Position numbers and translations under genes: made by a program
Origin: Oceanibacterium hippocampi
GTDB taxonomy: Bacteria > Pseudomonadota > Alphaproteobacteria > Sneathiellales > Sneathiellaceae
Direction of reading: 5' to 3'
DNA length: 64,000 nt
Assembly: GCF_900172325.1 (NCBI RefSeq)
Contig: NZ_FWFR01000002.1
Location: 1 to 64,000, forward strand
Notes under the pieces: generated by a model
Databases searched by the model: none
What the model was told of the DNA's origin: nothing
Seen by the model: only the letters and a program-made list of their open reading frames with translations
Shown here: positions 1-64,000 of the stretch, piece by piece
Layout of the letters: each line of letters opens with the position of its first letter
Position numbering within the stretch: position 1 is the first letter of the stretch

Positions 1-153
1 CTCGGGATCCGGCTTGCCGGCGGCGAATGGCCCGTGTTCGTCCAGCTCACCCTGCTGTCGATCGCCATCGCGGCGCTTTCCTGGCATGTCCTCGAGAAGC
101 CCGCGAACGGCCTGAAGCGACATTTCGAGCTGCGCGAGCAGCCGGCGTCATAG
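1..153 (+). CDS. C-terminal fragment of an acyltransferase 3 (OafA/YrhL-like) membrane protein
   Basis: Only the last 50 codons are in the window; the frame is open from base 1 to the TAG at 151-153. The visible part is a hydrophobic helix (about residues 12-29 of the fragment) followed by the motif WHVLEKPANGLKRHF. A final membrane helix ending in an (I/L)E(R/K)P motif and a short basic tail is characteristic of acyltransferase family 3 proteins, which O-acylate surface polysaccharides or lipids from the inner membrane. The fragment is too short for a substrate guess. The family assignment rests on this terminal motif alone, so it is moderate. Confidence 0.5.
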   Translation, partial: LGIRLAGGEWPVFVQLTLLSIAIAALSWHVLEKPANGLKRHFELREQPAS

Positions 154-279
154 GCCCGCGACGATCGGTCGCCGGCCGGTCGCCGCCTCTGGCATCCGGC
201 GCGCGGCCCCTATACTCTTCCTCGGGTGGGCCGGCTGGCGGCGACGCCCGGGCCGGCGCGGCACAGGAAGCGGGGCGGC

Positions 280-1047
280 ATGCTGACGGAACTCTTCTCG
301 CTCGACGGCAAGGTGGCGCTGATCACCGGCGCCAGCCGGGGCCTTGGCTGGGCAATGGCGCTGGCGCTGGCCGGCGCCGGCGCGCATGTGGTGCTGAACG
401 GTCGCAGGGCCGATACCCTCGAGGTCCGGAAGAAGGAGCTCGAGACGCTCGGCTACGGCGCCTCGGTGCATTCCTTCGACGTGACCGACGACGCGGCGGC
501 GCGGGCGGCGGTGGCGGCGATCGTCGAGCGTCATGGCCGGCTCGACATCCTGGTCAACAATGCCGGGATCAACCACCGGTCGGCGATCGACGCGTTTCCG
601 CTGGACAGCTGGCGGGCGGTGATCGACACCAACCTGACCGCCGCCTTCGCGGTTTCCAAGGCGGTCGCGCCGGTGATGGCGGCGGAGGGCGGCGGACGGA
701 TCATCAACATCGCCTCGATCATGTCGATCGTCGGTCGCGGCACGATCCCGGCCTATGTCGCGGCGAAGCACGGCCTTGCCGGGCTGACGCGCAGCCTCGC
801 CGTCGAACTCGGCGAGAGCGGGATCACCGTCAACGCGATCTGCCCGGGCTATTTCAAGACCGAAATGACCGAGGCGCTGCAACAGGATGTCGAGTTCGAC
901 AGCCAGCTGATGAAGCGGACGCCGCTCCGCCGCTGGGGCGAGCCGAGGGAACTGGCGGGGGCGGCGATCTTCCTCGCATCGCCCGCCGGCTCCTACGTGA
1001 ACGGGCATCTGCTGGTGGTCGACGGCGGCACCACGGCGAGCCTCTGA
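280..1047 (+). CDS. Short-chain dehydrogenase/reductase (gluconate 5-dehydrogenase-like)
   Basis: A 255-residue classical SDR. The NAD(P)-binding motif TGASRGLG is at 16-23, NNAG at 93-96, and the catalytic set Ser146, Tyr159 and Lys163 has the usual spacing. The N-terminus (FSLDGKVALITGASRGLG) and the phrase VVLNGR resemble gluconate 5-dehydrogenase and glucose dehydrogenase-like SDRs, but SDR substrate cannot be read from sequence. The ATG at 280 is chosen because it gives a standard SDR N-terminus and is preceded by AGGAAG; an in-frame upstream start at 226 would add 18 unlikely residues. A TATACT hexamer at 211-216 could be its -10. The amidase gene follows after 46 bases, so the two may share a transcript. 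Confidence 0.85.
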   Translation: MLTELFSLDGKVALITGASRGLGWAMALALAGAGAHVVLNGRRADTLEVRKKELETLGYGASVHSFDVTDDAAARAAVAAIVERHGRLDILVNNAGINHRSAIDAFPLDSWRAVIDTNLTAAFAVSKAVAPVMAAEGGGRIINIASIMSIVGRGTIPAYVAAKHGLAGLTRSLAVELGESGITVNAICPGYFKTEMTEALQQDVEFDSQLMKRTPLRRWGEPRELAGAAIFLASPAGSYVNGHLLVVDGGTTASL

Positions 1048-1093
1048 GGCAGTCTCGCGCGGCGCGGACGACAGGCGACCAAGGGGGGACGGG

Positions 1094-2491
1094 GTGAGCG
1101 ACGATCTGATCTACATGCCGGCGAGCGAACTCGTGCGCGGCTACGCGGCCGGCACCGTCTCGCCGGTCGAGGTGACGAACGCGGTGCTCGCCCGCATCGA
1201 CGAGCAGAACGGCCCGCTCAACGCCTTCATCCTGGTCGATCACGACGGCGCGCTGGAGGCGGCGCGCGAATCCGAGGCGCGCTGGCGGGCGGGGACGCCG
1301 CTAGGCCCGATCGACGGCGTGCCGACGACGATCAAGGACATCATCCTGACGAAGGGCTGGCCGACGCTGCGCGGTTCGACGACCGTCGACCCGGATCAGC
1401 CCTGGGATATCGACGCGCCCTGCACGGCGCGGCTCCGCGAGGCGGGGGCGGTACTGCTCGGCAAGACCACCTCGCCGGAATTCGGCTGGAAGGGCGTCAC
1501 CGACAGCCCGCTGACCGGGATCACCCGCAATCCCTGGCATCTGGACAAGACGCCCGGCGGCTCGTCGGGCGGCGCGGCGGCGGCCTGCGCGGCCGGCATG
1601 GGGGCGCTGCATATCGGCACCGACGGCGGCGGCTCGATCCGCATTCCGGCGAGCTTCTCGGGGATCTTCGGCTTCAAGCAGACCTTCGGCGTCGTGCCGG
1701 CCTATCCGGCGAGCCCGTTCGGCACCGTCGCCCATGTCGGCCCGATGGCGCGCACCGTGGCCGATGCGGCGCTGATGCTGCGGGTGATCGCCCAGCCGGA
1801 CAGCCGCGACTGGTTCGCCGTGCCCCACGACGAGACGCCGCTCGCCGCCGACCTCGGGCAGGGCGTGGCCGGGCTCCGCATCGCCTACAGCGCCAACCTC
1901 GGCTATGCCGCGGTCGAGCCCGAGGTCGCGGCCTGCGTCGCCCAGGCGGCCCGCGTCTTCGCCGATCTCGGCGCCCATGTGGAGGCGGTCGATCCCGGCT
2001 TCGAGGATCCGCACGGGATTTTCCAGTGTCACTGGTATGCCGGCGCCTACGGCGCGCTCGGGCACCTGGACGAGGCCGGGCGCGGCAGGCTCGATCCCGG
2101 GCTCGACCGGGCGGTCGAGGCGGGCAGCCGGATCGCCCTCGACACCTACCTGGCGGCGGTGCAGGCGCGTAATCGCCTCGGCGTCCGGATGGCGGCGTTC
2201 CACCGGGAGTACGACCTGCTGATCACCCCGGCGACGGCGGTCGCGGCCTTCGATGTCGGACGCCTCGCGCCGGACGATGCGAACGGCGACTGGATGAGCT
2301 GGACGCCGTTTTCCTTCCCCTTCAACCTGACCCAGCAGCCGGCCTGCTCGGTGCCCTGCGGCTTCACCTCGGGCGGCCTGCCGGTCGGCCTGCAGATCGT
2401 CGGCGACCGCTTCGCCGATGCGCTGGTCCTGCGCGCCGCGCTCGCCTTCGAGATGGCGCGCCCGGTGCATCGCAGCCGGCCGGCGCTCTGA
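1094..2491 (+). CDS. Amidase-signature hydrolase
   Basis: A 465-residue protein of the amidase signature family, which cleaves carboxamides with a Ser-cisSer-Lys triad. Lys81 lies in TTIKDI, the glycine/serine motif GGSSGG is at 155-160 (cis-Ser), and the nucleophile is Ser181 in DGGGSIRIPA. Length is normal for the family. The start is GTG at 1094 behind a strong purine run (AAGGGGGGAC). It is not obviously GatA: there are no gatB or gatC neighbours and it lies between an SDR and an NADHX repair gene, so a catabolic or detoxifying amidase is more likely. The real substrate is unknown. Confidence 0.85.
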   Translation: MSDDLIYMPASELVRGYAAGTVSPVEVTNAVLARIDEQNGPLNAFILVDHDGALEAARESEARWRAGTPLGPIDGVPTTIKDIILTKGWPTLRGSTTVDPDQPWDIDAPCTARLREAGAVLLGKTTSPEFGWKGVTDSPLTGITRNPWHLDKTPGGSSGGAAAACAAGMGALHIGTDGGGSIRIPASFSGIFGFKQTFGVVPAYPASPFGTVAHVGPMARTVADAALMLRVIAQPDSRDWFAVPHDETPLAADLGQGVAGLRIAYSANLGYAAVEPEVAACVAQAARVFADLGAHVEAVDPGFEDPHGIFQCHWYAGAYGALGHLDEAGRGRLDPGLDRAVEAGSRIALDTYLAAVQARNRLGVRMAAFHREYDLLITPATAVAAFDVGRLAPDDANGDWMSWTPFSFPFNLTQQPACSVPCGFTSGGLPVGLQIVGDRFADALVLRAALAFEMARPVHRSRPAL

Positions 2492-2519
2492 ACGGAACGG
2501 AGGCTGGCCGACCGACGCC

Positions 2520-3998
2520 ATGACCGAACTGCTGACCATCGCCGAGATGACGCGGGCCGACCAGCTGGCGATCGCCGCCGGCACACCCGGGCTCGTGCTG
2601 ATGGAGAACGCCGGGCGGGCGGTCGCGACGGCGATCCGCGATCGCTGGACGGCGCGCCCGGTGACGGTGCTCTGCGGCCCTGGCAACAATGGCGGGGACG
2701 GCTACGTGGTCGCCCGCCTGCTCGCCGACCTGGGCTGGCCGGTCCGCCTCGCGGCCCTCACCCCGGCGGCCGCTCTGCACGGCGATGCCGCGGCGATGGC
2801 GGCGAAATGGCGGGGCAGGGTCGAGGTGCTGACCCCGGCCTCGATCGACGGCGCCGGGCTGATCGTCGATGCGCTGTTCGGCGCCGGCCTTGCCCGGCCG
2901 CTCGGGCAGGCGCTCTGGCCGCTCGTCGCGCGGGCGAAGGCGAACCGGATCCCGGTCGTCGCCGTCGACGTGCCGAGCGGGATTTCCGGTGACGACGGGG
3001 CCGTGAAGGGGGCCGCCTTCGAGGCCGCGCTGACCGTCACCTTCTTTCGCAGGAAACCCGGCCATCTGCTTGTTCCGGGACGCATTCACGCGGGCGAGGT
3101 CGTGGTCGCCGACATCGGCATCCCGGCCGCGGTGCTCGACCGGATCGGGCCGCGGCAATGGCGGAACGGCCCGGAATACTGGCGGGACCTGTTCCCGGTC
3201 CCGACGCTTGCCGGCCACAAGTACAGTCGGGGCCACGCGGTCGTGGTGAGCGGCCCGGCCGCCGCCGGCGGCGCCGCACGGCTCGCCGCCCGCGCGGCGC
3301 TTCGCATCGGTGCCGGGCTGGTCACCGTCGCCGCCCCGCCAGACGCGGTACCGATCCATGCCATGGCACTCGACGCGGTGATGGTCCGGGAAACCGATCC
3401 GGACGGCAACTTCGCCGATATCCTCGCGGACAACCGGCGAAACGCGATTCTCGTCGGCCCCGGCAACGGCAACGGCGAGGCGACCCGCCGCCGCGCCCTG
3501 GCAAGCCTCGCGGCCGGGCGCCAGACGGTGCTGGACGCGGACGCCCTGACCGCCTTCGCGGACGATCCGTCCGGCCTGTTCGCGGCCATTGCCGGCCAGC
3601 CCGACAGCGCGACCGTGCTGACGCCGCACGCGGGCGAGTTCGCCCGGCTCTTTCCCGCTATCGCCGGCGGGCCGGGAAGCAAGCTCGAACAGGCACGGGC
3701 GGCGGCCGGGACCTCCGGCGCGGTCGTGATCCTGAAAGGCCCGGACACGGTGATCGCCGCGCCGGACGGACGGGCGCTGATCAATGACAATGCGCCGCCG
3801 TGGCTCGCCACCGCGGGCTCCGGCGATGTGCTGGCCGGAATCGTCACGGGACTGCTCGCCCAGGGAATGCCGGCCCTCGAGGCCGCCGCCGCCGCCGTCT
3901 GGTGCCATGGCGACGCGGCGAGCCGCTTCGGGCCGGGGCTCATCGCCGAGGATCTGAGCGACATGCTGCCATCCGTCCTGCGGGCGCTTTTCCCATGA
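2520..3998 (+). CDS. nnr: Bifunctional NAD(P)H-hydrate epimerase / ADP-dependent NAD(P)H-hydrate dehydratase
   Basis: A 492-residue fusion that repairs damaged NAD(P)HX. The N-terminal YjeF_N-type epimerase half (about 1-215) has GPGNNGGDG at 53-61. The C-terminal ribokinase-like dehydratase half (about 230-485) has GSGD at 433-436 with the catalytic Asp436. It regenerates NAD(P)H from the hydrated forms made by heat or by glyceraldehyde-3-phosphate dehydrogenase. The start at ATG 2520 gives the canonical N-terminus (LLTIAEM) and has GGAACGGAGG upstream; an in-frame start at 2418 would overlap the amidase and encode unrelated sequence. It follows the amidase by 28 bases. No residue of either active site appears to be missing. 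Confidence 0.92.
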   Translation: MTELLTIAEMTRADQLAIAAGTPGLVLMENAGRAVATAIRDRWTARPVTVLCGPGNNGGDGYVVARLLADLGWPVRLAALTPAAALHGDAAAMAAKWRGRVEVLTPASIDGAGLIVDALFGAGLARPLGQALWPLVARAKANRIPVVAVDVPSGISGDDGAVKGAAFEAALTVTFFRRKPGHLLVPGRIHAGEVVVADIGIPAAVLDRIGPRQWRNGPEYWRDLFPVPTLAGHKYSRGHAVVVSGPAAAGGAARLAARAALRIGAGLVTVAAPPDAVPIHAMALDAVMVRETDPDGNFADILADNRRNAILVGPGNGNGEATRRRALASLAAGRQTVLDADALTAFADDPSGLFAAIAGQPDSATVLTPHAGEFARLFPAIAGGPGSKLEQARAAAGTSGAVVILKGPDTVIAAPDGRALINDNAPPWLATAGSGDVLAGIVTGLLAQGMPALEAAAAAVWCHGDAASRFGPGLIAEDLSDMLPSVLRALFP

Positions 3999-4031
3999 AC
4001 CCGTCCGCCGAATTCGCGTTATCCTTTCACC

Positions 4032-5468
4032 ATGCCGGAAGATCTTAGCCTCGCCATGCCCGCACCCCAGACATCCAGCCTGCTGGACCGCGTCATCGCC
4101 AACATCCGTCACGCCTGGCGCGGCGACGGCGATGGTTCGATCGCCGACCGCCTGAAACCCGACCTGCCGGATGCGGATCTCGCGGCGCTCCGGCGCCAGA
4201 TCGACGCCTGCCTCGAAGGTCCCGGCGGCGAGGTTTCGGCCCGGCTCCGCGCCGCCGATCTGGCGCGCGGCTATCTCCGGCTGAACGACCAGGGGCGGCG
4301 GCGTTTTCTCCTTCATCTCGCCGAGCGCTACGATATCCGCGAGCGCGATCTCAACGCCGCGGTGACGACCTACAGCATCGCCGACAGCGGCCCGGCGAAG
4401 CATGCCGCGCGCGCCGCGCTGGCCGAGGCGCTGGTTTCCCCCCGGGTGAAATTGCTGACCCAGTTCAACGGCGTGGAGTACGGCGTTCGTTTCCTGATCG
4501 AGCTCAGGGCGGACCTGCGGCGCTTCCGCAAGGAGGATCCGGAACTCGCCGACCTGGACCGCGACCTGCACAAGCTGCTGGCCGCATGGTTCGATGTCGG
4601 CTTCCTCGAACTGCAGAAGATCACCTGGCGCTCGCCGGCGACGCTGCTGGAAAAGCTGATCGACTACGAGGCGGTCCATGCCATCGGTTCCTGGGACGAC
4701 CTGAAGCACCGGCTTCGGGGGGATCGCTGCTGCTACGCCTTCTTCCATCCGGTCATGCCCGAGGAACCGCTGATCTTCGTCGAGGTGGCGCTGGTCGACG
4801 GGATCGCCGGGAATGTCCAGAAACTGCTCGATCCGGCCCTTCCGGAAATGGATTCGGAGCAGGCGGATACGGCGATCTTCTACTCGATCTCGAACTGCCA
4901 GCCGGGCCTCGCCGGGGTCAGCTTCGGCAACTTCCTGATCAAGCGCGTGGTCGACCGGCTGCGCCGCGACCTGCCGAATGCCCGGACCTTCTCGACGCTC
5001 TCGCCGATCCCGGGTTTCGCGCGCTGGCTCCGAAGCGAGCTGGAGACCCGTGGCGAGGCCGCCCTGAATGGCGGGGAGCACAGTGAAATCAAGGCGTTAT
5101 CGGGAAATGATGATGCTGCGACGGGGCTTCTCGCACTGCTCGAGCGGCCCGACTGGTACAAGGACACAGAGGTTACCGAGGCGATCCGGGAATGCATGAT
5201 CCGGCTCTGCGGCCGTTACCTCTGTTCGACCGGCGACAAGGGTCGCGCGCTCGATCGTGTCGCCCATTTCCACCTGGCGAACGGGGCCCGGGTCGAGCGC
5301 ATCAACTGGCTCGCCGACACCTCGCAGCGGGGCCGGAACGATTCGTTCTGCATGATGGTCAATTACCTCTACGAACATCGCGAAATCGAATCGAATCACG
5401 AGGCATATCACGGCGAGGGGCGGATCATGACGAGTCCGCCGGTGCGTCGCCTCGCCAAGGGCAAATGA
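4032..5468 (+). CDS. Malonyl-CoA decarboxylase
   Basis: A 478-residue protein matching the malonyl-CoA decarboxylase family (MCD), which converts malonyl-CoA to acetyl-CoA and CO2. The helical N-terminal domain covers roughly 15-110. The GNAT-like catalytic part contains SFGNFLIKRVV, LSPIPGF (Ser324 in SPIPGF) and HLANGA (His414), which I take as the family Ser/His pair, and the conserved tail HGEGRIMTSP. No mat operon (malonate ligase, transporter) adjoins it, so the role may be to control malonyl-CoA levels. There is no Shine-Dalgarno before ATG 4032; TATCCT at 4020-4025 lies exactly 6 bases upstream, so the mRNA may be leaderless. A second Met is at residue 9. Confidence 0.9.
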   Translation: MPEDLSLAMPAPQTSSLLDRVIANIRHAWRGDGDGSIADRLKPDLPDADLAALRRQIDACLEGPGGEVSARLRAADLARGYLRLNDQGRRRFLLHLAERYDIRERDLNAAVTTYSIADSGPAKHAARAALAEALVSPRVKLLTQFNGVEYGVRFLIELRADLRRFRKEDPELADLDRDLHKLLAAWFDVGFLELQKITWRSPATLLEKLIDYEAVHAIGSWDDLKHRLRGDRCCYAFFHPVMPEEPLIFVEVALVDGIAGNVQKLLDPALPEMDSEQADTAIFYSISNCQPGLAGVSFGNFLIKRVVDRLRRDLPNARTFSTLSPIPGFARWLRSELETRGEAALNGGEHSEIKALSGNDDAATGLLALLERPDWYKDTEVTEAIRECMIRLCGRYLCSTGDKGRALDRVAHFHLANGARVERINWLADTSQRGRNDSFCMMVNYLYEHREIESNHEAYHGEGRIMTSPPVRRLAKGK

Positions 5469-5575
5469 CTTCAATAACTTCCACAAAGATATTGATTCGG
5501 CTTGAATTCCCGTAAACGGATTCTTTACCCTCACCCTGCTCAAATCGGACCCGAAACAGGCTAGCCGGAAGCTGG

Positions 5576-5848
5576 GTGCATACAATGGTATTTTTCAGAC
5601 GCAGCAAGGCCGAGGACGTTACCGAAGGCGCCGTCTTCGAACGTCATTGCGCGAGCAACTTCATCGAAACGGCGAAAGTGGTGTGGATCGGCAAGGACAG
5701 TACCGGCATCCCGCATGTCCGGTACGAGACCGCGCTGATGGGTCAGGGCCGGTTTGAACCCCAGGGCATTCGCATTCTCGCGCTGAAGAGTTTCGCCGAC
5801 CGCTTCCGCCATCGCTGCGAGCGCAATCTGGCCCAGTTCAACGCCTGA
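5576..5848 (+). CDS. Small conserved-looking protein of unknown function
   Basis: An orphan of 90 residues (or 87 if ATG 5585 is used). I do not recognise a family. It is soluble with no signal peptide or membrane helix; composition is mixed and charged, with a hydrophobic stretch VVWIG near 36 and a basic C-terminal part (SFADRFRHRCERNL) suggesting a helix. Codon use and GC match its neighbours, so it looks real. GTG 5576 is preceded by GGAAG at 5567-5571; ATG 5585 lacks a well-placed site, so I prefer 5576 with little confidence. It stands alone between the decarboxylase and an AraC regulator. An AT-rich upstream region with TTGAAT at 5502-5507 may hold its promoter. Confidence 0.7.
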   Translation: MHTMVFFRRSKAEDVTEGAVFERHCASNFIETAKVVWIGKDSTGIPHVRYETALMGQGRFEPQGIRILALKSFADRFRHRCERNLAQFNA

Positions 5849-5908
5849 TCGCGCCCCGCCGGGGCGGTCTCCGGAACCGCCGGATCCTCGAGATCCGCGC
5901 GCAGGGCA

Positions 5909-5938
5909 TTTACCGGCGACCGGATGCTGCATTAGCTT
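5909..5938 (+). promoter_or_regulatory. Putative promoter of the AraC-family gene (leaderless type)
   Basis: TTTACC at 5909-5914 and TAGCTT at 5933-5938 are separated by 18 bases, and TAGCTT is exactly 6 bases from ATG 5945. Transcription would start at or next to the start codon. No Shine-Dalgarno is visible before the ATG. Inference from hexamer matches only. Confidence 0.4.
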
Positions 5939-5944
5939 CGGCGG

Positions 5945-6826
5945 ATGACCGTCGCGCAAAGTCCCGACATTGAGAGCCACCGGATCGGCCGGGACGAATC
6001 CGCCCGTTACTGGCGGGTGCCGGCGCTCGACCATCTCGAGTGCCTGTCGGCGACCTTCCGGCGACACAGCTACAGCCCGCATGTGCACGAGACCTTCGTC
6101 GTCGGGATCATCGAACAGGGCGTGGAACAGTTCGACATCGCCGGCACCACCTGGCGCGCGCGGCCCGGCGACCTGGTCATGGTCAATCCCGATACATTGC
6201 ATGATGGAAAACCAGCAACTGACTATTATCGCTACAGAATGCTCTATCCGACCGAGCAGTTGCTGCGCGGTATCGCGGATGAGATCGGGCTGAACGCGGC
6301 GCCCCGGTTCGAGACCCCGGTGGTTCATGATCCGGTGACATGGCGACAGGTCGGGCTGCTGCACAGGATGCTCGAGGCTGGCGACGACGCGCTCGCCCAG
6401 GAAAGCCTGACGCTCGCCGTCCTGGGCGGCCTGCTCGGGCGGCATACCGGGCGCCTCGACGACGCACCGCCGGCGCGGGCCCCGGCGATGCTCGAGCGTG
6501 TCCGGGAACGAATGGAAGCCGAATATGCCCGGCCGCTGGCGCTCGGCGAACTCGCCGCGACCGCCGGTCTGAGCCGCTATCACCTGATCCGCGCCTTCCG
6601 GCGCAGCTATGGCGTCACCCCGCATCTCTATCTCACCGCGCGCCGCCTGCGCGCCGCGCGGGCGCTGATTGTCGCCGGTACACCGCTGGCCGAGGCGGCG
6701 CTCGGCGCGGGCTTCGCCGACCAGAGCCATCTCAACCGGCTGTTCAAGGCCTGGTACGGCGTCACTCCCGGCCAATTCCGCCGGGGCAGCAACATCGTTC
6801 AAGAAAGCCCGCCGCCGCGCGTCTAG
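5945..6826 (+). CDS. AraC-family transcriptional regulator with N-terminal cupin
   Basis: A 293-residue regulator. Residues about 25-170 form an AraC-type cupin ligand pocket (SPHVHETF, the PGDLVMVNPDTLHDG turn). The last 100 residues carry two helix-turn-helix motifs, including LAATAGLSRYHLIRAFRRSYG and the family signature FADQSHLNRLFKAWYGVTPGQFR. The azlC gene starts 47 bases downstream on the same strand. AraC-like regulators with this architecture often sit beside AzlCD-type exporters, so it may sense an amino acid and control azlCD; that link is inferred from position. Start at ATG 5945, probably leaderless. Confidence 0.9.
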   Translation: MTVAQSPDIESHRIGRDESARYWRVPALDHLECLSATFRRHSYSPHVHETFVVGIIEQGVEQFDIAGTTWRARPGDLVMVNPDTLHDGKPATDYYRYRMLYPTEQLLRGIADEIGLNAAPRFETPVVHDPVTWRQVGLLHRMLEAGDDALAQESLTLAVLGGLLGRHTGRLDDAPPARAPAMLERVRERMEAEYARPLALGELAATAGLSRYHLIRAFRRSYGVTPHLYLTARRLRAARALIVAGTPLAEAALGAGFADQSHLNRLFKAWYGVTPGQFRRGSNIVQESPPPRV

Positions 6827-6873
6827 TTCTCCTGCCGGAAACCGATCGACAACGACCAGGGCGGAGCGGACGG

Positions 6874-7608
6874 ATGACCGAAGGCGGGGCAGGGAACGGC
6901 GGCGCGGATGCCGACGATCGGCTGCTGCAGCTCAGCGCCGGCGCGCGCGACGTGCTGCCGCTGTTGATCGCGGCGATGCCGTTCGCGCTCCTGCTCGGAC
7001 TGCGCGGCCGCGCCGCCGGGCTGGAGCCGTTCGAGATCATGCTGATGAGCGCGACCGTCTTCGCCGGCAGCGCCCAGTTCGTGATCGTCGAGATCTGGCG
7101 CGACCCGGCGCCGGTCGCGCTGATCGCCATGACCACGCTGATGATCAACCTGCGTCACGTCCTGATGGGGGCGACGCTCGTGCCGTATCTGCGCCGGACC
7201 TCGCCGGCGCGGGCGAGCGGCCTGCTGTTCTTCATGGCCGACGAGATCTGGGCGCTGGCGCTTGCCCGGGCCCGCGGCCACGGTTTCTCGACCGCCTATT
7301 ACCTCGGGCTCGCGCTGCCGCTCTACGTCGGCTGGGTCACCTTCACGACGACCGGCGCGCTGATCGGCGACGTCTTCACCCATCCGGAGGCGTTCGGTCT
7401 CGACTTCGCCTTCACCGCGGTCTTCCTGGCGCTGGTCGTCGGGTTCTGGCGCGGTCCGTCCGACATCCTGCCCTGGGCCGGCGCGGCGGCGGTGGCGCTC
7501 GCCGTCAACCAGGCGATCGACGGTCCCTGGTACATCGTCGCCGGCGGCCTCGCCGGCACCCTGATCGGCGCCTTCACCGGGAAGGCGGAGGAGGCCGGCG
7601 ATGCCTGA
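6874..7608 (+). CDS. azlC: AzlC family branched-chain amino acid exporter, large subunit
   Basis: A 244-residue inner-membrane protein with about five or six hydrophobic helices. It has the AzlC-type elements LPLLIAAMPFALLLG, FAGSAQFVIVEIW and TTLMINLRHVLMGA. AzlC with the small AzlD subunit exports branched-chain amino acids and their analogues. ATG 6874 gives a normal N-terminus and is preceded by a GGAG-containing stretch; a much longer in-frame extension from 6340 is an artefact overlapping the AraC gene. It overlaps azlD by 8 bases, consistent with translational coupling. Confidence 0.9.
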   Translation: MTEGGAGNGGADADDRLLQLSAGARDVLPLLIAAMPFALLLGLRGRAAGLEPFEIMLMSATVFAGSAQFVIVEIWRDPAPVALIAMTTLMINLRHVLMGATLVPYLRRTSPARASGLLFFMADEIWALALARARGHGFSTAYYLGLALPLYVGWVTFTTTGALIGDVFTHPEAFGLDFAFTAVFLALVVGFWRGPSDILPWAGAAAVALAVNQAIDGPWYIVAGGLAGTLIGAFTGKAEEAGDA

Positions 7609-7909
7609 CCAGGCGACACTCGCCGCGATCATGGCGATGGCTGCGCTGACCTACCTGACGCGGACGGCCGGTTACTGGGTGGCGCGGCGGCTCGATCTCG
7701 GCGGCCGGATCGGCATGGGGCTGCGGGCGATGCCGGGGGCGGTGCTGATCAGCCTGGTCGCGCCCACCGCCCTGGCCGCCGGCGTGGCGGAAGCGGCGGC
7801 GAGCCTTGTCACGGTGCTTTTCGCGGCCCGCGGGGCGCCGTTCCTGCTCGCGGTCGCGGCCGGTGTCGCGACCGTGATCGCCGGCCGCTACGGGCTGGCG
7901 ATGCTCTGA
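7601..7909 (+). CDS. azlD: AzlD family exporter, small subunit
   Basis: A 102-residue protein with three to four hydrophobic segments (about 10-25, 38-58, 65-80 and 82-100). It contains the AzlD signature YLTRTAGYWVARR near the N-terminus and a glycine/proline turn RAMPGAVL. It is the obligate partner of AzlC in branched-chain amino acid export. It starts at ATG 7601 inside the last codons of azlC. It ends 172 bases before tRNA-Leu; that gap shows an isolated TATAGA at 7994-7999 but no convincing complete promoter. Confidence 0.88.
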   Translation: MPDQATLAAIMAMAALTYLTRTAGYWVARRLDLGGRIGMGLRAMPGAVLISLVAPTALAAGVAEAAASLVTVLFAARGAPFLLAVAAGVATVIAGRYGLAML

Positions 7910-8081
7910 GCCGCGCCGCAGCGGCCGGGCGCAGGGGCGAACGGCCGCCGAACGGCAGGAGAATTGGCCTAGGCATTCGAAAATTACCTGTGATATAGAG
8001 GCCGCCTTATCGACCCCGGCCGGTCCGGAGAAGCGGGATTGCGCCGGCCAGTTCGGCGGCGACTGGCCACCAAAAGCTGAC

Positions 8082-8166
8082 GCGGGCGTGGCGGAACTGG
8101 TAGACGCGCCAGGTTTAGGTCCTGGTGACGCGAGTCGTGGGGGTTCGAGTCCCTCCGCCCGCACCA
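8082..8166 (+). tRNA. tRNA-Leu (anticodon UAG)
   Basis: An 85-base class II tRNA with encoded CCA. The acceptor GCGGGCG pairs with CGCCCGC; the anticodon stem CCAGG/CCTGG encloses TTTAGGT, giving anticodon TAG (reads CUN). A variable arm and a T-arm with TTCGAGT follow. It lies 48 bases upstream of tig, a pairing seen in many alphaproteobacteria. Confidence 0.97.
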
Positions 8167-8214
8167 CCCGCGAACTCCGGATATTGGCGAACTAGGAAGA
8201 CGGACAGGAAGTTA

Positions 8215-9681
8215 ATGCAGATCACGGAAACCAGCTCCGAAGGCTTGCGGCGCGAATACGCCGTCATCGTTTCGTCGAGCGACATCGAGTCCAAGATCAC
8301 CACGAAACTGGGCGAGCTGAAGGACAATATCCGGCTCCCCGGCTTCCGTCCCGGCAAGGTCCCGCTGGCCCTGCTGCGCCAGCGCTACGGAAAGTCCATC
8401 TTGGGCGAGGTGCTGGAGGAGACCGTCAACAGCACCAGCCAGCAGGCGCTGACCGACCAGGCCGTGCGCCCGGCGATGCAGCCGAAGATCGAGATCACCA
8501 AGTTCGACGAGGGCAGCGACCTCGAATACTCGATGGTCGTCGAGATCATGCCGGAGATCGAACCGACCGACTTCTCCAAGATCGCGCTCGAGAAGCTCGT
8601 CGTCGAGCCGTCGGACGCCGACCTCGACAAGGCGATCGATCAGATCGCCGGCGAGCAGAAGGTCTGGGAGCCGATCAAGCGGGCCCGCAAGGCACGCGAC
8701 GGCGACATGGCCGTCATCGACTTCAAGGGCACCGTCGACGGCGAGGCCTTCGACGGCGGCAGCGCCGAGGATTACGAGCTGGTGCTCGGTTCCAACAGCT
8801 TCATCCCGGGCTTCGAGGACCAGGTGATCGGCCTGAAGCCGGGCGAGGAGACCGACGTCAAGGTGACCTTCCCGGCCGACTACGGGGCAGAGAACCTGGC
8901 CGGCAAGGACGCGGTCTTCGCGGTCAAGGTGAAGGAACTGCGGGAAGGCAAGGCGGCCGAGGTCAATGACGAGTTCGCGGTCAATCTCGGGCTCGAGAAT
9001 CTTGCCGACCTGCGCGAGAAGGTGGCCGAGCGCCTGCGCGCCGATTTCGACGGGCTGAGCCGCCAGATCATCAAGCGGCGTCTGCTCGACAAGCTCGCCG
9101 AGGCGCACGATTTCGGCGTTCCGGCCGGGCTCGTCGACCAGGAATTCGACAGCATCTGGCACCAGTTCGAGCATGAGCTCGAGCACAGCGGCGAGACCAT
9201 CGCCGACCAGGAGCAGTCCGAGGAAGAGCTTCGCGGCGAGTATCGCGCGATCGCCGAGCGCCGGGTCCGGCTCGGCCTGCTGCTCTCCGAGGTCGGCACG
9301 ATCAACAACATCCAGGTCACCCAGGACGAGGTGACGCGGGCGATGATGAACGAGGCGCGGCGCTATCCCGGCCAGGAACGCCAGGTCGTCGAGTTCTTCC
9401 AGAGCAACCCGCAGGCCCAGGCCCAGCTTCGCGCGCCGCTGTTCGAGGACAAGGTCATCGACTTCGTTCTGGAGATGGCGAAGCTCGACGAGAAGAAGGT
9501 CACGGCCGAGGAGCTGATCGCGGCCAGCCAGGACGAGGAAGCGGCGGCGGCCGAGGCGGCCAAGCCGAAGAAGAAGGCCAAGGCGAAGGCCGCGCCGAAA
9601 AAGAAGGCGGCCAAGGCGAAGGCCGGCGACGACGCGGCGGCGGCGAAGGACGCGGGCGACAAGGAGGACGGCGCCGAGTGA
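8215..9681 (+). CDS. tig: Trigger factor (ribosome-associated chaperone and peptidyl-prolyl isomerase)
   Basis: A 488-residue trigger factor, the first chaperone met by nascent chains at the ribosome exit. The ribosome-docking signature GFRPGKVP is at 43-50. The FKBP-type isomerase domain lies around 160-245 (VIDFKGTVDGEAFDGG). The helical chaperone domain runs to about 445. The last 45 residues are a lysine/alanine-rich tail (PKKKAKAKAAPKKKAAKAK) absent from the E. coli protein of about 432 residues. ATG 8215 has AGGAAG at a good distance; an upstream in-frame start at 8125 would run through the tRNA. clpP follows by 86 bases. Confidence 0.97.
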   Translation: MQITETSSEGLRREYAVIVSSSDIESKITTKLGELKDNIRLPGFRPGKVPLALLRQRYGKSILGEVLEETVNSTSQQALTDQAVRPAMQPKIEITKFDEGSDLEYSMVVEIMPEIEPTDFSKIALEKLVVEPSDADLDKAIDQIAGEQKVWEPIKRARKARDGDMAVIDFKGTVDGEAFDGGSAEDYELVLGSNSFIPGFEDQVIGLKPGEETDVKVTFPADYGAENLAGKDAVFAVKVKELREGKAAEVNDEFAVNLGLENLADLREKVAERLRADFDGLSRQIIKRRLLDKLAEAHDFGVPAGLVDQEFDSIWHQFEHELEHSGETIADQEQSEEELRGEYRAIAERRVRLGLLLSEVGTINNIQVTQDEVTRAMMNEARRYPGQERQVVEFFQSNPQAQAQLRAPLFEDKVIDFVLEMAKLDEKKVTAEELIAASQDEEAAAAEAAKPKKKAKAKAAPKKKAAKAKAGDDAAAAKDAGDKEDGAE

Positions 9682-9767
9682 GCGGCGCCGGATTCCGCTC
9701 GCCAGCGGCGACGGTTTTCCCATATTAGGGTCTGACCCACCGAAACTCCGAAACGAGCTGAGCTGAC

Positions 9768-10397
9768 ATGAGCGACCTGGCCGATTTCACGATGAACACC
9801 CTGGTTCCGATGGTGGTCGAGCAGACCAACCGGGGGGAGCGCGCCTACGACATCTATTCGCGCCTCCTGAAGGAACGAATCATCTTTCTCGTCGGCCCGG
9901 TGCATGACGGGGTCGCAAGCCTGGTGACGGCGCAGTTGCTGTTCCTCGAGGCCGAGAATCCGAACAAGGACATCTCGCTCTACATCAACTCGCCGGGCGG
10001 CGTCGTTTCCTCCGGCCTCGCGATCTACGACACCATGCAGTACATCCGCCCGAAGGTCGCGACGCTGTGCATCGGCCAGGCCGCGTCGATGGGCTCGCTG
10101 CTGCTTGCCGCCGGCGACCCGGGCATGCGCTTCTCGCTGCCGAATGCCCGCATCATGGTTCACCAGCCCTCGGGCGGCGCCCAGGGCCAGGCCAGCGACA
10201 TCGAGATTCACGCCCGCGAGATTCTCGCGCTTCGGGCCCGGCTGAACGAGATCTACGCCAAGCATACCGGGCAGAAGGTGGACGCCATCGAGAAAGCCCT
10301 CGAGCGCGACCGCTTCATGACCCCGGAAGAGGCGAAGGAGTTCGGCCTGGTCGACGAGGTGGTCACGAGCCGCCCGACCCCGGTGAAGGAATCCTGA
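9768..10397 (+). CDS. clpP: ATP-dependent Clp protease proteolytic subunit
   Basis: A 209-residue serine peptidase forming the tetradecameric barrel that degrades substrates unfolded by ClpX or ClpA. The catalytic triad is Ser107 (GQAASMG), His132 (MVHQP) and Asp181 (ERDRFM). The segment [10 protein letters not shown] and the length are standard for ClpP. It lies between tig and clpX in the usual alphaproteobacterial order. A TATTAG hexamer (9723-9728) upstream could be a -10, but no good -35 is visible. A strong hairpin follows the gene (10419-10457). Confidence 0.98.
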
Positions 10398-10418
10398 TCC
10401 GGCGAATTTCACGCCGGT

Positions 10419-10457
10419 TTCCCGGCCCCTGCCGCTTGACGCGGAGGGGGGCCGGGG
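10419..10457 (+). terminator. GC-rich hairpin between clpP and clpX (possible terminator or attenuator)
   Basis: The arms CCCGGCCCCT and AGGGGGGCCGGG, plus inner CCGC/GCGG, form a strong stem closing on TTGAC. No U-run follows, so it is not a classic intrinsic terminator. The loop contains TTGACG (10436-10441), which with CATATC at 10459-10464 (17-base spacing) could be the clpX promoter. The hairpin is clear; both roles are inference. Confidence 0.45.
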
Positions 10458-10587
10458 ACATATCGCTCGCGTACACGGCCGTTAGCCCAATTTTAAGGCC
10501 GTCCCACTATCATGATGCATGATGAACATGCGGTGGAACACGACCCTGTGTCCCGTGCCCGTCGGGGCCGAAATGGGTTGTGGCCGC

Positions 10588-10615
10588 GCCTTGGCGGAGG
10601 CTAAGATGCCAAGGC
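10588..10615 (+). promoter_or_regulatory. Perfect 8-bp inverted repeat in the clpX leader
   Basis: GCCTTGGC at 10588-10595 and GCCAAGGC at 10608-10615 form a perfect 8-bp stem with a 12-base loop, ending 22 bases before ATG 10638. It could be an mRNA hairpin affecting clpX translation or stability, or an operator. The structure is seen directly; the function is unknown. Confidence 0.5.
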
Positions 10616-10637
10616 TTTCTCAAAGATCGGAGTACCC

Positions 10638-11906
10638 ATGACCAAGCTAAGCGGCGGGGATTCGAAAAACACCTTGTACTGCTCGTTCTGTGGAAAGAGC
10701 CAGCATGAGGTCCGCAAGCTTATCGCAGGTCCGACCGTGTTCATTTGCGATGAATGCGTCGAACTTTGCATGGATATCATCCGCGAGGAGCACAAGAGCA
10801 CGCTCGTGAAGACCCGCGACGGGGTGCCGTCGCCGCAGGAAATCGCGAAGGTGCTCGACGATTACGTGATCGGCCAGAACCACGCCAAGCGCGTGCTGTC
10901 GGTCGCGGTGCACAATCACTACAAGCGGCTGAACCATTCGGCGAAGAACAACGACGTCGAACTCGCCAAGTCGAACATCCTCCTGGTCGGCCCGACCGGC
11001 TGCGGCAAGACGCTTCTGGCGCAGACGCTGGCCCGGATCCTCGAGGTGCCGTTCACGATGGCCGACGCCACGACCCTCACGGAGGCGGGCTACGTGGGCG
11101 AGGATGTCGAGAACATCATCCTCAAGCTCCTGCAGTCGGCCGACTACAATGTCGAGCGGGCGCAGCGCGGCATCGTCTATATCGACGAGGTCGACAAGAT
11201 CAGCCGCAAGTCGGACAATCCCTCGATCACCCGCGACGTGTCGGGCGAGGGCGTCCAGCAGGCCCTGCTGAAGATCATGGAAGGCACGGTCGCCTCGGTT
11301 CCGCCGCAGGGCGGGCGCAAGCATCCGCAGCAGGAGTTCCTGCAGGTCGACACGACCAACATCCTGTTCATCTGCGGCGGCGCCTTCGCCGGGCTGGAGA
11401 AGATCATCTCGGCCCGCGGCGAGAGCAAGTCGATCGGCTTCGGCGCCGACGTGCGCTCCGCCGACGAGCGCAAGACCGGTGATATCCTGCGCGAGGTCGA
11501 GCCCGAGGATCTGCTGAAGTTCGGCCTGATCCCGGAATTCGTCGGCCGCCTGCCGGTGGTCGCGACCCTCAGCGACCTCGACGAGGAAGCCCTGGTCGAG
11601 ATCCTGAGCCGCCCGAAGAACGCCCTGGTCAAGCAGTACCAGCGCCTGTTCGAGATGGAGGACGTGCATCTCTCGTTCACCGAGGATGCGCTGAAGTCGA
11701 TCTCGTCGAAGGCCATCATGCGCAAGACCGGTGCCCGCGGGCTGCGGTCGATCATGGAAGGCATCCTTCTCGACTCGATGTTCGACCTGCCGTCGCTCGA
11801 AGGCGTGGAAGAGGTCGTCATCAACCGCGAGGTGGTCGAGGGCAACGCCCAGCCGCTCTATATCTACGCCGACCGCAAGCGCGAGGACGCAAGCACTAGC
11901 GCCTGA
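10638..11906 (+). CDS. clpX: ATP-dependent Clp protease ATP-binding subunit ClpX
   Basis: A 422-residue AAA+ unfoldase that delivers substrates to ClpP. The N-terminal C4 zinc-binding domain uses Cys15, Cys18, Cys37 and Cys40. Walker A GPTGCGKT is at 118-125 and Walker B is [10 protein letters not shown]. Pore and sensor motifs (including GYVGEDVE and TGARGLRSI) are present. Length matches the family (about 420). The 240-base clpP-clpX gap contains the hairpin at 10419-10457, a palindrome at 10588-10615 and a 40-codon upstream frame whose stop overlaps the clpX start (ATGA). In alphaproteobacteria ClpXP turns over cell-cycle regulators. Confidence 0.98.
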
Positions 11907-11919
11907 TCGGGGGCGAACG

Positions 11920-11949
11920 CTTGAAGCCGGGCGGTCGCGTCGTTATCTG
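11920..11949 (+). promoter_or_regulatory. Heat-shock (RpoH/sigma-32-like) promoter of lon
   Basis: CTTG at 11920-11923, an 18-base spacer, then GTTATCTG at 11942-11949. This fits the alphaproteobacterial RpoH consensus CTTG-N17/18-CYTATNTG at all but one position. The same bases read as a sigma-70-like pair, TTGAAG-N17-TATCTG. It lies 92 bases before lon, a known heat-shock gene. Confidence 0.65.
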
Positions 11950-12041
11950 TGCCTTAGTACTTCTCCCCGGGACCGGCTGTCCGAGCCGCCGAGAGGTGGC
12001 AGTCGTGACGGCGGCCGGTCCGGACCAGTAAGGGAAATTTC

Positions 12042-14456
<2,415 letters not shown>

Positions 14457-14466
14457 ACGTCGGAAC

Positions 14467-14508
14467 AGGATTCTGCCGGCTCAAAATCGGCAGAATCCTG
14501 CCGATTTT
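14467..14508 (+). terminator. Terminator of lon with an overlapping alternative hairpin
   Basis: The terminator stem is AAAATCGGCAG (14483-14493), loop AATC, CTGCCGATTTT (14498-14508): a perfect 11-bp stem ending in T residues. The first arm also belongs to a second perfect 12-bp stem, AGGATTCTGCCG (14467-14478) with CGGCAGAATCCT (14488-14499). The two stems are mutually exclusive. The upstream arm starts 10 bases after the lon stop codon, within reach of a terminating ribosome. Confidence 0.85.
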
Positions 14509-14511
14509 CCT

Positions 14512-14540
14512 TTGACGGCCTGCGGCCTTCAGACTAGTGT
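14512..14540 (+). promoter_or_regulatory. Promoter of hupB
   Basis: TTGACG at 14512-14517 and TAGTGT at 14535-14540 are separated by exactly 17 bases, just after the lon terminator and 60 bases before the hupB start. Good sigma-70-type match. Confidence 0.7.
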
Positions 14541-14600
14541 TACCTGCCTTTTGAGCATCGAAACTGCCAAGCTCATATATCTGAACAAAGGGGGCACAAC

Positions 14601-14873
14601 GTGAACAAGAACGATCTCGTCGCGCGCGTATCGACCACGGCCGACATCTCCAAGGCCGATGCCGCCAAGGCGGTTGACGCGGTGTTCGACTCCATCGCCG
14701 ACGCCCTGAAGGGCGGCGATGAGGTCCGTCTTGTCGGCTTCGGTACCTTCAGTGTTGCCGCGCGCGCAGCTTCCGAAGGCCGCAATCCGCGGACGGGTGA
14801 GAAAATCCAGATTCCGGCCTCCAAGCAGCCGAAATTCAAGGCCGGCAAGGGCCTGAAGGACGCCGTCAACTAA
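14601..14873 (+). CDS. hupB: DNA-binding protein HU-beta
   Basis: A 90-residue histone-like protein that bends and compacts DNA. The N-terminus MNKNDLVARVS, the GFGTFSV strand, and the DNA-intercalating arm with the RNPRTG signature (about 61-66) are standard HU features, and the length is exact for the family. The start is GTG 14601, preceded by AAAGGGGG. Position downstream of lon is common in proteobacteria. It has its own promoter, and a strong hairpin follows at 14898-14924. Confidence 0.97.
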   Translation: MNKNDLVARVSTTADISKADAAKAVDAVFDSIADALKGGDEVRLVGFGTFSVAARAASEGRNPRTGEKIQIPASKQPKFKAGKGLKDAVN

Positions 14874-14897
14874 AACGGTTTCTCCTTATCGCGACGT

Positions 14898-14924
14898 GCC
14901 GACCGCCCGTGACGGGCGGTCGGC
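14898..14924 (+). terminator. Hairpin downstream of hupB (likely transcription end or mRNA-protecting structure)
   Basis: GCCGACCGCCCG (14898-14909) and CGGGCGGTCGGC (14913-14924) form a perfect 12-bp stem with loop TGA, 24 bases after the hupB stop. There is no T-run directly after it, so intrinsic termination is less certain than a stabilising 3' structure. Confidence 0.6.
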
Positions 14925-14976
14925 GCTCACGCGTGTTGCGAGCGGCAGTGTGCCGTTATTTTTTTACGCATATCGC

Positions 14977-15052
14977 GGGCGGTTAGCTCAGTTGGTAGAG
15001 CGTCTCGTTTACACCGAGAGGGTCGGCAGTTCGAGCCTGTCACCGCCCACCA
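14977..15052 (+). tRNA. tRNA-Val (anticodon UAC)
   Basis: A 76-base tRNA with encoded CCA. The acceptor GGGCGGT pairs with ACCGCCC; the anticodon stem TCTCG/CGAGA holds TTTACAC, anticodon TAC; D-arm AGCTCAGTTGGTAGAGC and T-loop TTCGAGC are normal. Confidence 0.97.
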
Positions 15053-15129
15053 GATCGCCTGTTCCGGCGGCCTGAAGACGGCCCGATACCAGGGCGGCAA
15101 CAAGTTGAACTAAAAGGCAATCTTGTTGC

Positions 15130-15158
15130 TTGACAGCTTTCGGGCAAGGCACTAGAAA
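15130..15158 (+). promoter_or_regulatory. Promoter of tRNA-Asp
   Basis: A perfect -35 TTGACA (15130-15135), a 17-base spacer and TAGAAA (15153-15158). The tRNA begins 18 bases after the -10. This is the best sigma-70-type promoter in the window. Confidence 0.8.
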
Positions 15159-15175
15159 GCGGGCTCCCGGCGCAC

Positions 15176-15252
15176 GGGGGTGTAGCTCAGTTGGTTAGAG
15201 CGCTGGCCTGTCACGCCAGAGGCCGCGGGTTCGAGTCCCGTCACTCCCGCCA
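15176..15252 (+). tRNA. tRNA-Asp (anticodon GUC)
   Basis: A 77-base tRNA with encoded CCA. The acceptor GGGGGTG pairs with CACTCCC (one G-U), the discriminator is G, and the anticodon stem CTGGC/GCCAG holds CTGTCAC, anticodon GTC. The bases after it, 15253-15592 (340 bases), contain no gene I can support, only the nuo promoter region near the end. Confidence 0.97.
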
Positions 15253-15488
15253 CTTTCCCCGCCCGCCGGTCGATTGCAGATCGCCAAGACAGCCCGACAC
15301 CGTCAAGGCTCAGCGCCGGCCGGCGGGGCCGGGTCAGTATCCCGTATCCGGCGGCGCCCACAGTCAGCGAATGCGTCCAGTCCAGCTTCCAGATCCGGTT
15401 CCGGCAGTCGTCGCGGTGGCGGCGCCAGGGGCCGTCGATCGCCCGGAATTCGGCGCTGCAACAGACGCTTCGACCGGCCATTCCGGCC

Positions 15489-15517
15489 TTCCCATTGCAG
15501 AGTCCGCTGACTATACT
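15489..15517 (+). promoter_or_regulatory. Candidate promoter of the nuo operon
   Basis: TATACT at 15512-15517 is a near-consensus -10; TTCCCA at 15489-15494, 17 bases upstream, is a weak -35. It lies 75 bases before nuoA, in the only gene-free stretch over 300 bases in the window. Match by eye only. Confidence 0.5.
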
Positions 15518-15592
15518 GCGGCCGCGAAATACGCGGGCGGCACCGGACCTTGTCCAGTGTCCTTTTTCTGACGACCGGAGCTTCGCGTCTCA

Positions 15593-15958
15593 ATGGAAGC
15601 CTTGCTGCAAGAATACCTGCCGATCCTGGTTTTTCTGGCGATCGCCGTCGGCCTTGCGGCCGTTATCGTCGCGGCCTCCTACATCGTTGCCCGGCAGAAT
15701 CCGGACCAGGAAAAGCTGTCGCCCTACGAATGCGGATTCGAGCCCTTCAGCGACGCGCGCAACCAGTTCGATGTCCGCTTCTACCTGGTCGCGATCCTGT
15801 TCATCATTTTCGACCTCGAGGTCGCCTTCCTGTTTCCCTGGGCGATCTCGCTCGGTGAGATCGGCGTGTTCGGCTTCTGGTCGATGATGGTGTTCCTCGG
15901 GATCCTCACCATCGGCTTCATTTACGAGTGGAAGAAGGGAGCCCTGGAATGGGAGTAG
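15593..15958 (+). CDS. nuoA: NADH-quinone oxidoreductase subunit A
   Basis: A 121-residue inner-membrane subunit of respiratory complex I with three hydrophobic helices (about 8-30, 62-85 and 90-112). The conserved loop PYECGFEPF near 44-52, containing the functionally important Cys, faces the quinone channel. First gene of a complete nuoA-N operon in canonical order. The start is ATG 15593 with a CCGGAG site slightly far upstream. The end overlaps the nuoB start by 10 bases. Confidence 0.97.
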
Positions 15959-16509
15959 GAGCCACGCCGCAGACCGGTCCCGAAACGACCGCTCCGGACC
16001 GGGCGCCGAACGATCAGGACGCCTTTTTCCGCGGCCTCAACGAGGAACTTTCCGACAAGGGCTTCCTGGTTACCCAGGCCGACAAGCTGGTCAACTGGGC
16101 GCGTACCGGCTCGCTCTGGCCGATGACCTTCGGGCTTGCCTGTTGCGCGGTCGAAATGATGCATGCCTACATGCCGCGCTACGATCTCGAGCGCTTCGGC
16201 ATCGTCCCGCGCGGCTCGCCACGGCAGTCCGACGTGATGATCGTGGCCGGCACGCTGACCAACAAGATGGCGCCGGCGCTCCGCAAGGTCTACGACCAGA
16301 TGCCGGAGCCGCGCTACGTGATCTCGATGGGGTCCTGCGCCAACGGCGGTGGCTACTACCACTATTCCTATTCGGTGGTTCGTGGCTGCGATCGCATCGT
16401 GCCGGTCGATATCTACGTTCCAGGCTGTCCGCCGACGGCGGAGGCGCTGGTCTACGGCATTCTCCAGTTGCAGCGGAAGATCCGCCGCACCGGCACCATT
16501 ACCCGCTGA
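15949..16509 (+). CDS. nuoB: NADH-quinone oxidoreductase subunit B
   Basis: A 186-residue subunit that holds the terminal 4Fe-4S cluster N2, which passes electrons to quinone. The ligands are Cys65 and Cys66 (LACCAVEM), Cys130 (MGSCANGG) and Cys160 (VPGCPPT). ATG 15949 is chosen because it lies inside the nuoA end, giving tight coupling; an in-frame start at 15928 adds seven unlikely residues. The N-terminal 25 residues are a variable Pro/Thr-rich extension. It works at the junction of the peripheral and membrane arms. Confidence 0.97.
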
Positions 16510-16530
16510 CCAGAGCGATCAGGCAAACCG

Positions 16531-17139
16531 ATGAGCGAAGCCCTGCAGGAACTTGGCGAATACGTCGCCGCCGCCTTGCCGCAAGACGTGAGCGAGACCC
16601 GTGTCGCCTTCGGCGAACTGGCGCTGGTCGTGCCGCGCGACGCGATCGTCCGGGTCCTGACCTTCCTGCGCGACGATTCGAACTGCAAGTTCACCATGCT
16701 GGTCGACCTCTGCGGCGTCGACTATCCGGATGAGCGCGAGCGATTCGAGGTCGTCTACAATCTGCTGAGCGTGCATCACAACCAGCGGATCCGGGTCAAG
16801 TGCCGGACCGACGAGGCGTCGCCGGTGCCGAGCGTGATCGGCGTCCATTCCGCCGCCGACTGGTTCGAGCGCGAGGCCTGGGACCTTTACGGGATCCTCT
16901 TCTCCGGCCATCCGGACCTGCGCCGGCTGCTCACCGACTACGGCTTCGAAGGCCACCCGATGCGCAAGGACTTCCCGCTCACCGGTTATGTCGAGGTCCG
17001 CTACGACGACGAACAGAAGCGCGTCGTCTACGAGCCCGTGAAGCTGACCCAGGAATTCCGCCGCTTCGACTTCATGAGCCCGTGGGAGGGACCGGACTAC
17101 GTCCTGCCCGGCGACGAGAAGGCGGAGGAGAAGGTCTGA
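16531..17139 (+). CDS. nuoC: NADH-quinone oxidoreductase subunit C
   Basis: A 202-residue peripheral-arm subunit. The family signature [21 protein letters not shown] and the motif [35 protein letters not shown] are present. C and D are separate genes, as is usual in alphaproteobacteria, not fused as in E. coli. The stop TGA shares its last base with the nuoD ATG. Confidence 0.97.
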
Positions 17140-18317
17140 TGGCCGAGGTCCAGATCAAGAACTACACGATGAACTTCGGCCCGCAGCATCCGGCCGCGCA
17201 CGGCGTGCTGCGCCTCGTGATGGAACTCGACGGCGAGGTCGTGGAACGCTGCGACCCGCATATCGGCCTGCTCCACCGGGGCACCGAGAAGCTGATCGAA
17301 TACAAGACCTACCTCCAGGCGATGCCGTATTTCGATCGCCTCGACTATGTCTCGATGCTTTGCCAGGAACATGCCTTCGTGCTCGCGGCCGAGAAGCTGC
17401 TGGAACTCGAGGTGCCGATCCGGGCCAAGTACCTCCGGGTGCTGTTCAGCGAGATCACCCGCATCCTCAATCACATCCTGAACGTCACCGCGCAGGCGAT
17501 GGACGTGGGCGCGACGACGCCGATGCTCTGGGGCTTCGAGGAGCGCGAGCGCCTCATGGCCTTCTACGAGCGCGTCTCCGGCGCCCGAATGCATGCGGCC
17601 TGGTTCCGCATCGGCGGTGTCCACCAGGACATGCCGGCCGGCATGGACGCCGATATCCTGAAATTCTGCGACGACTTCCCGCAGATCATCGACGATATCG
17701 AGGTCCTGCTGACCGAGAACCGGATCTTCCGCCAGCGCAACGTCGATATCGGCGTGGTCACCGAGGCCGAGGCGCTCGATCGCGGCTTCACCGGGCCGAT
17801 GCTGCGCTCGGCCGGGGTCGCCTGGGACATCCGCAAGGCCGAACCCTACGAGGTCTACGACCGGATGGACTTCGACATCCCGGTCGGCAAGAACGGCGAC
17901 TGCTTCGATCGCTACCTGATCCGCCTCGAGGAAATGCGCCAGTCGCTCCGGATCATGCGGCAGTGCCTCGAGCAGATGCCGACCGGACCGGTGATGGCCG
18001 ACGCGCCGCGCATCGTGCCGCCGCGCCGGGCCGACATGAAGCATTCGATGGAAGCGCTGATCAACCACTTCAAGCTCTATACCGAGGGCTGCCACGTGCC
18101 GGCGGGCGAGACCTACACGGCGGTCGAGGCACCGAAGGGCGAGTTCGGCGTGTTCCTGGTCTCCGACGGCGGCAACAAGCCCTATCGCTGCAAGATCCGG
18201 GCGCCCGGCTTCGCCCATCTGCAGGCCCTCGATTTCATGTGCAAGGGCCATTTGCTGGCCGATGCGGCGGCCGTGCTCGGCAGCCAGGATATCGTCTTCG
18301 GCGAGGTCGACCGATGA
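17139..18317 (+). CDS. nuoD: NADH-quinone oxidoreductase subunit D
   Basis: A 392-residue subunit related to the hydrogenase large subunit that lines the quinone pocket with NuoB. It begins with the diagnostic [15 protein letters not shown] and has the [12 protein letters not shown] segment with the quinone-site His. ATG 17139 overlaps the nuoC stop by one base; long in-frame upstream extensions are spurious. It ends four bases into nuoE (ATGA junction). Nothing is missing. Confidence 0.97.
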
Positions 18318-18916
18318 GTGCAACGACTGAGGCGGCCGCGCCGTTCGCCTTCACGGCGGAGAACCTGGCGCTCGCCAAGAAGCATATCGCGAAATACCCG
18401 GAAGGCCGGCAGGCCAGCGCGGTGCTGCCGCTGCTCGATCTCGCGCAGCGCCAGAACGACAATTACCTGAGCCAGGAGGCGATTCGGCATGTCGCCTCGA
18501 TGCTCGACATGCCGTTCATCCGCGTCTGGGAAGTCGCGACCTTCTACACGATGTTCAACCTCGTGCCGGTCGGGAAGCACTTCCTGCAACTCTGCCGGAC
18601 CACGCCCTGCTGGCTGCGCGGCTCGGACGCGCTCGAGAAGGTGATTCGCGACAAGCTCGGCATCCGTTCCGGCGAGACCACCGCCGATGGCCAGTTCAGC
18701 CTGCTCGAGGTCGAATGCCTCGGCGGTTGCGTGAACGCGCCGGTCGTGCAGATCAACGACGATTATTACGAGGACCTGACGCCGGAGAGCTTCGAGGCGG
18801 TCCTCGATGCGCTGGCGCGCGGCGAGAAGCCGCCGCACGGTCCGCAGGTCAAACGGCTGAATTCGGCGCCCGAGGGCGACCGCACGACGCTTCTGGAAGA
18901 GGCGGGGGAAGGGTGA
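18314..18916 (+). CDS. nuoE: NADH-quinone oxidoreductase subunit E
   Basis: A 200-residue thioredoxin-like subunit of the NADH-oxidising module carrying 2Fe-2S cluster N1a. The ligands are Cys94, Cys99, Cys135 and Cys139 (CRTTPC and CLGGC). The start overlaps the nuoD stop by four bases, and its stop shares a base with nuoF. The tail after residue 175 is extended and charged, and is variable in the family. Confidence 0.97.
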
Positions 18917-20196
18917 TGCTGAAGGACTCGGACCGGATCTTCACCAATCTCTACGGCCAGCATGACTGGCGCCTCGCCGGCGCGAAGAAGCGCGGCATCT
19001 GGGACAATACCAAGGCGCTGCTCGACATCGGCCAGGACGAGCTGATCGGCATGGTCAAGGAAAGCGGCCTGCGCGGGCGCGGCGGGGCAGGCTTCCCGAC
19101 CGGCCTCAAATGGTCATTCATGCCGAAGAAGTCGGACGGCCGGCCGAACTACCTCATCGTCAATGCCGACGAATCCGAGCCCGGCACCTGCAAGGACCGC
19201 GAGATCCTGCGCTTCGATCCGCATCGCCTGCTCGAGGGCTGCCTGATCGCCGGTTTCGCGATGCGCGCGATCGCCTGCTACATCTATATCCGCGGCGAGT
19301 TCGTCAACGAGGCGCACCATCTCCAGGCGGCGATCGACGAGGCCTACGAGGCCGGCCTGATCGGAAAGAATGCCTGCGGCAGCGGCTACGACTTCGACAT
19401 CTACCTGCATCGCGGCGCCGGCGCCTACATCTGCGGCGAGGAAACGGCGCTGATCGAGAGCCTCGAGGGCAACAAGGGCCAGCCGCGCCTGAAGCCGCCG
19501 TTCCCGGCCAATGTCGGGGTCTGGGGCTGCCCGTCCACGGTGAACAATGTGGAGAGCATCGCGGTCGTTCCGGAAATCCTGCGGCGCGGCCCGAGCTGGT
19601 TCGCCGGGATCGGCCGGCCGAACAATGTCGGCACCAAGATCTTCTGCATTTCCGGGCATGTGAACCGGCCGTGCAACGTCGAGGAAGAGATGGGCATCCC
19701 GCTGAAGGAGCTCATCGAGAAGCATGCCGGCGGCGTGCGCGGCGGCTGGGACAACCTGCTTGCGGTCATTCCCGGCGGCTCCTCGGTGCCCTGCCTGCCG
19801 AAGTCGATCTGCGACAACGTGCTGATGGATTTCGACAGCCTCAAGGAGGTCAAGAGTGGCCTCGGCACTGCCGCCGTGATCGTCATGGACAAGTCGACCG
19901 ACATCATCCAGGCGATCGCTCGGCTGGCGCATTTCTACAAGCACGAGAGCTGCGGCCAGTGCACGCCGTGCCGTGAAGGCACCGGCTGGATGTGGCGGGT
20001 GCTCGAACGGATGGCCAAGGGTCAGGCGGAGAAGTCGGAGATCGACCTCCTGCTCGATGTCAGCTATCAGGTCGAGGGCCATACCATCTGCGCGCTCGGC
20101 GACGCGGCCGCCTGGCCCGTTCAGGGCCTCATTCGCCATTTCCGGCATGTCATCGAAGCCCGCATCGACGACGCCAAGTCGGCCGCGGCCGCCTGA
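18916..20196 (+). CDS. nuoF: NADH-quinone oxidoreductase subunit F
   Basis: A 426-residue NADH- and FMN-binding subunit, the entry point for electrons. It has the NADH/FMN loop [10 protein letters not shown] near 56-65, the FMN-site motif [13 protein letters not shown], and the N3 4Fe-4S ligands Cys346, Cys349, Cys352 and Cys392 (CGQCTPC and HTICALGD). The start at ATG 18916 is fused to the nuoE stop (TGATG). nuoG follows after 22 bases with its own GGAGGA site. Confidence 0.97.
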
Positions 20197-20218
20197 GCCC
20201 CGGGGTCGGAGGAAAGCA

Positions 20219-22279
20219 ATGCCCAAACTGACCGTAGACGGCGTCGAGGTCGAGGTCGAAGCCGGTTCGACCGTCCTGCAGGCCTGCGAGGCCGCCGGGC
20301 GGGAGATTCCACGCTTCTGTTACCACGAGCGGCTGTCGATCGCCGGCAATTGCCGGATGTGCCTGGTCGAGATGGAGAAGTCGCCGAAGCCCATCGCTTC
20401 CTGCGCGATGCCGGCCGGCGATGGCATGGTCATCCATACCAACACGCCGACGGTCAAGAAGGCGCGGGAAGGGGTGATGGAGTTCCTGCTCATCAACCAC
20501 CCGCTGGACTGCCCGATCTGCGACCAGGGTGGCGAGTGCGACCTGCAGGACCAGGCGCTGGCCTACGGCCGCGGGCGCAGCCGCTACGACGAGAACAAGC
20601 GCGCGGTGCGCGAGAAGAACATGGGCCCACTGATCAAGACGATCATGACCCGCTGCATCCATTGCACCCGCTGCATCCGCTTCGCCACCGAGATCGCCGG
20701 CGTCCAGGAGATCGGCGCGATCAATCGCGGCGAGAACATGGAGATCACCACCTATCTCGAGCAGGCGGTGACGTCGGAACTGTCCGGCAATGTCGTCGAT
20801 CTCTGCCCGGTCGGCGCGCTGACCTCGAAGCCCTATGCCTTCGCCGCGCGCCCGTGGGAGCTTCGCAAGACCGAAAGCATCGACGTGCAGGACGCGGTCG
20901 GCAGCAATATCCGCGTCGACGCCCGGGGCCGCGAGGTGATGCGCGTGCTGCCCCGCCTGAACGAGGCGATCAACGAGGAATGGATCAACGACAAGACGCG
21001 GCACGCGGTCGACGGGCTGCAGCGCCAGCGTCTCGACCAGCCCTATGTGCGCCGCGACGGGAAACTGCAGCCGGCGAGCTGGTCTGACGCCTTCGCGGCG
21101 ATCGCCGCGCGGCTGAAGGGCCTAGACGGGACGCGGATTGCCGCCATCGCCGGCGACCTCGCCTGCGCCGAGAGCCAGCTTGCCCTGAAAGACCTGATGG
21201 ATGGGCTCGGCTCGCCCAACATCGACTGCCGCCAGGACGGGGCGAAGATCGACGCCTCCTGCCGGGCCGGCTATGTCTTCAACTCGACCATCGCCGGGAT
21301 CGAGGCGGCGGACGCGATCCTGATCGTCGGCAGCAACCCGCGCTGGGAGGCGGCGCTGGTCAATGCCCGGATCCGCAAGCGCTGGCTGGCCGGCGAGGTC
21401 GCCATCGGCGTGATCGGCGAGGCCCGCGACCTGACCTTCGACTACGAGCATCTGGGCACCGACGCCGCGACGCTCGGCAAGATCGCCGACGGCAGCCACG
21501 CCTTCGCCAAGCGCCTCAAGGACGCGGAACGGCCGATGCTGATCCTCGGCCAGGGCGCGATCTCCGGCGACAACGGCGCCGCCGTGCTGGCCGCCGCCCG
21601 GGCGATCGCCGAGGCGACCGGCATGGTCGGCGAGGAGTGGAACGGCTTCAACATGCTGCACAACGCCGCCGGGCGCGTAGCCGGCCTCGATCTCGGCCTG
21701 GTGCCGGGCGAGGGTGGGCGCGACGTCCAGGGCATCCTGGCCGGGGCGGCCGCGGGCGAGATCGACGCCGTCTACCTGCTCGGCGCCGACGAGATCGACA
21801 TGCAGAAGCTCGGCAGTGCCTTCGTGATCTACCAGGGCACCCATGGCGACGCCGGGGCGCACCGGGCCGACGTGATCCTGCCCGGCGCCGCCTATACCGA
21901 GAAGAACGCGACCTGGGTCAATACCGAGGGCCGGCCGCAGCTCGGCCGCCGGGCGGTCTTCCCGCCGGGCGAGGCGCGCGAGGACTGGACCATCATCCGG
22001 GCGCTTTCCGACCAGCTCCAGGCCGGTCTCGCCTACCGCGATCTCCGGGAGGTCCGCATCCGCATGGCCGAGATCGCGCCGACCTTCGCGGCGACCGACA
22101 TGGTGGCGGAAAACCCCTGGGGCGAGTTCGGCACCGCCGGCGAACTTGGCGACGCGGCCTTGGTCAGCCCGATCGAGGATTTCTACCTGACCAATCCGAT
22201 CGCCCGGGCAAGCCGCATCATGGCGGAATGCAGCGCACTCAATCTGGCCAACGAGAAGGCGACGGGCACCCATGGCTGA
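20219..22279 (+). CDS. nuoG: NADH-quinone oxidoreductase subunit G
   Basis: A 686-residue iron-sulfur subunit. The N-terminal 2Fe-2S ferredoxin domain ([16 protein letters not shown]), the His-Cys type cluster region ([18 protein letters not shown]), the 4Fe-4S motif [10 protein letters not shown], and a molybdopterin-oxidoreductase-like C-terminal domain are all present. Length is typical of the alphaproteobacterial/mitochondrial type, shorter than the E. coli protein. ATG 20219 follows GGAGGA. It overlaps nuoH by 8 bases. Confidence 0.97.
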
Positions 22280-23282
22280 ATTCTGGGACGGCTATCTGCT
22301 GCCGCTGGTCATCATCGTCGCGCAAATCCTTGCGCTGGTCGTCGTCCTGCTCGTCGCGGTCGCCTATCTGACCCTGTTCGAGCGCAAGGTCATGGCGGCG
22401 ATGCAGCTCCGGCGCGGGCCGAACGTGGTCGGCCTGTTCGGCCTGCTGCAGCCGCTTGCCGACGGCGCCAAGCTGTTCTTCAAGGAGACGGTGATCCCGA
22501 CCGGGGCCAACCGGGCGGTGTTCCTGTTCGCGCCGATGCTGACCTTCATCCTGTCGCTGATCGCCTGGGCGGTGATCCCGGTCGGCGAGGGCATGGTGAT
22601 CTCCAACATCAACGTCGGCATCCTCTACCTGTTCGCGATCTCCTCGCTCGGCGTCTACGGCATCATCATGTCCGGCTGGGCGTCCAACTCGCGCTATCCG
22701 TTCCTGGGCGCGCTGCGTTCGGCCGCGCAGATGGTCTCCTACGAGGTCTCGATCGGCTTCGTGATCGTCACCGTGCTGCTCTGCGTCGGCTCGCTGAACC
22801 TGACCGACATCGTCATGGCGCAGAAGAACGTCTGGTTCTTCATCCCGCTGTTCCCGATGTTCGTCATCTTCTTCATCTCGGCGCTGGCCGAGACCAACCG
22901 GCACCCCTTCGACCTGCCGGAGGCCGAGGCCGAACTGGTGGCCGGCTACCAGACCGAATATTCCTCGATGCCGTTCGCGCTCTTCTTCCTCGGCGAATAT
23001 GCCAACATGATCCTGATGACCGGGGTCTGCACGGTGCTGTTCCTCGGTGGCTGGCTGCCGCCGTTCGACATCGCGCCGTTCAACTGGATCCCCGGGCCGC
23101 TCTGGTTCATCGCCAAGGTGACGCTGCTGCTGTTCGTCTTCGTCTGGGTCCGGGCGACCTTCCCGCGCTACCGCTACGACCAGCTCATGCGGCTCGGCTG
23201 GAAAGTCTTCCTGCCGTTCTCGCTGTTCTGGGTGGCACTGACCGCCGGCGTCCTGGTCGCCTTCGACTGGGTGCCGAAATGA
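22272..23282 (+). CDS. nuoH: NADH-quinone oxidoreductase subunit H
   Basis: A 336-residue membrane subunit with eight predicted helices that connects the peripheral arm to the antiporter-like subunits and forms part of the quinone channel. The signatures [18 protein letters not shown] and [21 protein letters not shown] (loop at the quinone entrance) are intact. It starts inside the nuoG end. A 103-base gap with a possible internal promoter and a hairpin separates it from nuoI, the longest gap inside the operon. Confidence 0.97.
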
Positions 23283-23306
23283 GCGCCGCGACGCGATCCA
23301 GCGTAC

Positions 23307-23355
23307 TTGCCTTTGGCAGGTCAAAAGTTATGGTGGCGCCGGCACGGCCGGCGCC
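23307..23355 (+). promoter_or_regulatory. Intercistronic element between nuoH and nuoI: possible promoter and a hairpin
   Basis: TTGCCT (23307-23312), 16 bases, then TATGGT (23329-23334) resembles a weak promoter. It is directly followed by a perfect 9-bp stem, GGCGCCGGC/GCCGGCGCC with loop ACG (23335-23355). The hairpin may set mRNA stability or partial attenuation. Structure seen; role inferred. Confidence 0.4.
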
Positions 23356-23385
23356 GCGCCTTCTGAAACACGGGAGATAGGGGCG

Positions 23386-23874
23386 ATGGGATTTCTCGAC
23401 CGCAATGCCCGCACGCTGCTCCTGAGCGAGCTTGTCGCCGGCATGGCGCTCACCTTCCGCTACATGTTCAAGCAGAAGGTGACGGTCAACTACCCCTACG
23501 AGAAGGGGCCGCTGAGCCCGCGCTTCCGCGGCGAGCACGTGCTGCGGCGCTACCCGAACGGCGAGGAGCGCTGCATTGCCTGCAAGCTCTGCGAGGCGGT
23601 CTGCCCGGCGCTCGCCATCACCATCGAGGCGGAACCGCGCGATGACGGCTCGCGGCGCACGACGCGCTACGACATCGACATGACCAAGTGCATCTATTGC
23701 GGCTTCTGCCAGGAAGCCTGCCCGGTCGATGCGATCGTCGAGGGGCCGAACTTCGAGTTCGCGACCGAGACCCGCGAGGAACTGTTCTACGACAAGGCCA
23801 AGCTGCTGGCGAACGGTGACCGCTGGGAAGACGAGATCGCCGCGAATCTCGCCGCCGACGCGCCGTACCGCTGA
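23386..23874 (+). CDS. nuoI: NADH-quinone oxidoreductase subunit I
   Basis: A 162-residue 8Fe ferredoxin-like subunit carrying clusters N6a and N6b between NuoG and NuoB. The two ligand sets are Cys63, 66, 69, 73 and Cys102, 105, 108, 112 ([12 protein letters not shown] and [12 protein letters not shown]). The N-terminal amphipathic helix and the [16 protein letters not shown] motif are typical. nuoJ follows after 86 bases. Confidence 0.97.
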
Positions 23875-23960
23875 CCGATGACGCCCGACCGCACCCTGAC
23901 AACGAGCCGACGGACCCGCAAGACCATGCCGAATCAAGCCCAGCCGGAGGGCATCAGGAC

Positions 23961-24569
23961 ATGACCGTGGCGGCACTCGCCTTCTATCTGTTCGCCTTCG
24001 TCACCATCGCCTCGGGCTTCATGGTGATCGCGGCGCGAAACCCCGTGCATTCGGTGCTGTTCCTCATCCTCGCCTTCTTCAACGCGGCGGGCCTGTTCGT
24101 GCTGCTCGGCGCGGAGTTCCTGGCGATGATCCTGGTCATCGTCTATGTCGGCGCGGTCGCGGTGCTGTTCCTGTTCGTGGTCATGATGCTCGACATCAAC
24201 TTCGTCGAGCTCCGGCAGGGGTTCCTGCAGTATCTGCCGATCGGCGGCGCCATCGGCATCATCCTGCTGATCGAGCTGCTGCTGGTGCTGGCCGGCTGGG
24301 TGATCGAGCCTGCGACGATCGCCGCGGCGCGCGCGCCGACGGTGGCCGGCCTCTCCAATACCGAGGCGCTCGGCAACATCATCTACACGGATTATGTCTA
24401 CCTCTTCCAGGCGGCCGGAATGGTCCTGCTGGTGGCGATGATCGGGGCGATCGTCCTGACCCACCGCCAGCGCGAAGGCGTCCGCAAGCAGCGCATCTCC
24501 GAGCAGGTCAACCGACCGATCGAGGACGCGGTGGCGATCCGCAAGGTGGAACCGGGGCAGGGCGCTTAG
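23961..24569 (+). CDS. nuoJ: NADH-quinone oxidoreductase subunit J
   Basis: A 202-residue membrane subunit with five helices. The third-helix signature FLAMILVIVYVGAVAVLFLFVVMML (the pi-bulge region involved in coupling) is present in full. ATG 23961 is at the start of a typical NuoJ N-terminus (ALAFYLFAFVTIASG). nuoK starts 15 bases after its stop. Confidence 0.96.
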   Translation: MTVAALAFYLFAFVTIASGFMVIAARNPVHSVLFLILAFFNAAGLFVLLGAEFLAMILVIVYVGAVAVLFLFVVMMLDINFVELRQGFLQYLPIGGAIGIILLIELLLVLAGWVIEPATIAAARAPTVAGLSNTEALGNIIYTDYVYLFQAAGMVLLVAMIGAIVLTHRQREGVRKQRISEQVNRPIEDAVAIRKVEPGQGA

Positions 24570-24584
24570 GACAGGCTGGACGAC

Positions 24585-24893
24585 ATGGAAATCGGACTCG
24601 AACACTACCTGACGGTCGCCGCGATACTGTTCACGCTCGGCATCTTCGGGATCTTCCTGAACCGCAAGAACGTCATCATCATCCTGATGTCGGTCGAGCT
24701 GATGCTGCTCGCGGTCAATATCAACCTGGTCGCCTTCTCGGCTTATCTGGACGACCTGATCGGCCAGGTCTTCGCGATGTTCGTCCTAACCGTCGCCGCC
24801 GCCGAGGCGGCCATCGGCCTCGCCATCCTTGTGGTCTTCTTCCGTAATCGCGGCTCGATCGCGGTCGAAGACATCGACCTGATGAAGGGCTGA
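24585..24893 (+). CDS. nuoK: NADH-quinone oxidoreductase subunit K
   Basis: A 102-residue MrpC-like membrane subunit with three helices. Conserved Glu residues lie in the second and third helices ([16 protein letters not shown] and [13 protein letters not shown]), which are part of the proton path. Length is standard. nuoL starts 8 bases later. Confidence 0.96.
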
Positions 24894-24901
24894 GCGCGGC
24901 C

Positions 24902-26830
24902 ATGTACGTTCTGATCGTCTTCCTGCCGCTCGCAGCGGCGCTCATCGCCGGCTTCTTCGGCCGCCAGCTCGGGGACCGGGGCGCGCAGGTCGTCACCTCG
25001 GGCGCCGTACTGACCAGCGCCCTCCTGTCCTGGGTGGCGCTCTTCCAGGTCGCCTTCGGCCATGCGCCGGTCACCATCACGCTGTTCGACTGGGTCGTGT
25101 CCGGCGATTTCGCCGCCTCCTGGGCGATCCGCGTCGATGCGCTGACCGCGGTCATGCTGGTCGTCGTGAACACCGTGTCGTCGCTCGTGCATGTCTACTC
25201 GATCGGCTACATGTCGCACGACAAGGCCAAGGGTCGCTTCATGGCCTACCTGTCGTTGTTCACCTTCGCGATGCTGATGCTGGTGACCGCCGACAACCTC
25301 CTGCAGCTCTATTTCGGCTGGGAAGGGGTCGGGCTCGCGTCCTACCTGCTGATCGGCTTCTGGTATCACAAGGCCTCGGCCAACGCCGCCGCGATCAAGG
25401 CCTTCGTTGTCAACCGGGTCGGCGACTTCGGCTTCGCGCTCGGCGTGGTCGGGATCTTCTATATCTTCGGCTCGATCGAGTTCGACCAGATCTTCGCCGC
25501 CGCGCCGGAGCAGGTCGGCAAGTCGTTCGTCTTCATGGGCATGGAAGTGGACGTGCTGACGACGCTCTGCCTGCTGCTCTTCCTGGGCGCGATGGGCAAG
25601 TCGGCGCAGCTGTTCCTGCACACCTGGCTGCCCGACGCGATGGAGGGCCCGACCCCGGTCTCGGCCCTGATCCACGCCGCGACGATGGTCACGGCCGGCG
25701 TCTTCATGGTTGCCCGGCTGTCGCCGCTGTTCGAATACGCGCCCGACGCGCTGACCGTGGTGACCGTGGTCGGCGGCTCGACCGCCTTCTTCGCGGCGAC
25801 CGTCGGTCTCGTGCAGAACGACATCAAGCGGGTCATCGCATATTCGACCTGCAGCCAGCTCGGCTACATGTTCTTCGCCGCCGGCGTCTCGGCCTATCCG
25901 GTGGCGATCTTTCACCTGTTCACCCATGCCTTCTTCAAGGCGCTGCTGTTCCTCTGCGCCGGCTCGGTGATCCACGCCGTGTCGGACGAGCAGGACATGC
26001 GGCGCATGGGCGGCCTGTGGAAGCATATCAAGGCGACCTACGTGCTGATGTGGATCGGCTCGCTGGCTCTCGCCGGGATCTGGCCGTTCGCCGGCTACTT
26101 CTCGAAGGACATGGTCCTCGAGGCGGCCTATGCGGCGGGCACCACTGTCGGCAGCTATGCCTTCTGGCTCGGCATCGCGGCCGCGATCATGACCGCCTTC
26201 TATTCCTGGCGCCTGCTGTTCATGACCTTCCATGGCGCGCCGCGGGCCTCGAAAGAGGTCATGGACCATGTCCACGAATCGCCGAAGGTGATGCTGATCC
26301 CGCTATACGTGCTGGCGCTCGGCTCGATCTGCGCCGGCTTCATCTTCGCGCCCTACATGGTCGGCCATCATTACCAGGAGTTCTGGGGCAACTCGATCCT
26401 CGTCCTGGAGGAGCATGTCGCCATGGCCGAGGCGCACGATGTCGCCGCCTGGGTCAAGTTCCTGCCGCTGGTCGCCGGGGTCGTCGGCATCCTTATCGCC
26501 TTCCAGCTCTATATCCGGCGCCCGGAAATGCCGGCGGAGCTGGCCCGCACGCACCAGGCGCTCTACCAGTTCCTGCTCAACAAGTGGTATTTCGACGAGC
26601 TCTACGACTGGATCTTCGTCCGCCCGGCAACCTGGCTCGGACGGGTGCTGTGGAAGGGCGGTGACGGCCGCATCATCGACGGTCTCGGGCCGGACGGGAT
26701 CGCGATGACCGTCGTTCGCGTCGCCGCCCGGGCCAAGCAGATCCAGACCGGCTACATCTATCACTATGCGTTCGCGATCCTGATCGGCATCGCGGCCTTC
26801 GTGACCCTGTTCTTCTACGGCGTGGACTGA
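24902..26830 (+). CDS. nuoL: NADH-quinone oxidoreductase subunit L
   Basis: A 642-residue antiporter-like proton-pumping subunit at the distal end of the membrane arm. The signatures [44 protein letters not shown] and the long C-terminal lateral helix region are present. About 16 hydrophobic segments can be counted. nuoM follows after 5 bases. Confidence 0.97.
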
Positions 26831-26835
26831 GCCCG

Positions 26836-28347
26836 ATGATCGACTGGCCCCTGCTATCCATCGTCACGTTCCTGCCGGCCGTCGGCGCGCTGTTCATCCT
26901 GCTGGTCCGGGGCAGCGAAGAAGTGGTCGCGCGCAATGCCCGCAACGTCGCGCTGTGGACGACGCTGATCACCTTCGCGCTGTCGCTGCTGATCTGGATC
27001 GACTTCGACAATTCGGTCGCGGGCTTCCAGTTCGTCGAGAAGAGCGACTGGCTGGCCGCCGGGATCACCTATCACATGGGGGTCGACGGCATCTCGATGC
27101 TGTTCGTGATCCTCACGACCTTCCTGATGCCGCTCTGCATCCTGGCGAGCTGGGAATCGATCCAGACCCGGGTCAAGGAATACATGATCGCGTTCCTGGT
27201 CATGGAAACGCTCATGATCGGCGTGTTCTGCGCCCTCGACCTGATGGTCTTCTACCTGTTCTTCGAGGCCGGCCTGATCCCGATGTTCCTGATCATCGGC
27301 ATCTGGGGCGGCGTGCGGCGGGTCTACGCCTCGTTCAAGTTCTTCCTCTACACGCTGCTGGGCTCGGTGCTGATGCTGATCGCGATGATCGCGATGTATG
27401 TCGACGCCGGGACCACCGATATCGCGGTCCTGCTGACCCATGACTTCCCGGCCGGCATGCAGCCCTGGCTGTGGTTCGCCTTCTTCGCCTCCTTCGCGGT
27501 CAAGATGCCGATGTGGCCGGTCCACACCTGGCTGCCCGACGCCCACGTGGAGGCGCCGACGGCCGGTTCGGTGATCCTGGCGGCGGTGCTCCTCAAGATG
27601 GGCGGCTACGGCTTCCTGCGCTTCTCGCTTCCGATGTTCCCGCTCGGCAGCGAGATGTTCGCGCCGCTGGTCTTCGCGCTCAGCGTGATCGCCATCGTCT
27701 ATGCCTCGCTGGTCGCCTTCGTCCAGGAGGACATGAAGAAACTGATCGCCTACGCGTCGGTCGCCCACATGGGCTTCGTGACGATGGGCATCTTCACCGT
27801 TACCACGCAGGGCCTGCAGGGCGGCATCTACCAGATGCTGAGCCACGGGATCATTTCCGGCGCGCTCTTCCTCTGCGTCGGCGTGGTCTACGACCGGATG
27901 CATACCCGGCTCATCGCGCGCTACGGTGGGCTGGCGACACGGATGCCGAAATACGCCTTCATCTTCATGCTGTTCACGATGGCGAATGTCGGCCTGCCCG
28001 GCACCTCGGGCTTCGTCGGCGAGATCCTGGCGCTGGCCGGCATCTTCCAGGTCAACACCTGGGTCGCGGTGATCGCCGCGATCGGCATCATCCTGAGCGC
28101 GGTCTACGCGCTCTGGCTCTATCGCCAGATCATCTTCGGGCAGCTTACCCGGGACGATCTCAAGTCGATCCTCGACGTCAACCGGCGCGAGATGCTGATC
28201 TTCACGCCGCTGATCATCATGTGCATCGTGATGGGCGTCTGGCCGGACCCGTTCCTCCGGGTCATGGACGCCTCCGTCGCCAATCTGATCGAGCATCACC
28301 AGCTCGCCCTCGACGCCGCCAACGCGGTGTCGGTCGCCACCCGCTAG
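26836..28347 (+). CDS. nuoM: NADH-quinone oxidoreductase subunit M
   Basis: A 503-residue antiporter-like subunit with about 14 helices. The motifs [16 protein letters not shown] and [18 protein letters not shown] and the conserved Lys of the proton channel region are present. The order nuoL-M-N is conserved. nuoN follows after 16 bases. Confidence 0.97.
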
Positions 28348-28363
28348 AAGGCCAGAGACGATC

Positions 28364-29809
28364 ATGGACACGATCAATTCCCTGAACATCTCGGCCGCGG
28401 GCGCGGAGCTCTTCCTCGCCGTCGCGGTGATGGTGCTGCTCATGTTGGGCGCCTTCCGGGGCAATCGCGCGGTCGTCCCGATCTCCTGGCTTTCGGTGCT
28501 CTCGCTCGTCTTCGCGGCCTTCCTGGTGATGACCGGGCCGAGCGGGACGACGCTGGCGTTCGGCGACCTCTTCATCACCGACGATTTCGCGCGCTTCGCC
28601 AAGGTGTTGTCGCTGCTTGCCGCGGCGACCGCCATCGTGATGTCTATGGACTATATCCAGCGGGAGCGGATGGCCCGCTTCGAGTTCCCGATCCTGATGC
28701 TGCTGGCATCGCTCGGCATGCTCGCGATGATCTCGGCCAACGACCTGATCAGCCTCTATCTCGGCATGGAGCTGATGAGCCTGTCGCTTTACGTGACCGC
28801 CGCTTTCAAGCGCGATTCCCAGCGTGCGACCGAGGCCGGCCTGAAATATTTCGTGCTGGGCGTGCTGTCGTCGGGCCTGCTGCTCTACGGCTGCTCGTTG
28901 ATCTACGGCTTCACCGGCAGCACCAATTTCACCGCCATCGCAGAGGTCCTCGAGAAGGGCGTGCAGAACGAGCTTGGCCTGCTGATCGGGCTCGTCTTCC
29001 TGATCTCCGGCCTTGCCTTCAAGGTTTCCGCCGTGCCGTTCCACATGTGGACGCCGGACGTCTACGAGGGCGTGCCGACGCCGGTTACCGCATTCTTCGC
29101 GGTGGCGCCGAAGGTGGCGGCGATCGCGCTGTTCTTCCGCACCATGCTTTCGCCGTTCGGCGAGGTCGCCGGCGACTGGCAGCAGATCATCATTTTCATC
29201 TCGATCGGCTCGATGCTGCTCGGCGCCTTCGCCGCGATCGGCCAGCGCAACATCAAGCGACTGATGGCCTATTCCTCGATCGGCCATATGGGCTATGCGC
29301 TGATCGGTCTCGCGGCCGGTACCGCCGAGGGCGTGCAGGGCGTGCTGGTCTACATGACGATCTACGCGGTGATGAATATCGGTGCCTTCGCCTGCATTCT
29401 CTCGATGCGCCGGAAGGACGGGATGGTCGAGGGCGTCGCCGATCTGGCCGGCCTCGCCAAGTCCCAGCCGAAGACCGCCTTCGCCTTCGCCGCCTTCCTG
29501 TTCTCGCTGGCCGGTATCCCGCCGCTCGCCGGTTTCTTCGGCAAGCTCTACATCTTCCTCGCCGCGGTCAACTCGGGCCTCTATGCCCTGGCGGTGATCG
29601 GCGTGGTGACGTCGGTGGTCGGCGCCTTCTACTATCTGAACATCATCAAGGTCATGTATTTCGACGAGCCGAGCGGCCAGTTCGAGTCGATGACGCGCGT
29701 GATGGGGCTGATCACCACCGTCGCCGGTGTCCTGACCGTCTTCTACTTCGTCTATCCGGGCCAGCTGGTGGCCGGGGCCGGCACGGCGGCGGCGGCGCTA
29801 TTCCCGTGA
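28364..29809 (+). CDS. nuoN: NADH-quinone oxidoreductase subunit N
   Basis: A 481-residue antiporter-like subunit, the third pump of complex I. The motifs SLYLGMELMSLSLYVTAAF, KVSAVPFHMWTPDVYEG and MAYSSIGHMGYALIG are diagnostic. This completes a full set of 14 genes with none broken. The stop overlaps the birA GTG by four bases, so the operon continues into cofactor and RNA genes. Confidence 0.97.
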   Translation: MDTINSLNISAAGAELFLAVAVMVLLMLGAFRGNRAVVPISWLSVLSLVFAAFLVMTGPSGTTLAFGDLFITDDFARFAKVLSLLAAATAIVMSMDYIQRERMARFEFPILMLLASLGMLAMISANDLISLYLGMELMSLSLYVTAAFKRDSQRATEAGLKYFVLGVLSSGLLLYGCSLIYGFTGSTNFTAIAEVLEKGVQNELGLLIGLVFLISGLAFKVSAVPFHMWTPDVYEGVPTPVTAFFAVAPKVAAIALFFRTMLSPFGEVAGDWQQIIIFISIGSMLLGAFAAIGQRNIKRLMAYSSIGHMGYALIGLAAGTAEGVQGVLVYMTIYAVMNIGAFACILSMRRKDGMVEGVADLAGLAKSQPKTAFAFAAFLFSLAGIPPLAGFFGKLYIFLAAVNSGLYALAVIGVVTSVVGAFYYLNIIKVMYFDEPSGQFESMTRVMGLITTVAGVLTVFYFVYPGQLVAGAGTAAAALFP

Positions 29810-30594
29810 CCGCGGGGCCGGACGCGGGTCTGGCGCTCCCGTCCTTCTACGACTGCCGCTATGTGGACGAGGTCGAAAGCACCCAGGACGAGGTCCGCAA
29901 GGCTGCCGAGGCCGGCGCTCCCGAGGGGCTGATCGTGCGCGCCGGCAGCCAGCGCGCGGGCGTCGGCCGCCGCGCCCGGAGCTGGACCAGCCCGCCCGGC
30001 AATCTCTACTGCTCGCTGCTGCTCCGTCCGGCTGTCGCTCCGCTGGCCGCGGCGCAGCTATCCTTCGCCGTCGCGCTGGCCATAGCCGGGGCGGTCGAGC
30101 GCCATCTGCCGGACAGCGTCAGGGTTTCCTGCAAGTGGCCGAACGATGTCCTGGTCGACGGCCGCAAGATCGCCGGCATCCTGCTCGAATCGCGGACCGG
30201 GCAGGGCGGCCTCGTCGACTGGCTGATTCCCGGCACCGGTATCAATATCGACAGCCATCCGGACATCGCCGCCAATGTCCTGCCGACCAGCATCCGCGCG
30301 GCCGGCGGCGCCGGCACCCCGGCATCGTTGCTGGCGGCCTATGCCGAGGCCCTGCTGCCGCTCTACCGCGGGTTCCTCGCGGACGGTTTCGGGCCACTTC
30401 GCGAGGCCTGGCTGAAGCGCGCCGACGGGCTCGGCCAGCCGCTCGTCGCGCGCCTGCCCAACACCTCGATCGAGGGTGTCTTCGAGGATCTCGACGATGC
30501 CGGCGGCCTGGTTCTCGGGTGCCCGGGCGGCGTGCGCAGGGTGATCAACGCGGGCGAGGTCTTCCGCCCGGCAATCGCAGAGGGAGAGGCGTGA
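29806..30594 (+). CDS. birA: Biotin--[acetyl-CoA-carboxylase] ligase (class I, no DNA-binding domain)
   Basis: A 262-residue biotin protein ligase that attaches biotin to carboxylases. It has the biotinyl-AMP loop region AGVGRRARSW, the motif KWPNDVL, and the C-terminal SH3-like domain around 215-262. The helix-turn-helix repressor domain of E. coli BirA is absent, so it is an enzyme only. The start is GTG 29806 within GTGA of the nuoN stop; there is no other reasonable start. The stop is fused to the coaX ATG. Confidence 0.93.
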   Translation: MTAGPDAGLALPSFYDCRYVDEVESTQDEVRKAAEAGAPEGLIVRAGSQRAGVGRRARSWTSPPGNLYCSLLLRPAVAPLAAAQLSFAVALAIAGAVERHLPDSVRVSCKWPNDVLVDGRKIAGILLESRTGQGGLVDWLIPGTGINIDSHPDIAANVLPTSIRAAGGAGTPASLLAAYAEALLPLYRGFLADGFGPLREAWLKRADGLGQPLVARLPNTSIEGVFEDLDDAGGLVLGCPGGVRRVINAGEVFRPAIAEGEA

Positions 30595-31370
30595 TGCTGC
30601 TCGCCATCGACGTCGGCAATACCAACACGACCTTCGCCATCTATGACGGCGAGACGATGCGCGGCGAATGGCGGATCGCCACCTCCGACAAGCGCACGGC
30701 GGACGAATATGCCGCCTGGCTGCTCTCGCTGATGCAGCTCTCCCGGCTGAGCTTCGACGACATCGAGGCGGCGATCATCGCCAGCGTGGTGCCGCAGAGC
30801 GACTTCAACATGAAGACGCTCTGCCGGCGCTACTTCGAGGTCGATCCGCGGTTCATCGGCGACGAGAATGTCACGACCGGTATTCGCGCCAGGATCGACA
30901 ACCCGCGCGAGGTCGGGGCCGACCGCATCGTCGATGCCGTGGGCGCGCATGTGAAGTACGGCGGGCCGCTGATCATCATCGATTTCGGTACCGCGACGAC
31001 GTTCGACGTGATCGACGAGAACGGCGATTTCTGCGGCGGGGTGTTTGCGCCGGGCATCAACCTGAGCCTTCAGGCGCTGCACATGGCGGCGGCCAAGCTG
31101 CCCCGGGTCGCCGTCGCCCGGCCCGAGCGGGTGATCGGCCGCAACACCCAGGAATGCATGCAGTCCGGCGTGTTCTGGGGCTATGTCAGCATGATCGAGG
31201 GCATCGTCACGCGCATTCGCGAGGAATGGGGCGTGCATATGGGAACGGTCGCCACCGGCGGCCTCGCGCCGCTTTTCGCCGAGGGCACGAACGCCATCGA
31301 TCGTATCGATCAGGACCTGACGATGAATGGCCTCTTGGAAATCCATCGCCGGAACAGCAATTTACAGTGA
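30594..31370 (+). CDS. coaX: Type III pantothenate kinase
   Basis: A 258-residue ASKHA-fold kinase that makes 4'-phosphopantothenate, the first step of CoA synthesis. It has the phosphate-binding motif DVGNTNT at 6-12, the pantothenate-site motif GADRI and DFGTATTFD. It starts on the last base of the birA stop codon, and its own stop TGA gives its final A to the next ATG. CoaX is the feedback-insensitive type. Position between birA and rnj is common in alphaproteobacteria. Confidence 0.94.
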   Translation: MLLAIDVGNTNTTFAIYDGETMRGEWRIATSDKRTADEYAAWLLSLMQLSRLSFDDIEAAIIASVVPQSDFNMKTLCRRYFEVDPRFIGDENVTTGIRARIDNPREVGADRIVDAVGAHVKYGGPLIIIDFGTATTFDVIDENGDFCGGVFAPGINLSLQALHMAAAKLPRVAVARPERVIGRNTQECMQSGVFWGYVSMIEGIVTRIREEWGVHMGTVATGGLAPLFAEGTNAIDRIDQDLTMNGLLEIHRRNSNLQ

Positions 31371-33097
31371 TGAAGCAAACCAGACCGACCGATGACATCG
31401 CCGCCGACGCGCTGCATTTCCTGCCGCTTGGCGGAACCGGCGAGATCGGCATGAATCTCAATCTTTACGGCCTCGACGGCAAATGGCTGATGGTCGATCT
31501 CGGCATCAGCTTCGCCGACGAATCGCTGCCGGGCATCGACATCATCATGCCCGATCCGACCTGGATCGAGGATCGCCGCGACGACCTGATCGCGATCGTG
31601 CTGACGCATGCGCACGAGGACCACCTCGGCGCGGTCGCCCATCTCTGGCCGGAATTGCGGGTGCCGGTCTACGCGACGCCGTTCGCCGCCGGCGTGCTGC
31701 GCCACAAGCTGATCGAGGCCGGGCTGCAGGACGAGGTCGAGGTCCATATCCTCGACGACGACAAGCCGCTCGTCCTCGGGCCGTTCACTATCGGGCTGCT
31801 GCCGATCACCCATTCGATCCCGGAAATGCGGTCGCTGGTCATCGACACCCGGTTCGGCCGCGTCGTGCATAGCGGCGACTGGAAGCTCGACCCCGAGCCG
31901 CTGGTCGGTCCGGCGACCCGGCCCGAGGACTTCACCGCCGCCGGCGATGCCGGCGTGCTGGCGCTGGTTTGCGATTCGACCAATGTCCTGAAGGCCGGCC
32001 GCTCCGGCTCGGAATCCCGGGTGCGCGACCAGCTGATGGAGATTGTCGGCCGCTGCAAGCGCCGGGTCGCGGTGACCACCTTCTCGTCGAACATCGCCCG
32101 GGTGCAGACCATCGCCGAGGTCGCTGCCGCGCATGGCCGCGATCTCGTGCTGGTCGGCCGCTCGGTCAACCGCATGGTCTCGGTGGCCCGCGAGTGCGGC
32201 TACCTGCCCGGTCTCAGGGCGCCGATCCCGCCCAAGGAGGCGGGATTCCTGCCGCCGGACAAGACGCTGCTGCTCTGCACCGGCTGCCAGGGGGAACCCA
32301 ACGGGGCGATGGCGCGAATCGCCGCCGGCGAGCATCCGGATATCGGGATCGATGCCGGCGATACGGTGATCTTCTCGTCCAAGGTCATCCCTGGCAACGA
32401 GCGGAGCCTGTTCGCGCTCCACAACACGCTGGCCCGGTCCGGCGTCGAGGTGGTCAGCGAACTCGACCATTTCGTCCATGTCTCGGGCCATCCGGCGCGC
32501 GACGAACTGACCGACATGTATCGCTGGGTGCGACCGCGCATCGCCGTGCCGGTGCATGGCGAGGCCCGTCATCTCTACGAACATGCCGCGCTTGCCCGTT
32601 CGCTCGGGGTGCCGGAAGCGCCGGTGCTCCGGAACGGCGACATCCTGCGGCTGGCACCGGGGCCGGCAACCATCGTCGGCCAGGCCGAGACCGGGCGGCT
32701 CGCGCTGTCCGGGTCCGGGCTGGTGCCGGTCGACGGCCTGCTGGTCCGGGAACGGCGCCGGCTGGTGTTCAACGGTGCCGCGACCGCGACGCTCGTCGTC
32801 GATCAGGAGGGCAAGCCTATCGCGCCGCTTCGGGTGACCACGATCGGCATCTTCGAGGACGGCACCGAGGACGATATCCTCGAGGATATGGAGGCCGAGC
32901 TCGCGCGCGAGCTGCGCGCGCTCCGGACCGCCGAGCGGCGCAGCGACGCGAATCTCACCGAGGCGGTGCGCCGCGCGGTGCGCCGGGTCGTCCGCCGGCT
33001 TTCCGGGCATCGCCCGACGACCATCGTCGAGGTCGTCCGCGTCGGCGATAAACCGGCCCGCAAGGGCCGCAAAGTCAGTGAAGTGGAGGCCGCATGA
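31370..33097 (+). CDS. rnj: Ribonuclease J
   Basis: A 575-residue metallo-beta-lactamase/beta-CASP nuclease for 5'-to-3' RNA decay and rRNA maturation. The zinc motif HAHEDH (His80, His82, Asp84, His85) is intact, as are the beta-CASP segments (VTTFSSNIARVQ, SGHPARDE and the late HGEARHL) and a C-terminal domain. It is coupled by one base to coaX and by four bases to mce. An RNase at the end of the complex I operon means its expression may follow respiratory gene expression. Confidence 0.94.
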   Translation: MKQTRPTDDIAADALHFLPLGGTGEIGMNLNLYGLDGKWLMVDLGISFADESLPGIDIIMPDPTWIEDRRDDLIAIVLTHAHEDHLGAVAHLWPELRVPVYATPFAAGVLRHKLIEAGLQDEVEVHILDDDKPLVLGPFTIGLLPITHSIPEMRSLVIDTRFGRVVHSGDWKLDPEPLVGPATRPEDFTAAGDAGVLALVCDSTNVLKAGRSGSESRVRDQLMEIVGRCKRRVAVTTFSSNIARVQTIAEVAAAHGRDLVLVGRSVNRMVSVARECGYLPGLRAPIPPKEAGFLPPDKTLLLCTGCQGEPNGAMARIAAGEHPDIGIDAGDTVIFSSKVIPGNERSLFALHNTLARSGVEVVSELDHFVHVSGHPARDELTDMYRWVRPRIAVPVHGEARHLYEHAALARSLGVPEAPVLRNGDILRLAPGPATIVGQAETGRLALSGSGLVPVDGLLVRERRRLVFNGAATATLVVDQEGKPIAPLRVTTIGIFEDGTEDDILEDMEAELARELRALRTAERRSDANLTEAVRRAVRRVVRRLSGHRPTTIVEVVRVGDKPARKGRKVSEVEAA

Positions 33098-33498
33098 TCG
33101 GCAAGCTGAACCATGTCGCCATCGCCGTTCCGGACCTGGAAAAGGCGACGGCCGTCTATCGCGACATGCTGGGGGCCCGGGTCTCGAACCCGGTCGACCA
33201 GCCCGATCACGGGGTCACCGTGGTCTTCGTCGAACTTCCCAACACGAAGATCGAGCTGCTGCGGCCGCTCGGCGAGGGGTCACCGATCGCCGGTTTCCTG
33301 AAGCGCAATCCGGACGGCGGCATGCATCATGTCTGCTACGAGGTCGACGACATTCTCGTTGCCCGTGATCGCATGAAGGCGACCGGCGCGCGGATCCTCG
33401 GCGACGGCGAGCCGAAGACCGGCGCCCACGGGAAGCCGGTGCTGTTCCTCCATCCGAAGGACTTCACCGGGACCCTGGTCGAGCTCGAGCAGGTCTGA
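33094..33498 (+). CDS. mce: Methylmalonyl-CoA epimerase
   Basis: A 134-residue vicinal oxygen chelate protein that interconverts the 2R and 2S forms of methylmalonyl-CoA in propionate metabolism. Metal ligands are expected at His8 (LNHVAIAV), the His in GGMHHVCYEV and the Glu near the C-terminus (GTLVELEQ). ATG 33094 overlaps the rnj stop by four bases. It is placed with DUF1467 as in many alphaproteobacteria. Confidence 0.93.
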   Translation: MIGKLNHVAIAVPDLEKATAVYRDMLGARVSNPVDQPDHGVTVVFVELPNTKIELLRPLGEGSPIAGFLKRNPDGGMHHVCYEVDDILVARDRMKATGARILGDGEPKTGAHGKPVLFLHPKDFTGTLVELEQV

Positions 33499-33502
33499 GC
33501 CC

Positions 33503-33763
33503 GTGTCGCTCGTCGGCGGAATAGTGGTCTTCATCGTCGTCTGGTGGCTGGTGCTGTTCTGCGTCCTGCCGATCGGCATCGTCAGCCAGGACGAGGGCAA
33601 GGCCGATTTCGCGCCCGGTACCGACCCGGGAGCGCCTTTGCGCCCGCGCATGGTCAGCAAGGCGCTCGTGACGACCGCCATCGCCATCGTGATCACGGCC
33701 GGCATCTGGGCGTACATGCGCTACGATCCGTTCGATATCGCGGCCTGGCTGCACGCGGCCTGA
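33503..33763 (+). CDS. DUF1467 family small membrane protein
   Basis: An 86-residue protein with two membrane helices (about 5-25 and 53-72) joined by a polar loop. The motif WWLVLFCVLPIGIVSQDE and the C-terminal helix region match the DUF1467 family, an alphaproteobacterial protein of unknown function usually found next to mce and near proS. It starts 4 bases after mce with GTG. It is the last gene of the string that begins at nuoA. The function is unknown. Confidence 0.85.
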   Translation: MSLVGGIVVFIVVWWLVLFCVLPIGIVSQDEGKADFAPGTDPGAPLRPRMVSKALVTTAIAIVITAGIWAYMRYDPFDIAAWLHAA

Positions 33764-33824
33764 GCCGCCTTGACGAACGCTTAACCGGGCCGCGCTAGCC
33801 TCAGCGGATGCGAGGGACAGGCCG

Positions 33825-34265
33825 ATGATCCGGATTGCCGCAAGCGGGCTGGCGCTGCTGGCCGCGACGCCGATCCTGGCCGCGACGCCGACGGCCGCCG
33901 TTGCCGGCGAGCTGGTCGTCGAGCGCGGGGTCTGCGAGCGGCTGATCCGCCATGTTGCCGACGCCGATGTCACCTACCGGCCGGGTGTCGGCGTCAGGGG
34001 CAGGGCGGTCGCGCCCGCCGATCTCGACGAGCCCCGACGACTGCGCCTGCCCGAGGTGGTGACGCTCGCCATCGATATTCCGCTCCGCGAACTCCTGGCC
34101 GATCCGAACCCCCGGCTTGCCGATGTCGAGGTCGCCGTCGGGACCATCGTCTACGATCTCGAAAGCGGCCGGTTCACCTTCGACGACCAGCCGATCGGGG
34201 CCGATGGCGAGGTCTATCTGGCCGAGCGGTGCCGTCGCCACGGCCGTCGCGGCGAGCCCGACTGA
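33825..34265 (+). CDS. Putative secreted protein of unknown function
   Basis: A 146-residue orphan. The N-terminal 25-28 residues (MIRIAASGLALLAATPILA then AAVAG) form a Sec signal peptide with likely cleavage after AVA. The mature part of about 118 residues has two Cys that could form a disulfide, and strand-rich stretches (VVTLAIDIPL, VEVAVGTIVYDLESG). I recognise no domain. ATG 33825 has AGGGACAGG just upstream. A six-codon frame (MRGTGR) starting at 33808 ends over this start codon. The cyclase genes follow but have their own promoters. Confidence 0.75.
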   Translation: MIRIAASGLALLAATPILAATPTAAVAGELVVERGVCERLIRHVADADVTYRPGVGVRGRAVAPADLDEPRRLRLPEVVTLAIDIPLRELLADPNPRLADVEVAVGTIVYDLESGRFTFDDQPIGADGEVYLAERCRRHGRRGEPD

Positions 34266-34282
34266 ACGAGACGGCTTGGCGG

Positions 34283-34311
34283 TATCTGCGGTCGCGGGTC
34301 GGCGCTACACT
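34283..34311 (+). promoter_or_regulatory. Cyclase promoter copy 1 (leaderless type)
   Basis: TATCTG (34283-34288), 17 bases, TACACT (34306-34311), then 6 bases to ATG 34318. The same arrangement precedes the other two cyclase genes. No Shine-Dalgarno is present. Confidence 0.6.
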
Positions 34312-34317
34312 GCCGCC

Positions 34318-36078
34318 ATGTCGCCGCATGTCGCCAGGAAGCTCGCCGCCATTGTCTGTACCGACATCGTCGCCTATTCGCGATTGATGGGGGCCGACGA
34401 GGAAGCCACGCTGTCGCGCATGAAGGCCCATCGCCGCGAGCTGTGGGAGCCCGAGATCGCCGGGCACGGCGGGCGGATCGTCGGGTCCGCGGGCGATGCG
34501 CTGATGATCGAGTTTGCCAGCGCCGTCTCGGCGGTCGAGTGCGCGCTGGCGATCCAGCAGGGCATGGCGACGCGCGAGGCCGGGCGGCCCGAGACCCTGC
34601 AGATGCTGCTCCGCGTCGGCGTCAACATCGGCGAGGTGGTGGTCGACGGCGACGATCTGCTCGGCGACGGCGTGAATGTCGCGGCGCGCCTGCAGACGCT
34701 CGCGGCGGTGGGCGGGATCTGCATTTCCGGCAAGGTGCGCGAGGAGATCCAGGGCAAGCTGCCAGCCGGGTTCGCCGATGCCGGCGAGCACGCGGTCAAG
34801 AATATCGCCCGTCCGGTCCGGGTCTGGCGCTGGCCGGCGGACGGGCAACTCGCCGATGCCGGGCAGAGCCGCGACGATGACCCGTTGCCTTTGCCCGACA
34901 AGCCGTCCATCGCCGTCCTGCCGTTCGACAACCTGTCCGGCGACCCGGAACAGGATTATTTCGCCGACGGCATCTGCGAGGACGTGATCACCGACCTCTC
35001 CAAGGTTTCCGGCCTGTTCGTCAGTGCCCGGAACTCCTCCTTCGCCTACCGGGGCAAGAGCCCGGACATACGCCGGGTCTGCCGCGAACTCGGCGTCCGC
35101 CATGTGCTGGAGGGCAGCGTGCGGCGCGCCGGCCGTCGGATCCGGATCAATGCCCAGCTGATCGATGGCATCAGTGGCGGCCATCTCTGGGCCGATCGGT
35201 TCGACCGTGATCTGGAAGACATCTTCGCCGTCCAGGACGATGTCACCCGGGAGATTGTCGGTGCCCTGCAGGTCGCCCTGACCAAGGATGAACGGACCCG
35301 CCGTGCGGCGCGTCGCAAGGTCGATCCGGAAGCCTACGACCTCGCCATACGGGCGCGCAGCCTCATCCACGAATTCTCCGCTGACAGCCTGCAGGAGGCG
35401 CGCGGGCTGTTGCTGCGCGCCATGGCCATCGACCCCAACCTGGCGACCGCCTATTCCTGGCTGGCGCTCATTCACTGTGTCGAATACACCAACGGCTGGA
35501 ACGGGGCCGGCCCGGATTATCTCCGGATCGCGCTTGGCCTGGCCGACCAGGCGTTCGCCGCCGACGAGAACGAGCCCTACGTGCATCATGCCCGGGCACT
35601 GATCCACATGTGGCTGCACGATCTGGACGAGGCGGAACGCGCCGCACGGCGGGCAATCGAACTCGATCCGAATTTCGCCGGCGCCTACAGTTCACTCGGT
35701 TCCATACTCGATTTCGCCGGTCGCCACGAGGACGCCATCAAGGCGCTGCAGTACGCCCTCCGGCTCGATCCGGGATACGGCATCGCCCGGCAGTTCCTCG
35801 GCCGGACGCTGTTCTCGCTACATCGATACGGCGAAGCCGAGGAGATCTATCGTCAACGGCTGGTGACGGCGCCGAACTCGGATCTCGCCCGGTGTTACCT
35901 GGCGGCCATCTGCGGTCATCTCGGACGCAGGGAAGAGGCGCGGCGTCTGTGGCGCGAGGTGCAGGCGATCAGCCCGGGATTCGATATAGAGCGGCTGCGC
36001 CGGATCATGCCCTACCGGGCTCCGGCAGCCCTGGATCATCTCGAAGAGGGCCTCCGGGCCGCCGGACTGGTCGACTGA
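34318..36078 (+). CDS. Class III adenylate/guanylate cyclase with TolB-like and TPR domains, copy 1
   Basis: A 586-residue cytosolic protein. The class III cyclase domain (about 5-170) has the metal ligands Asp16 and Asp60, the purine-site Asp113 and the transition-state Asn120 and Arg124, but the purine-binding Lys position is Gly56. A TolB N-terminus-like domain follows (about 195-330: SIAVLPFDNLSGDPEQDYFADG). The TPR region (about 340-570) likely binds a partner. This architecture is common in alphaproteobacteria with multiple cyclases. ATG 34318 is fixed by the conserved N-terminus of the three copies and by the promoter; a longer in-frame start at 34117 overlaps the previous gene. Its nucleotide product is not certain. 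Confidence 0.9.
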   Translation: MSPHVARKLAAIVCTDIVAYSRLMGADEEATLSRMKAHRRELWEPEIAGHGGRIVGSAGDALMIEFASAVSAVECALAIQQGMATREAGRPETLQMLLRVGVNIGEVVVDGDDLLGDGVNVAARLQTLAAVGGICISGKVREEIQGKLPAGFADAGEHAVKNIARPVRVWRWPADGQLADAGQSRDDDPLPLPDKPSIAVLPFDNLSGDPEQDYFADGICEDVITDLSKVSGLFVSARNSSFAYRGKSPDIRRVCRELGVRHVLEGSVRRAGRRIRINAQLIDGISGGHLWADRFDRDLEDIFAVQDDVTREIVGALQVALTKDERTRRAARRKVDPEAYDLAIRARSLIHEFSADSLQEARGLLLRAMAIDPNLATAYSWLALIHCVEYTNGWNGAGPDYLRIALGLADQAFAADENEPYVHHARALIHMWLHDLDEAERAARRAIELDPNFAGAYSSLGSILDFAGRHEDAIKALQYALRLDPGYGIARQFLGRTLFSLHRYGEAEEIYRQRLVTAPNSDLARCYLAAICGHLGRREEARRLWREVQAISPGFDIERLRRIMPYRAPAALDHLEEGLRAAGLVD

Positions 36079-36119
36079 CAGCCGCCCGGAACGCGGGCAT
36101 TCCGGACCACGCTTCCCCA

Positions 36120-36148
36120 TATCTGAGATCGCGCGACAGCGCTAAACT
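36120..36148 (+). promoter_or_regulatory. Cyclase promoter copy 2 (leaderless type)
   Basis: TATCTG (36120-36125), 17 bases, TAAACT (36143-36148), 6 bases, ATG 36155. Spacing is identical to copies 1 and 3. Confidence 0.6.
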
Positions 36149-36154
36149 CGCGCC

Positions 36155-37915
36155 ATGTCGCCGCATGTCACCAGGAAACTCGCCGCCATTGTCTGCACCG
36201 ATGTCGTCGCCTATTCGCGGCTGATGGAGGCCGACGAGGACGGCACGCTGTCGCGCATGAAGGCCCATCGCCGGGAGCTGTGGGAGCCCGAGATCGCCGG
36301 GCATGGCGGGCGGATCGTCGGATCCGCGGGCGATGCGCTGATGATCGAATTCGCCAGCGCCGTGTCGGCGGTCGAGTGCGCGCTGGCGATCCAGCAGGGC
36401 ATGGCGGCGCGCGAGGCCGGGCAACCCGGGAATCTCCAGATGCTGCTCCGCATCGGCGTCAACATGGGCGAGGTCGTGGTCGACGGCGGCGACCTGCTGG
36501 GCGACGGCGTGAATGTCGCGGCCCGCCTGCAGACCCTGGCGAGGCCCGGCGGGATCTGCATTTCCGGCAAGGTGCGCGACGAGATTCTCGGCAAGCTGCC
36601 GGCCGACTTCGCGGACGGCGGCGCGCACGCGGTCAAGAACATCGCCCGTCCGGTCCGGGTCTGGCGCTGGCCGGCAACGGGGCCGGATGCCGAGGCCGAC
36701 AAGGGTCGCTCCGAGGACTTGTTGCCGCTGCCGGACAAGCCGTCCATCGCCGTCCTGCCATTCGACAACCTGTCCGGCGACCCGGAACAGGACTATTTCG
36801 CCGACGGCATCTGCGAGGATGTGATCACCGACCTGTCCAAGGTCTCCGGCTTGTTCGTCACCGCCCGGAACTCCTCCTTCGCGTACAAGGGCAAGAGCCC
36901 GGATATCCGCAGGGTCTGCCGCGAACTCGGCGTCCGCCACGTGCTGGAGGGCAGTGTGCGGCGCGCCGGCCGCCGGGTGCGGATCAGTGCCCAACTCATC
37001 GACGGCCACACCGGCGGGCATCTCTGGGCCGATCGCTTCGACCGAGACCTGGAAGATATCTTCGCCGTGCAGGACGACGTGACGCGGGAGATCGTCCGCG
37101 CGCTGGAGGTCGCCCTGACACGCGACGAAAAAGCCCGCCGCGACAGCCGGCGGAAGGTCGATCCGAAAGCCTACGATCTGGCGATTCGCGCCCGGAGTTC
37201 GGTCAACGATCTTACGGCCGAAGGCATGGTCCGGGCGCGACAGGACCTGGAAAGCGCGATCGCCATCGAACCGGACCTGGCGCCGGCCCATGCCTGGCTG
37301 GCGCTGGTCACCACCGTCGAATATGCCAACGGCTGGAACGGCGCCGGTCCGGATAATCTGCAGACGGCGCTGCAACTTTGCGCGCGTGCACTGGCGTCCG
37401 ACGAAAACGAACCGTTCGCCTATCTTGCCCTCGCGCTTACCCGCATGTGGCTTCGCGACCTCGACGCCGCCGAACGGTCGGTCAGGCAGGCGATCGCTCT
37501 CGATCCGAATTTCGCGGGCGCCTTCGCCGCCCTCGGTTCGATCCTCGATTTCGCCGGCCGCGCGGACGAGGCGATCGTGTCCCTGCAGACCGCCTTGCGC
37601 CTCGATCCCGAGTACGGCGTCGCGGAACAGTTCCTCGGCCGCTGCCTGTTCAACCTCGGACGCTACGACGAGGCCGAGGCGACCTACCGGAAACGGCTGG
37701 AAGAGGCGCGGCATTCGGATATCGCGCGGATGTTTCTCGCATCTATTCATGGCCACCAGGGGCGCAACGAGGAAGCGCGGCACCTGTGGCGGGAAATCCA
37801 CGAGATCAACCCGGGTTTCGATATCGAGCGTCTGCGCCGGATCATGCCCTATCGCGAGCCGGCCGTGTTCGAGCGTCTCTACGCGGGTCTGCGCGCCGCC
37901 CGGCTGATCGCCTGA
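36155..37915 (+). CDS. Class III adenylate/guanylate cyclase with TolB-like and TPR domains, copy 2
   Basis: A 586-residue paralogue of the gene upstream, with the same domain order. Catalytic residues are at the same positions: Asp16, Asp60, Asp113, Asn120 and Arg124 are present, and position 56 is Gly instead of Lys. The first 330 residues differ little from copy 1, while the TPR part (from about 340) differs at many positions, with identical blocks such as NGWNGAGPD, DPNFAGA and FDIERLRRIMPYR. It starts 76 bases after copy 1 behind its own promoter, so the copies are probably separately transcribed. Confidence 0.9.
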   Translation: MSPHVTRKLAAIVCTDVVAYSRLMEADEDGTLSRMKAHRRELWEPEIAGHGGRIVGSAGDALMIEFASAVSAVECALAIQQGMAAREAGQPGNLQMLLRIGVNMGEVVVDGGDLLGDGVNVAARLQTLARPGGICISGKVRDEILGKLPADFADGGAHAVKNIARPVRVWRWPATGPDAEADKGRSEDLLPLPDKPSIAVLPFDNLSGDPEQDYFADGICEDVITDLSKVSGLFVTARNSSFAYKGKSPDIRRVCRELGVRHVLEGSVRRAGRRVRISAQLIDGHTGGHLWADRFDRDLEDIFAVQDDVTREIVRALEVALTRDEKARRDSRRKVDPKAYDLAIRARSSVNDLTAEGMVRARQDLESAIAIEPDLAPAHAWLALVTTVEYANGWNGAGPDNLQTALQLCARALASDENEPFAYLALALTRMWLRDLDAAERSVRQAIALDPNFAGAFAALGSILDFAGRADEAIVSLQTALRLDPEYGVAEQFLGRCLFNLGRYDEAEATYRKRLEEARHSDIARMFLASIHGHQGRNEEARHLWREIHEINPGFDIERLRRIMPYREPAVFERLYAGLRAARLIA

Positions 37916-37930
37916 CGGCGCGCAAGCCCG

Positions 37931-37959
37931 TATCTGAGACCGTTCGAGGGCGCTAAACT
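37931..37959 (+). promoter_or_regulatory. Cyclase promoter copy 3 (leaderless type)
   Basis: TATCTG (37931-37936), 17 bases, TAAACT (37954-37959), 6 bases, ATG 37966. Conserved in sequence and spacing although the surrounding bases have diverged. Confidence 0.6.
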
Positions 37960-37965
37960 CCCGCC

Positions 37966-39726
37966 ATGCCGCCGCAAGCGACCAGAAAACTAGCCGCCAT
38001 CGTCTGTACCGACATCGTCGCCTATTCGCGGCTGATGGAGGCCGACGAGGACGGTACGCTGGAACGCATGAAGGCCCATCGCCGCGAGTTGTGGGAGCCG
38101 GAAATCGCCGGCCGCGGCGGACGCATCGTCGGCAGTGCCGGTGACGGGCTGATGATCGAATTCGCGAGCGCGGTGTCGGCGGTCGAATGCGCGCTTGCCA
38201 TCCAGAAGGCGATGGCGGCGCGCGAGGCCGGGCGCCCGGCCGGACAGCGGATGCTGCTCCGCGTCGGCGTCAACATCGGCGAGGTGATGGTCGACGGAAG
38301 CGACCTGCTCGGCGACGGGGTGAACATCGCCGCGCGCCTGCAGGCGCTCGCAACGCCGGGCGGGATCTGCATTTCCGGCAAGGTGCACGACGAGATCCGC
38401 GGCGCACTGGCCGCGGACTTCACCCACGGCGGCGAGCACGCGGTCAAGAATATTGCCCGCGCCGTCCGGGTCTGGCGCTGGCCGGCGGACGGGCTGCCGA
38501 ACGGGGCCGCGGGGGCGAACGGCGATGCCGGGCCGCCGTTGCCGGACAAGCCGTCGATCGCGGTGCTGCCGTTCGAGAACATGTCGGGCGATCCCGAGCA
38601 GGACTATTTCGCCGACGGCATCTGCGAGGACGTGATCACCGACCTGTCGAAGGTCTCCGGCCTGTTCGTCACCGCCCGCCATTCGTCCTTTGCCTACAAG
38701 GGCCGGAATCCGGATATCCGGGTGGTCTGCCGCGAGCTCGGGATCCGCTACGTGCTGGAAGGCAGCGTCCGCCGCGCCGGTCGCCGCGTGCGCATCAACG
38801 CGCAGCTTATCGACGGCCTGACCGGCGGCCATGTCTGGGCCGATCGTTTCGACCGGGATCTGGAGGATATCTTCGCTGCCCAGGACGACGTCACCCGCGC
38901 CATCGTGCGCGCGCTGGAGGTCGTCATGACGCGCGACGAGAAGGCGCGCCGTGCGGCACGCGGCAAGATCGATCCGGCGGCCTACGATCTCTATATTCGC
39001 GGCCGCGGCGCGATCGCGCGGATCACGGCCGAAAGCATGGCGGAAGCGCGCGGCTACCTGGCCCGGGCCATCGAGATCGACCCGGGCCAGGCCCGGTTCC
39101 ACGCCTGGATGGCGGGCTGTCATTGCATCGAATTCGCCAATGGCTGGAACGGCGACAGCAAGGAGCATCTCGCGGCGGCGCGGGCATTGGCGGACAGGGC
39201 GCTCGCCATCGATGCCAACGAACCGGCGGCCTACCAGGCGCTTGCGCTTGTCGATCTGCGGGAGGGCGACCTGGAGCAGGCACGGCGCAACGCCGAGCTT
39301 TCCCTCGAACGCGATCCCAACTCCGCCGTGGGCTTCGCGTCTCTCGGCAATGTCTACGATTTCCTCGGCCGGCACGAGGAGGCGGTCGCCGCCCTGCAGC
39401 AGGCGGTGCGGCTCGATCCCGAATTCAGCATCACGCAACAGTTCCTCGGCCGCGCGCTGTTTTCGCTAGGGCGCTACGAGGCGGCCGAGACGGCTTACAT
39501 GAAGCGCCTCGAGAAGGCGCCCAACTCGGACTTTTCCCGGTTGTTCCTGGCCGCCATATACGGCCATGGCGGCCGGTTCGAGGAGGCCCGGCGGCTCTGG
39601 CAGTCGGTGCGCGAGATCAATCCCGATTTCGATCTCGCGCGGCTCAGGCACATTCTTCCCTATCGCGATCCCGCGCGACTGGAGCATCTCCTGGACGGCC
39701 TGCGCGCCGCCCGGCTGATAGAATGA
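37966..39726 (+). CDS. Class III adenylate/guanylate cyclase with TolB-like and TPR domains, copy 3
   Basis: A 586-residue paralogue, the most diverged of the three. The cyclase domain retains Asp16, Asp60 (in AGDGLMIEF, closer to the usual GDG form), Asp113, Asn120 and Arg124, again with Gly at the purine Lys position. The TolB-like domain reads SIAVLPFENMSGDPEQDYF. The TPR half has its own sequence (for example ARFHAWMAGCHCIEFANG). It starts 50 bases after copy 2. The next gene, a dehydrogenase, follows after 32 bases behind a clear Shine-Dalgarno and could be cotranscribed. Confidence 0.9.
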   Translation: MPPQATRKLAAIVCTDIVAYSRLMEADEDGTLERMKAHRRELWEPEIAGRGGRIVGSAGDGLMIEFASAVSAVECALAIQKAMAAREAGRPAGQRMLLRVGVNIGEVMVDGSDLLGDGVNIAARLQALATPGGICISGKVHDEIRGALAADFTHGGEHAVKNIARAVRVWRWPADGLPNGAAGANGDAGPPLPDKPSIAVLPFENMSGDPEQDYFADGICEDVITDLSKVSGLFVTARHSSFAYKGRNPDIRVVCRELGIRYVLEGSVRRAGRRVRINAQLIDGLTGGHVWADRFDRDLEDIFAAQDDVTRAIVRALEVVMTRDEKARRAARGKIDPAAYDLYIRGRGAIARITAESMAEARGYLARAIEIDPGQARFHAWMAGCHCIEFANGWNGDSKEHLAAARALADRALAIDANEPAAYQALALVDLREGDLEQARRNAELSLERDPNSAVGFASLGNVYDFLGRHEEAVAALQQAVRLDPEFSITQQFLGRALFSLGRYEAAETAYMKRLEKAPNSDFSRLFLAAIYGHGGRFEEARRLWQSVREINPDFDLARLRHILPYRDPARLEHLLDGLRAARLIE

Positions 39727-39758
39727 CGCCGGCGGGCGATCCGTGCAGGAGGGAGTGC

Positions 39759-40775
39759 ATGACGATGGTAAGGCTCACCCTCGCCGAGATCGAGGCGGCG
39801 GCCAACGCCGCGCTGAGCGCCCATGGCGCCTCGGCGGCGCAGGCCGCTGCGCTGGCACGCGCGATCACGGCGGCGCAGGCGACCGGGGCGACGACGCTCG
39901 GGCTCGGCCATCTCTTCGACGATTGCGCGGCCCTCGACGCCGGGCGGGCGAACGGGCTGGCCGACCCGGTGGTCGACGCGGGGGCGGCGGCCGTGATCCG
40001 TGTCGATGCCCGTGGCGGCTTTCCGCAGCTCGGCGTCGAACGTGGCTGGCCGGGCCTGGTCGCGGCGACGCGGAATGCCGGCGTCGGCATCCTCGCGCTC
40101 CGGAACGGCTATACCTCGGGCGCGATCGGCTATTTCGCCCGGCGGCTGGCGGTCGAGGAGGGCGTCGCGGCGATTGTCGCGGCCAATGCCGGCCCGGCGG
40201 TGATGGCCGCGTCGGGCGGGCGGACGCCGGTGTTCTGCACCAACCCGCTGGCCTTCGCGATGCCCCTGCCCGATGGGCCGCCGCTGGTCATCGACCAGTC
40301 GTCGAGCGCGGCCGCCTTTGTCCGCATCCGCGAGGCGGCCGAGGCGGGGACGCCGATCCCGGAAGGCTGGGCGCTTGACGCGGAAGGGCGACCGACGACC
40401 GATGGGGCGGCGGCGCTGGCAGGGACGCTGCTGCCGTTCGGCGGCGCGCGGGGCGCCAACATCGCGCTCATGGTCGAGATGATGGCGGTCGGTCTGACCG
40501 GGGGAAACTGGTCGCGCGAGGCGCCGCCCTTCAACCGTGGCGACCGCTCGCCGGGCGTCGGGCTGTTCATCCTGGCGATCGATCCGGCGGCGAGCGGCGG
40601 GGCGGACGTCGCCGGCCGCCTGTCGGGCTTCCTTGACGCGCTCCGGGACGAACCCGATATCCATCTGCCGGGTATCGGCAAGGGTCTCCGGGCGGAGGCG
40701 GCCGCCGCCGACGGGGTCGCGGTCGACGCGGCGCTGTGGGCCCGCGTTCTGGCGCTTGCCGAGGTGGTGGACTGA
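39759..40775 (+). CDS. Ldh family oxidoreductase (malate/L-lactate dehydrogenase type 2 family)
   Basis: A 338-residue NAD(P)-dependent oxidoreductase of the LDH2/MDH2 family, which includes malate, lactate, ureidoglycolate and imine reductases. Visible family features are GHLFDDC near the active-site region, the conserved [19 protein letters not shown] (usually DxATS), the [14 protein letters not shown] segment and the late [18 protein letters not shown]. The substrate is undefined. ATG 39759 has GCAGGAGGG at ideal distance; ATG 39765 is an alternative. It is slightly short for the family and lies between the cyclases and proS. Confidence 0.82.
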
Positions 40776-40873
40776 GCGGCCGGGCGGCCGCGGCGGGCGT
40801 TGCATGTTGCCCGCCGCTTGCCTACAAGAGCGGGGCGGCCTGTTGCCGCGAATGGTCAAGGATCGAGAGAAGC

Positions 40874-42187
40874 ATGCGCCTGTCCCGCTATTTTCTGCCG
40901 ACGCTCAAAGAAGACCCGAAGGAAGCGCAGATCGTCTCGCATCGGCTGATGCTGCGTGCCGGAATGATCCGCCAGTCGAGCGCCGGAATCTATTCCTGGC
41001 TGCCGATGGGCTACAACGTGCTGCGCAAGATCGAGGCGATCGTCCGCGAGGAGCAGAATCTCGCCGGCGCCCAGGAACTGCTGATGCCGACGATCCAGCC
41101 GGCCGACCTGTGGCGGGAATCCGGCCGCTACGACGACTACGGCAAGGAGATGCTCCGGATCCGCGATCGTCACGACCGCGACATGCTGTACGGCCCGACC
41201 AACGAGGAGCAGATCACCGAGATCGCCCGGGCGTCTGTTCGCAGCTACCGCGATGTGCCGAAGCTGCTCTATCACATCCAGTGGAAATTCCGTGACGAGG
41301 TCCGGCCGCGCTTCGGCGTGATGCGGGGCCGCGAGTTCCTGATGAAGGACGCCTATTCCTTCGACATCGACAAGGCGGGCGCGGTGCATTCCTACAACCG
41401 GATGTTCGTCTCCTACCTCAGGACCTACAGCCGGCTCGGCCTGCGCGCGATCCCGCTGGCCGCGGACACCGGACCGATCGGCGGCGATCTCAGTCACGAG
41501 TTCGTCATCCTGGCCGATACCGGTGAATCGGAGGTCTTCTGCCACAAGGACCTGCTGACCTTCGATCCGCTCGCCGGCGACATCGATTTCGAGGGCGACC
41601 TGCAGCCGATCGTCGACCACTGGACGTCGCTTTACGCCACCTCGGACGACAAGCATGTCCCGGCCGACTGCCCGGTGCCGGAAGGCGACCTGGTGCAGCG
41701 CCGCGGCATCGAGGTCGGCCATATCTTCTATTTCGGCAGCAAGTATTCGAAGCCGATGAACGCCACCGTGCAGAACCAGGACGGCGAGATCGTGCCGCTG
41801 GAAATGGGCTCCTACGGGATCGGCGTCTCGCGCCTGGTCGGCGCGATCATCGAGGCCTGCCACGACGAGGCCGGCATCGTCTGGCCCGAGGCGGTTGCCC
41901 CGTTCCGGGTCGGCCTGATCAACCTGAAGGTCCAGGATGCGGAAGTCTCGGCTGCCTGCGAGGATTTCTACGGCAAGCTCCGCAAGGCCGGCGTCGAGGT
42001 GCTTTACGACGATACCGACGAACGGGCCGGCGCCAAGTTCGCGACCATGGACCTGATCGGCCTGCCCTGGCAGGTGACGATCGGCCCGCGCGGCCTGAAG
42101 AACGGCATCGTCGAGGTCAAGAACCGGAAGAGCGGCGCCAAGGAGGAACTGAGCCTTGATGCCGCGCTGAACCGGTTCGCCGGCTGA
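40874..42187 (+). CDS. proS: Prolyl-tRNA synthetase (short alphaproteobacterial form)
   Basis: A 437-residue class II synthetase. Motif 1 region ([17 protein letters not shown]), motif 2 ([21 protein letters not shown]) and motif 3 ([13 protein letters not shown]) are intact, followed by the anticodon-binding domain. It lacks most of the editing insertion found in E. coli ProS of about 570 residues; this short form is typical of alphaproteobacteria, which often use separate editing proteins. ATG 40874 gives the canonical [13 protein letters not shown] start behind GAGAGAAG. lolC follows after 5 bases. Confidence 0.96.
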
Positions 42188-42192
42188 CGGGC

Positions 42193-43434
42193 GTGTTCTC
42201 CGCCCTCGAATGGACGATCGCCGCCCGCTATCTGCGGGCGAGGCGGGAAGAAGGCTTCATCTCGGTGATCGCCGGCTTCTCCTTCCTCGGCATCATGCTC
42301 GGCGTCGCCACGCTGATCATCGTGATGTCGGTGATGAACGGCTTCCGGGCGGAACTGCTCGATCGTATCCTCGGCCTGAACGGCCATCTGACCGTGCAGG
42401 CCGGCGACCGGCCGCTCGACGATTACGAAGCGCTGTCCGCCCGGATCCTGGCGATCGACGGCATCCGCCGGGTGACGCCGATCCTCGAGGGCCAGGTGCT
42501 CGTGACCCATGCCGGCCGCTCCAGCGGGGCACTCCTGCGCGGCATCCGGGCCGACGACCTCGCCGCGCTCGACATCCGCTTCAGCGGCCTGCGCGACGGT
42601 CTCGAGGATTTCCAGGGCAACGACGCGGTGATCCTCGGCTACCGGCTCGCCCGCCAGCTCGGACTCAGGGTCGGCGAGCGCGTCAACCTGGTCTCCCCGC
42701 AGGGCTCGGCGACGGCCTTCGGCGTCGTCCCCAGGGCGCGTGCCTATACCATCGTCGGCACCTTCAACGCCGAGATGTACGAGTATGACTCCGGCTATCT
42801 GTTCATGCCGCTGGACGCCGCCCAGGCCTATCTGAAATCGCCCGGCGCCGTCGGCGCGCTGGAAATCATGGCCGACGACGGCGACCGGGCGCTGTCGCTC
42901 AAGCTGCCGGTTCTCGAACTGATCGGCGGCGGCCGCTATCTCTACGACTGGATGCAGTCGCGGGCGGCGCTGTTCAACGCGCTGGCGGTCGAACGCAACG
43001 TCATGTTCCTGATCCTGACGCTGATCATCGTCGTCGCCGCCTTCAACATGATCTCGAGCCTGATCATGCTGGTGAAGGACAAGGGCAGGGGAATCGCCAT
43101 CCTCCGCACCATGGGGGCGACACGCGGCATGGTGCTGCGCGTGTTCCTGATCGCCGGCTCCTCCGTCGGCGCCGTCGGCACGCTCGCCGGCTTCCTGCTC
43201 GGGCTCGGCTTCTGCGACAATATCGACACCATAAAGGGCTGGATCGAGCAGCTGACCGGGGCCAACCTGTTCGCCGCCGAGCTCTATTTCCTGTCGCACC
43301 TGCCGGCCAAGATCGATCCGCTCGAGGTCGCGCTGGTGGTCGCGATGGCGCTCTCGCTGTCCTTCCTGGCGACGCTCTACCCGGCCTGGCGGGCGGCCCG
43401 TCTCAACCCGGTCGAGGCGCTGCGTTATGAGTGA
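42193..43434 (+). CDS. lolC: Lipoprotein-releasing ABC transporter permease (LolC/LolE family)
   Basis: A 413-residue inner-membrane permease. It has an N-terminal helix (about 25-50, [20 protein letters not shown]), a periplasmic domain of about 200 residues and three C-terminal helices ending in the FtsX-type motif [18 protein letters not shown]. With LolD it extracts lipoproteins from the inner membrane for transfer to LolA. Alphaproteobacteria have a single permease (LolF-like) forming a homodimer, so C versus E is not meaningful. The start is GTG 42193. It overlaps lolD by 8 bases. Confidence 0.92.
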
Positions 43435-44107
43435 GCCCGCGATCGAGCTTCGCCACGTCGTCCGCACCTATCGCCGCGGCGCCTCGCCGGTGCCGGTGCT
43501 GAAGGATGTCGACCTCGCCCTGGCGCCGGGCGAAATGGTCGCCCTGCTCGGCCCGTCTGGCTCGGGCAAGTCGACGCTGCTCCACCTTGCCGGGCTGCTT
43601 GAACCGCCCGACGGCGGCGAGGTGCTGCTCGGTGGCGAGGCCTGCGGTCATCTCGACGACGGCCGGCGGAGCGCCCTGCGGCGCAGTTCGCTCGGCTTCG
43701 TCTACCAGTTCCATCATCTGCTGCCGGAATTCTCGGCGCTGGAGAACGTCATGATTCCGCAGCGCCTGGCCGGGACCGCCAAGGCCGAGGCCCGCGACCG
43801 CGCCGAGACGCTGCTGCGCAGCCTCGGGCTCGGCGAGCGACTCGACCATCGCCCGGCCCGGATGTCCGGCGGCGAACAGCAGCGGGTTGCCATCGCGCGC
43901 GCGATCGCCAATCGGCCGCGCGTCCTGCTGGCCGACGAGCCGACCGGCAATCTCGACCATTCGACCGCGGAAACCGTGTTCGAGGCGCTCGTTGCGCTGG
44001 CCCGCGACAGCGGCGTCGCGGCGCTGGTGGCAACCCACAATGTCGAGCTTGCCCGCCGCATGGATCGGATCGTCACGCTGGAAGACGGGCGGATCGTCCC
44101 CGTCTGA
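43427..44107 (+). CDS. lolD: Lipoprotein-releasing system ATP-binding protein LolD
   Basis: A 226-residue ABC ATPase. Walker [10 protein letters not shown] is at 42-50, the Q-loop [10 protein letters not shown], the signature SGGEQQR, and Walker [13 protein letters not shown]. It powers lipoprotein release with the LolC/E-type permease just upstream, whose end it overlaps. A long imperfect stem-loop follows before the next gene. Confidence 0.95.
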
Positions 44108-44113
44108 ACGCGC

Positions 44114-44177
44114 CCGTCCCGCGGGAACCCAATGGACAGCGGAAGCGTCTTCTGTCCATGATGAGGTTCCGGGACGG
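44114..44177 (+). promoter_or_regulatory. Long imperfect stem-loop between lolD and the ATP-grasp gene
   Basis: Three paired blocks: CCGTCCC (44114-44120) with GGGACGG (44171-44177), GGAACC (44124-44129) with GGTTCC (44165-44170), and ATGGACAG (44132-44139) with CTGTCCAT (44152-44159), around a 12-base loop. The 3' arm touches the Shine-Dalgarno of the next gene (GGAAAGGGG). It may end the lolCD transcript or gate translation of the ATP-grasp gene. Confidence 0.55.
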
Positions 44178-44189
44178 AAAGGGGACGAC

Positions 44190-45653
44190 GTGTCGACAGA
44201 CGCCGGTACGGACCTGACGGATATCTTCGAGGACTACAGCGCGGCCGGGTATTACTGCGAGATGCTCGGCAACGGCGGTGCTCCGGCCCGCCACACCGAG
44301 GGCCTCCGCCGCCAGCTCTCCGAACTCGGCATCGCCGAACTGCGCCGCCGGGCGGCGATGGCGGAGCGCGAACTCTACAATCTCGGCATTACCTTCACGC
44401 TCTACTCGAACGGCAGCACGATCGACCGGATCCTGCCCTTCGACGTGATACCCCGGGTCCTGTCGAAGGACGACTGGGACATCATCAACCGGGGCGTCCG
44501 CCAGCGCGTCGCGGCGATCAACCTGTTCCTGCATGACATCTATCACGAGCAGAAGATCTTCAAGAACGGCATCATCCCGGCCGGCCTGGTGCTCGGCAAC
44601 TCGAACTACCGTCCGGAGATGCAGGGCGTCGACCTGCCCAGGGGCACCTACGTGCAGATCTGCGGCATCGACATCGTGCGCGACGAGGCCGGCAACTTCC
44701 TGGTCCTCGAGGACAATGCGCGGACCCCGTCGGGCGTCTCCTACGTGGTCGAGAACCGCCATCTGATGCTGCGCGCCTTCCCCGACCTGATGGCCGGGAT
44801 GCGGGTCCGCCCGGTCAGCAACTACGGCGTCCGCCTGCTCGACGCGATGGCCGAGGTGGCGCCCGCCGGGGTGAGCGATCCGCAGGTCGCGCTGCTTTCG
44901 CCCGGGGTCTTCAACTCGGCCTATTTCGAGCATGTCTTCCTGGCCCGCGAAATGGGCGTGCCGCTGGTCTCCGGCGAGGACCTGTTCGTCGACGACGACG
45001 ACCGGGTGTTCATGCGCACGACCGTCGGCCCGGCTCCGGTGCATGTCATCTATCGCCGCATCAACGACGATTTCCTCGACCCGGAGGCGTTCCGCAAGGA
45101 CAGCATGCTCGGCGTGCCGGGGCTGGTCCGGGCGGTCCGGCGCGGCACCGTCACGCTCGCCAACGCGATCGGCACCGGCGTCGCCGACGACAAGGCGGTC
45201 TATGCCTACATGCCGAGGATCATCCGCTACTACCTCGACGAGGACGCGATCCTGCAGAACGTGCCGACCCATATCTGCGGCGAGAAGGAGGGACTCGACC
45301 ACACGCTCGCCCACATGGCGGATCTCGTGGTCAAGCCGGTCGGCGAGGCGGGCGGATACGGCGTCGTCGTCTGCCCCCATTCGACGGCGGCCGAGATCGA
45401 GGCCTGCCGCAAGCAGGTGCTCGCCGATCCCGCCAACTACATCAGCCAGCCGATGATCAACCTGTCGGTTTCGCCGACCCTTGTCGGCAGCGGCATCGAG
45501 CCGCGCCACGTCGACCTGCGTCCGTTCGCGATCACCGGTGACAGCACCTGGGTGCTGCCGGGCGGCCTCACCCGCGTCGCCCTGCCGAAGGGCTCGCTGA
45601 TCGTCAACTCGTCGCAGGGCGGCGGATCGAAGGATACCTGGGTCCTTGACTAA
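44190..45653 (+). CDS. Circularly permuted ATP-grasp family protein
   Basis: A 487-residue protein of the circularly permuted ATP-grasp type 2 family (old DUF404/DUF407). Family segments seen are LGITFTLYSNG, RILPFDVIPRVL, FLHDIYHEQKIFKNGIIP, the core VLEDNARTPSGVSYV and a late LVVKPVGEAGGYGV with the nucleotide-binding Lys. Such proteins are predicted to form amide or peptide bonds with ATP and occur beside alpha-E proteins; no product is established. GTG 44190 has GGAAAGGGG upstream. The next gene, encoding an alpha-E protein, starts within its last codons. The usual third partners (transglutaminase-like protein, NTN hydrolase) are not adjacent. Confidence 0.9.
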   Translation: MSTDAGTDLTDIFEDYSAAGYYCEMLGNGGAPARHTEGLRRQLSELGIAELRRRAAMAERELYNLGITFTLYSNGSTIDRILPFDVIPRVLSKDDWDIINRGVRQRVAAINLFLHDIYHEQKIFKNGIIPAGLVLGNSNYRPEMQGVDLPRGTYVQICGIDIVRDEAGNFLVLEDNARTPSGVSYVVENRHLMLRAFPDLMAGMRVRPVSNYGVRLLDAMAEVAPAGVSDPQVALLSPGVFNSAYFEHVFLAREMGVPLVSGEDLFVDDDDRVFMRTTVGPAPVHVIYRRINDDFLDPEAFRKDSMLGVPGLVRAVRRGTVTLANAIGTGVADDKAVYAYMPRIIRYYLDEDAILQNVPTHICGEKEGLDHTLAHMADLVVKPVGEAGGYGVVVCPHSTAAEIEACRKQVLADPANYISQPMINLSVSPTLVGSGIEPRHVDLRPFAITGDSTWVLPGGLTRVALPKGSLIVNSSQGGGSKDTWVLD

Positions 45654-46644
45654 GCTGCTCGCCCGTTTCGCGGAAAGCGCGCTCTGGATCGCCCGCTACA
45701 TGGAGCGCGCGGAAAATCTCGCCCGCCTGCTCGACGTCAACGAGATGTTCTCCCAGGACCGCCACGATCTCGAGGAATGGCTGCCGATCGTCACCATCAA
45801 CGCGGACGACGAACGTTTCCATGCGAGTTATCCGGCGCCGACCGTCGAGGATGTGATCAATTTCTACATTCTCGACGACGAGAACCCGACGTCGATCAAG
45901 TCGGCGGTCCGTTCGGCGCGCGAGAATGCACGGATGATCCGGCACCTCATCAGCACCGAGATGTGGACCCAGCTCAACATGTTCCACAACCGGCTGGCGA
46001 CGATGAACCGGGGCGAGATACGGCTCGCCAACCTCTCGCCGATCTGCATGGAGATCAAGGAGACCTGCCAGACCCATGCCGGCATCATCTCCGGCACGCT
46101 CTACCGGGACGAGGTCTGGTGTTTCTACCAGATTGGCAAGTACCTGGAACGCGCCGACCAGACGACGCGGCTGCTCGACATCAAGTTCCAGCATGCCGCC
46201 CGGCCGAGCGACGATATCGAGGCGATGACCGATGCCGGGCTGTGGAACGCGCTGCTGCGCTCGGTCGCCGGCTACCACGCCTTCCGCCGTGAACATCCGC
46301 GCGGCTTCAAGCCGGAGATGGTCGCCGGCTTCCTGATCAACGACGACGGCTTCCCGCGCTCGGTCGCGGTCTGCCTCGACGAGCTGAAGCGTCTCTTCGG
46401 CGAGCTCGCGGCGGAGCAGGGGCGCCCGGTCCCGGCGACCATCACCGGGCTCCACGCCGCACTGCACGACGCCGCCGCGGCGCTGCCGCTCGACAAGGCC
46501 CGCGATGGCGACCTGCACGACTATCTCGACGGCCTGCAGGGGCGCTTCATCGATCTCTACGGCCGTCTCGCGGAACATTATTTTTCCGGCGATGTCCCGC
46601 CGCCCGGGGAAACCCGCCCGACCCAGACCCAGACGCAAGGCTGA
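45646..46644 (+). CDS. Alpha-E domain-containing protein (old DUF403)
   Basis: A 332-residue all-helical protein of the alpha-E family. The N-terminal signature ARFAESALWIARYMERAENLARLLDV, the segment MFHNRLATMNRGEI and the late FYQIGKYLERADQTTRLLDI (an internal echo of the N-terminal signature) are diagnostic. The start is TTG 45646, overlapping the ATP-grasp stop by 8 bases; the next Met, at residue 19, would cut the signature. Function is unknown but it is genetically tied to the ATP-grasp enzyme. The tail from about 315 is disordered (PTQTQTQG). The 121 bases that follow hold an SOS-type control region. Confidence 0.9.
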   Translation: MTKLLARFAESALWIARYMERAENLARLLDVNEMFSQDRHDLEEWLPIVTINADDERFHASYPAPTVEDVINFYILDDENPTSIKSAVRSARENARMIRHLISTEMWTQLNMFHNRLATMNRGEIRLANLSPICMEIKETCQTHAGIISGTLYRDEVWCFYQIGKYLERADQTTRLLDIKFQHAARPSDDIEAMTDAGLWNALLRSVAGYHAFRREHPRGFKPEMVAGFLINDDGFPRSVAVCLDELKRLFGELAAEQGRPVPATITGLHAALHDAAAALPLDKARDGDLHDYLDGLQGRFIDLYGRLAEHYFSGDVPPPGETRPTQTQTQG

Positions 46645-46706
46645 GCGCCACTTTCCGCCGGTCCATGCGGCGCGGCGCGTGCCGGCGGGCATGCCGTTCT
46701 GCGGGC

Positions 46707-46733
46707 TTGACAAGAAAAGAACAAAACAGGAAC
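46707..46733 (+). promoter_or_regulatory. LexA (SOS) box overlapping a promoter upstream of a 36-residue peptide
   Basis: GAAC-N7-GAAC at 46719-46733 (reverse complement GTTC-N7-GTTC) is the alphaproteobacterial LexA direct-repeat operator, flanked by A-rich bases. It starts 6 bases after a perfect -35 TTGACA (46707-46712), so bound repressor would block the promoter. The -10 is weak (AACATT at 46731-46736). Confidence 0.75.
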
Positions 46734-46765
46734 ATTTGGCCGGACAGAAACCCGAGGAGGCACCC

Positions 46766-46876
46766 ATGTTCGAAACCCAGAAACTGCTGCGCCAGGGCAT
46801 CGAGGCTGTTGTCATGCTGGCCGCGCTCTACGCCATCTTCACCTGGGCGACACTGATCGACGGGCTGATCGGCTGA
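46766..46876 (+). CDS. Small single-helix membrane protein under apparent SOS control (SidA-like candidate)
   Basis: A 36-residue protein: a polar N-terminus (MFETQKLLRQGIE) and one hydrophobic helix from about 14 to 31 (AVVMLAALYAIFTWATLI), ending DGLIG. ATG 46766 has a perfect GAGGAGG Shine-Dalgarno 5 bases upstream. A LexA box and -35 lie 33-59 bases upstream of the start. In Caulobacter the SOS-induced SidA, a 29-residue inner-membrane peptide, blocks division through the late divisome proteins FtsW/FtsN; the size, topology and control match, but I cannot show homology. The dnaE gene follows. Alternatives are an unrelated stress peptide or a type I toxin-like peptide. Confidence 0.75.
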   Translation: MFETQKLLRQGIEAVVMLAALYAIFTWATLIDGLIG

Positions 46877-47033
46877 CGCCGGCCGTCGCGCCCGGCGCGG
46901 CGACGCCGGGCGACCGCACCGCGACGATCGACCGACAATGAGGAAATGATCCGAACGACTGGGACGACGGCTGTTCCCGAAGCCGTCGCATGCGATAATG
47001 GGCCGAGTGAAGGAAGAACTTGGAGCAGAGCCC

Positions 47034-50000
47034 TTGTCGCACGCGGGTTTCGTGCATTTGCGCGTCCACACAGCCTACTCCCTTTCCGAGGGGGCGATTC
47101 GCGTGAAGGAGCTCGCGGCGCTCTGCCGCGACGGACGGATGCCGGCGGTGGCGATCACCGACAGCTCCAACCTGTTCGGCGCGATGGAATTCTCCGAGGC
47201 GATGGCTAAGGCAGGGGTGCAGCCGATCATCGGCTGCCAGCTCGCGCTGCGCAGCCGGAACGCGGAACCGCAGGGACGTAGCCATCGCCATCGCGACCTG
47301 CCGACCATCGTTCTCCTGGCCCAGGACGAGACCGGATACGCCAACCTCCTGAAACTCTCGACCAAGGCCTTCCTGGAAACCGAGCCGACCGAGCTGCCGC
47401 AGGTCGACTTCGCCGATATCGTCGACCGTGGCGACGGCCTCATCTGCCTGACGGGCGGCGCCAACGGCCCGCTCGGGCATCTGCTCGCCGACAACAAGGA
47501 CGGGCCTGCGCGGCAATTCCTGGAGCGCATGGCGGCGGCCTTCCCGGACCGTCTCTATGTCGAGATCCAGCGCCACGGCATGCCGGAGGAGATGGCGGTC
47601 GAGGAGCGCATGCTCGAACTCGCCTTCGATACCGGGCTGCCGCTGGTCGCCACCAACGAATGCTATTTCACCCGAGCGAACATGTACGAGGCGCACGACG
47701 CGCTGCGCTGCATCGCCGGCGGCACCTATGTCGGCGTGAGCGAGCGCGACCGTCTGACCCCGGAACATTATTTCAAGTCGGCCGACGAGATGGCGGCGCT
47801 CTTCGACGACCTGCCGGAAGCGATCGAGAACAGTCTCGTGATCGCCCGGCGCTGCGCCGTCGCCGCGCCGAAGCGGTCGCCGATCCTGCCGAATTTCACC
47901 GACGACGGCTCGGACGAGGGGCTGGAGCTCGAGAACCAGGCCCGCCGCGGCCTGGAAGGCCGCCTCCGGGAGGCGGTCTTCACCGACGACATGGACGCGG
48001 CGGCACGCGAGGCCGCGGCCGTGCCCTATTGGGAGCGCTTCGATTACGAGCTCGGCATCATCCGCCAGATGGGCTTCTCGGGTTATTTCCTGATCGTTTC
48101 CGACTTCATCAAGTGGGCGAAGGCCCATGGCATCCCGGTCGGGCCGGGACGCGGCTCCGGCGCCGGCTCGGTGATCGCCTGGTCGCTCACTATCACCGAT
48201 CTCGACCCGCTCCGCTTCGGCCTGCTGTTCGAACGCTTCCTCAATCCCGAGCGGATCTCGATGCCTGACTTCGACATCGACTTCTGCCAGGACCGGCGCG
48301 ACGAGGTGATCGACTACGTCCAGCAGAAATACGGGCGCGGCAACGTTGCCCAGATCATCACCTTCGGGAAGCTGCAGGCCCGGGCGGCGCTGCGCGACGT
48401 CGGGCGGGTGCTGGAACTGGGCTTCGGCCGGGTCGACCGGATCTGCAAGATGGTGCCGAACAATCCCGCCAACCCGGTCACGCTCGCCGAGGCGCTCGAG
48501 ATCGAGCCCCGGCTCAAGGAGGAGAAGCGGAACGACGAGGGCGTCGCCCGCCTGATCGAGACGGCGCAGAAGCTGGAGGGTCTTTACCGGCACGCCTCGA
48601 CGCACGCCGCCGGCGTGGTGATCGGCGACCGGCCGCTCGAGGAACTGGTGCCGCTCTACCGCGACCCGCGCTCCGACATGCCGGTGACCCAGTTCTCGAT
48701 GAAATATGCCGAGGCGGCCGGGCTGGTGAAGTTCGACTTTCTCGGCCTGAAGACGCTGACGGTCCTCGACCGGGCGCGCAAGCTGCTCGAGCAGCGCGAG
48801 ATAAAGGTCGACCTGGCGGCCCTGCCGCTCGACGACAAGGCGACCTACGCCATGCTCGGCCGCGGCGAGACGGTCGGCGTGTTCCAGCTTGAAAGTTCGG
48901 GCATGCGCGACGTGCTTCGGCAGATGCGGCCGGACGTCTTCGAGGAGATCATCGCCCTTGTCGCGCTCTACCGTCCCGGGCCGATGGACAACATCCCGAA
49001 ATACATCGCCTGCAAGTTCGGCCAGGAGCAGCCGGACTACCTGCACCCCTGGCTGGAGAAGCTTCTGAAGGAGACCTACGGGGTCATCATCTACCAGGAG
49101 CAGGTGCTGGAGATCGCCAAGATCCTCGCCGGATACAGCCTTGGCGAGGCCGATATCCTGCGCAAGGCGATGGGCAAGAAGATCAAGGAGGAGATGGACG
49201 CCCAGCGCGAGCGCTTCGTCTCGGGCGCGGCCGGGAAGGGCGTGCCGAAGCAGCAGGCCTCGAGCATCTTCGACCAGGTGGCGAAGTTCGCCGGTTACGG
49301 CTTCAACAAGGCGCACAGCGCCTGCTACGCGCTCATCGCCTACCAGACCGCCTGGCTCAAGGCCAACTACCCGGTCGAGTTCATGGCCGCCTCGATGAGC
49401 CTCGACCTCAACAATACCGACAAGCTCAACATCTTCCGCCAGGAGCTCGATCGTTCCGGCATCGAGGTCCGCTCGCCGGACATCAACCGCTCCGGCGTCG
49501 AGTTCTCGGTGGAGTTCGAGGGCGAGACCGGCGCCGTCCGCTATGCCCTCGCGGCGATCAAGAATGTCGGGCGGGAGGCGATGGCGCAGATCGTCGCCGA
49601 ACGGGAGCGGGGCGGGCCGTTCCGTTCGATCGCCGACTTCGCGAGCCGGGTCGATCCGGGTGTGATCAACAAGCGCCAGCTCGAGAACCTGATCCGCGCC
49701 GGCGCCTTTGACGGGCTGAACGCCAACCGCACCCAGCTGCTCGCCGGCGCCGACCTGATCCTGCGCCATGCGGGCAGCTGCGCCTCCGAACGCGCGGCCG
49801 GCCAGACCAGCCTGTTCGGCGGTGGCCCGGCCGAGGAAAGCCAGGCGCTCCGCCTGCCGGACGTGCCGCCGGCGTCGGCCGTCGACCAGCTGCGCGACGA
49901 GTTCGACGCCGTCGGCTTCTATCTCTCGGCGCATCCGCTCGACGCCTATGCGGAAACGCTGGCCAAGCTCGGCACGGTCAGTGCCGCGGCGCTGCCCGCG

Positions 50001-50504
50001 GTACTGCGGCGGGGCGAGGCGAGCTGCCGGATCGCCGGGGCCATCCTGGGCAAGCAGGAGCGACGCTCGGCGCGCGGCACGCCGTTCGCCTTCGTCCAGC
50101 TCTCCGATCCGACCGGCGCCTACGAGGTCACGGTCTTTTCCGAGGTTCTCGAGGAGGCCCGCGAGATCATGGAAGTCGGCCAGAGCGTGGTCCTTCACGT
50201 CGACGGCAAGTCCGATGGCGAGCAGATCCGGCTGACCGCGACCCGGATCCAGACGCTCGACGGCGCGGCCGCCCAGGCGGGCGGCGATGTCGCGCTCTAC
50301 CTGGCCAATACCGATCCGCTGCCGGCGATCGCCCGGCTGCTCCAGGACACGGGCGGCGGCCGCAACCGCGTCTTCATGGTTCTCGACCTGCCCGAGGACG
50401 GCACCGAGGTCCGGATCAAGCTGCCGCAGCCCTACGCGATCTCGCCGCAGATCCGACAGGCCCTGAAGACCTTTCCCGGCGTTCGCGACCTGCGCGAGGC
50501 CTGA
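47034..50504 (+). CDS. dnaE: DNA polymerase III subunit alpha
   Basis: A 1156-residue replicative polymerase (DnaE1 type). The N-terminal PHP domain begins [17 protein letters not shown]; the catalytic Asp pair is in MPDFDIDF, followed by the fingers, the helix-hairpin-helix (about 830-900), and an OB-fold domain near 990-1060. I prefer TTG 47034 because it gives [12 protein letters not shown], the usual DnaE start, with GGAG 10-13 bases upstream; ATG 46998 adds 12 residues and lies on a GATAAT hexamer (46994-46999) that could be a -10. Length and tail rule out the error-prone DnaE2. A strong terminator follows. Confidence 0.95.
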
Positions 50505-50517
50505 ACGCCAATAGCGC

Positions 50518-50557
50518 GGAAAAGCACCGGGAATGGCGGAATATTCCCGCTTTTTCC
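50518..50557 (+). terminator. Intrinsic terminator of dnaE
   Basis: GGAAAAGC pairs with GCTTTTTCC, and the inner GGGAAT (50529-50534) with ATTCCC (50543-50548); the T-run is at 50551-50555. It begins 13 bases after the dnaE stop. Confidence 0.8.
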
Positions 50558-50586
50558 TTGCATCCCGGGCCGGTCGCCGCTACAAG
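50558..50586 (+). promoter_or_regulatory. Promoter of rpsB-tsf
   Basis: TTGCAT (50558-50563), 17 bases, TACAAG (50581-50586), placed directly after the dnaE terminator. It would give a leader of about 118 bases with short hairpins before rpsB, which could carry S2 autoregulation; that last point is inference. Confidence 0.65.
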
Positions 50587-50710
50587 CCCGCAATTCACCA
50601 AATCCTCACGCGGGATCTTGGGCTCGGGGTATTCCCGGTCCTTCCGGTGTTCGATCCTGGATCGGACTCTTTTCCCGCGGCGGCTTAACCGGAAAAAGGA
50701 ATTGCGAGCC

Positions 50711-51553
50711 ATGGCTCTGCCAACCTTCACGATGCGCCAGCTCCTCGAAGCAGGCGTCCATTTCGGCCATCAGAAGCACCGTTGGAACCCGAAGATGGGT
50801 CCCTACCTGTTTGGTGTCCGCAACAATATCCATGTCATCGATCTGCAGCAGACCGTGCCGATGCTCTACGCGGCGCTGCAGACGATTCGCGACGTCGTCG
50901 CCGGCGGCGGCCGGGTGCTGTTCGTCGGCACCAAGCGCCAGGCCTCGGACACGATCGCGGAATCGGCGCGCAAGTGCGCCCAGTTCTACGTCAACCATCG
51001 CTGGCTCGGCGGCATGCTGACCAACTGGAAGACGATGTCGAATTCCATCAAGCGCCTGCGCGCGCTCGAGGAGGAACTCGGCGAGGAGAGCCGCGGCCGC
51101 ACCAAGAAGGAGCTGCTGCAGCTGACCCGCGAACGCGAGAAGCTCGAGCGCTCGCTCGGCGGCATCAAGGAGATGGGCGGTCTTCCCGACCTGCTGGTCG
51201 TCATCGACACCAACAAGGAAGAGATCGCGATCCAGGAAGCTGTCAAGCTCGGTATCCCGATCGTCGCCATCCTCGACAGCAACTCGGACCCGAAGGGCAT
51301 CACCTACCCGGTGCCGGGCAACGATGACGCGCTGCGGGCGATCTCGCTCTATTGCGAGCTCTTCACCGGCGCCGTGATCGACGGCATCTCGCGCGAGATG
51401 GAGGCGACCGGCGCCGATCTGGGCGAGTCGGAAGATCCGACCCTGGAAGATGTCGTCGAGGAAGCCGTGGCCGAGACGCCGGCAGAGGCAGCACCTGAGG
51501 CGGTGCCGGAGACTGCGCCCGAGGCGGCGCCGGAAGCCGCGCCGAAGGCCTGA
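50711..51553 (+). CDS. rpsB: 30S ribosomal protein S2
   Basis: A 280-residue S2 protein, which with bS1 shapes the mRNA entry region of the small subunit. The N-terminus [20 protein letters not shown] and the motif [10 protein letters not shown] are diagnostic. After about residue 245 there is a low-complexity tail rich in Ala, Glu and Pro with repeated PEAA units, longer than in E. coli (241 residues) and typical of alphaproteobacterial S2. ATG 50711 is the canonical start. tsf follows after 53 bases. Confidence 0.97.
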
Positions 51554-51606
51554 GGCCCCGGCAACGCCACACCGCTACAAGGCAACTAGAGGCCAGAGGA
51601 AAGACA

Positions 51607-52530
51607 ATGGCAGAAATCACAGCCGCGCTTGTCAAGGAGCTCCGCACCCGAAGCGGTGCCGGCATGATGGATTGCAAGAAAGCGCTCGTCGAGAATGACG
51701 GCGATCTCGAGGCGGCGATCGACTGGCTGCGCACCAAGGGCCTGGCAACCGCGGCCAAGAAGGCCGGCCGTGTCGCTGCCGAGGGCCTGGTCGGGGTCGC
51801 CACCGGCCCGACCGCCGCGGCGGTCGTCGAGATCAATTCGGAGACCGACTTCGTCGCCCGTAACGAGGCCTTCCAGACGCTCGTTTCGACGGTCGCCGAG
51901 ATCGCGCTCAGCAATGCCGGCGACCACGACCGGACCATGGCCGCGGCCTATCCGGGCACCGGCCGCACGGTCGCCGAGGAAGTCACCAACGCGATCGCCA
52001 AGATCGGCGAGAACATGAACTTCCGCCGCAGCACCCAGATCGCCGTCAGCGACGGCGTCGTATCCGCCTATGTCCACAGCGCCGCGGCGCCGGGACTGGG
52101 CAAGATCGGCGTGCTCGTCGGCCTCGAAAGCAGCGGCGACAAGGCCAAGCTGGCGGAACTCGGCAAGGGCATCGCGATGCATATCGCGGCGACCAATCCG
52201 CAGTCCGTCTCGACCGCCGACCTGGACCAGACGCTGGTCGAGCGCGAGCGCGCCGTGCTTTCCGAGCAGGCCCGCGACAGCGGCAAGCCGGAGGAGATCA
52301 TCGCCAAGATGGTCGAGGGCCGGCTCCGCAAGTTCTACGAGGAAGTCGTTCTCACCGAGCAGACCTATGTCATCGACGGCGAGACGCGAATCGCCAAGGT
52401 CGTCGAGCAGGCCGCCAAGGACCTGGGCACCCCGGTGAAGATCGCCGGTTTCGCCCGTTTCGCGGTCGGCGAGGGCATCGAGAAGGATGAAGGCGACTTC
52501 GCCGCCGAGGTCGCGGCCGTGGCCGGCTGA
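51607..52530 (+). CDS. tsf: Translation elongation factor Ts
   Basis: A 307-residue nucleotide-exchange factor for EF-Tu. The N-terminal UBA-like domain ([20 protein letters not shown]) and the TDFV motif ([12 protein letters not shown]) are present, followed by two dimerisation subdomains. It is probably cotranscribed with rpsB and ends in a strong terminator 27 bases after the stop. Confidence 0.97.
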
Positions 52531-52556
52531 GCCCGATTCCCGTGCTTGTCTGACAG

Positions 52557-52590
52557 GACGGCGGCGCCAACGGTGCCGCCGTCTTTGTTT
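52557..52590 (+). terminator. Intrinsic terminator of rpsB-tsf
   Basis: GACGGCGGC (52557-52565) pairs with GCCGCCGTC (52575-52583), followed by TTTGTTT. Classic form. Confidence 0.85.
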
Positions 52591-52617
52591 GCAGAGCCGT
52601 CGCGCCCGCGACAATAT
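52589..52617 (+). promoter_or_regulatory. Candidate promoter of the pyrH-lpx gene string
   Basis: TTGCAG (52589-52594), 17 bases, CAATAT (52612-52617), lying at the end of the tsf terminator and 95 bases before pyrH. Moderate hexamer match. Confidence 0.45.
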
Positions 52618-52711
52618 CCCTTACGCAGCCTATCGTGTATGGTGCCGGCGCGCCGGGGCCGCCGTGCGGGACCCGCGCCCAGATCCCACGTCCCGAACAA
52701 GCGAGTTCGCC

Positions 52712-53467
52712 ATGTCCGCCGATCCGAAATACAAACGCGTCCTCCTGAAATGCTCCGGCGAGGCGCTGATGGCCGACGGCACGACCGGTATCGACAATGA
52801 CACCGTCGAACGGATCGCCGCCGAGATCGCCTCCGTTTCCCGCCTCGACGTCGAGGTCTGCGTCGTCATCGGCGGCGGCAATATCTTTCGCGGGGTTTCC
52901 GCCAGCACGCATGGCATGGCGCGCGCAAGCGCCGACTACATGGGCATGCTGGCGACGGTGATGAACGCGCTCGCCTTGCAGAACGCGATCGAGCGGCTCG
53001 GCATCGAGACACGGGTCCTCTCGGCGATCCCGATGGCCAGCGTCTGCGAGCCCTATATCCGCCGCCGGGCAATGCGCCATCTGGAAAAGAAGCGGGTCGT
53101 GATCTTCGCTGCCGGTACCGGCAACCCGTTCTTTACGACCGACACGGCGGCCGCGCTCCGGGCGGCGGAAATGGGCTGCGACGTTCTGCTCAAGGGCACC
53201 CAGGTCGACGGTGTCTACAGCGACGACCCGCTCCGCAATCCGGATGCGATCCGCTACGAACGGCTCGACTACATGGACGTGCTGTCGCAGGATCTGAAGG
53301 TCATGGATGCCTCGGCGATCTCGCTGGCTCGCGAGAACAACATTCCGATCCTGGTATTCTCGATCCAGAAGCCCGGCGCATTCTCCGACGTTTTGACGGG
53401 CGTGGGGCGCTGTACGATTATCGAACAACGGAAAGAAGAAAAGACCGGAGTGCTCGCCAATGGCTGA
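52712..53467 (+). CDS. pyrH: Uridylate kinase (UMP kinase)
   Basis: A 251-residue amino acid kinase-fold enzyme that phosphorylates UMP to UDP. The motifs KCSGEAL at the N-terminus, [11 protein letters not shown], and the UMP/ATP-site [16 protein letters not shown] are intact. ATG 52712 gives the standard start; an in-frame upstream frame from 52487 crosses the terminator and is spurious. It overlaps frr by 8 bases, as is common. Confidence 0.97.
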
Positions 53468-54017
53468 ACCCGATATCGACGACCTCAAGCGCCGCATGGA
53501 CGGCGCGCTGGAGGCGCTGCGTCACGAATTCGCCGGTCTGCGGACGGGCCGGGCCCATGCCAGCCTGCTCGACCAGATCGTCGTCACCGCCTATGGCAGC
53601 GAGATGCCGCTGAGCCAGGTCGGCACCGTCAATGTGCCGGAATCGCGCATGCTCACGGTGCAGGTCTGGGACAAGTCCAATGTCAGCGCGGCCGAAAAGG
53701 CCATACGGTCGTCCAGCCTCGGCCTCAATCCCTCGGTAGACGGACAGCTGATCCGCATTCCGATCCCGGACCTGACCCAGGAACGGCGCCAGGAACTGAC
53801 CAAGGTCGCCGGGCAGTATTCGGAGCAGGCACGGATCGCCGTCCGGAATGTCCGCCGGCACGGCATGGACGAGTTGAAGAAGCTCGAGAAGGACGGCGAG
53901 ATCTCGCAGGACGACCACAAGATCTGGGCCGAGGAAATCCAGGACTTGACCGACAAGGCGATCAAGAGCATCGACGACGCGCTCGAGCACAAGCAGCAGG
54001 AAATCATGCAGGTCTGA
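53460..54017 (+). CDS. frr: Ribosome recycling factor
   Basis: A 185-residue tRNA-mimicking factor that splits post-termination ribosomes with EF-G. It has the LRTGRAH motif near the N-terminus, the hinge region and the C-terminal helix with [18 protein letters not shown]. Length is exact for the family. It begins inside pyrH and is followed by uppS after 4 bases. Confidence 0.97.
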
Positions 54018-54021
54018 TCGG

Positions 54022-54756
54022 ATGAGTGCCCCGCCGAAGACCGAAGACAGGATGAGCCTGCCGCGCCACGTTGCCATCATCATGGACGGCAACGGGCGCT
54101 GGGCGAAGGCGCGCGGACTGCCGCGGACCGCGGGCCACAAGCGTGGCGCCGACGCGGTGCGCAATGTCGTGGTCGGCGCGCGCGAGATCGGGATCGACTA
54201 TCTCACGCTCTATGCCTTCTCGTCGGAGAACTGGAAACGGCCGGCCTCCGAGGTCGACGACCTGATGGGCCTGCTCAGGCTCTATCTCAGCAAGGAACTC
54301 GCCGAGCTTCACGAGAACGGGGTTCGCGTCCGCGTCATCGGCGAACGCGACCGGCTGGCGCCCGATATCGTCAAGATGATTGCCCACGCGGAGGAGCTGA
54401 CGGCCGGCAACCGTGGCCTGACGCTGGCCATCGCGCTGAACTATGGCGGCCAGAACGAGATCGTCGGCGCCTGCCGGTCGATCGCCGCCAGGGTGGGCGA
54501 GGGCGCGCTTGCGCCCGAGGCGATCACCCCGGAACTGTTCGCCGGGCATCTGCAGACCGCCGGCATGCCCGATCCGGACATGCTGATCCGGACCAGCGGC
54601 GAACGGCGGCTCTCGAATTTCCTGCTCTGGCAATGCGCCTACGCGGAATTCTTCTTCGTCGACACCCTATGGCCCGATTTCGGCAAACAGCAGCTCGAGG
54701 AAGCGGTCCATGAATTCAGCCGCAGAGAACGCCGCTATGGCGCCTCCAGCGCCTGA
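54022..54756 (+). CDS. uppS: Isoprenyl transferase (undecaprenyl diphosphate synthase)
   Basis: A 244-residue cis-prenyltransferase making the C55 carrier for peptidoglycan and O-antigen. The catalytic Asp22 is in MDGNGRWA, followed by AGHKRGADAVR and AFSSENWKRP; the C-terminal signature RTSGERRLSNFLLWQCAYAEF is present. ATG 54022 is used; ATG 54052 (Met11) is an alternative. It overlaps cdsA by 47 bases if the upstream cdsA start is right. Confidence 0.95.
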   Translation: MSAPPKTEDRMSLPRHVAIIMDGNGRWAKARGLPRTAGHKRGADAVRNVVVGAREIGIDYLTLYAFSSENWKRPASEVDDLMGLLRLYLSKELAELHENGVRVRVIGERDRLAPDIVKMIAHAEELTAGNRGLTLAIALNYGGQNEIVGACRSIAARVGEGALAPEAITPELFAGHLQTAGMPDPDMLIRTSGERRLSNFLLWQCAYAEFFFVDTLWPDFGKQQLEEAVHEFSRRERRYGASSA

Positions 54757-55564
54757 TCGCAGGGCGCCCTCGGCGCTCCTGCAACGGATCCTGTCGGCCG
54801 CCGTCCTGGCGCCGCTGGCGATCGCCTGCCTGTGGTACGGCGGCACCGCCTTCGCGGTCCTCGCCGGCGTCGCCGCGCTCTGCATGATATTCGAGTGGGA
54901 AACCGTGAGCTTCGGGCGCTTCGGCGCCCGCGCGGCACTGGCCGGTGCCGGGATCGCGGTTGCCGTCATCCTTGCCGCGCTCGGCCGGATCGAGTTCGCC
55001 TTCGTTGCCGTGATCGCCACGGCCGGCGCCTCGCTGATGTTCGCCCTGCTGACCCGGGCGGCACCCGCCTGGGCGCTTGCCGGTCCGCTCTACGTCGGCC
55101 TGCCGACTGTCGCACTGATCGCGCTCCGGGCCGAGGCCGGCAACGGCTTCGGCTGGACCCTCTGGCTGTTCATCGCGATCTGGGGTACCGATATCGGCGC
55201 CTATGTCGCCGGACGGTCGATCGGCGGCCCGAAGATCGCCCCCAGGATCAGCCCTTCGAAGACCTGGGCCGGCCTGATCGGCGGCATGGCGACGGCGGCC
55301 GGCGCCAGCCTGCTGCTCGCCGCCTACAGCGGATACCTGCCGCTGTCACTCGGCGGGGCGGCCCTTGCCGGGGCCCTTGTCGCCATCGTCGGGCAGGTCG
55401 GAGACTTTGCCGAATCGGCCTGGAAGCGGCATTTCAAGGTGAAGGATTCGAGCCGCCTGATCCCCGGTCACGGCGGGGTCCTGGACCGCGTCGACGGCCT
55501 CGTCGCGACCGTCCCGCTCGCTCTTTGCATCGCCTATCTGGCGGGCAGGACCGGCGCATTGTGA
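54710..55564 (+). CDS. cdsA: Phosphatidate cytidylyltransferase
   Basis: A 284-residue membrane enzyme with about seven helices that makes CDP-diacylglycerol from phosphatidate and CTP. The CdsA signature region SRLIPGHGGVLDRVDGL near the C-terminus and the cytosolic SPSKTWAGLIGG motif are intact. ATG 54710 has GAGGAAG 6 bases upstream but lies 47 bases inside uppS; ATG 54737 is a plausible shorter start. Its stop overlaps the dxr GTG. Confidence 0.94.
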   Translation: MNSAAENAAMAPPAPDRRAPSALLQRILSAAVLAPLAIACLWYGGTAFAVLAGVAALCMIFEWETVSFGRFGARAALAGAGIAVAVILAALGRIEFAFVAVIATAGASLMFALLTRAAPAWALAGPLYVGLPTVALIALRAEAGNGFGWTLWLFIAIWGTDIGAYVAGRSIGGPKIAPRISPSKTWAGLIGGMATAAGASLLLAAYSGYLPLSLGGAALAGALVAIVGQVGDFAESAWKRHFKVKDSSRLIPGHGGVLDRVDGLVATVPLALCIAYLAGRTGAL

Positions 55565-56778
55565 TTGCCCCCGCAAGCAGCAGCGCGCTTACCGCCGACC
55601 TCGCGCCGACATCGGTGGCGGCCCCGAGACGGGTCAGCATCCTGGGCTCGACCGGTTCGGTCGGCTGCAACACGGTCGAACTGATAGAACGCCAGCCCGA
55701 GGCCTTCATCGTCGATTCGCTGACCGCCAACCGCAACGCCGCGCTCCTGGCGGAGCAGGCGAGGCGGCTCGGCGCGCGGCGCGCGGTGGTCGCGGATGAA
55801 AGCGCCTACCTGGCCCTCAAGGACGCGCTGTCCGGGACCGGTATCGAGGCCGCGGCGGGCCCTGCCGCGCTGGTCGAGGCGGCGGCTTCGCCGGTCGACT
55901 GGATGATGGCCGCGATCGTCGGCGCCGCCGGTCTCGAGCCGACCCTGGCGGCGGTGCGGCAGGGCGCGATCGTCGCCTTCGCCAACAAGGAATGCCTGGT
56001 CTGCGCCGGCGAGCTGATGCTGCGCGAGGTGCGGGCAAGCGGCGCCACCCTGCTGCCGGTCGATTCCGAGCATAACGCGATCTTCCAGGTCTTCGATTCA
56101 ACCCGTCCCGCGAGCGTCGAGCGCATCATCCTGACCGCTTCGGGCGGGCCGTTCCGCACTCTCAGCCGCAAGGAGATGGCGGGGGTGACGCGCGAACAGG
56201 CGCTTGCCCACCCGAACTGGTCGATGGGGATGAAGATCTCGATCGATTCCGCGACCATGATGAACAAGGGTCTGGAACTGATCGAGGCCTACCACCTGTT
56301 CCCGGTGACGGAAGCGCAGATCGACATCCTGATCCATCCGCAGTCGGTGGTTCACTCGCTGGTTGCCTACATCGACGGCTCGGTGCTTGCCCAGCTCGGG
56401 ACGCCCGACATGCGGACTCCGATCGCCTATGCCCTCGGCTGGCCCGAGCGGCTGGCCGCGCCGGCCCCGCGGCTCGACCTCGCCGCACTCGGGCAACTGA
56501 CCTTCGAGGCGCCGGATTCCGAGCGTTTCCCGGCCCTGCGCCTGGCCCGCGAGGCCTTGAAAAGCGGCGGTACGACACCAACTATCCTCAATGCCGCGAA
56601 CGAGGTGGCGGTACAGGGATTTCTCGACGGGCGGATCGGTTTCCTCGACATCGCGCATCTCGCCGAAGAGACCCTGTCGCGACTTGCGCCGGCCCCGCTC
56701 GACAATCTCGAAGATCTGCTTGCCGCTGACGACGCGGCGCGCCGCGAGGCCGAACGCGCACTGACGTCACTCAGATAA
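55561..56778 (+). CDS. dxr: 1-deoxy-D-xylulose 5-phosphate reductoisomerase
   Basis: A 405-residue enzyme of the MEP isoprenoid pathway, converting DXP to MEP with NADPH. The NADPH motif GSTGSVG is near 30, the metal/substrate motifs VDSEHNAIFQ, SGGPF and MKISIDSATMMNKGLE follow. GTG 55561 lies in the GTGA junction with cdsA; it leaves about 23 extra variable residues before the conserved core. It sits next to uppS, which uses the isoprenoid product. Confidence 0.95.
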   Translation: MIAPASSSALTADLAPTSVAAPRRVSILGSTGSVGCNTVELIERQPEAFIVDSLTANRNAALLAEQARRLGARRAVVADESAYLALKDALSGTGIEAAAGPAALVEAAASPVDWMMAAIVGAAGLEPTLAAVRQGAIVAFANKECLVCAGELMLREVRASGATLLPVDSEHNAIFQVFDSTRPASVERIILTASGGPFRTLSRKEMAGVTREQALAHPNWSMGMKISIDSATMMNKGLELIEAYHLFPVTEAQIDILIHPQSVVHSLVAYIDGSVLAQLGTPDMRTPIAYALGWPERLAAPAPRLDLAALGQLTFEAPDSERFPALRLAREALKSGGTTPTILNAANEVAVQGFLDGRIGFLDIAHLAEETLSRLAPAPLDNLEDLLAADDAARREAERALTSLR

Positions 56779-56806
56779 CGCCCCCGATGCCGTTGATGGA
56801 GCTGGC

Positions 56807-57940
56807 ATGGACATTCTCGCCGGAATCTGGAATTACGCCGCGCCGTTCCTCGTCGTGCTCACGGTTCTCGTGTTCGTGCACGAACTCGGCCATTACCTCG
56901 TTGCCCGCTGGTGCGGGGTTCGCGTCGAGGTCTTCTCGATCGGCTTCGGCAGCGAGTTGTTCGGCTGGAACGACAAGGCCGGAACGCGCTGGAAGATCAG
57001 CTGGATACCGTTCGGCGGCTATGTGAAATTCTTCGGTGACGCCGACGCGGCAAGCACGCCCGGCGCCGAAACCGGGTCCATGTCGGCAGAGGAGCGGGCG
57101 GAAAGCTTCCACCACAAGCCGCTGCATCAGCGCGCCGCGGTGGTCGTCGCCGGCCCGGCGGCGAACTTCCTGTTCGCTATCGTTGTGCTCGCCGGCATGT
57201 TCTCGATTTACGGCCAGCCCTACACGCCGCCGGTTGTCGCCGGGGTCGTCCCCGGAAGTGCCGCCGACGCCGCCGGATTCCAGCCGGGCGACCGGGTGCT
57301 GGAGGTCAACGGCTCGGAGGTCCAGCGTTTCGAGCAGCTCCGCCAGGTCGTCATGGTCGGCCTCGAGGCGCCACTCGACATGCTGGTGTCGCGGAACGGT
57401 GCGAGCCTCCATCTCGAGGCCCGGCCGCAGATTGTCGAGATCGACGACGGTTCCGGCAACATGCAGAGGATCGGCCGCCTCGGCATCCAGTCCGGCGAGC
57501 CCGAGTTCGCCCGTCACGATCCGCTGACCGCGATCTGGCAGGCCGTCAAGGAAACCGGCTTCGTCACCACCGCCACGCTCCAGGGCGTCGGCCAGATGAT
57601 CTCCGGCGCGCGCGACGCGTCGGAGCTGTCAGGGCCGGTCGGCATCGTCCGCATGTCCGGCCAGGCCGCCGAATACGGCGTTCTCGCGCTCGTCAACTTC
57701 ATGGTTTTCCTGTCGATTAGCCTCGGGCTCATCAACCTGTTTCCGATCCCCATGCTGGACGGCGGGCATCTTTTGTTTTATGCCATCGAGGCGATCAGAG
57801 GGAAGCCATTGGGCGAGCGCTCAATGGAATACGGTTTTCGCATCGGCCTCTTCATGGTGTTGTCGCTGATGGCTTTCGCCACATGGCAGGATGTCGCGAA
57901 GCTCAGTGTCGGCACGTTCCTGTCCGGACTGTTCTCCTGA
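56807..57940 (+). CDS. rseP: Site-2 intramembrane zinc metalloprotease RseP
   Basis: A 377-residue inner-membrane protease. The HExxH motif is His25-Glu26-Leu-Gly-His29 in the first helix, one PDZ domain covers about 130-215, and the second metal motif NLFPIPMLDGGHLL is in the third helix. It cleaves anti-sigma factors and signal peptide remnants. Compared with E. coli RseP (450 residues, two PDZ) it has a single PDZ. It is followed by bamA, as usual in proteobacteria. Confidence 0.95.
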   Translation: MDILAGIWNYAAPFLVVLTVLVFVHELGHYLVARWCGVRVEVFSIGFGSELFGWNDKAGTRWKISWIPFGGYVKFFGDADAASTPGAETGSMSAEERAESFHHKPLHQRAAVVVAGPAANFLFAIVVLAGMFSIYGQPYTPPVVAGVVPGSAADAAGFQPGDRVLEVNGSEVQRFEQLRQVVMVGLEAPLDMLVSRNGASLHLEARPQIVEIDDGSGNMQRIGRLGIQSGEPEFARHDPLTAIWQAVKETGFVTTATLQGVGQMISGARDASELSGPVGIVRMSGQAAEYGVLALVNFMVFLSISLGLINLFPIPMLDGGHLLFYAIEAIRGKPLGERSMEYGFRIGLFMVLSLMAFATWQDVAKLSVGTFLSGLFS

Positions 57941-58023
57941 TTGCACAAAGACAACGGCGATCGTGGCGTTCACGTCGCGGTTGCAGGGATCGATCGGACT
58001 TGCCGGTGGGCGGGGGTGCAGCG

Positions 58024-60306
58024 TTGCTTCGAGTTTGGCGGCTTCTCACGGCAGCGGCGTTGCTGATGGCCTACGCGGCTCTCTTCGCGATGCCCGCGAG
58101 CGCGCAGAGCAATGAGCGGGTCGAGGACATCGTCATCGAGGGTAACCAGCGCATCGAGGATGCGACGGTCCGTTCCTACATGTCGGTATCCGTCGGCGAC
58201 CGCTACGATCCGGGCCGCGTCAACGCATCGCTGAAAGCGCTTTTCGACACCGGCCTGTTCGCCGACGTGACGATCCGCCGGGACGGCGGGGCGCTGATCG
58301 TGCGCGTGGTCGAGAATCCCATCATCAACCGGATCTCGTTCGAGGGAAACCGGCGGATCAGCGACGACGCGCTGCAGGCCGAAGTCCAGCTTCGCCCGCG
58401 CATCGTCTATACCCGGGCCCGGGTCCAGTCCGACGTCCAGCGCATCGCCCAGGTCTACCGCGCGAGCGGGCGCTTTGCCGCGACGGTCGAGCCCAAGGTC
58501 ATCCAGCTGCCGCAGAACCGCATCGACCTCGTGTTCGAGATCAACGAGGGCGACGTCACCGGGATCAGCAAGATCCGTTTCGTCGGCAACAGGGCCTATT
58601 CCGACAGCCGGCTCAGCGAGGCGATCGCGACCCGTGAAACGCGCTGGTACCGGTTCCTGTCGAGCAGCGACAATTACGATCCGGACCGCCTGACCTTCGA
58701 TCGCGAGCTGCTGCGGAAGTTCTACCTGTCGCGCGGCTATGCCGATTTCCGCGTCATTTCGGCGGTTGCCGAACTGACGCCGGACAAGAAGGACTTCTTC
58801 ATCACCTTCACGATCGACGAGGGCAAGAAATATACCTTCGGCAAGATCGATATCGCGAGCACCCTGAAGGATCTCGATACGGAATCGCTGCGCGCCCTCC
58901 TGCTGACCGAGGAAGGCGACACCTATGACGCCGAGGCTATCGAGGACAGCATCCAGAAGCTGACCTTCGAGATCGGCCAGCTCGGCTACGCCTTCGTCGA
59001 CATCCGCCCGAAGGTCGAGCGCGACCGCGAGAATCTGACCATCGGCCTGACCTACCAGATCGACGAAGGCCCGCGCGTCTATGTCGAGCGGATCAACATC
59101 ACCGGCAACGTGCGGACCCTGGACCGGGTCATCCGGCGCGAGTTCCGCATGGTCGAGGGCGACGCCTTCAACACCGCCAAGCTGCGCCGCTCGCAGCAGC
59201 GGATCCGCGCCCTCGGCTTCTTCGAGAAGGCCGAGGTCACGCAGGAGCCCGGCTCGGCGCCCGACCGGACGATCATCAATGTCGACGTGCAGGAGCAGTC
59301 GACCGGCGAACTCAGCATCGGCGCCGGGTTCTCGACCTCGGAATCGGTCGTCGGCGACATCAGCATCCGCGAGCGCAACCTGCTCGGCCGCGGCCAGAAC
59401 CTGAAGGTCGCGCTCGGCATCTCGACCAAGCGACAGCAGATCGACCTCGGCTTCACCGAGCCCTATTTCCTCGATCGCGAACTTGCCGCCGGCTTCGACC
59501 TGTTCAATATCCGCCGCGACCTGCAGGACCGGAGCGGGTTTGACCAGCGCTCCACCGGCCTGGTCCTCCGGGCCCGCTTCCCGATCCTCGAGCGGCTCGA
59601 CATGTCGACCAACTACACGGTCCGCGAGGACGAGGTGACCGATGTCGACGACGATGCCTCGCGGCTTATCAAGTCCCAGGAGGGCACGCGCCTGACCTCG
59701 TCGGTCGGCTACGACCTGACCTACGACCAGCGCGACGATTCGATCGAGCCGCACAACGGCTATGTCCTGGTGTTCGGGCAGGAATTCGCCGGCATCGGCG
59801 GCGACATCCGCTATCTCAAGAATGACGGCCGTTTCGTCTATTACACGCCGCTCTTCACCGATGACCTGGTGCTCAGCCTCGGCGCCAACGTTGGCTACAT
59901 CTTCGGCATCGGCGAGGACGTCGAACTGTTCAGCCGCTACTTCATCGGCGGCGAGACCTTCCGCGGCTTCAAGTCCGGCGGCATCGGCCCGCGCGACAAG
60001 CTGACCGGCGATTCCCTCGGCGGAAACATGTATTATGTCGGTACGGCGTCGATCCGCTTCCCGCTGCCCGTGCCGAACGAGTTCAACATCAAGGGACGCC
60101 TGTTCACCGATGTCGGCACGATCACCGATGTCGACGAAAGCGGGCCGGAAGTGTCCGACAGCTCGATGATCCGCGCCTCGGTCGGTGTCGGCTTCGACTG
60201 GGTGTCCCCGTTCGGCCCGATCCGCGTTGACCTCGCCTATCCGGTCGTGAAGAGTGATGAAGACAAAACGGAGATCTTCCGGTTCTCCTTTGGGACCAGG
60301 TTCTGA
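58024..60306 (+). CDS. bamA: Outer membrane protein assembly factor BamA
   Basis: A 760-residue Omp85 protein. A signal peptide (LRVWRLLTAAALLMAYAALF, cleaved after ASA before Q), five POTRA domains (about 28-345) and the C-terminal 16-strand barrel ending in phenylalanine (FSFGTRF) are present. The barrel motif VRG(F/Y) appears as TFRGFKSGGIGPRD. Start choice is uncertain: TTG 58024 gives a complete signal peptide and follows GGCGGGGGTG; GTG 58006 and ATG 58066 are alternatives, and the ORF from 57883 wrongly overlaps rseP. It inserts outer-membrane beta-barrels. Confidence 0.94.
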   Translation: MLRVWRLLTAAALLMAYAALFAMPASAQSNERVEDIVIEGNQRIEDATVRSYMSVSVGDRYDPGRVNASLKALFDTGLFADVTIRRDGGALIVRVVENPIINRISFEGNRRISDDALQAEVQLRPRIVYTRARVQSDVQRIAQVYRASGRFAATVEPKVIQLPQNRIDLVFEINEGDVTGISKIRFVGNRAYSDSRLSEAIATRETRWYRFLSSSDNYDPDRLTFDRELLRKFYLSRGYADFRVISAVAELTPDKKDFFITFTIDEGKKYTFGKIDIASTLKDLDTESLRALLLTEEGDTYDAEAIEDSIQKLTFEIGQLGYAFVDIRPKVERDRENLTIGLTYQIDEGPRVYVERINITGNVRTLDRVIRREFRMVEGDAFNTAKLRRSQQRIRALGFFEKAEVTQEPGSAPDRTIINVDVQEQSTGELSIGAGFSTSESVVGDISIRERNLLGRGQNLKVALGISTKRQQIDLGFTEPYFLDRELAAGFDLFNIRRDLQDRSGFDQRSTGLVLRARFPILERLDMSTNYTVREDEVTDVDDDASRLIKSQEGTRLTSSVGYDLTYDQRDDSIEPHNGYVLVFGQEFAGIGGDIRYLKNDGRFVYYTPLFTDDLVLSLGANVGYIFGIGEDVELFSRYFIGGETFRGFKSGGIGPRDKLTGDSLGGNMYYVGTASIRFPLPVPNEFNIKGRLFTDVGTITDVDESGPEVSDSSMIRASVGVGFDWVSPFGPIRVDLAYPVVKSDEDKTEIFRFSFGTRF

Positions 60307-60307
60307 C

Positions 60308-60868
60308 ATGCTCACCCACATTGCCCGCACCCTCGTCGCCGGCCTTGCCCTCGTCACGATGGCAAGCACCGCGACGGCCGTCGAGAAGACCGACGATGCG
60401 ATCATCGCGATCCTCGATTTCGATGCCGTGCTACGCGATTCGACGGCCGTGAACGGCGCCAAGGAGCAGATCAACGCCATGCGCGCCACGATCGAGGGCG
60501 AAATGGCGAAGCAGGAGGACGCGCTCCGCGCCGAGGAAGAGGAATTGCGCCGCCAGCAGGCGATCCTGGCGCCAGCCGCCTTCAACGAGAAGAAGACCGC
60601 CTTCCAGGCCAAGGTCAACGGCATCCGCCAGAAGCTGCAGGAACGCGTGCGGCGGCTCGACCAGCGGCGAGCGCAGATCCAGGTCCAGATCCGCAAGGAA
60701 GCGATCGCGATCCTCGACCAGTTGATGCCGGAAGTCGGCGCCAACATCGTGCTGCATCGTTCGCAGATCATCTATGCCACCACCGAGCTCGACATCACCC
60801 CGGTGGTGACGAAGCGCCTGAACGAGCGTTGGCCCAGCGTCAAGGTACCGCCGCTCGAAGAGAACTAG
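60308..60868 (+). CDS. skp: OmpH/Skp family periplasmic chaperone
   Basis: A 186-residue protein with a signal peptide (about 1-23, ending STATA) and a long coiled-coil (about 50-135, with repeated E/R/K heptads) flanked by a small beta domain. This is the jellyfish-like Skp fold that holds unfolded outer-membrane proteins. ATG 60308 is 2 bases from the bamA stop and lpxD starts directly after its stop, as in E. coli. Identity within the family is weak but context is decisive. Confidence 0.9.
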   Translation: MLTHIARTLVAGLALVTMASTATAVEKTDDAIIAILDFDAVLRDSTAVNGAKEQINAMRATIEGEMAKQEDALRAEEEELRRQQAILAPAAFNEKKTAFQAKVNGIRQKLQERVRRLDQRRAQIQVQIRKEAIAILDQLMPEVGANIVLHRSQIIYATTELDITPVVTKRLNERWPSVKVPPLEEN

Positions 60869-61894
60869 ATGCCGGATCCGCGCTTCTTCCAGAGCTCGGG
60901 CCCGTTCCGTCTTGGCGAACTGGCCGGGATCGGCGGCGGGCGCCTGGCCGAGCCGGCGGATGAGGGGCTGCAGATCGGCAATATCGCCCCGCTGCAGGAT
61001 GCCGGGCCCGGCGATCTCACCTTCTTCGACAACCGGAAATACCTCGATGCGTTCCGGGACACGGCTGCGGCCGCCTGCGTTGTCGCCGAGAAGGACGCCG
61101 CGCGGGCCCGGGCGGGCATGCCGCTGATCCTCAGCGAGACGCCCTACAAGACATTCGCGCTGATCGCCCAGGCCTTCTATCCCCGGCCGGCGATCGAGCC
61201 GGCGCGCCATGAGAGCGCCGTGATCGCGCCTTCCGCCGTCATCGGCGAGGATTGCCGGATCGACCCTTTCGCGGTGATCGAGGCCGGGGCGGAAATCGGC
61301 GCCGGCACGGCGATCGGCGCGGGCACGGTGATCGGGCGGCGCGTGGTGGTCGGACGCGACTGCCGGATCGGCGCCCATGTCTCGCTCTCGCACTGCCTGG
61401 TCGGCGACCGGGTCACCATCCATCCGGGCGCCCGGATCGGCCAGGACGGCTTCGGCTTCGCGCCGGATCCGGCCGGCCACGTCCGGGTCCCGCAGATCGG
61501 CCGCGTGGTGATCAGCGACGACGTGGAAATCGGCGCCAATTCGACCATAGACCGCGGCGCCGGCCCGGATACCGTCATCGGCGCCGGCACGTGGATTGAT
61601 AATCTGGTCCAGATCGGGCACAACGTTCGCGTCGGGCGCGGCTGCATCCTGGTTGCCCAGAGCGGCGTTTCCGGCAGCACGGTACTCGGCGATTTCGTCG
61701 CTGCCGGCGGTCAGGTCGGCTTTGCCGGCCATCTGAAGATCGGCGCCGGTGCGCAGCTTGCGGCCAAGGCCGGGGTGATGAGCGACGTCCCGGCCGGCGA
61801 AACCTATTGCGGGGCACCGGCGCAGCCGATACGGGATTTCTTTCGTGAAGTGGCCGTCCTCAGGCGGCTGGCCAAAAAGGGAACGACAAAATGA
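60869..61894 (+). CDS. lpxD: UDP-3-O-(3-hydroxyacyl)glucosamine N-acyltransferase
   Basis: A 341-residue left-handed beta-helix acyltransferase, third step of lipid A synthesis. The uridine-binding N-terminal domain (about 1-100) is followed by hexapeptide repeats (for example [14 protein letters not shown]) and the catalytic His251 in QIGHNVRVG. It starts immediately after the skp stop. fabZ starts within its stop codon region. Confidence 0.95.
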
Positions 61895-62361
61895 CTGGCG
61901 GAACGTCGCCTGAAACGGTCGGAAGCGTCGATATCCTGCGGGTCATGGAGATGATCCCGCATCGCTATCCGATGTTGCTGATCGATCGCGTGATCGAGAT
62001 GATCCCGGATGTCAGCGCGGTCGGCATCAAGAATGTCACGATCAACGAGCCGCAGTTCCAGGGTCATTTCCCGAGCAATCCGGTGATGCCCGGGGTCATG
62101 ATCATTGAATCGATGGCGCAGACCGCCGCGGTCCTCGTGGTCCATACGCTGGGCCCGGAATCGGAGGGCAAGCTGGTCTATTTCATGTCCGTCGACAAGG
62201 CGCGCTTCCGCCGCCCGGTCGTGCCCGGGGACGTCATGCATGTCCATGTCGACAAGGTACAGAGCCGTGGCAATGTCTGGCGCTTTCATGCCGAGGTCAC
62301 GGTCGACGGGCAACGCGCCGCGGAAGCCGATTTTTCGGCGATGATTCTCGACCGCCGCTGA
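61891..62361 (+). CDS. fabZ: 3-hydroxyacyl-[acyl-carrier-protein] dehydratase FabZ
   Basis: A 156-residue hot-dog dehydratase of fatty acid elongation. The catalytic His59 is in [11 protein letters not shown] and Glu73 in IIESMAQ; the [12 protein letters not shown] start motif is standard. It supplies chains for the fatty acid pool used by LpxA and LpxD beside it. It overlaps lpxD by 4 bases. Confidence 0.96.
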
Positions 62362-62471
62362 TCCGCGGCCGCCGCACAGCCCAATCGTTTCATCCGGAAC
62401 TACGCGCCAGGGCAACGGTGCGCAGCCGACCGGATCGCCGCCTTGCATTGCCTGCTTCCGTCTGCGAGCCC

Positions 62472-63272
62472 ATGACGAACATTCATCCGACAGCCATTAT
62501 TGAAGACGGAGCGACCATCGGGAACGATGTGGTGATCGGCCCGTGGTGCCACGTCGGGCCGGACGTCACCCTCGGGGACGGCACCCGTCTCGAGAGCCAT
62601 GTCGCTGTCGCCGGACGGACCCGTATCGGCGCCAGCTGCAAGGTCTTTCCCTTTGCCTCGCTCGGGTATCCACCCCAGGACCTGAAGTATCGCGGCGAGC
62701 CGTCCCGGCTCGAGATCGGCGACAACAACGTCATCCGCGAGCATGTGACGATGAATCCGGGTACCGAGGGCGGCGGCATGGTGACCAGCACCGGCCGCGA
62801 CTGCCTGTTCATGGTCGGCGCCCACGTCGCCCATGACTGCCGGCTCGGCAACGGCATCATCCTCGTCAACAACGCCACGCTGGGCGGCCATGTGTCGGTC
62901 GGTGACTACGCGATCATCGGCGGTCTCTCTGCCGTGCACCAGTTCGTGCGGGTCGGGGCCCATGCCATGATCGGCGGCATGACCGGCGTCGAGACCGACG
63001 TCATCCCGTTCGGCTCGGTCACCGGGAACCGCGCACGGCTGTCGGGCCTGAACCTGACGGGCATGAAGCGCCGCGGCTTCCCGCGCGAGGAGATGCATGC
63101 GCTCAGGAGCGCCTGTCGCATGCTGTTCGACGGCAAGGGCACGCTCAACGAGCGGATCGAGACGGTGGCCGGGGAGTTCGCCCAGTCGGCCGTCGTCGCG
63201 GACGTCGTGCGCTTTCTTCGCGGCGCGTCCGATCGCGGGGTCTGCCTGCCGGGCAATCCAGGTGACCTCTAG
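62472..63272 (+). CDS. lpxA: Acyl-ACP--UDP-N-acetylglucosamine O-acyltransferase
   Basis: A 266-residue trimeric hexapeptide acyltransferase, first step of lipid A synthesis. The start MTNIHPTAIIEDGATIG and the catalytic His121 in GAHVAHDC are standard, and the C-terminal helical domain is present. ATG 62472 matches the family start; an in-frame ATG at 62418 adds 18 residues unlike the family. It begins 110 bases after fabZ. Confidence 0.96.
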   Translation: MTNIHPTAIIEDGATIGNDVVIGPWCHVGPDVTLGDGTRLESHVAVAGRTRIGASCKVFPFASLGYPPQDLKYRGEPSRLEIGDNNVIREHVTMNPGTEGGGMVTSTGRDCLFMVGAHVAHDCRLGNGIILVNNATLGGHVSVGDYAIIGGLSAVHQFVRVGAHAMIGGMTGVETDVIPFGSVTGNRARLSGLNLTGMKRRGFPREEMHALRSACRMLFDGKGTLNERIETVAGEFAQSAVVADVVRFLRGASDRGVCLPGNPGDL

Positions 63273-64000
63273 GCTCGCCATTCTGGCCGGTGGCGGCGAC
63301 CTGCCGCTCCGGCTCGCCGCGGCGGCGGCGGCACAGCAGCGCGACGTGCTCACCCTGCCGATCGAGGGCGCGGCCGACTTGGCCCGCTATCGCCATCTCG
63401 ACGCCAGCCCGGTCAACATCACACAGGTTGCCCGGTTGCTTGCCACCTTGCGGGACGGTCGCTGCGAGGAAATCGTCATGGCCGGGACCATCGACCGGCC
63501 GGACTTCTCGAAGCTCAAGCCCGACTGGCGCGGCCTGACATTGCTGCCGAAGGCGCTCGCGGCTGCCCGCAAGGGCGACGACGCGCTGCTCCGCATGCTG
63601 ATCGACTTCCTCGAGGGCGAGGGCTTTCGCGTGCTCGGCCTCGAGACGGTAGCCGCCGAGCTGCTCGCGCCCGAGGGTGTTCTGGGCCGACGGTCGCCTG
63701 GCGAGGACGACCGCGCCGACATCGCCCGGGGCAGCGCCGTGCTTGACGCGCTGGGCAGCCTCGATATCGGCCAGGCGGTCGTCGTCCGCGCCGGGCGGGT
63801 GCTCGGGATCGAGGCGGCGGAAGGCACCGACGCGTTGCTTGCCCGGATCGCCGACCTGTTCGGCGCGGAGGCCGGCGGCGTCCTCGTCAAGCTGCCGAAG
63901 CGAGACCAGGAACGGCGCATCGACCTGCCCACGGTCGGGCCGCAGACGATCGCCGGGGCCGCCAGGGCAGGGCTATCCGGAATCGCCGTCGCGGCCGGGG
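63262..64000 (+). CDS. lpxI: UDP-2,3-diacylglucosamine pyrophosphatase LpxI (cut by the window end)
   Basis: An open frame continues to the last base: 246 codons are visible of a protein usually about 270-280 residues. LpxI hydrolyses UDP-2,3-diacylglucosamine to lipid X and replaces LpxH in alphaproteobacteria. Family segments: RLAILAGGGDLPLRLAAAA at the N-terminus, MAGTIDRPDFSKLKPDWRG and the C-terminal LVKLPKRDQERRIDLPTVG. The start is GTG 63262, overlapping lpxA by 11 bases. lpxB would be expected next, outside the window. Confidence 0.93.
   Translation, partial: MTSRLAILAGGGDLPLRLAAAAAAQQRDVLTLPIEGAADLARYRHLDASPVNITQVARLLATLRDGRCEEIVMAGTIDRPDFSKLKPDWRGLTLLPKALAAARKGDDALLRMLIDFLEGEGFRVLGLETVAAELLAPEGVLGRRSPGEDDRADIARGSAVLDALGSLDIGQAVVVRAGRVLGIEAAEGTDALLARIADLFGAEAGGVLVKLPKRDQERRIDLPTVGPQTIAGAARAGLSGIAVAAG

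Follow-up and report, generated by a model that had tools for sequence, protein, structure and literature searches.

Immediately upstream of dnaE in Oceanibacterium hippocampi, a 36-codon open reading frame (ORF) follows a LexA-type operator. Is this a gene, and could its product be an SOS-induced division inhibitor like SidA of Caulobacter? A first-pass annotation of the window (the whole 64-kb stretch of DNA analysed) had proposed a LexA-controlled equivalent of SidA. SOS division inhibitors are regarded as having arisen separately, lineage by lineage.

Locus layout and operator

Table 1. Features of the peptide gene and its surroundings in the window.
Feature	Position	Strand	Basis or remark
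-35 hexamer TTGACA	46707..46712	+	Sequence; 3 nt further from the operator than in Sneathiella
Predicted LexA operator GAACAAAACAGGAAC, GAAC-N7-GAAC	46719..46733	+	Sequence pattern
Shine-Dalgarno GAGGAGG	46754..46760	+	Sequence
36-codon gene of SidA-type single-helix peptide	46766..46876	+	ATG 46766, TGA 46876
Predicted membrane-spanning stretch, residues 12-30	46799..46855	+	Mean hydropathy 1.86 over 19 residues
dnaE, DNA polymerase III alpha	46998..50504	+	ATG 46998; NCBIfam PRK05673

The features of the locus are collected in Table 1. The operator, the ribosome site and the 36-codon ORF with one hydrophobic helix next to dnaE were all present as first annotated. The encoded peptide is MFETQKLLRQGIEAVVMLAALYAIFTWATLIDGLIG (36 aa), for which AlphaFold returned one helix spanning residues 3-35 (mean pLDDT 93). 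A longer frame of 123 codons (46505-46876) was rejected as a read-through of the peptide frame into the upstream gene; the start was set at the ATG given in Table 1 because of its conservation and the ribosome site. The gap between the peptide gene and dnaE is 121 bp. No intrinsic terminator was seen between the two genes in the window, so that dnaE could possibly be co-induced with the peptide. The upstream neighbour is an unrelated Alpha-E gene (PF04168).

The promoter was less regular than first described. Its -35 hexamer is perfect in its letters but off-consensus in spacing, with 20 nt to CATTTG. In Sneathiella, the sister genus, exactly 4 nt separate the end of TTGAC from the box at 22/22 loci, which gives 17 nt to CATTAT, and the operator therefore fills the -35/-10 spacer; in the window the hexamer lies 3 nt further from the box. 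A plain sigma-70 scan of the window promoter region found no promoter.

Taken alone, the operator pattern in the window is at chance level and worthless as evidence: GAAC-N7-GAAC has 2 matches in the 64 kb, where 1.6 are expected, and 161 in the whole genome. We then considered which other genes of this genome carry it. Genes preceded by the same pattern are recA (L286), lexA (L289), imuA (L283), beyond which lies dnaE2, and a radical SAM gene of the PA0069 type (L284). At ssb/uvrA (L282, G000:C6:184454-184468) the 15-mer GAACAAAACAGGAAC recurs letter for letter; there it stands between ssb and an ORF resembling an oxygenase, with uvrA on the far side of this ORF. Since recA, lexA, imuA and ssb/uvrA all carry the pattern, it is reasonable to infer that the LexA of O. 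hippocampi would read the operator of the peptide gene.

Three further sites were noted in this genome. The sequence GAACATAATACGAAC lies about 190 bp before an mraZ ORF (L285, G000:C16:1589905-1589919). As mraZ is usually the first gene of the division and cell-wall cluster, this may be a second link between SOS and division, or chance. Two large genes that are related to each other and resemble serine recombinases lie near contig ends (L287 and L288, on G000 contigs C18 and C4); both have GAAC-N7-GAAC shortly before their start codons and are possibly damage-induced mobile elements.

Gene content upstream of the peptide varies. In the window, a circularly permuted ATP-grasp gene and the Alpha-E gene (43427-46644) separate the peptide gene from a lolD-like ABC gene; in Sneathiella this place is taken by other genes, e.g. 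an MscS-like one at L005 and L006.

Conservation in the family and coding selection

We searched the window's family with a four-row peptide alignment (A1) that contained no promoter information. The peptide was found in 23/26 family genomes, including all 19 of good quality. A single-sequence query with the window peptide gave only marginal matches in Sneathiella, and the alignment was needed to recover the homologues. The arrangement that the first-pass annotation had suggested looking for in relatives, a short ORF and a LexA box before dnaE, is widespread in this family: all 23 homologues carried a perfect GAAC-N7-GAAC in the promoter, in most cases GAACAAAACAAGAAC, located some 27-41 bp upstream of the start codon, and dnaE lay downstream at 21 of the 23 loci, namely those readable by motif scan. 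The operator gains its significance from this conservation, because the 23 homologues were found by protein sequence only.

The ORF is also conserved at the amino acid level. Among 22 Sneathiella genes, pN was lower than pS in 231/231 pairs. The median pN/pS was 0.29 in pairs of moderate divergence, compared with 1.67 and 1.31 in the shifted frames, and one pair (L005 and L007) differed by 8 synonymous and 0 replacement changes. The peptide ORF is thus under purifying selection. Residues E13 and W27 of the window peptide were invariant in the 22-row alignment. The window copy was about 30% identical to its Sneathiella homologues. A chance ORF beside a chance box would fit the number of boxes in the window but is refuted by the 23 conserved boxes and the low median pN/pS, and we give it practically no weight.

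Routine annotation does not pick up genes as short as these, and neither Pfam nor NCBIfam has a model for them; searches of both collections gave no match to the peptide family. PHROGs likewise lacks a model, a search of it giving one match, at chance level, to a relative.

Relation to SidA and distribution in Alphaproteobacteria

We asked whether sidA lies near dnaE in the C. vibrioides genome G480. G480 was taken as C. vibrioides because its PopZ was 100% identical to a PopZ query that agreed with PDB chain 6xry, which is PopZ. A 29-codon ORF was found directly before dnaE (L185), behind GAACATCTTGTGAAC; its other neighbour encodes an inosine-uridine nucleoside hydrolase (IU_nuc_hydro, PF01156, E 1e-78). 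According to published work, SidA has 29 residues, resides in the inner membrane and binds FtsW (PMC4211646); it is encoded by CCNA_02004 (PMC11034885), CCNA_02005 being an inosine-uridine nucleoside hydrolase (PMC3667746) and Caulobacter dnaE being CC1926 (PMC1839093). As the published length, locus numbers and neighbour identities fit, this ORF is identified as SidA by length, place, operator and neighbour. A peptide upstream of dnaE was present in 29/30 Caulobacteraceae examined, with a perfect box in 21 of the 30, C. vibrioides included.

SidA and the window peptide are therefore alike in being tiny (29 vs 36 aa), single-helix peptides encoded directly before dnaE behind a GAAC-N7-GAAC LexA box. 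This positional match was absent from the first-pass annotation. Through the wider family the two peptides can be aligned without internal gaps, with about 21% pairwise identity over a short alignment. The window peptide is 7 residues longer and ends in a tryptophan/acidic segment (FTWATLIDGLIG), and its gene has a different upstream neighbour (the Alpha-E gene rather than the nucleoside hydrolase).

Among short hydrophobic helices, likeness arises by chance. When the Caulobacteraceae peptides were compared with a profile of other families, built without Caulobacteraceae and without the window's family, hhalign gave 95% with an E-value of 2.8e-8, and with the same profile SidA homologues occupied the top 8 ranks over some 3,100 decoys with a similar composition. 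This is good evidence that the wider dnaE-upstream family is homologous to SidA. The window's family matched all others with P 1.1e-4 over 33 columns and no gaps; family members took ranks 1, 2, 5, 6, 8 and 9 among the decoys, only two of them scoring above the best decoy, and the window peptide itself ranked 66th against about 3,130 decoys. A direct profile comparison of the window subfamily (A2) with SidA (A3) was not significant. By eye, the Minwuiaceae peptide MKRLVHDVTTALGLIGLWGVLFVWAEIAQSLIG bridges the window subfamily and the SidA half. For the window subfamily, homology to SidA by sequence is thus suggestive only. The link is carried mainly by position, operator, size and topology, with sequence the weaker part, and orthology of the window peptide with SidA is the best reading, of which sequence alone is no proof.

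We also looked at the breadth of this arrangement. In a first automatic scan, a hydrophobic short ORF followed 11/11 direct-orientation boxes within 800 bp of dnaE. Boxes of the opposite orientation (GTTC-N7-GTTC) before dnaE were, with few exceptions, followed by no such peptide. Box and peptide preceded dnaE in 15/119 dnaE upstream regions of the class (families f5, f10, f57, f82, f116, f121 and f126), an association that is partly circular outside the window's family and Caulobacteraceae because most members were picked by box and hydrophobicity. The arrangement of LexA box, peptide and dnaE was found in about ten alphaproteobacterial families, further named loci being those of Tepidicaulis marinus, a Maricaulis MAG and a Minwuiaceae MAG, among others. 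Many groups lacked the peptide at dnaE, including most Rhodospirillales and Rhodobacterales sampled.

A broad alignment (A6) was then searched through 387 genomes. Three new loci that had not been used in building it (L317 and L319 in f4, L318 in f171) had the peptide, a perfect box and an adjoining dnaE. Two more had a box one mismatch away, with dnaE adjoining at L323 and not adjoining at L320. Evidence on the box that is free of circularity comes from five loci that were found later and have a perfect box (L088, L206, L317, L318 and L319), and from the sequence-only A1 search. The peptide can leave dnaE: in L206, from a Minwuiaceae MAG, it lies 805 bp from dnaE, and in L320 (genome G253) peptide and dnaE are on different contigs, both loci keeping a LexA-like promoter.

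These displaced copies bear on two explanations that centre on dnaE. According to the first, the ORF is a leader peptide or upstream ORF regulating dnaE translation; in the window's family it does lie upstream of the dnaE start by a few hundred bp, and small leader ORFs exist in Caulobacter (PMC4117421). We regard this as very improbable, given the amino-acid-level selection, the separate ribosome site, the 121-bp gap, the two peptides not directly before dnaE, and the known protein function of SidA itself. According to the second, the product is induced by SOS and sits in the membrane but has a different partner, for instance modulating the replicative polymerase or some other enzyme of the envelope. 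The tight linkage to dnaE that many families show would favour this, but a polymerase in the cytosol is unlikely to have a single-helix membrane peptide as its partner, and L206 and L320 lose the linkage while retaining an operator-like promoter; we consider it improbable.

Proposed function and alternatives

Taking position, operator and topology together, the ORF is probably a gene of the SOS regulon, the positional counterpart and a likely orthologue of sidA, whose product would act as a late-division inhibitor. LexA would sit between -35 and -10 and block transcription. Upon DNA damage, RecA activation would lead to LexA cleavage and the peptide would be made. It would insert in the inner membrane as a single helix, probably with its N-terminus inside, and could hold the late divisome (FtsW/FtsI/FtsN) in an inactive state, so that septation would wait until repair is done; for SidA, action on this complex is known (PMC4211646). 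Division inhibition outside Caulobacter is putative for every member of the family. The original SidA proposal is largely supported: coding selection, an operator in every homologue and the place of sidA speak for it, while homology of the window subfamily is at the suggestive level given above and the activity of the window peptide is presumed by analogy.

Similar proteins are known elsewhere. YneA, SosA, ChiZ and DivS of Gram-positive bacteria are SOS-induced single-pass membrane inhibitors of late division, as we propose for the window peptide. They are larger, ChiZ and YneA having a LysM domain, and we know of no sequence relation between them and the window peptide. SulA of E. coli is also an SOS-induced division inhibitor, but it is cytosolic, acts on FtsZ and is a different protein altogether. 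For the single-pass membrane inhibitors, FtsW has lately been proposed as a common target (PMC13396833); the same paper reports, at low confidence, that SidA docks at TM7 of FtsW.

A closer match in size is offered by TisB and DinQ, SOS type I toxins of E. coli that are single helices of about 30 aa. In type I toxins the leader is long and structured, and an antisense RNA is present. The window peptide could be a different SOS-induced peptide of this kind, depolarising the membrane and slowing the cell with no block of the septum: it shares size class and SOS control with TisB and with DinQ (PMC3567139), and the similarity of its subfamily to SidA is weak. We judge this unlikely. Neither antisense-RNA control nor a structured leader was seen at the window locus; the leader is about 30 nt long and unfolded (folding z-score +1.25), with no RNA family match beyond a chance one in Rfam. 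Because the leader is short and unstructured, type I toxin action is less likely. The synteny with sidA also argues against it, and the conserved E13 and W27 favour a specific protein partner.

That the peptide gene holds the place which sidA has in Caulobacter suggests a damage checkpoint of far greater age and wider spread than is apparent from work on Caulobacter. Tentatively, and with somewhat more doubt than confidence, we propose that SidA, rather than being peculiar to Caulobacter, is a branch of a checkpoint family that is ancient in Alphaproteobacteria, and that its gene forms an SOS-inducible unit with dnaE, where one LexA promoter would raise the division block and the replicative polymerase together upon DNA damage. 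Should the family hold from Caulobacter to the relatives of Sneathiella, Minwuia, Maricaulis and Tepidicaulis, Alphaproteobacteria would have a common ancestral division checkpoint, and divergent natural variants of the peptide would help to map the contact between SidA and FtsW. In an open-access literature library, a scope that takes in neither the first description of SidA (Genes Dev 2011) nor a 2004 comparative paper on LexA, we found no description of SidA outside Caulobacter, in agreement with the earlier remark that the gene may be undescribed in this lineage.

A separate observation concerns dnaE. The interval from the peptide gene to dnaE in the window showed no TTWTCCACA. Across the collection, this DnaA-box-like sequence occurred within 300 nt before dnaE in 45/229 upstream regions; four control windows of the same length, taken further upstream and mostly coding, had 0-3. 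DnaA control of dnaE is possible; at two example loci, L005 and L008, the sequence lies just after the peptide gene.
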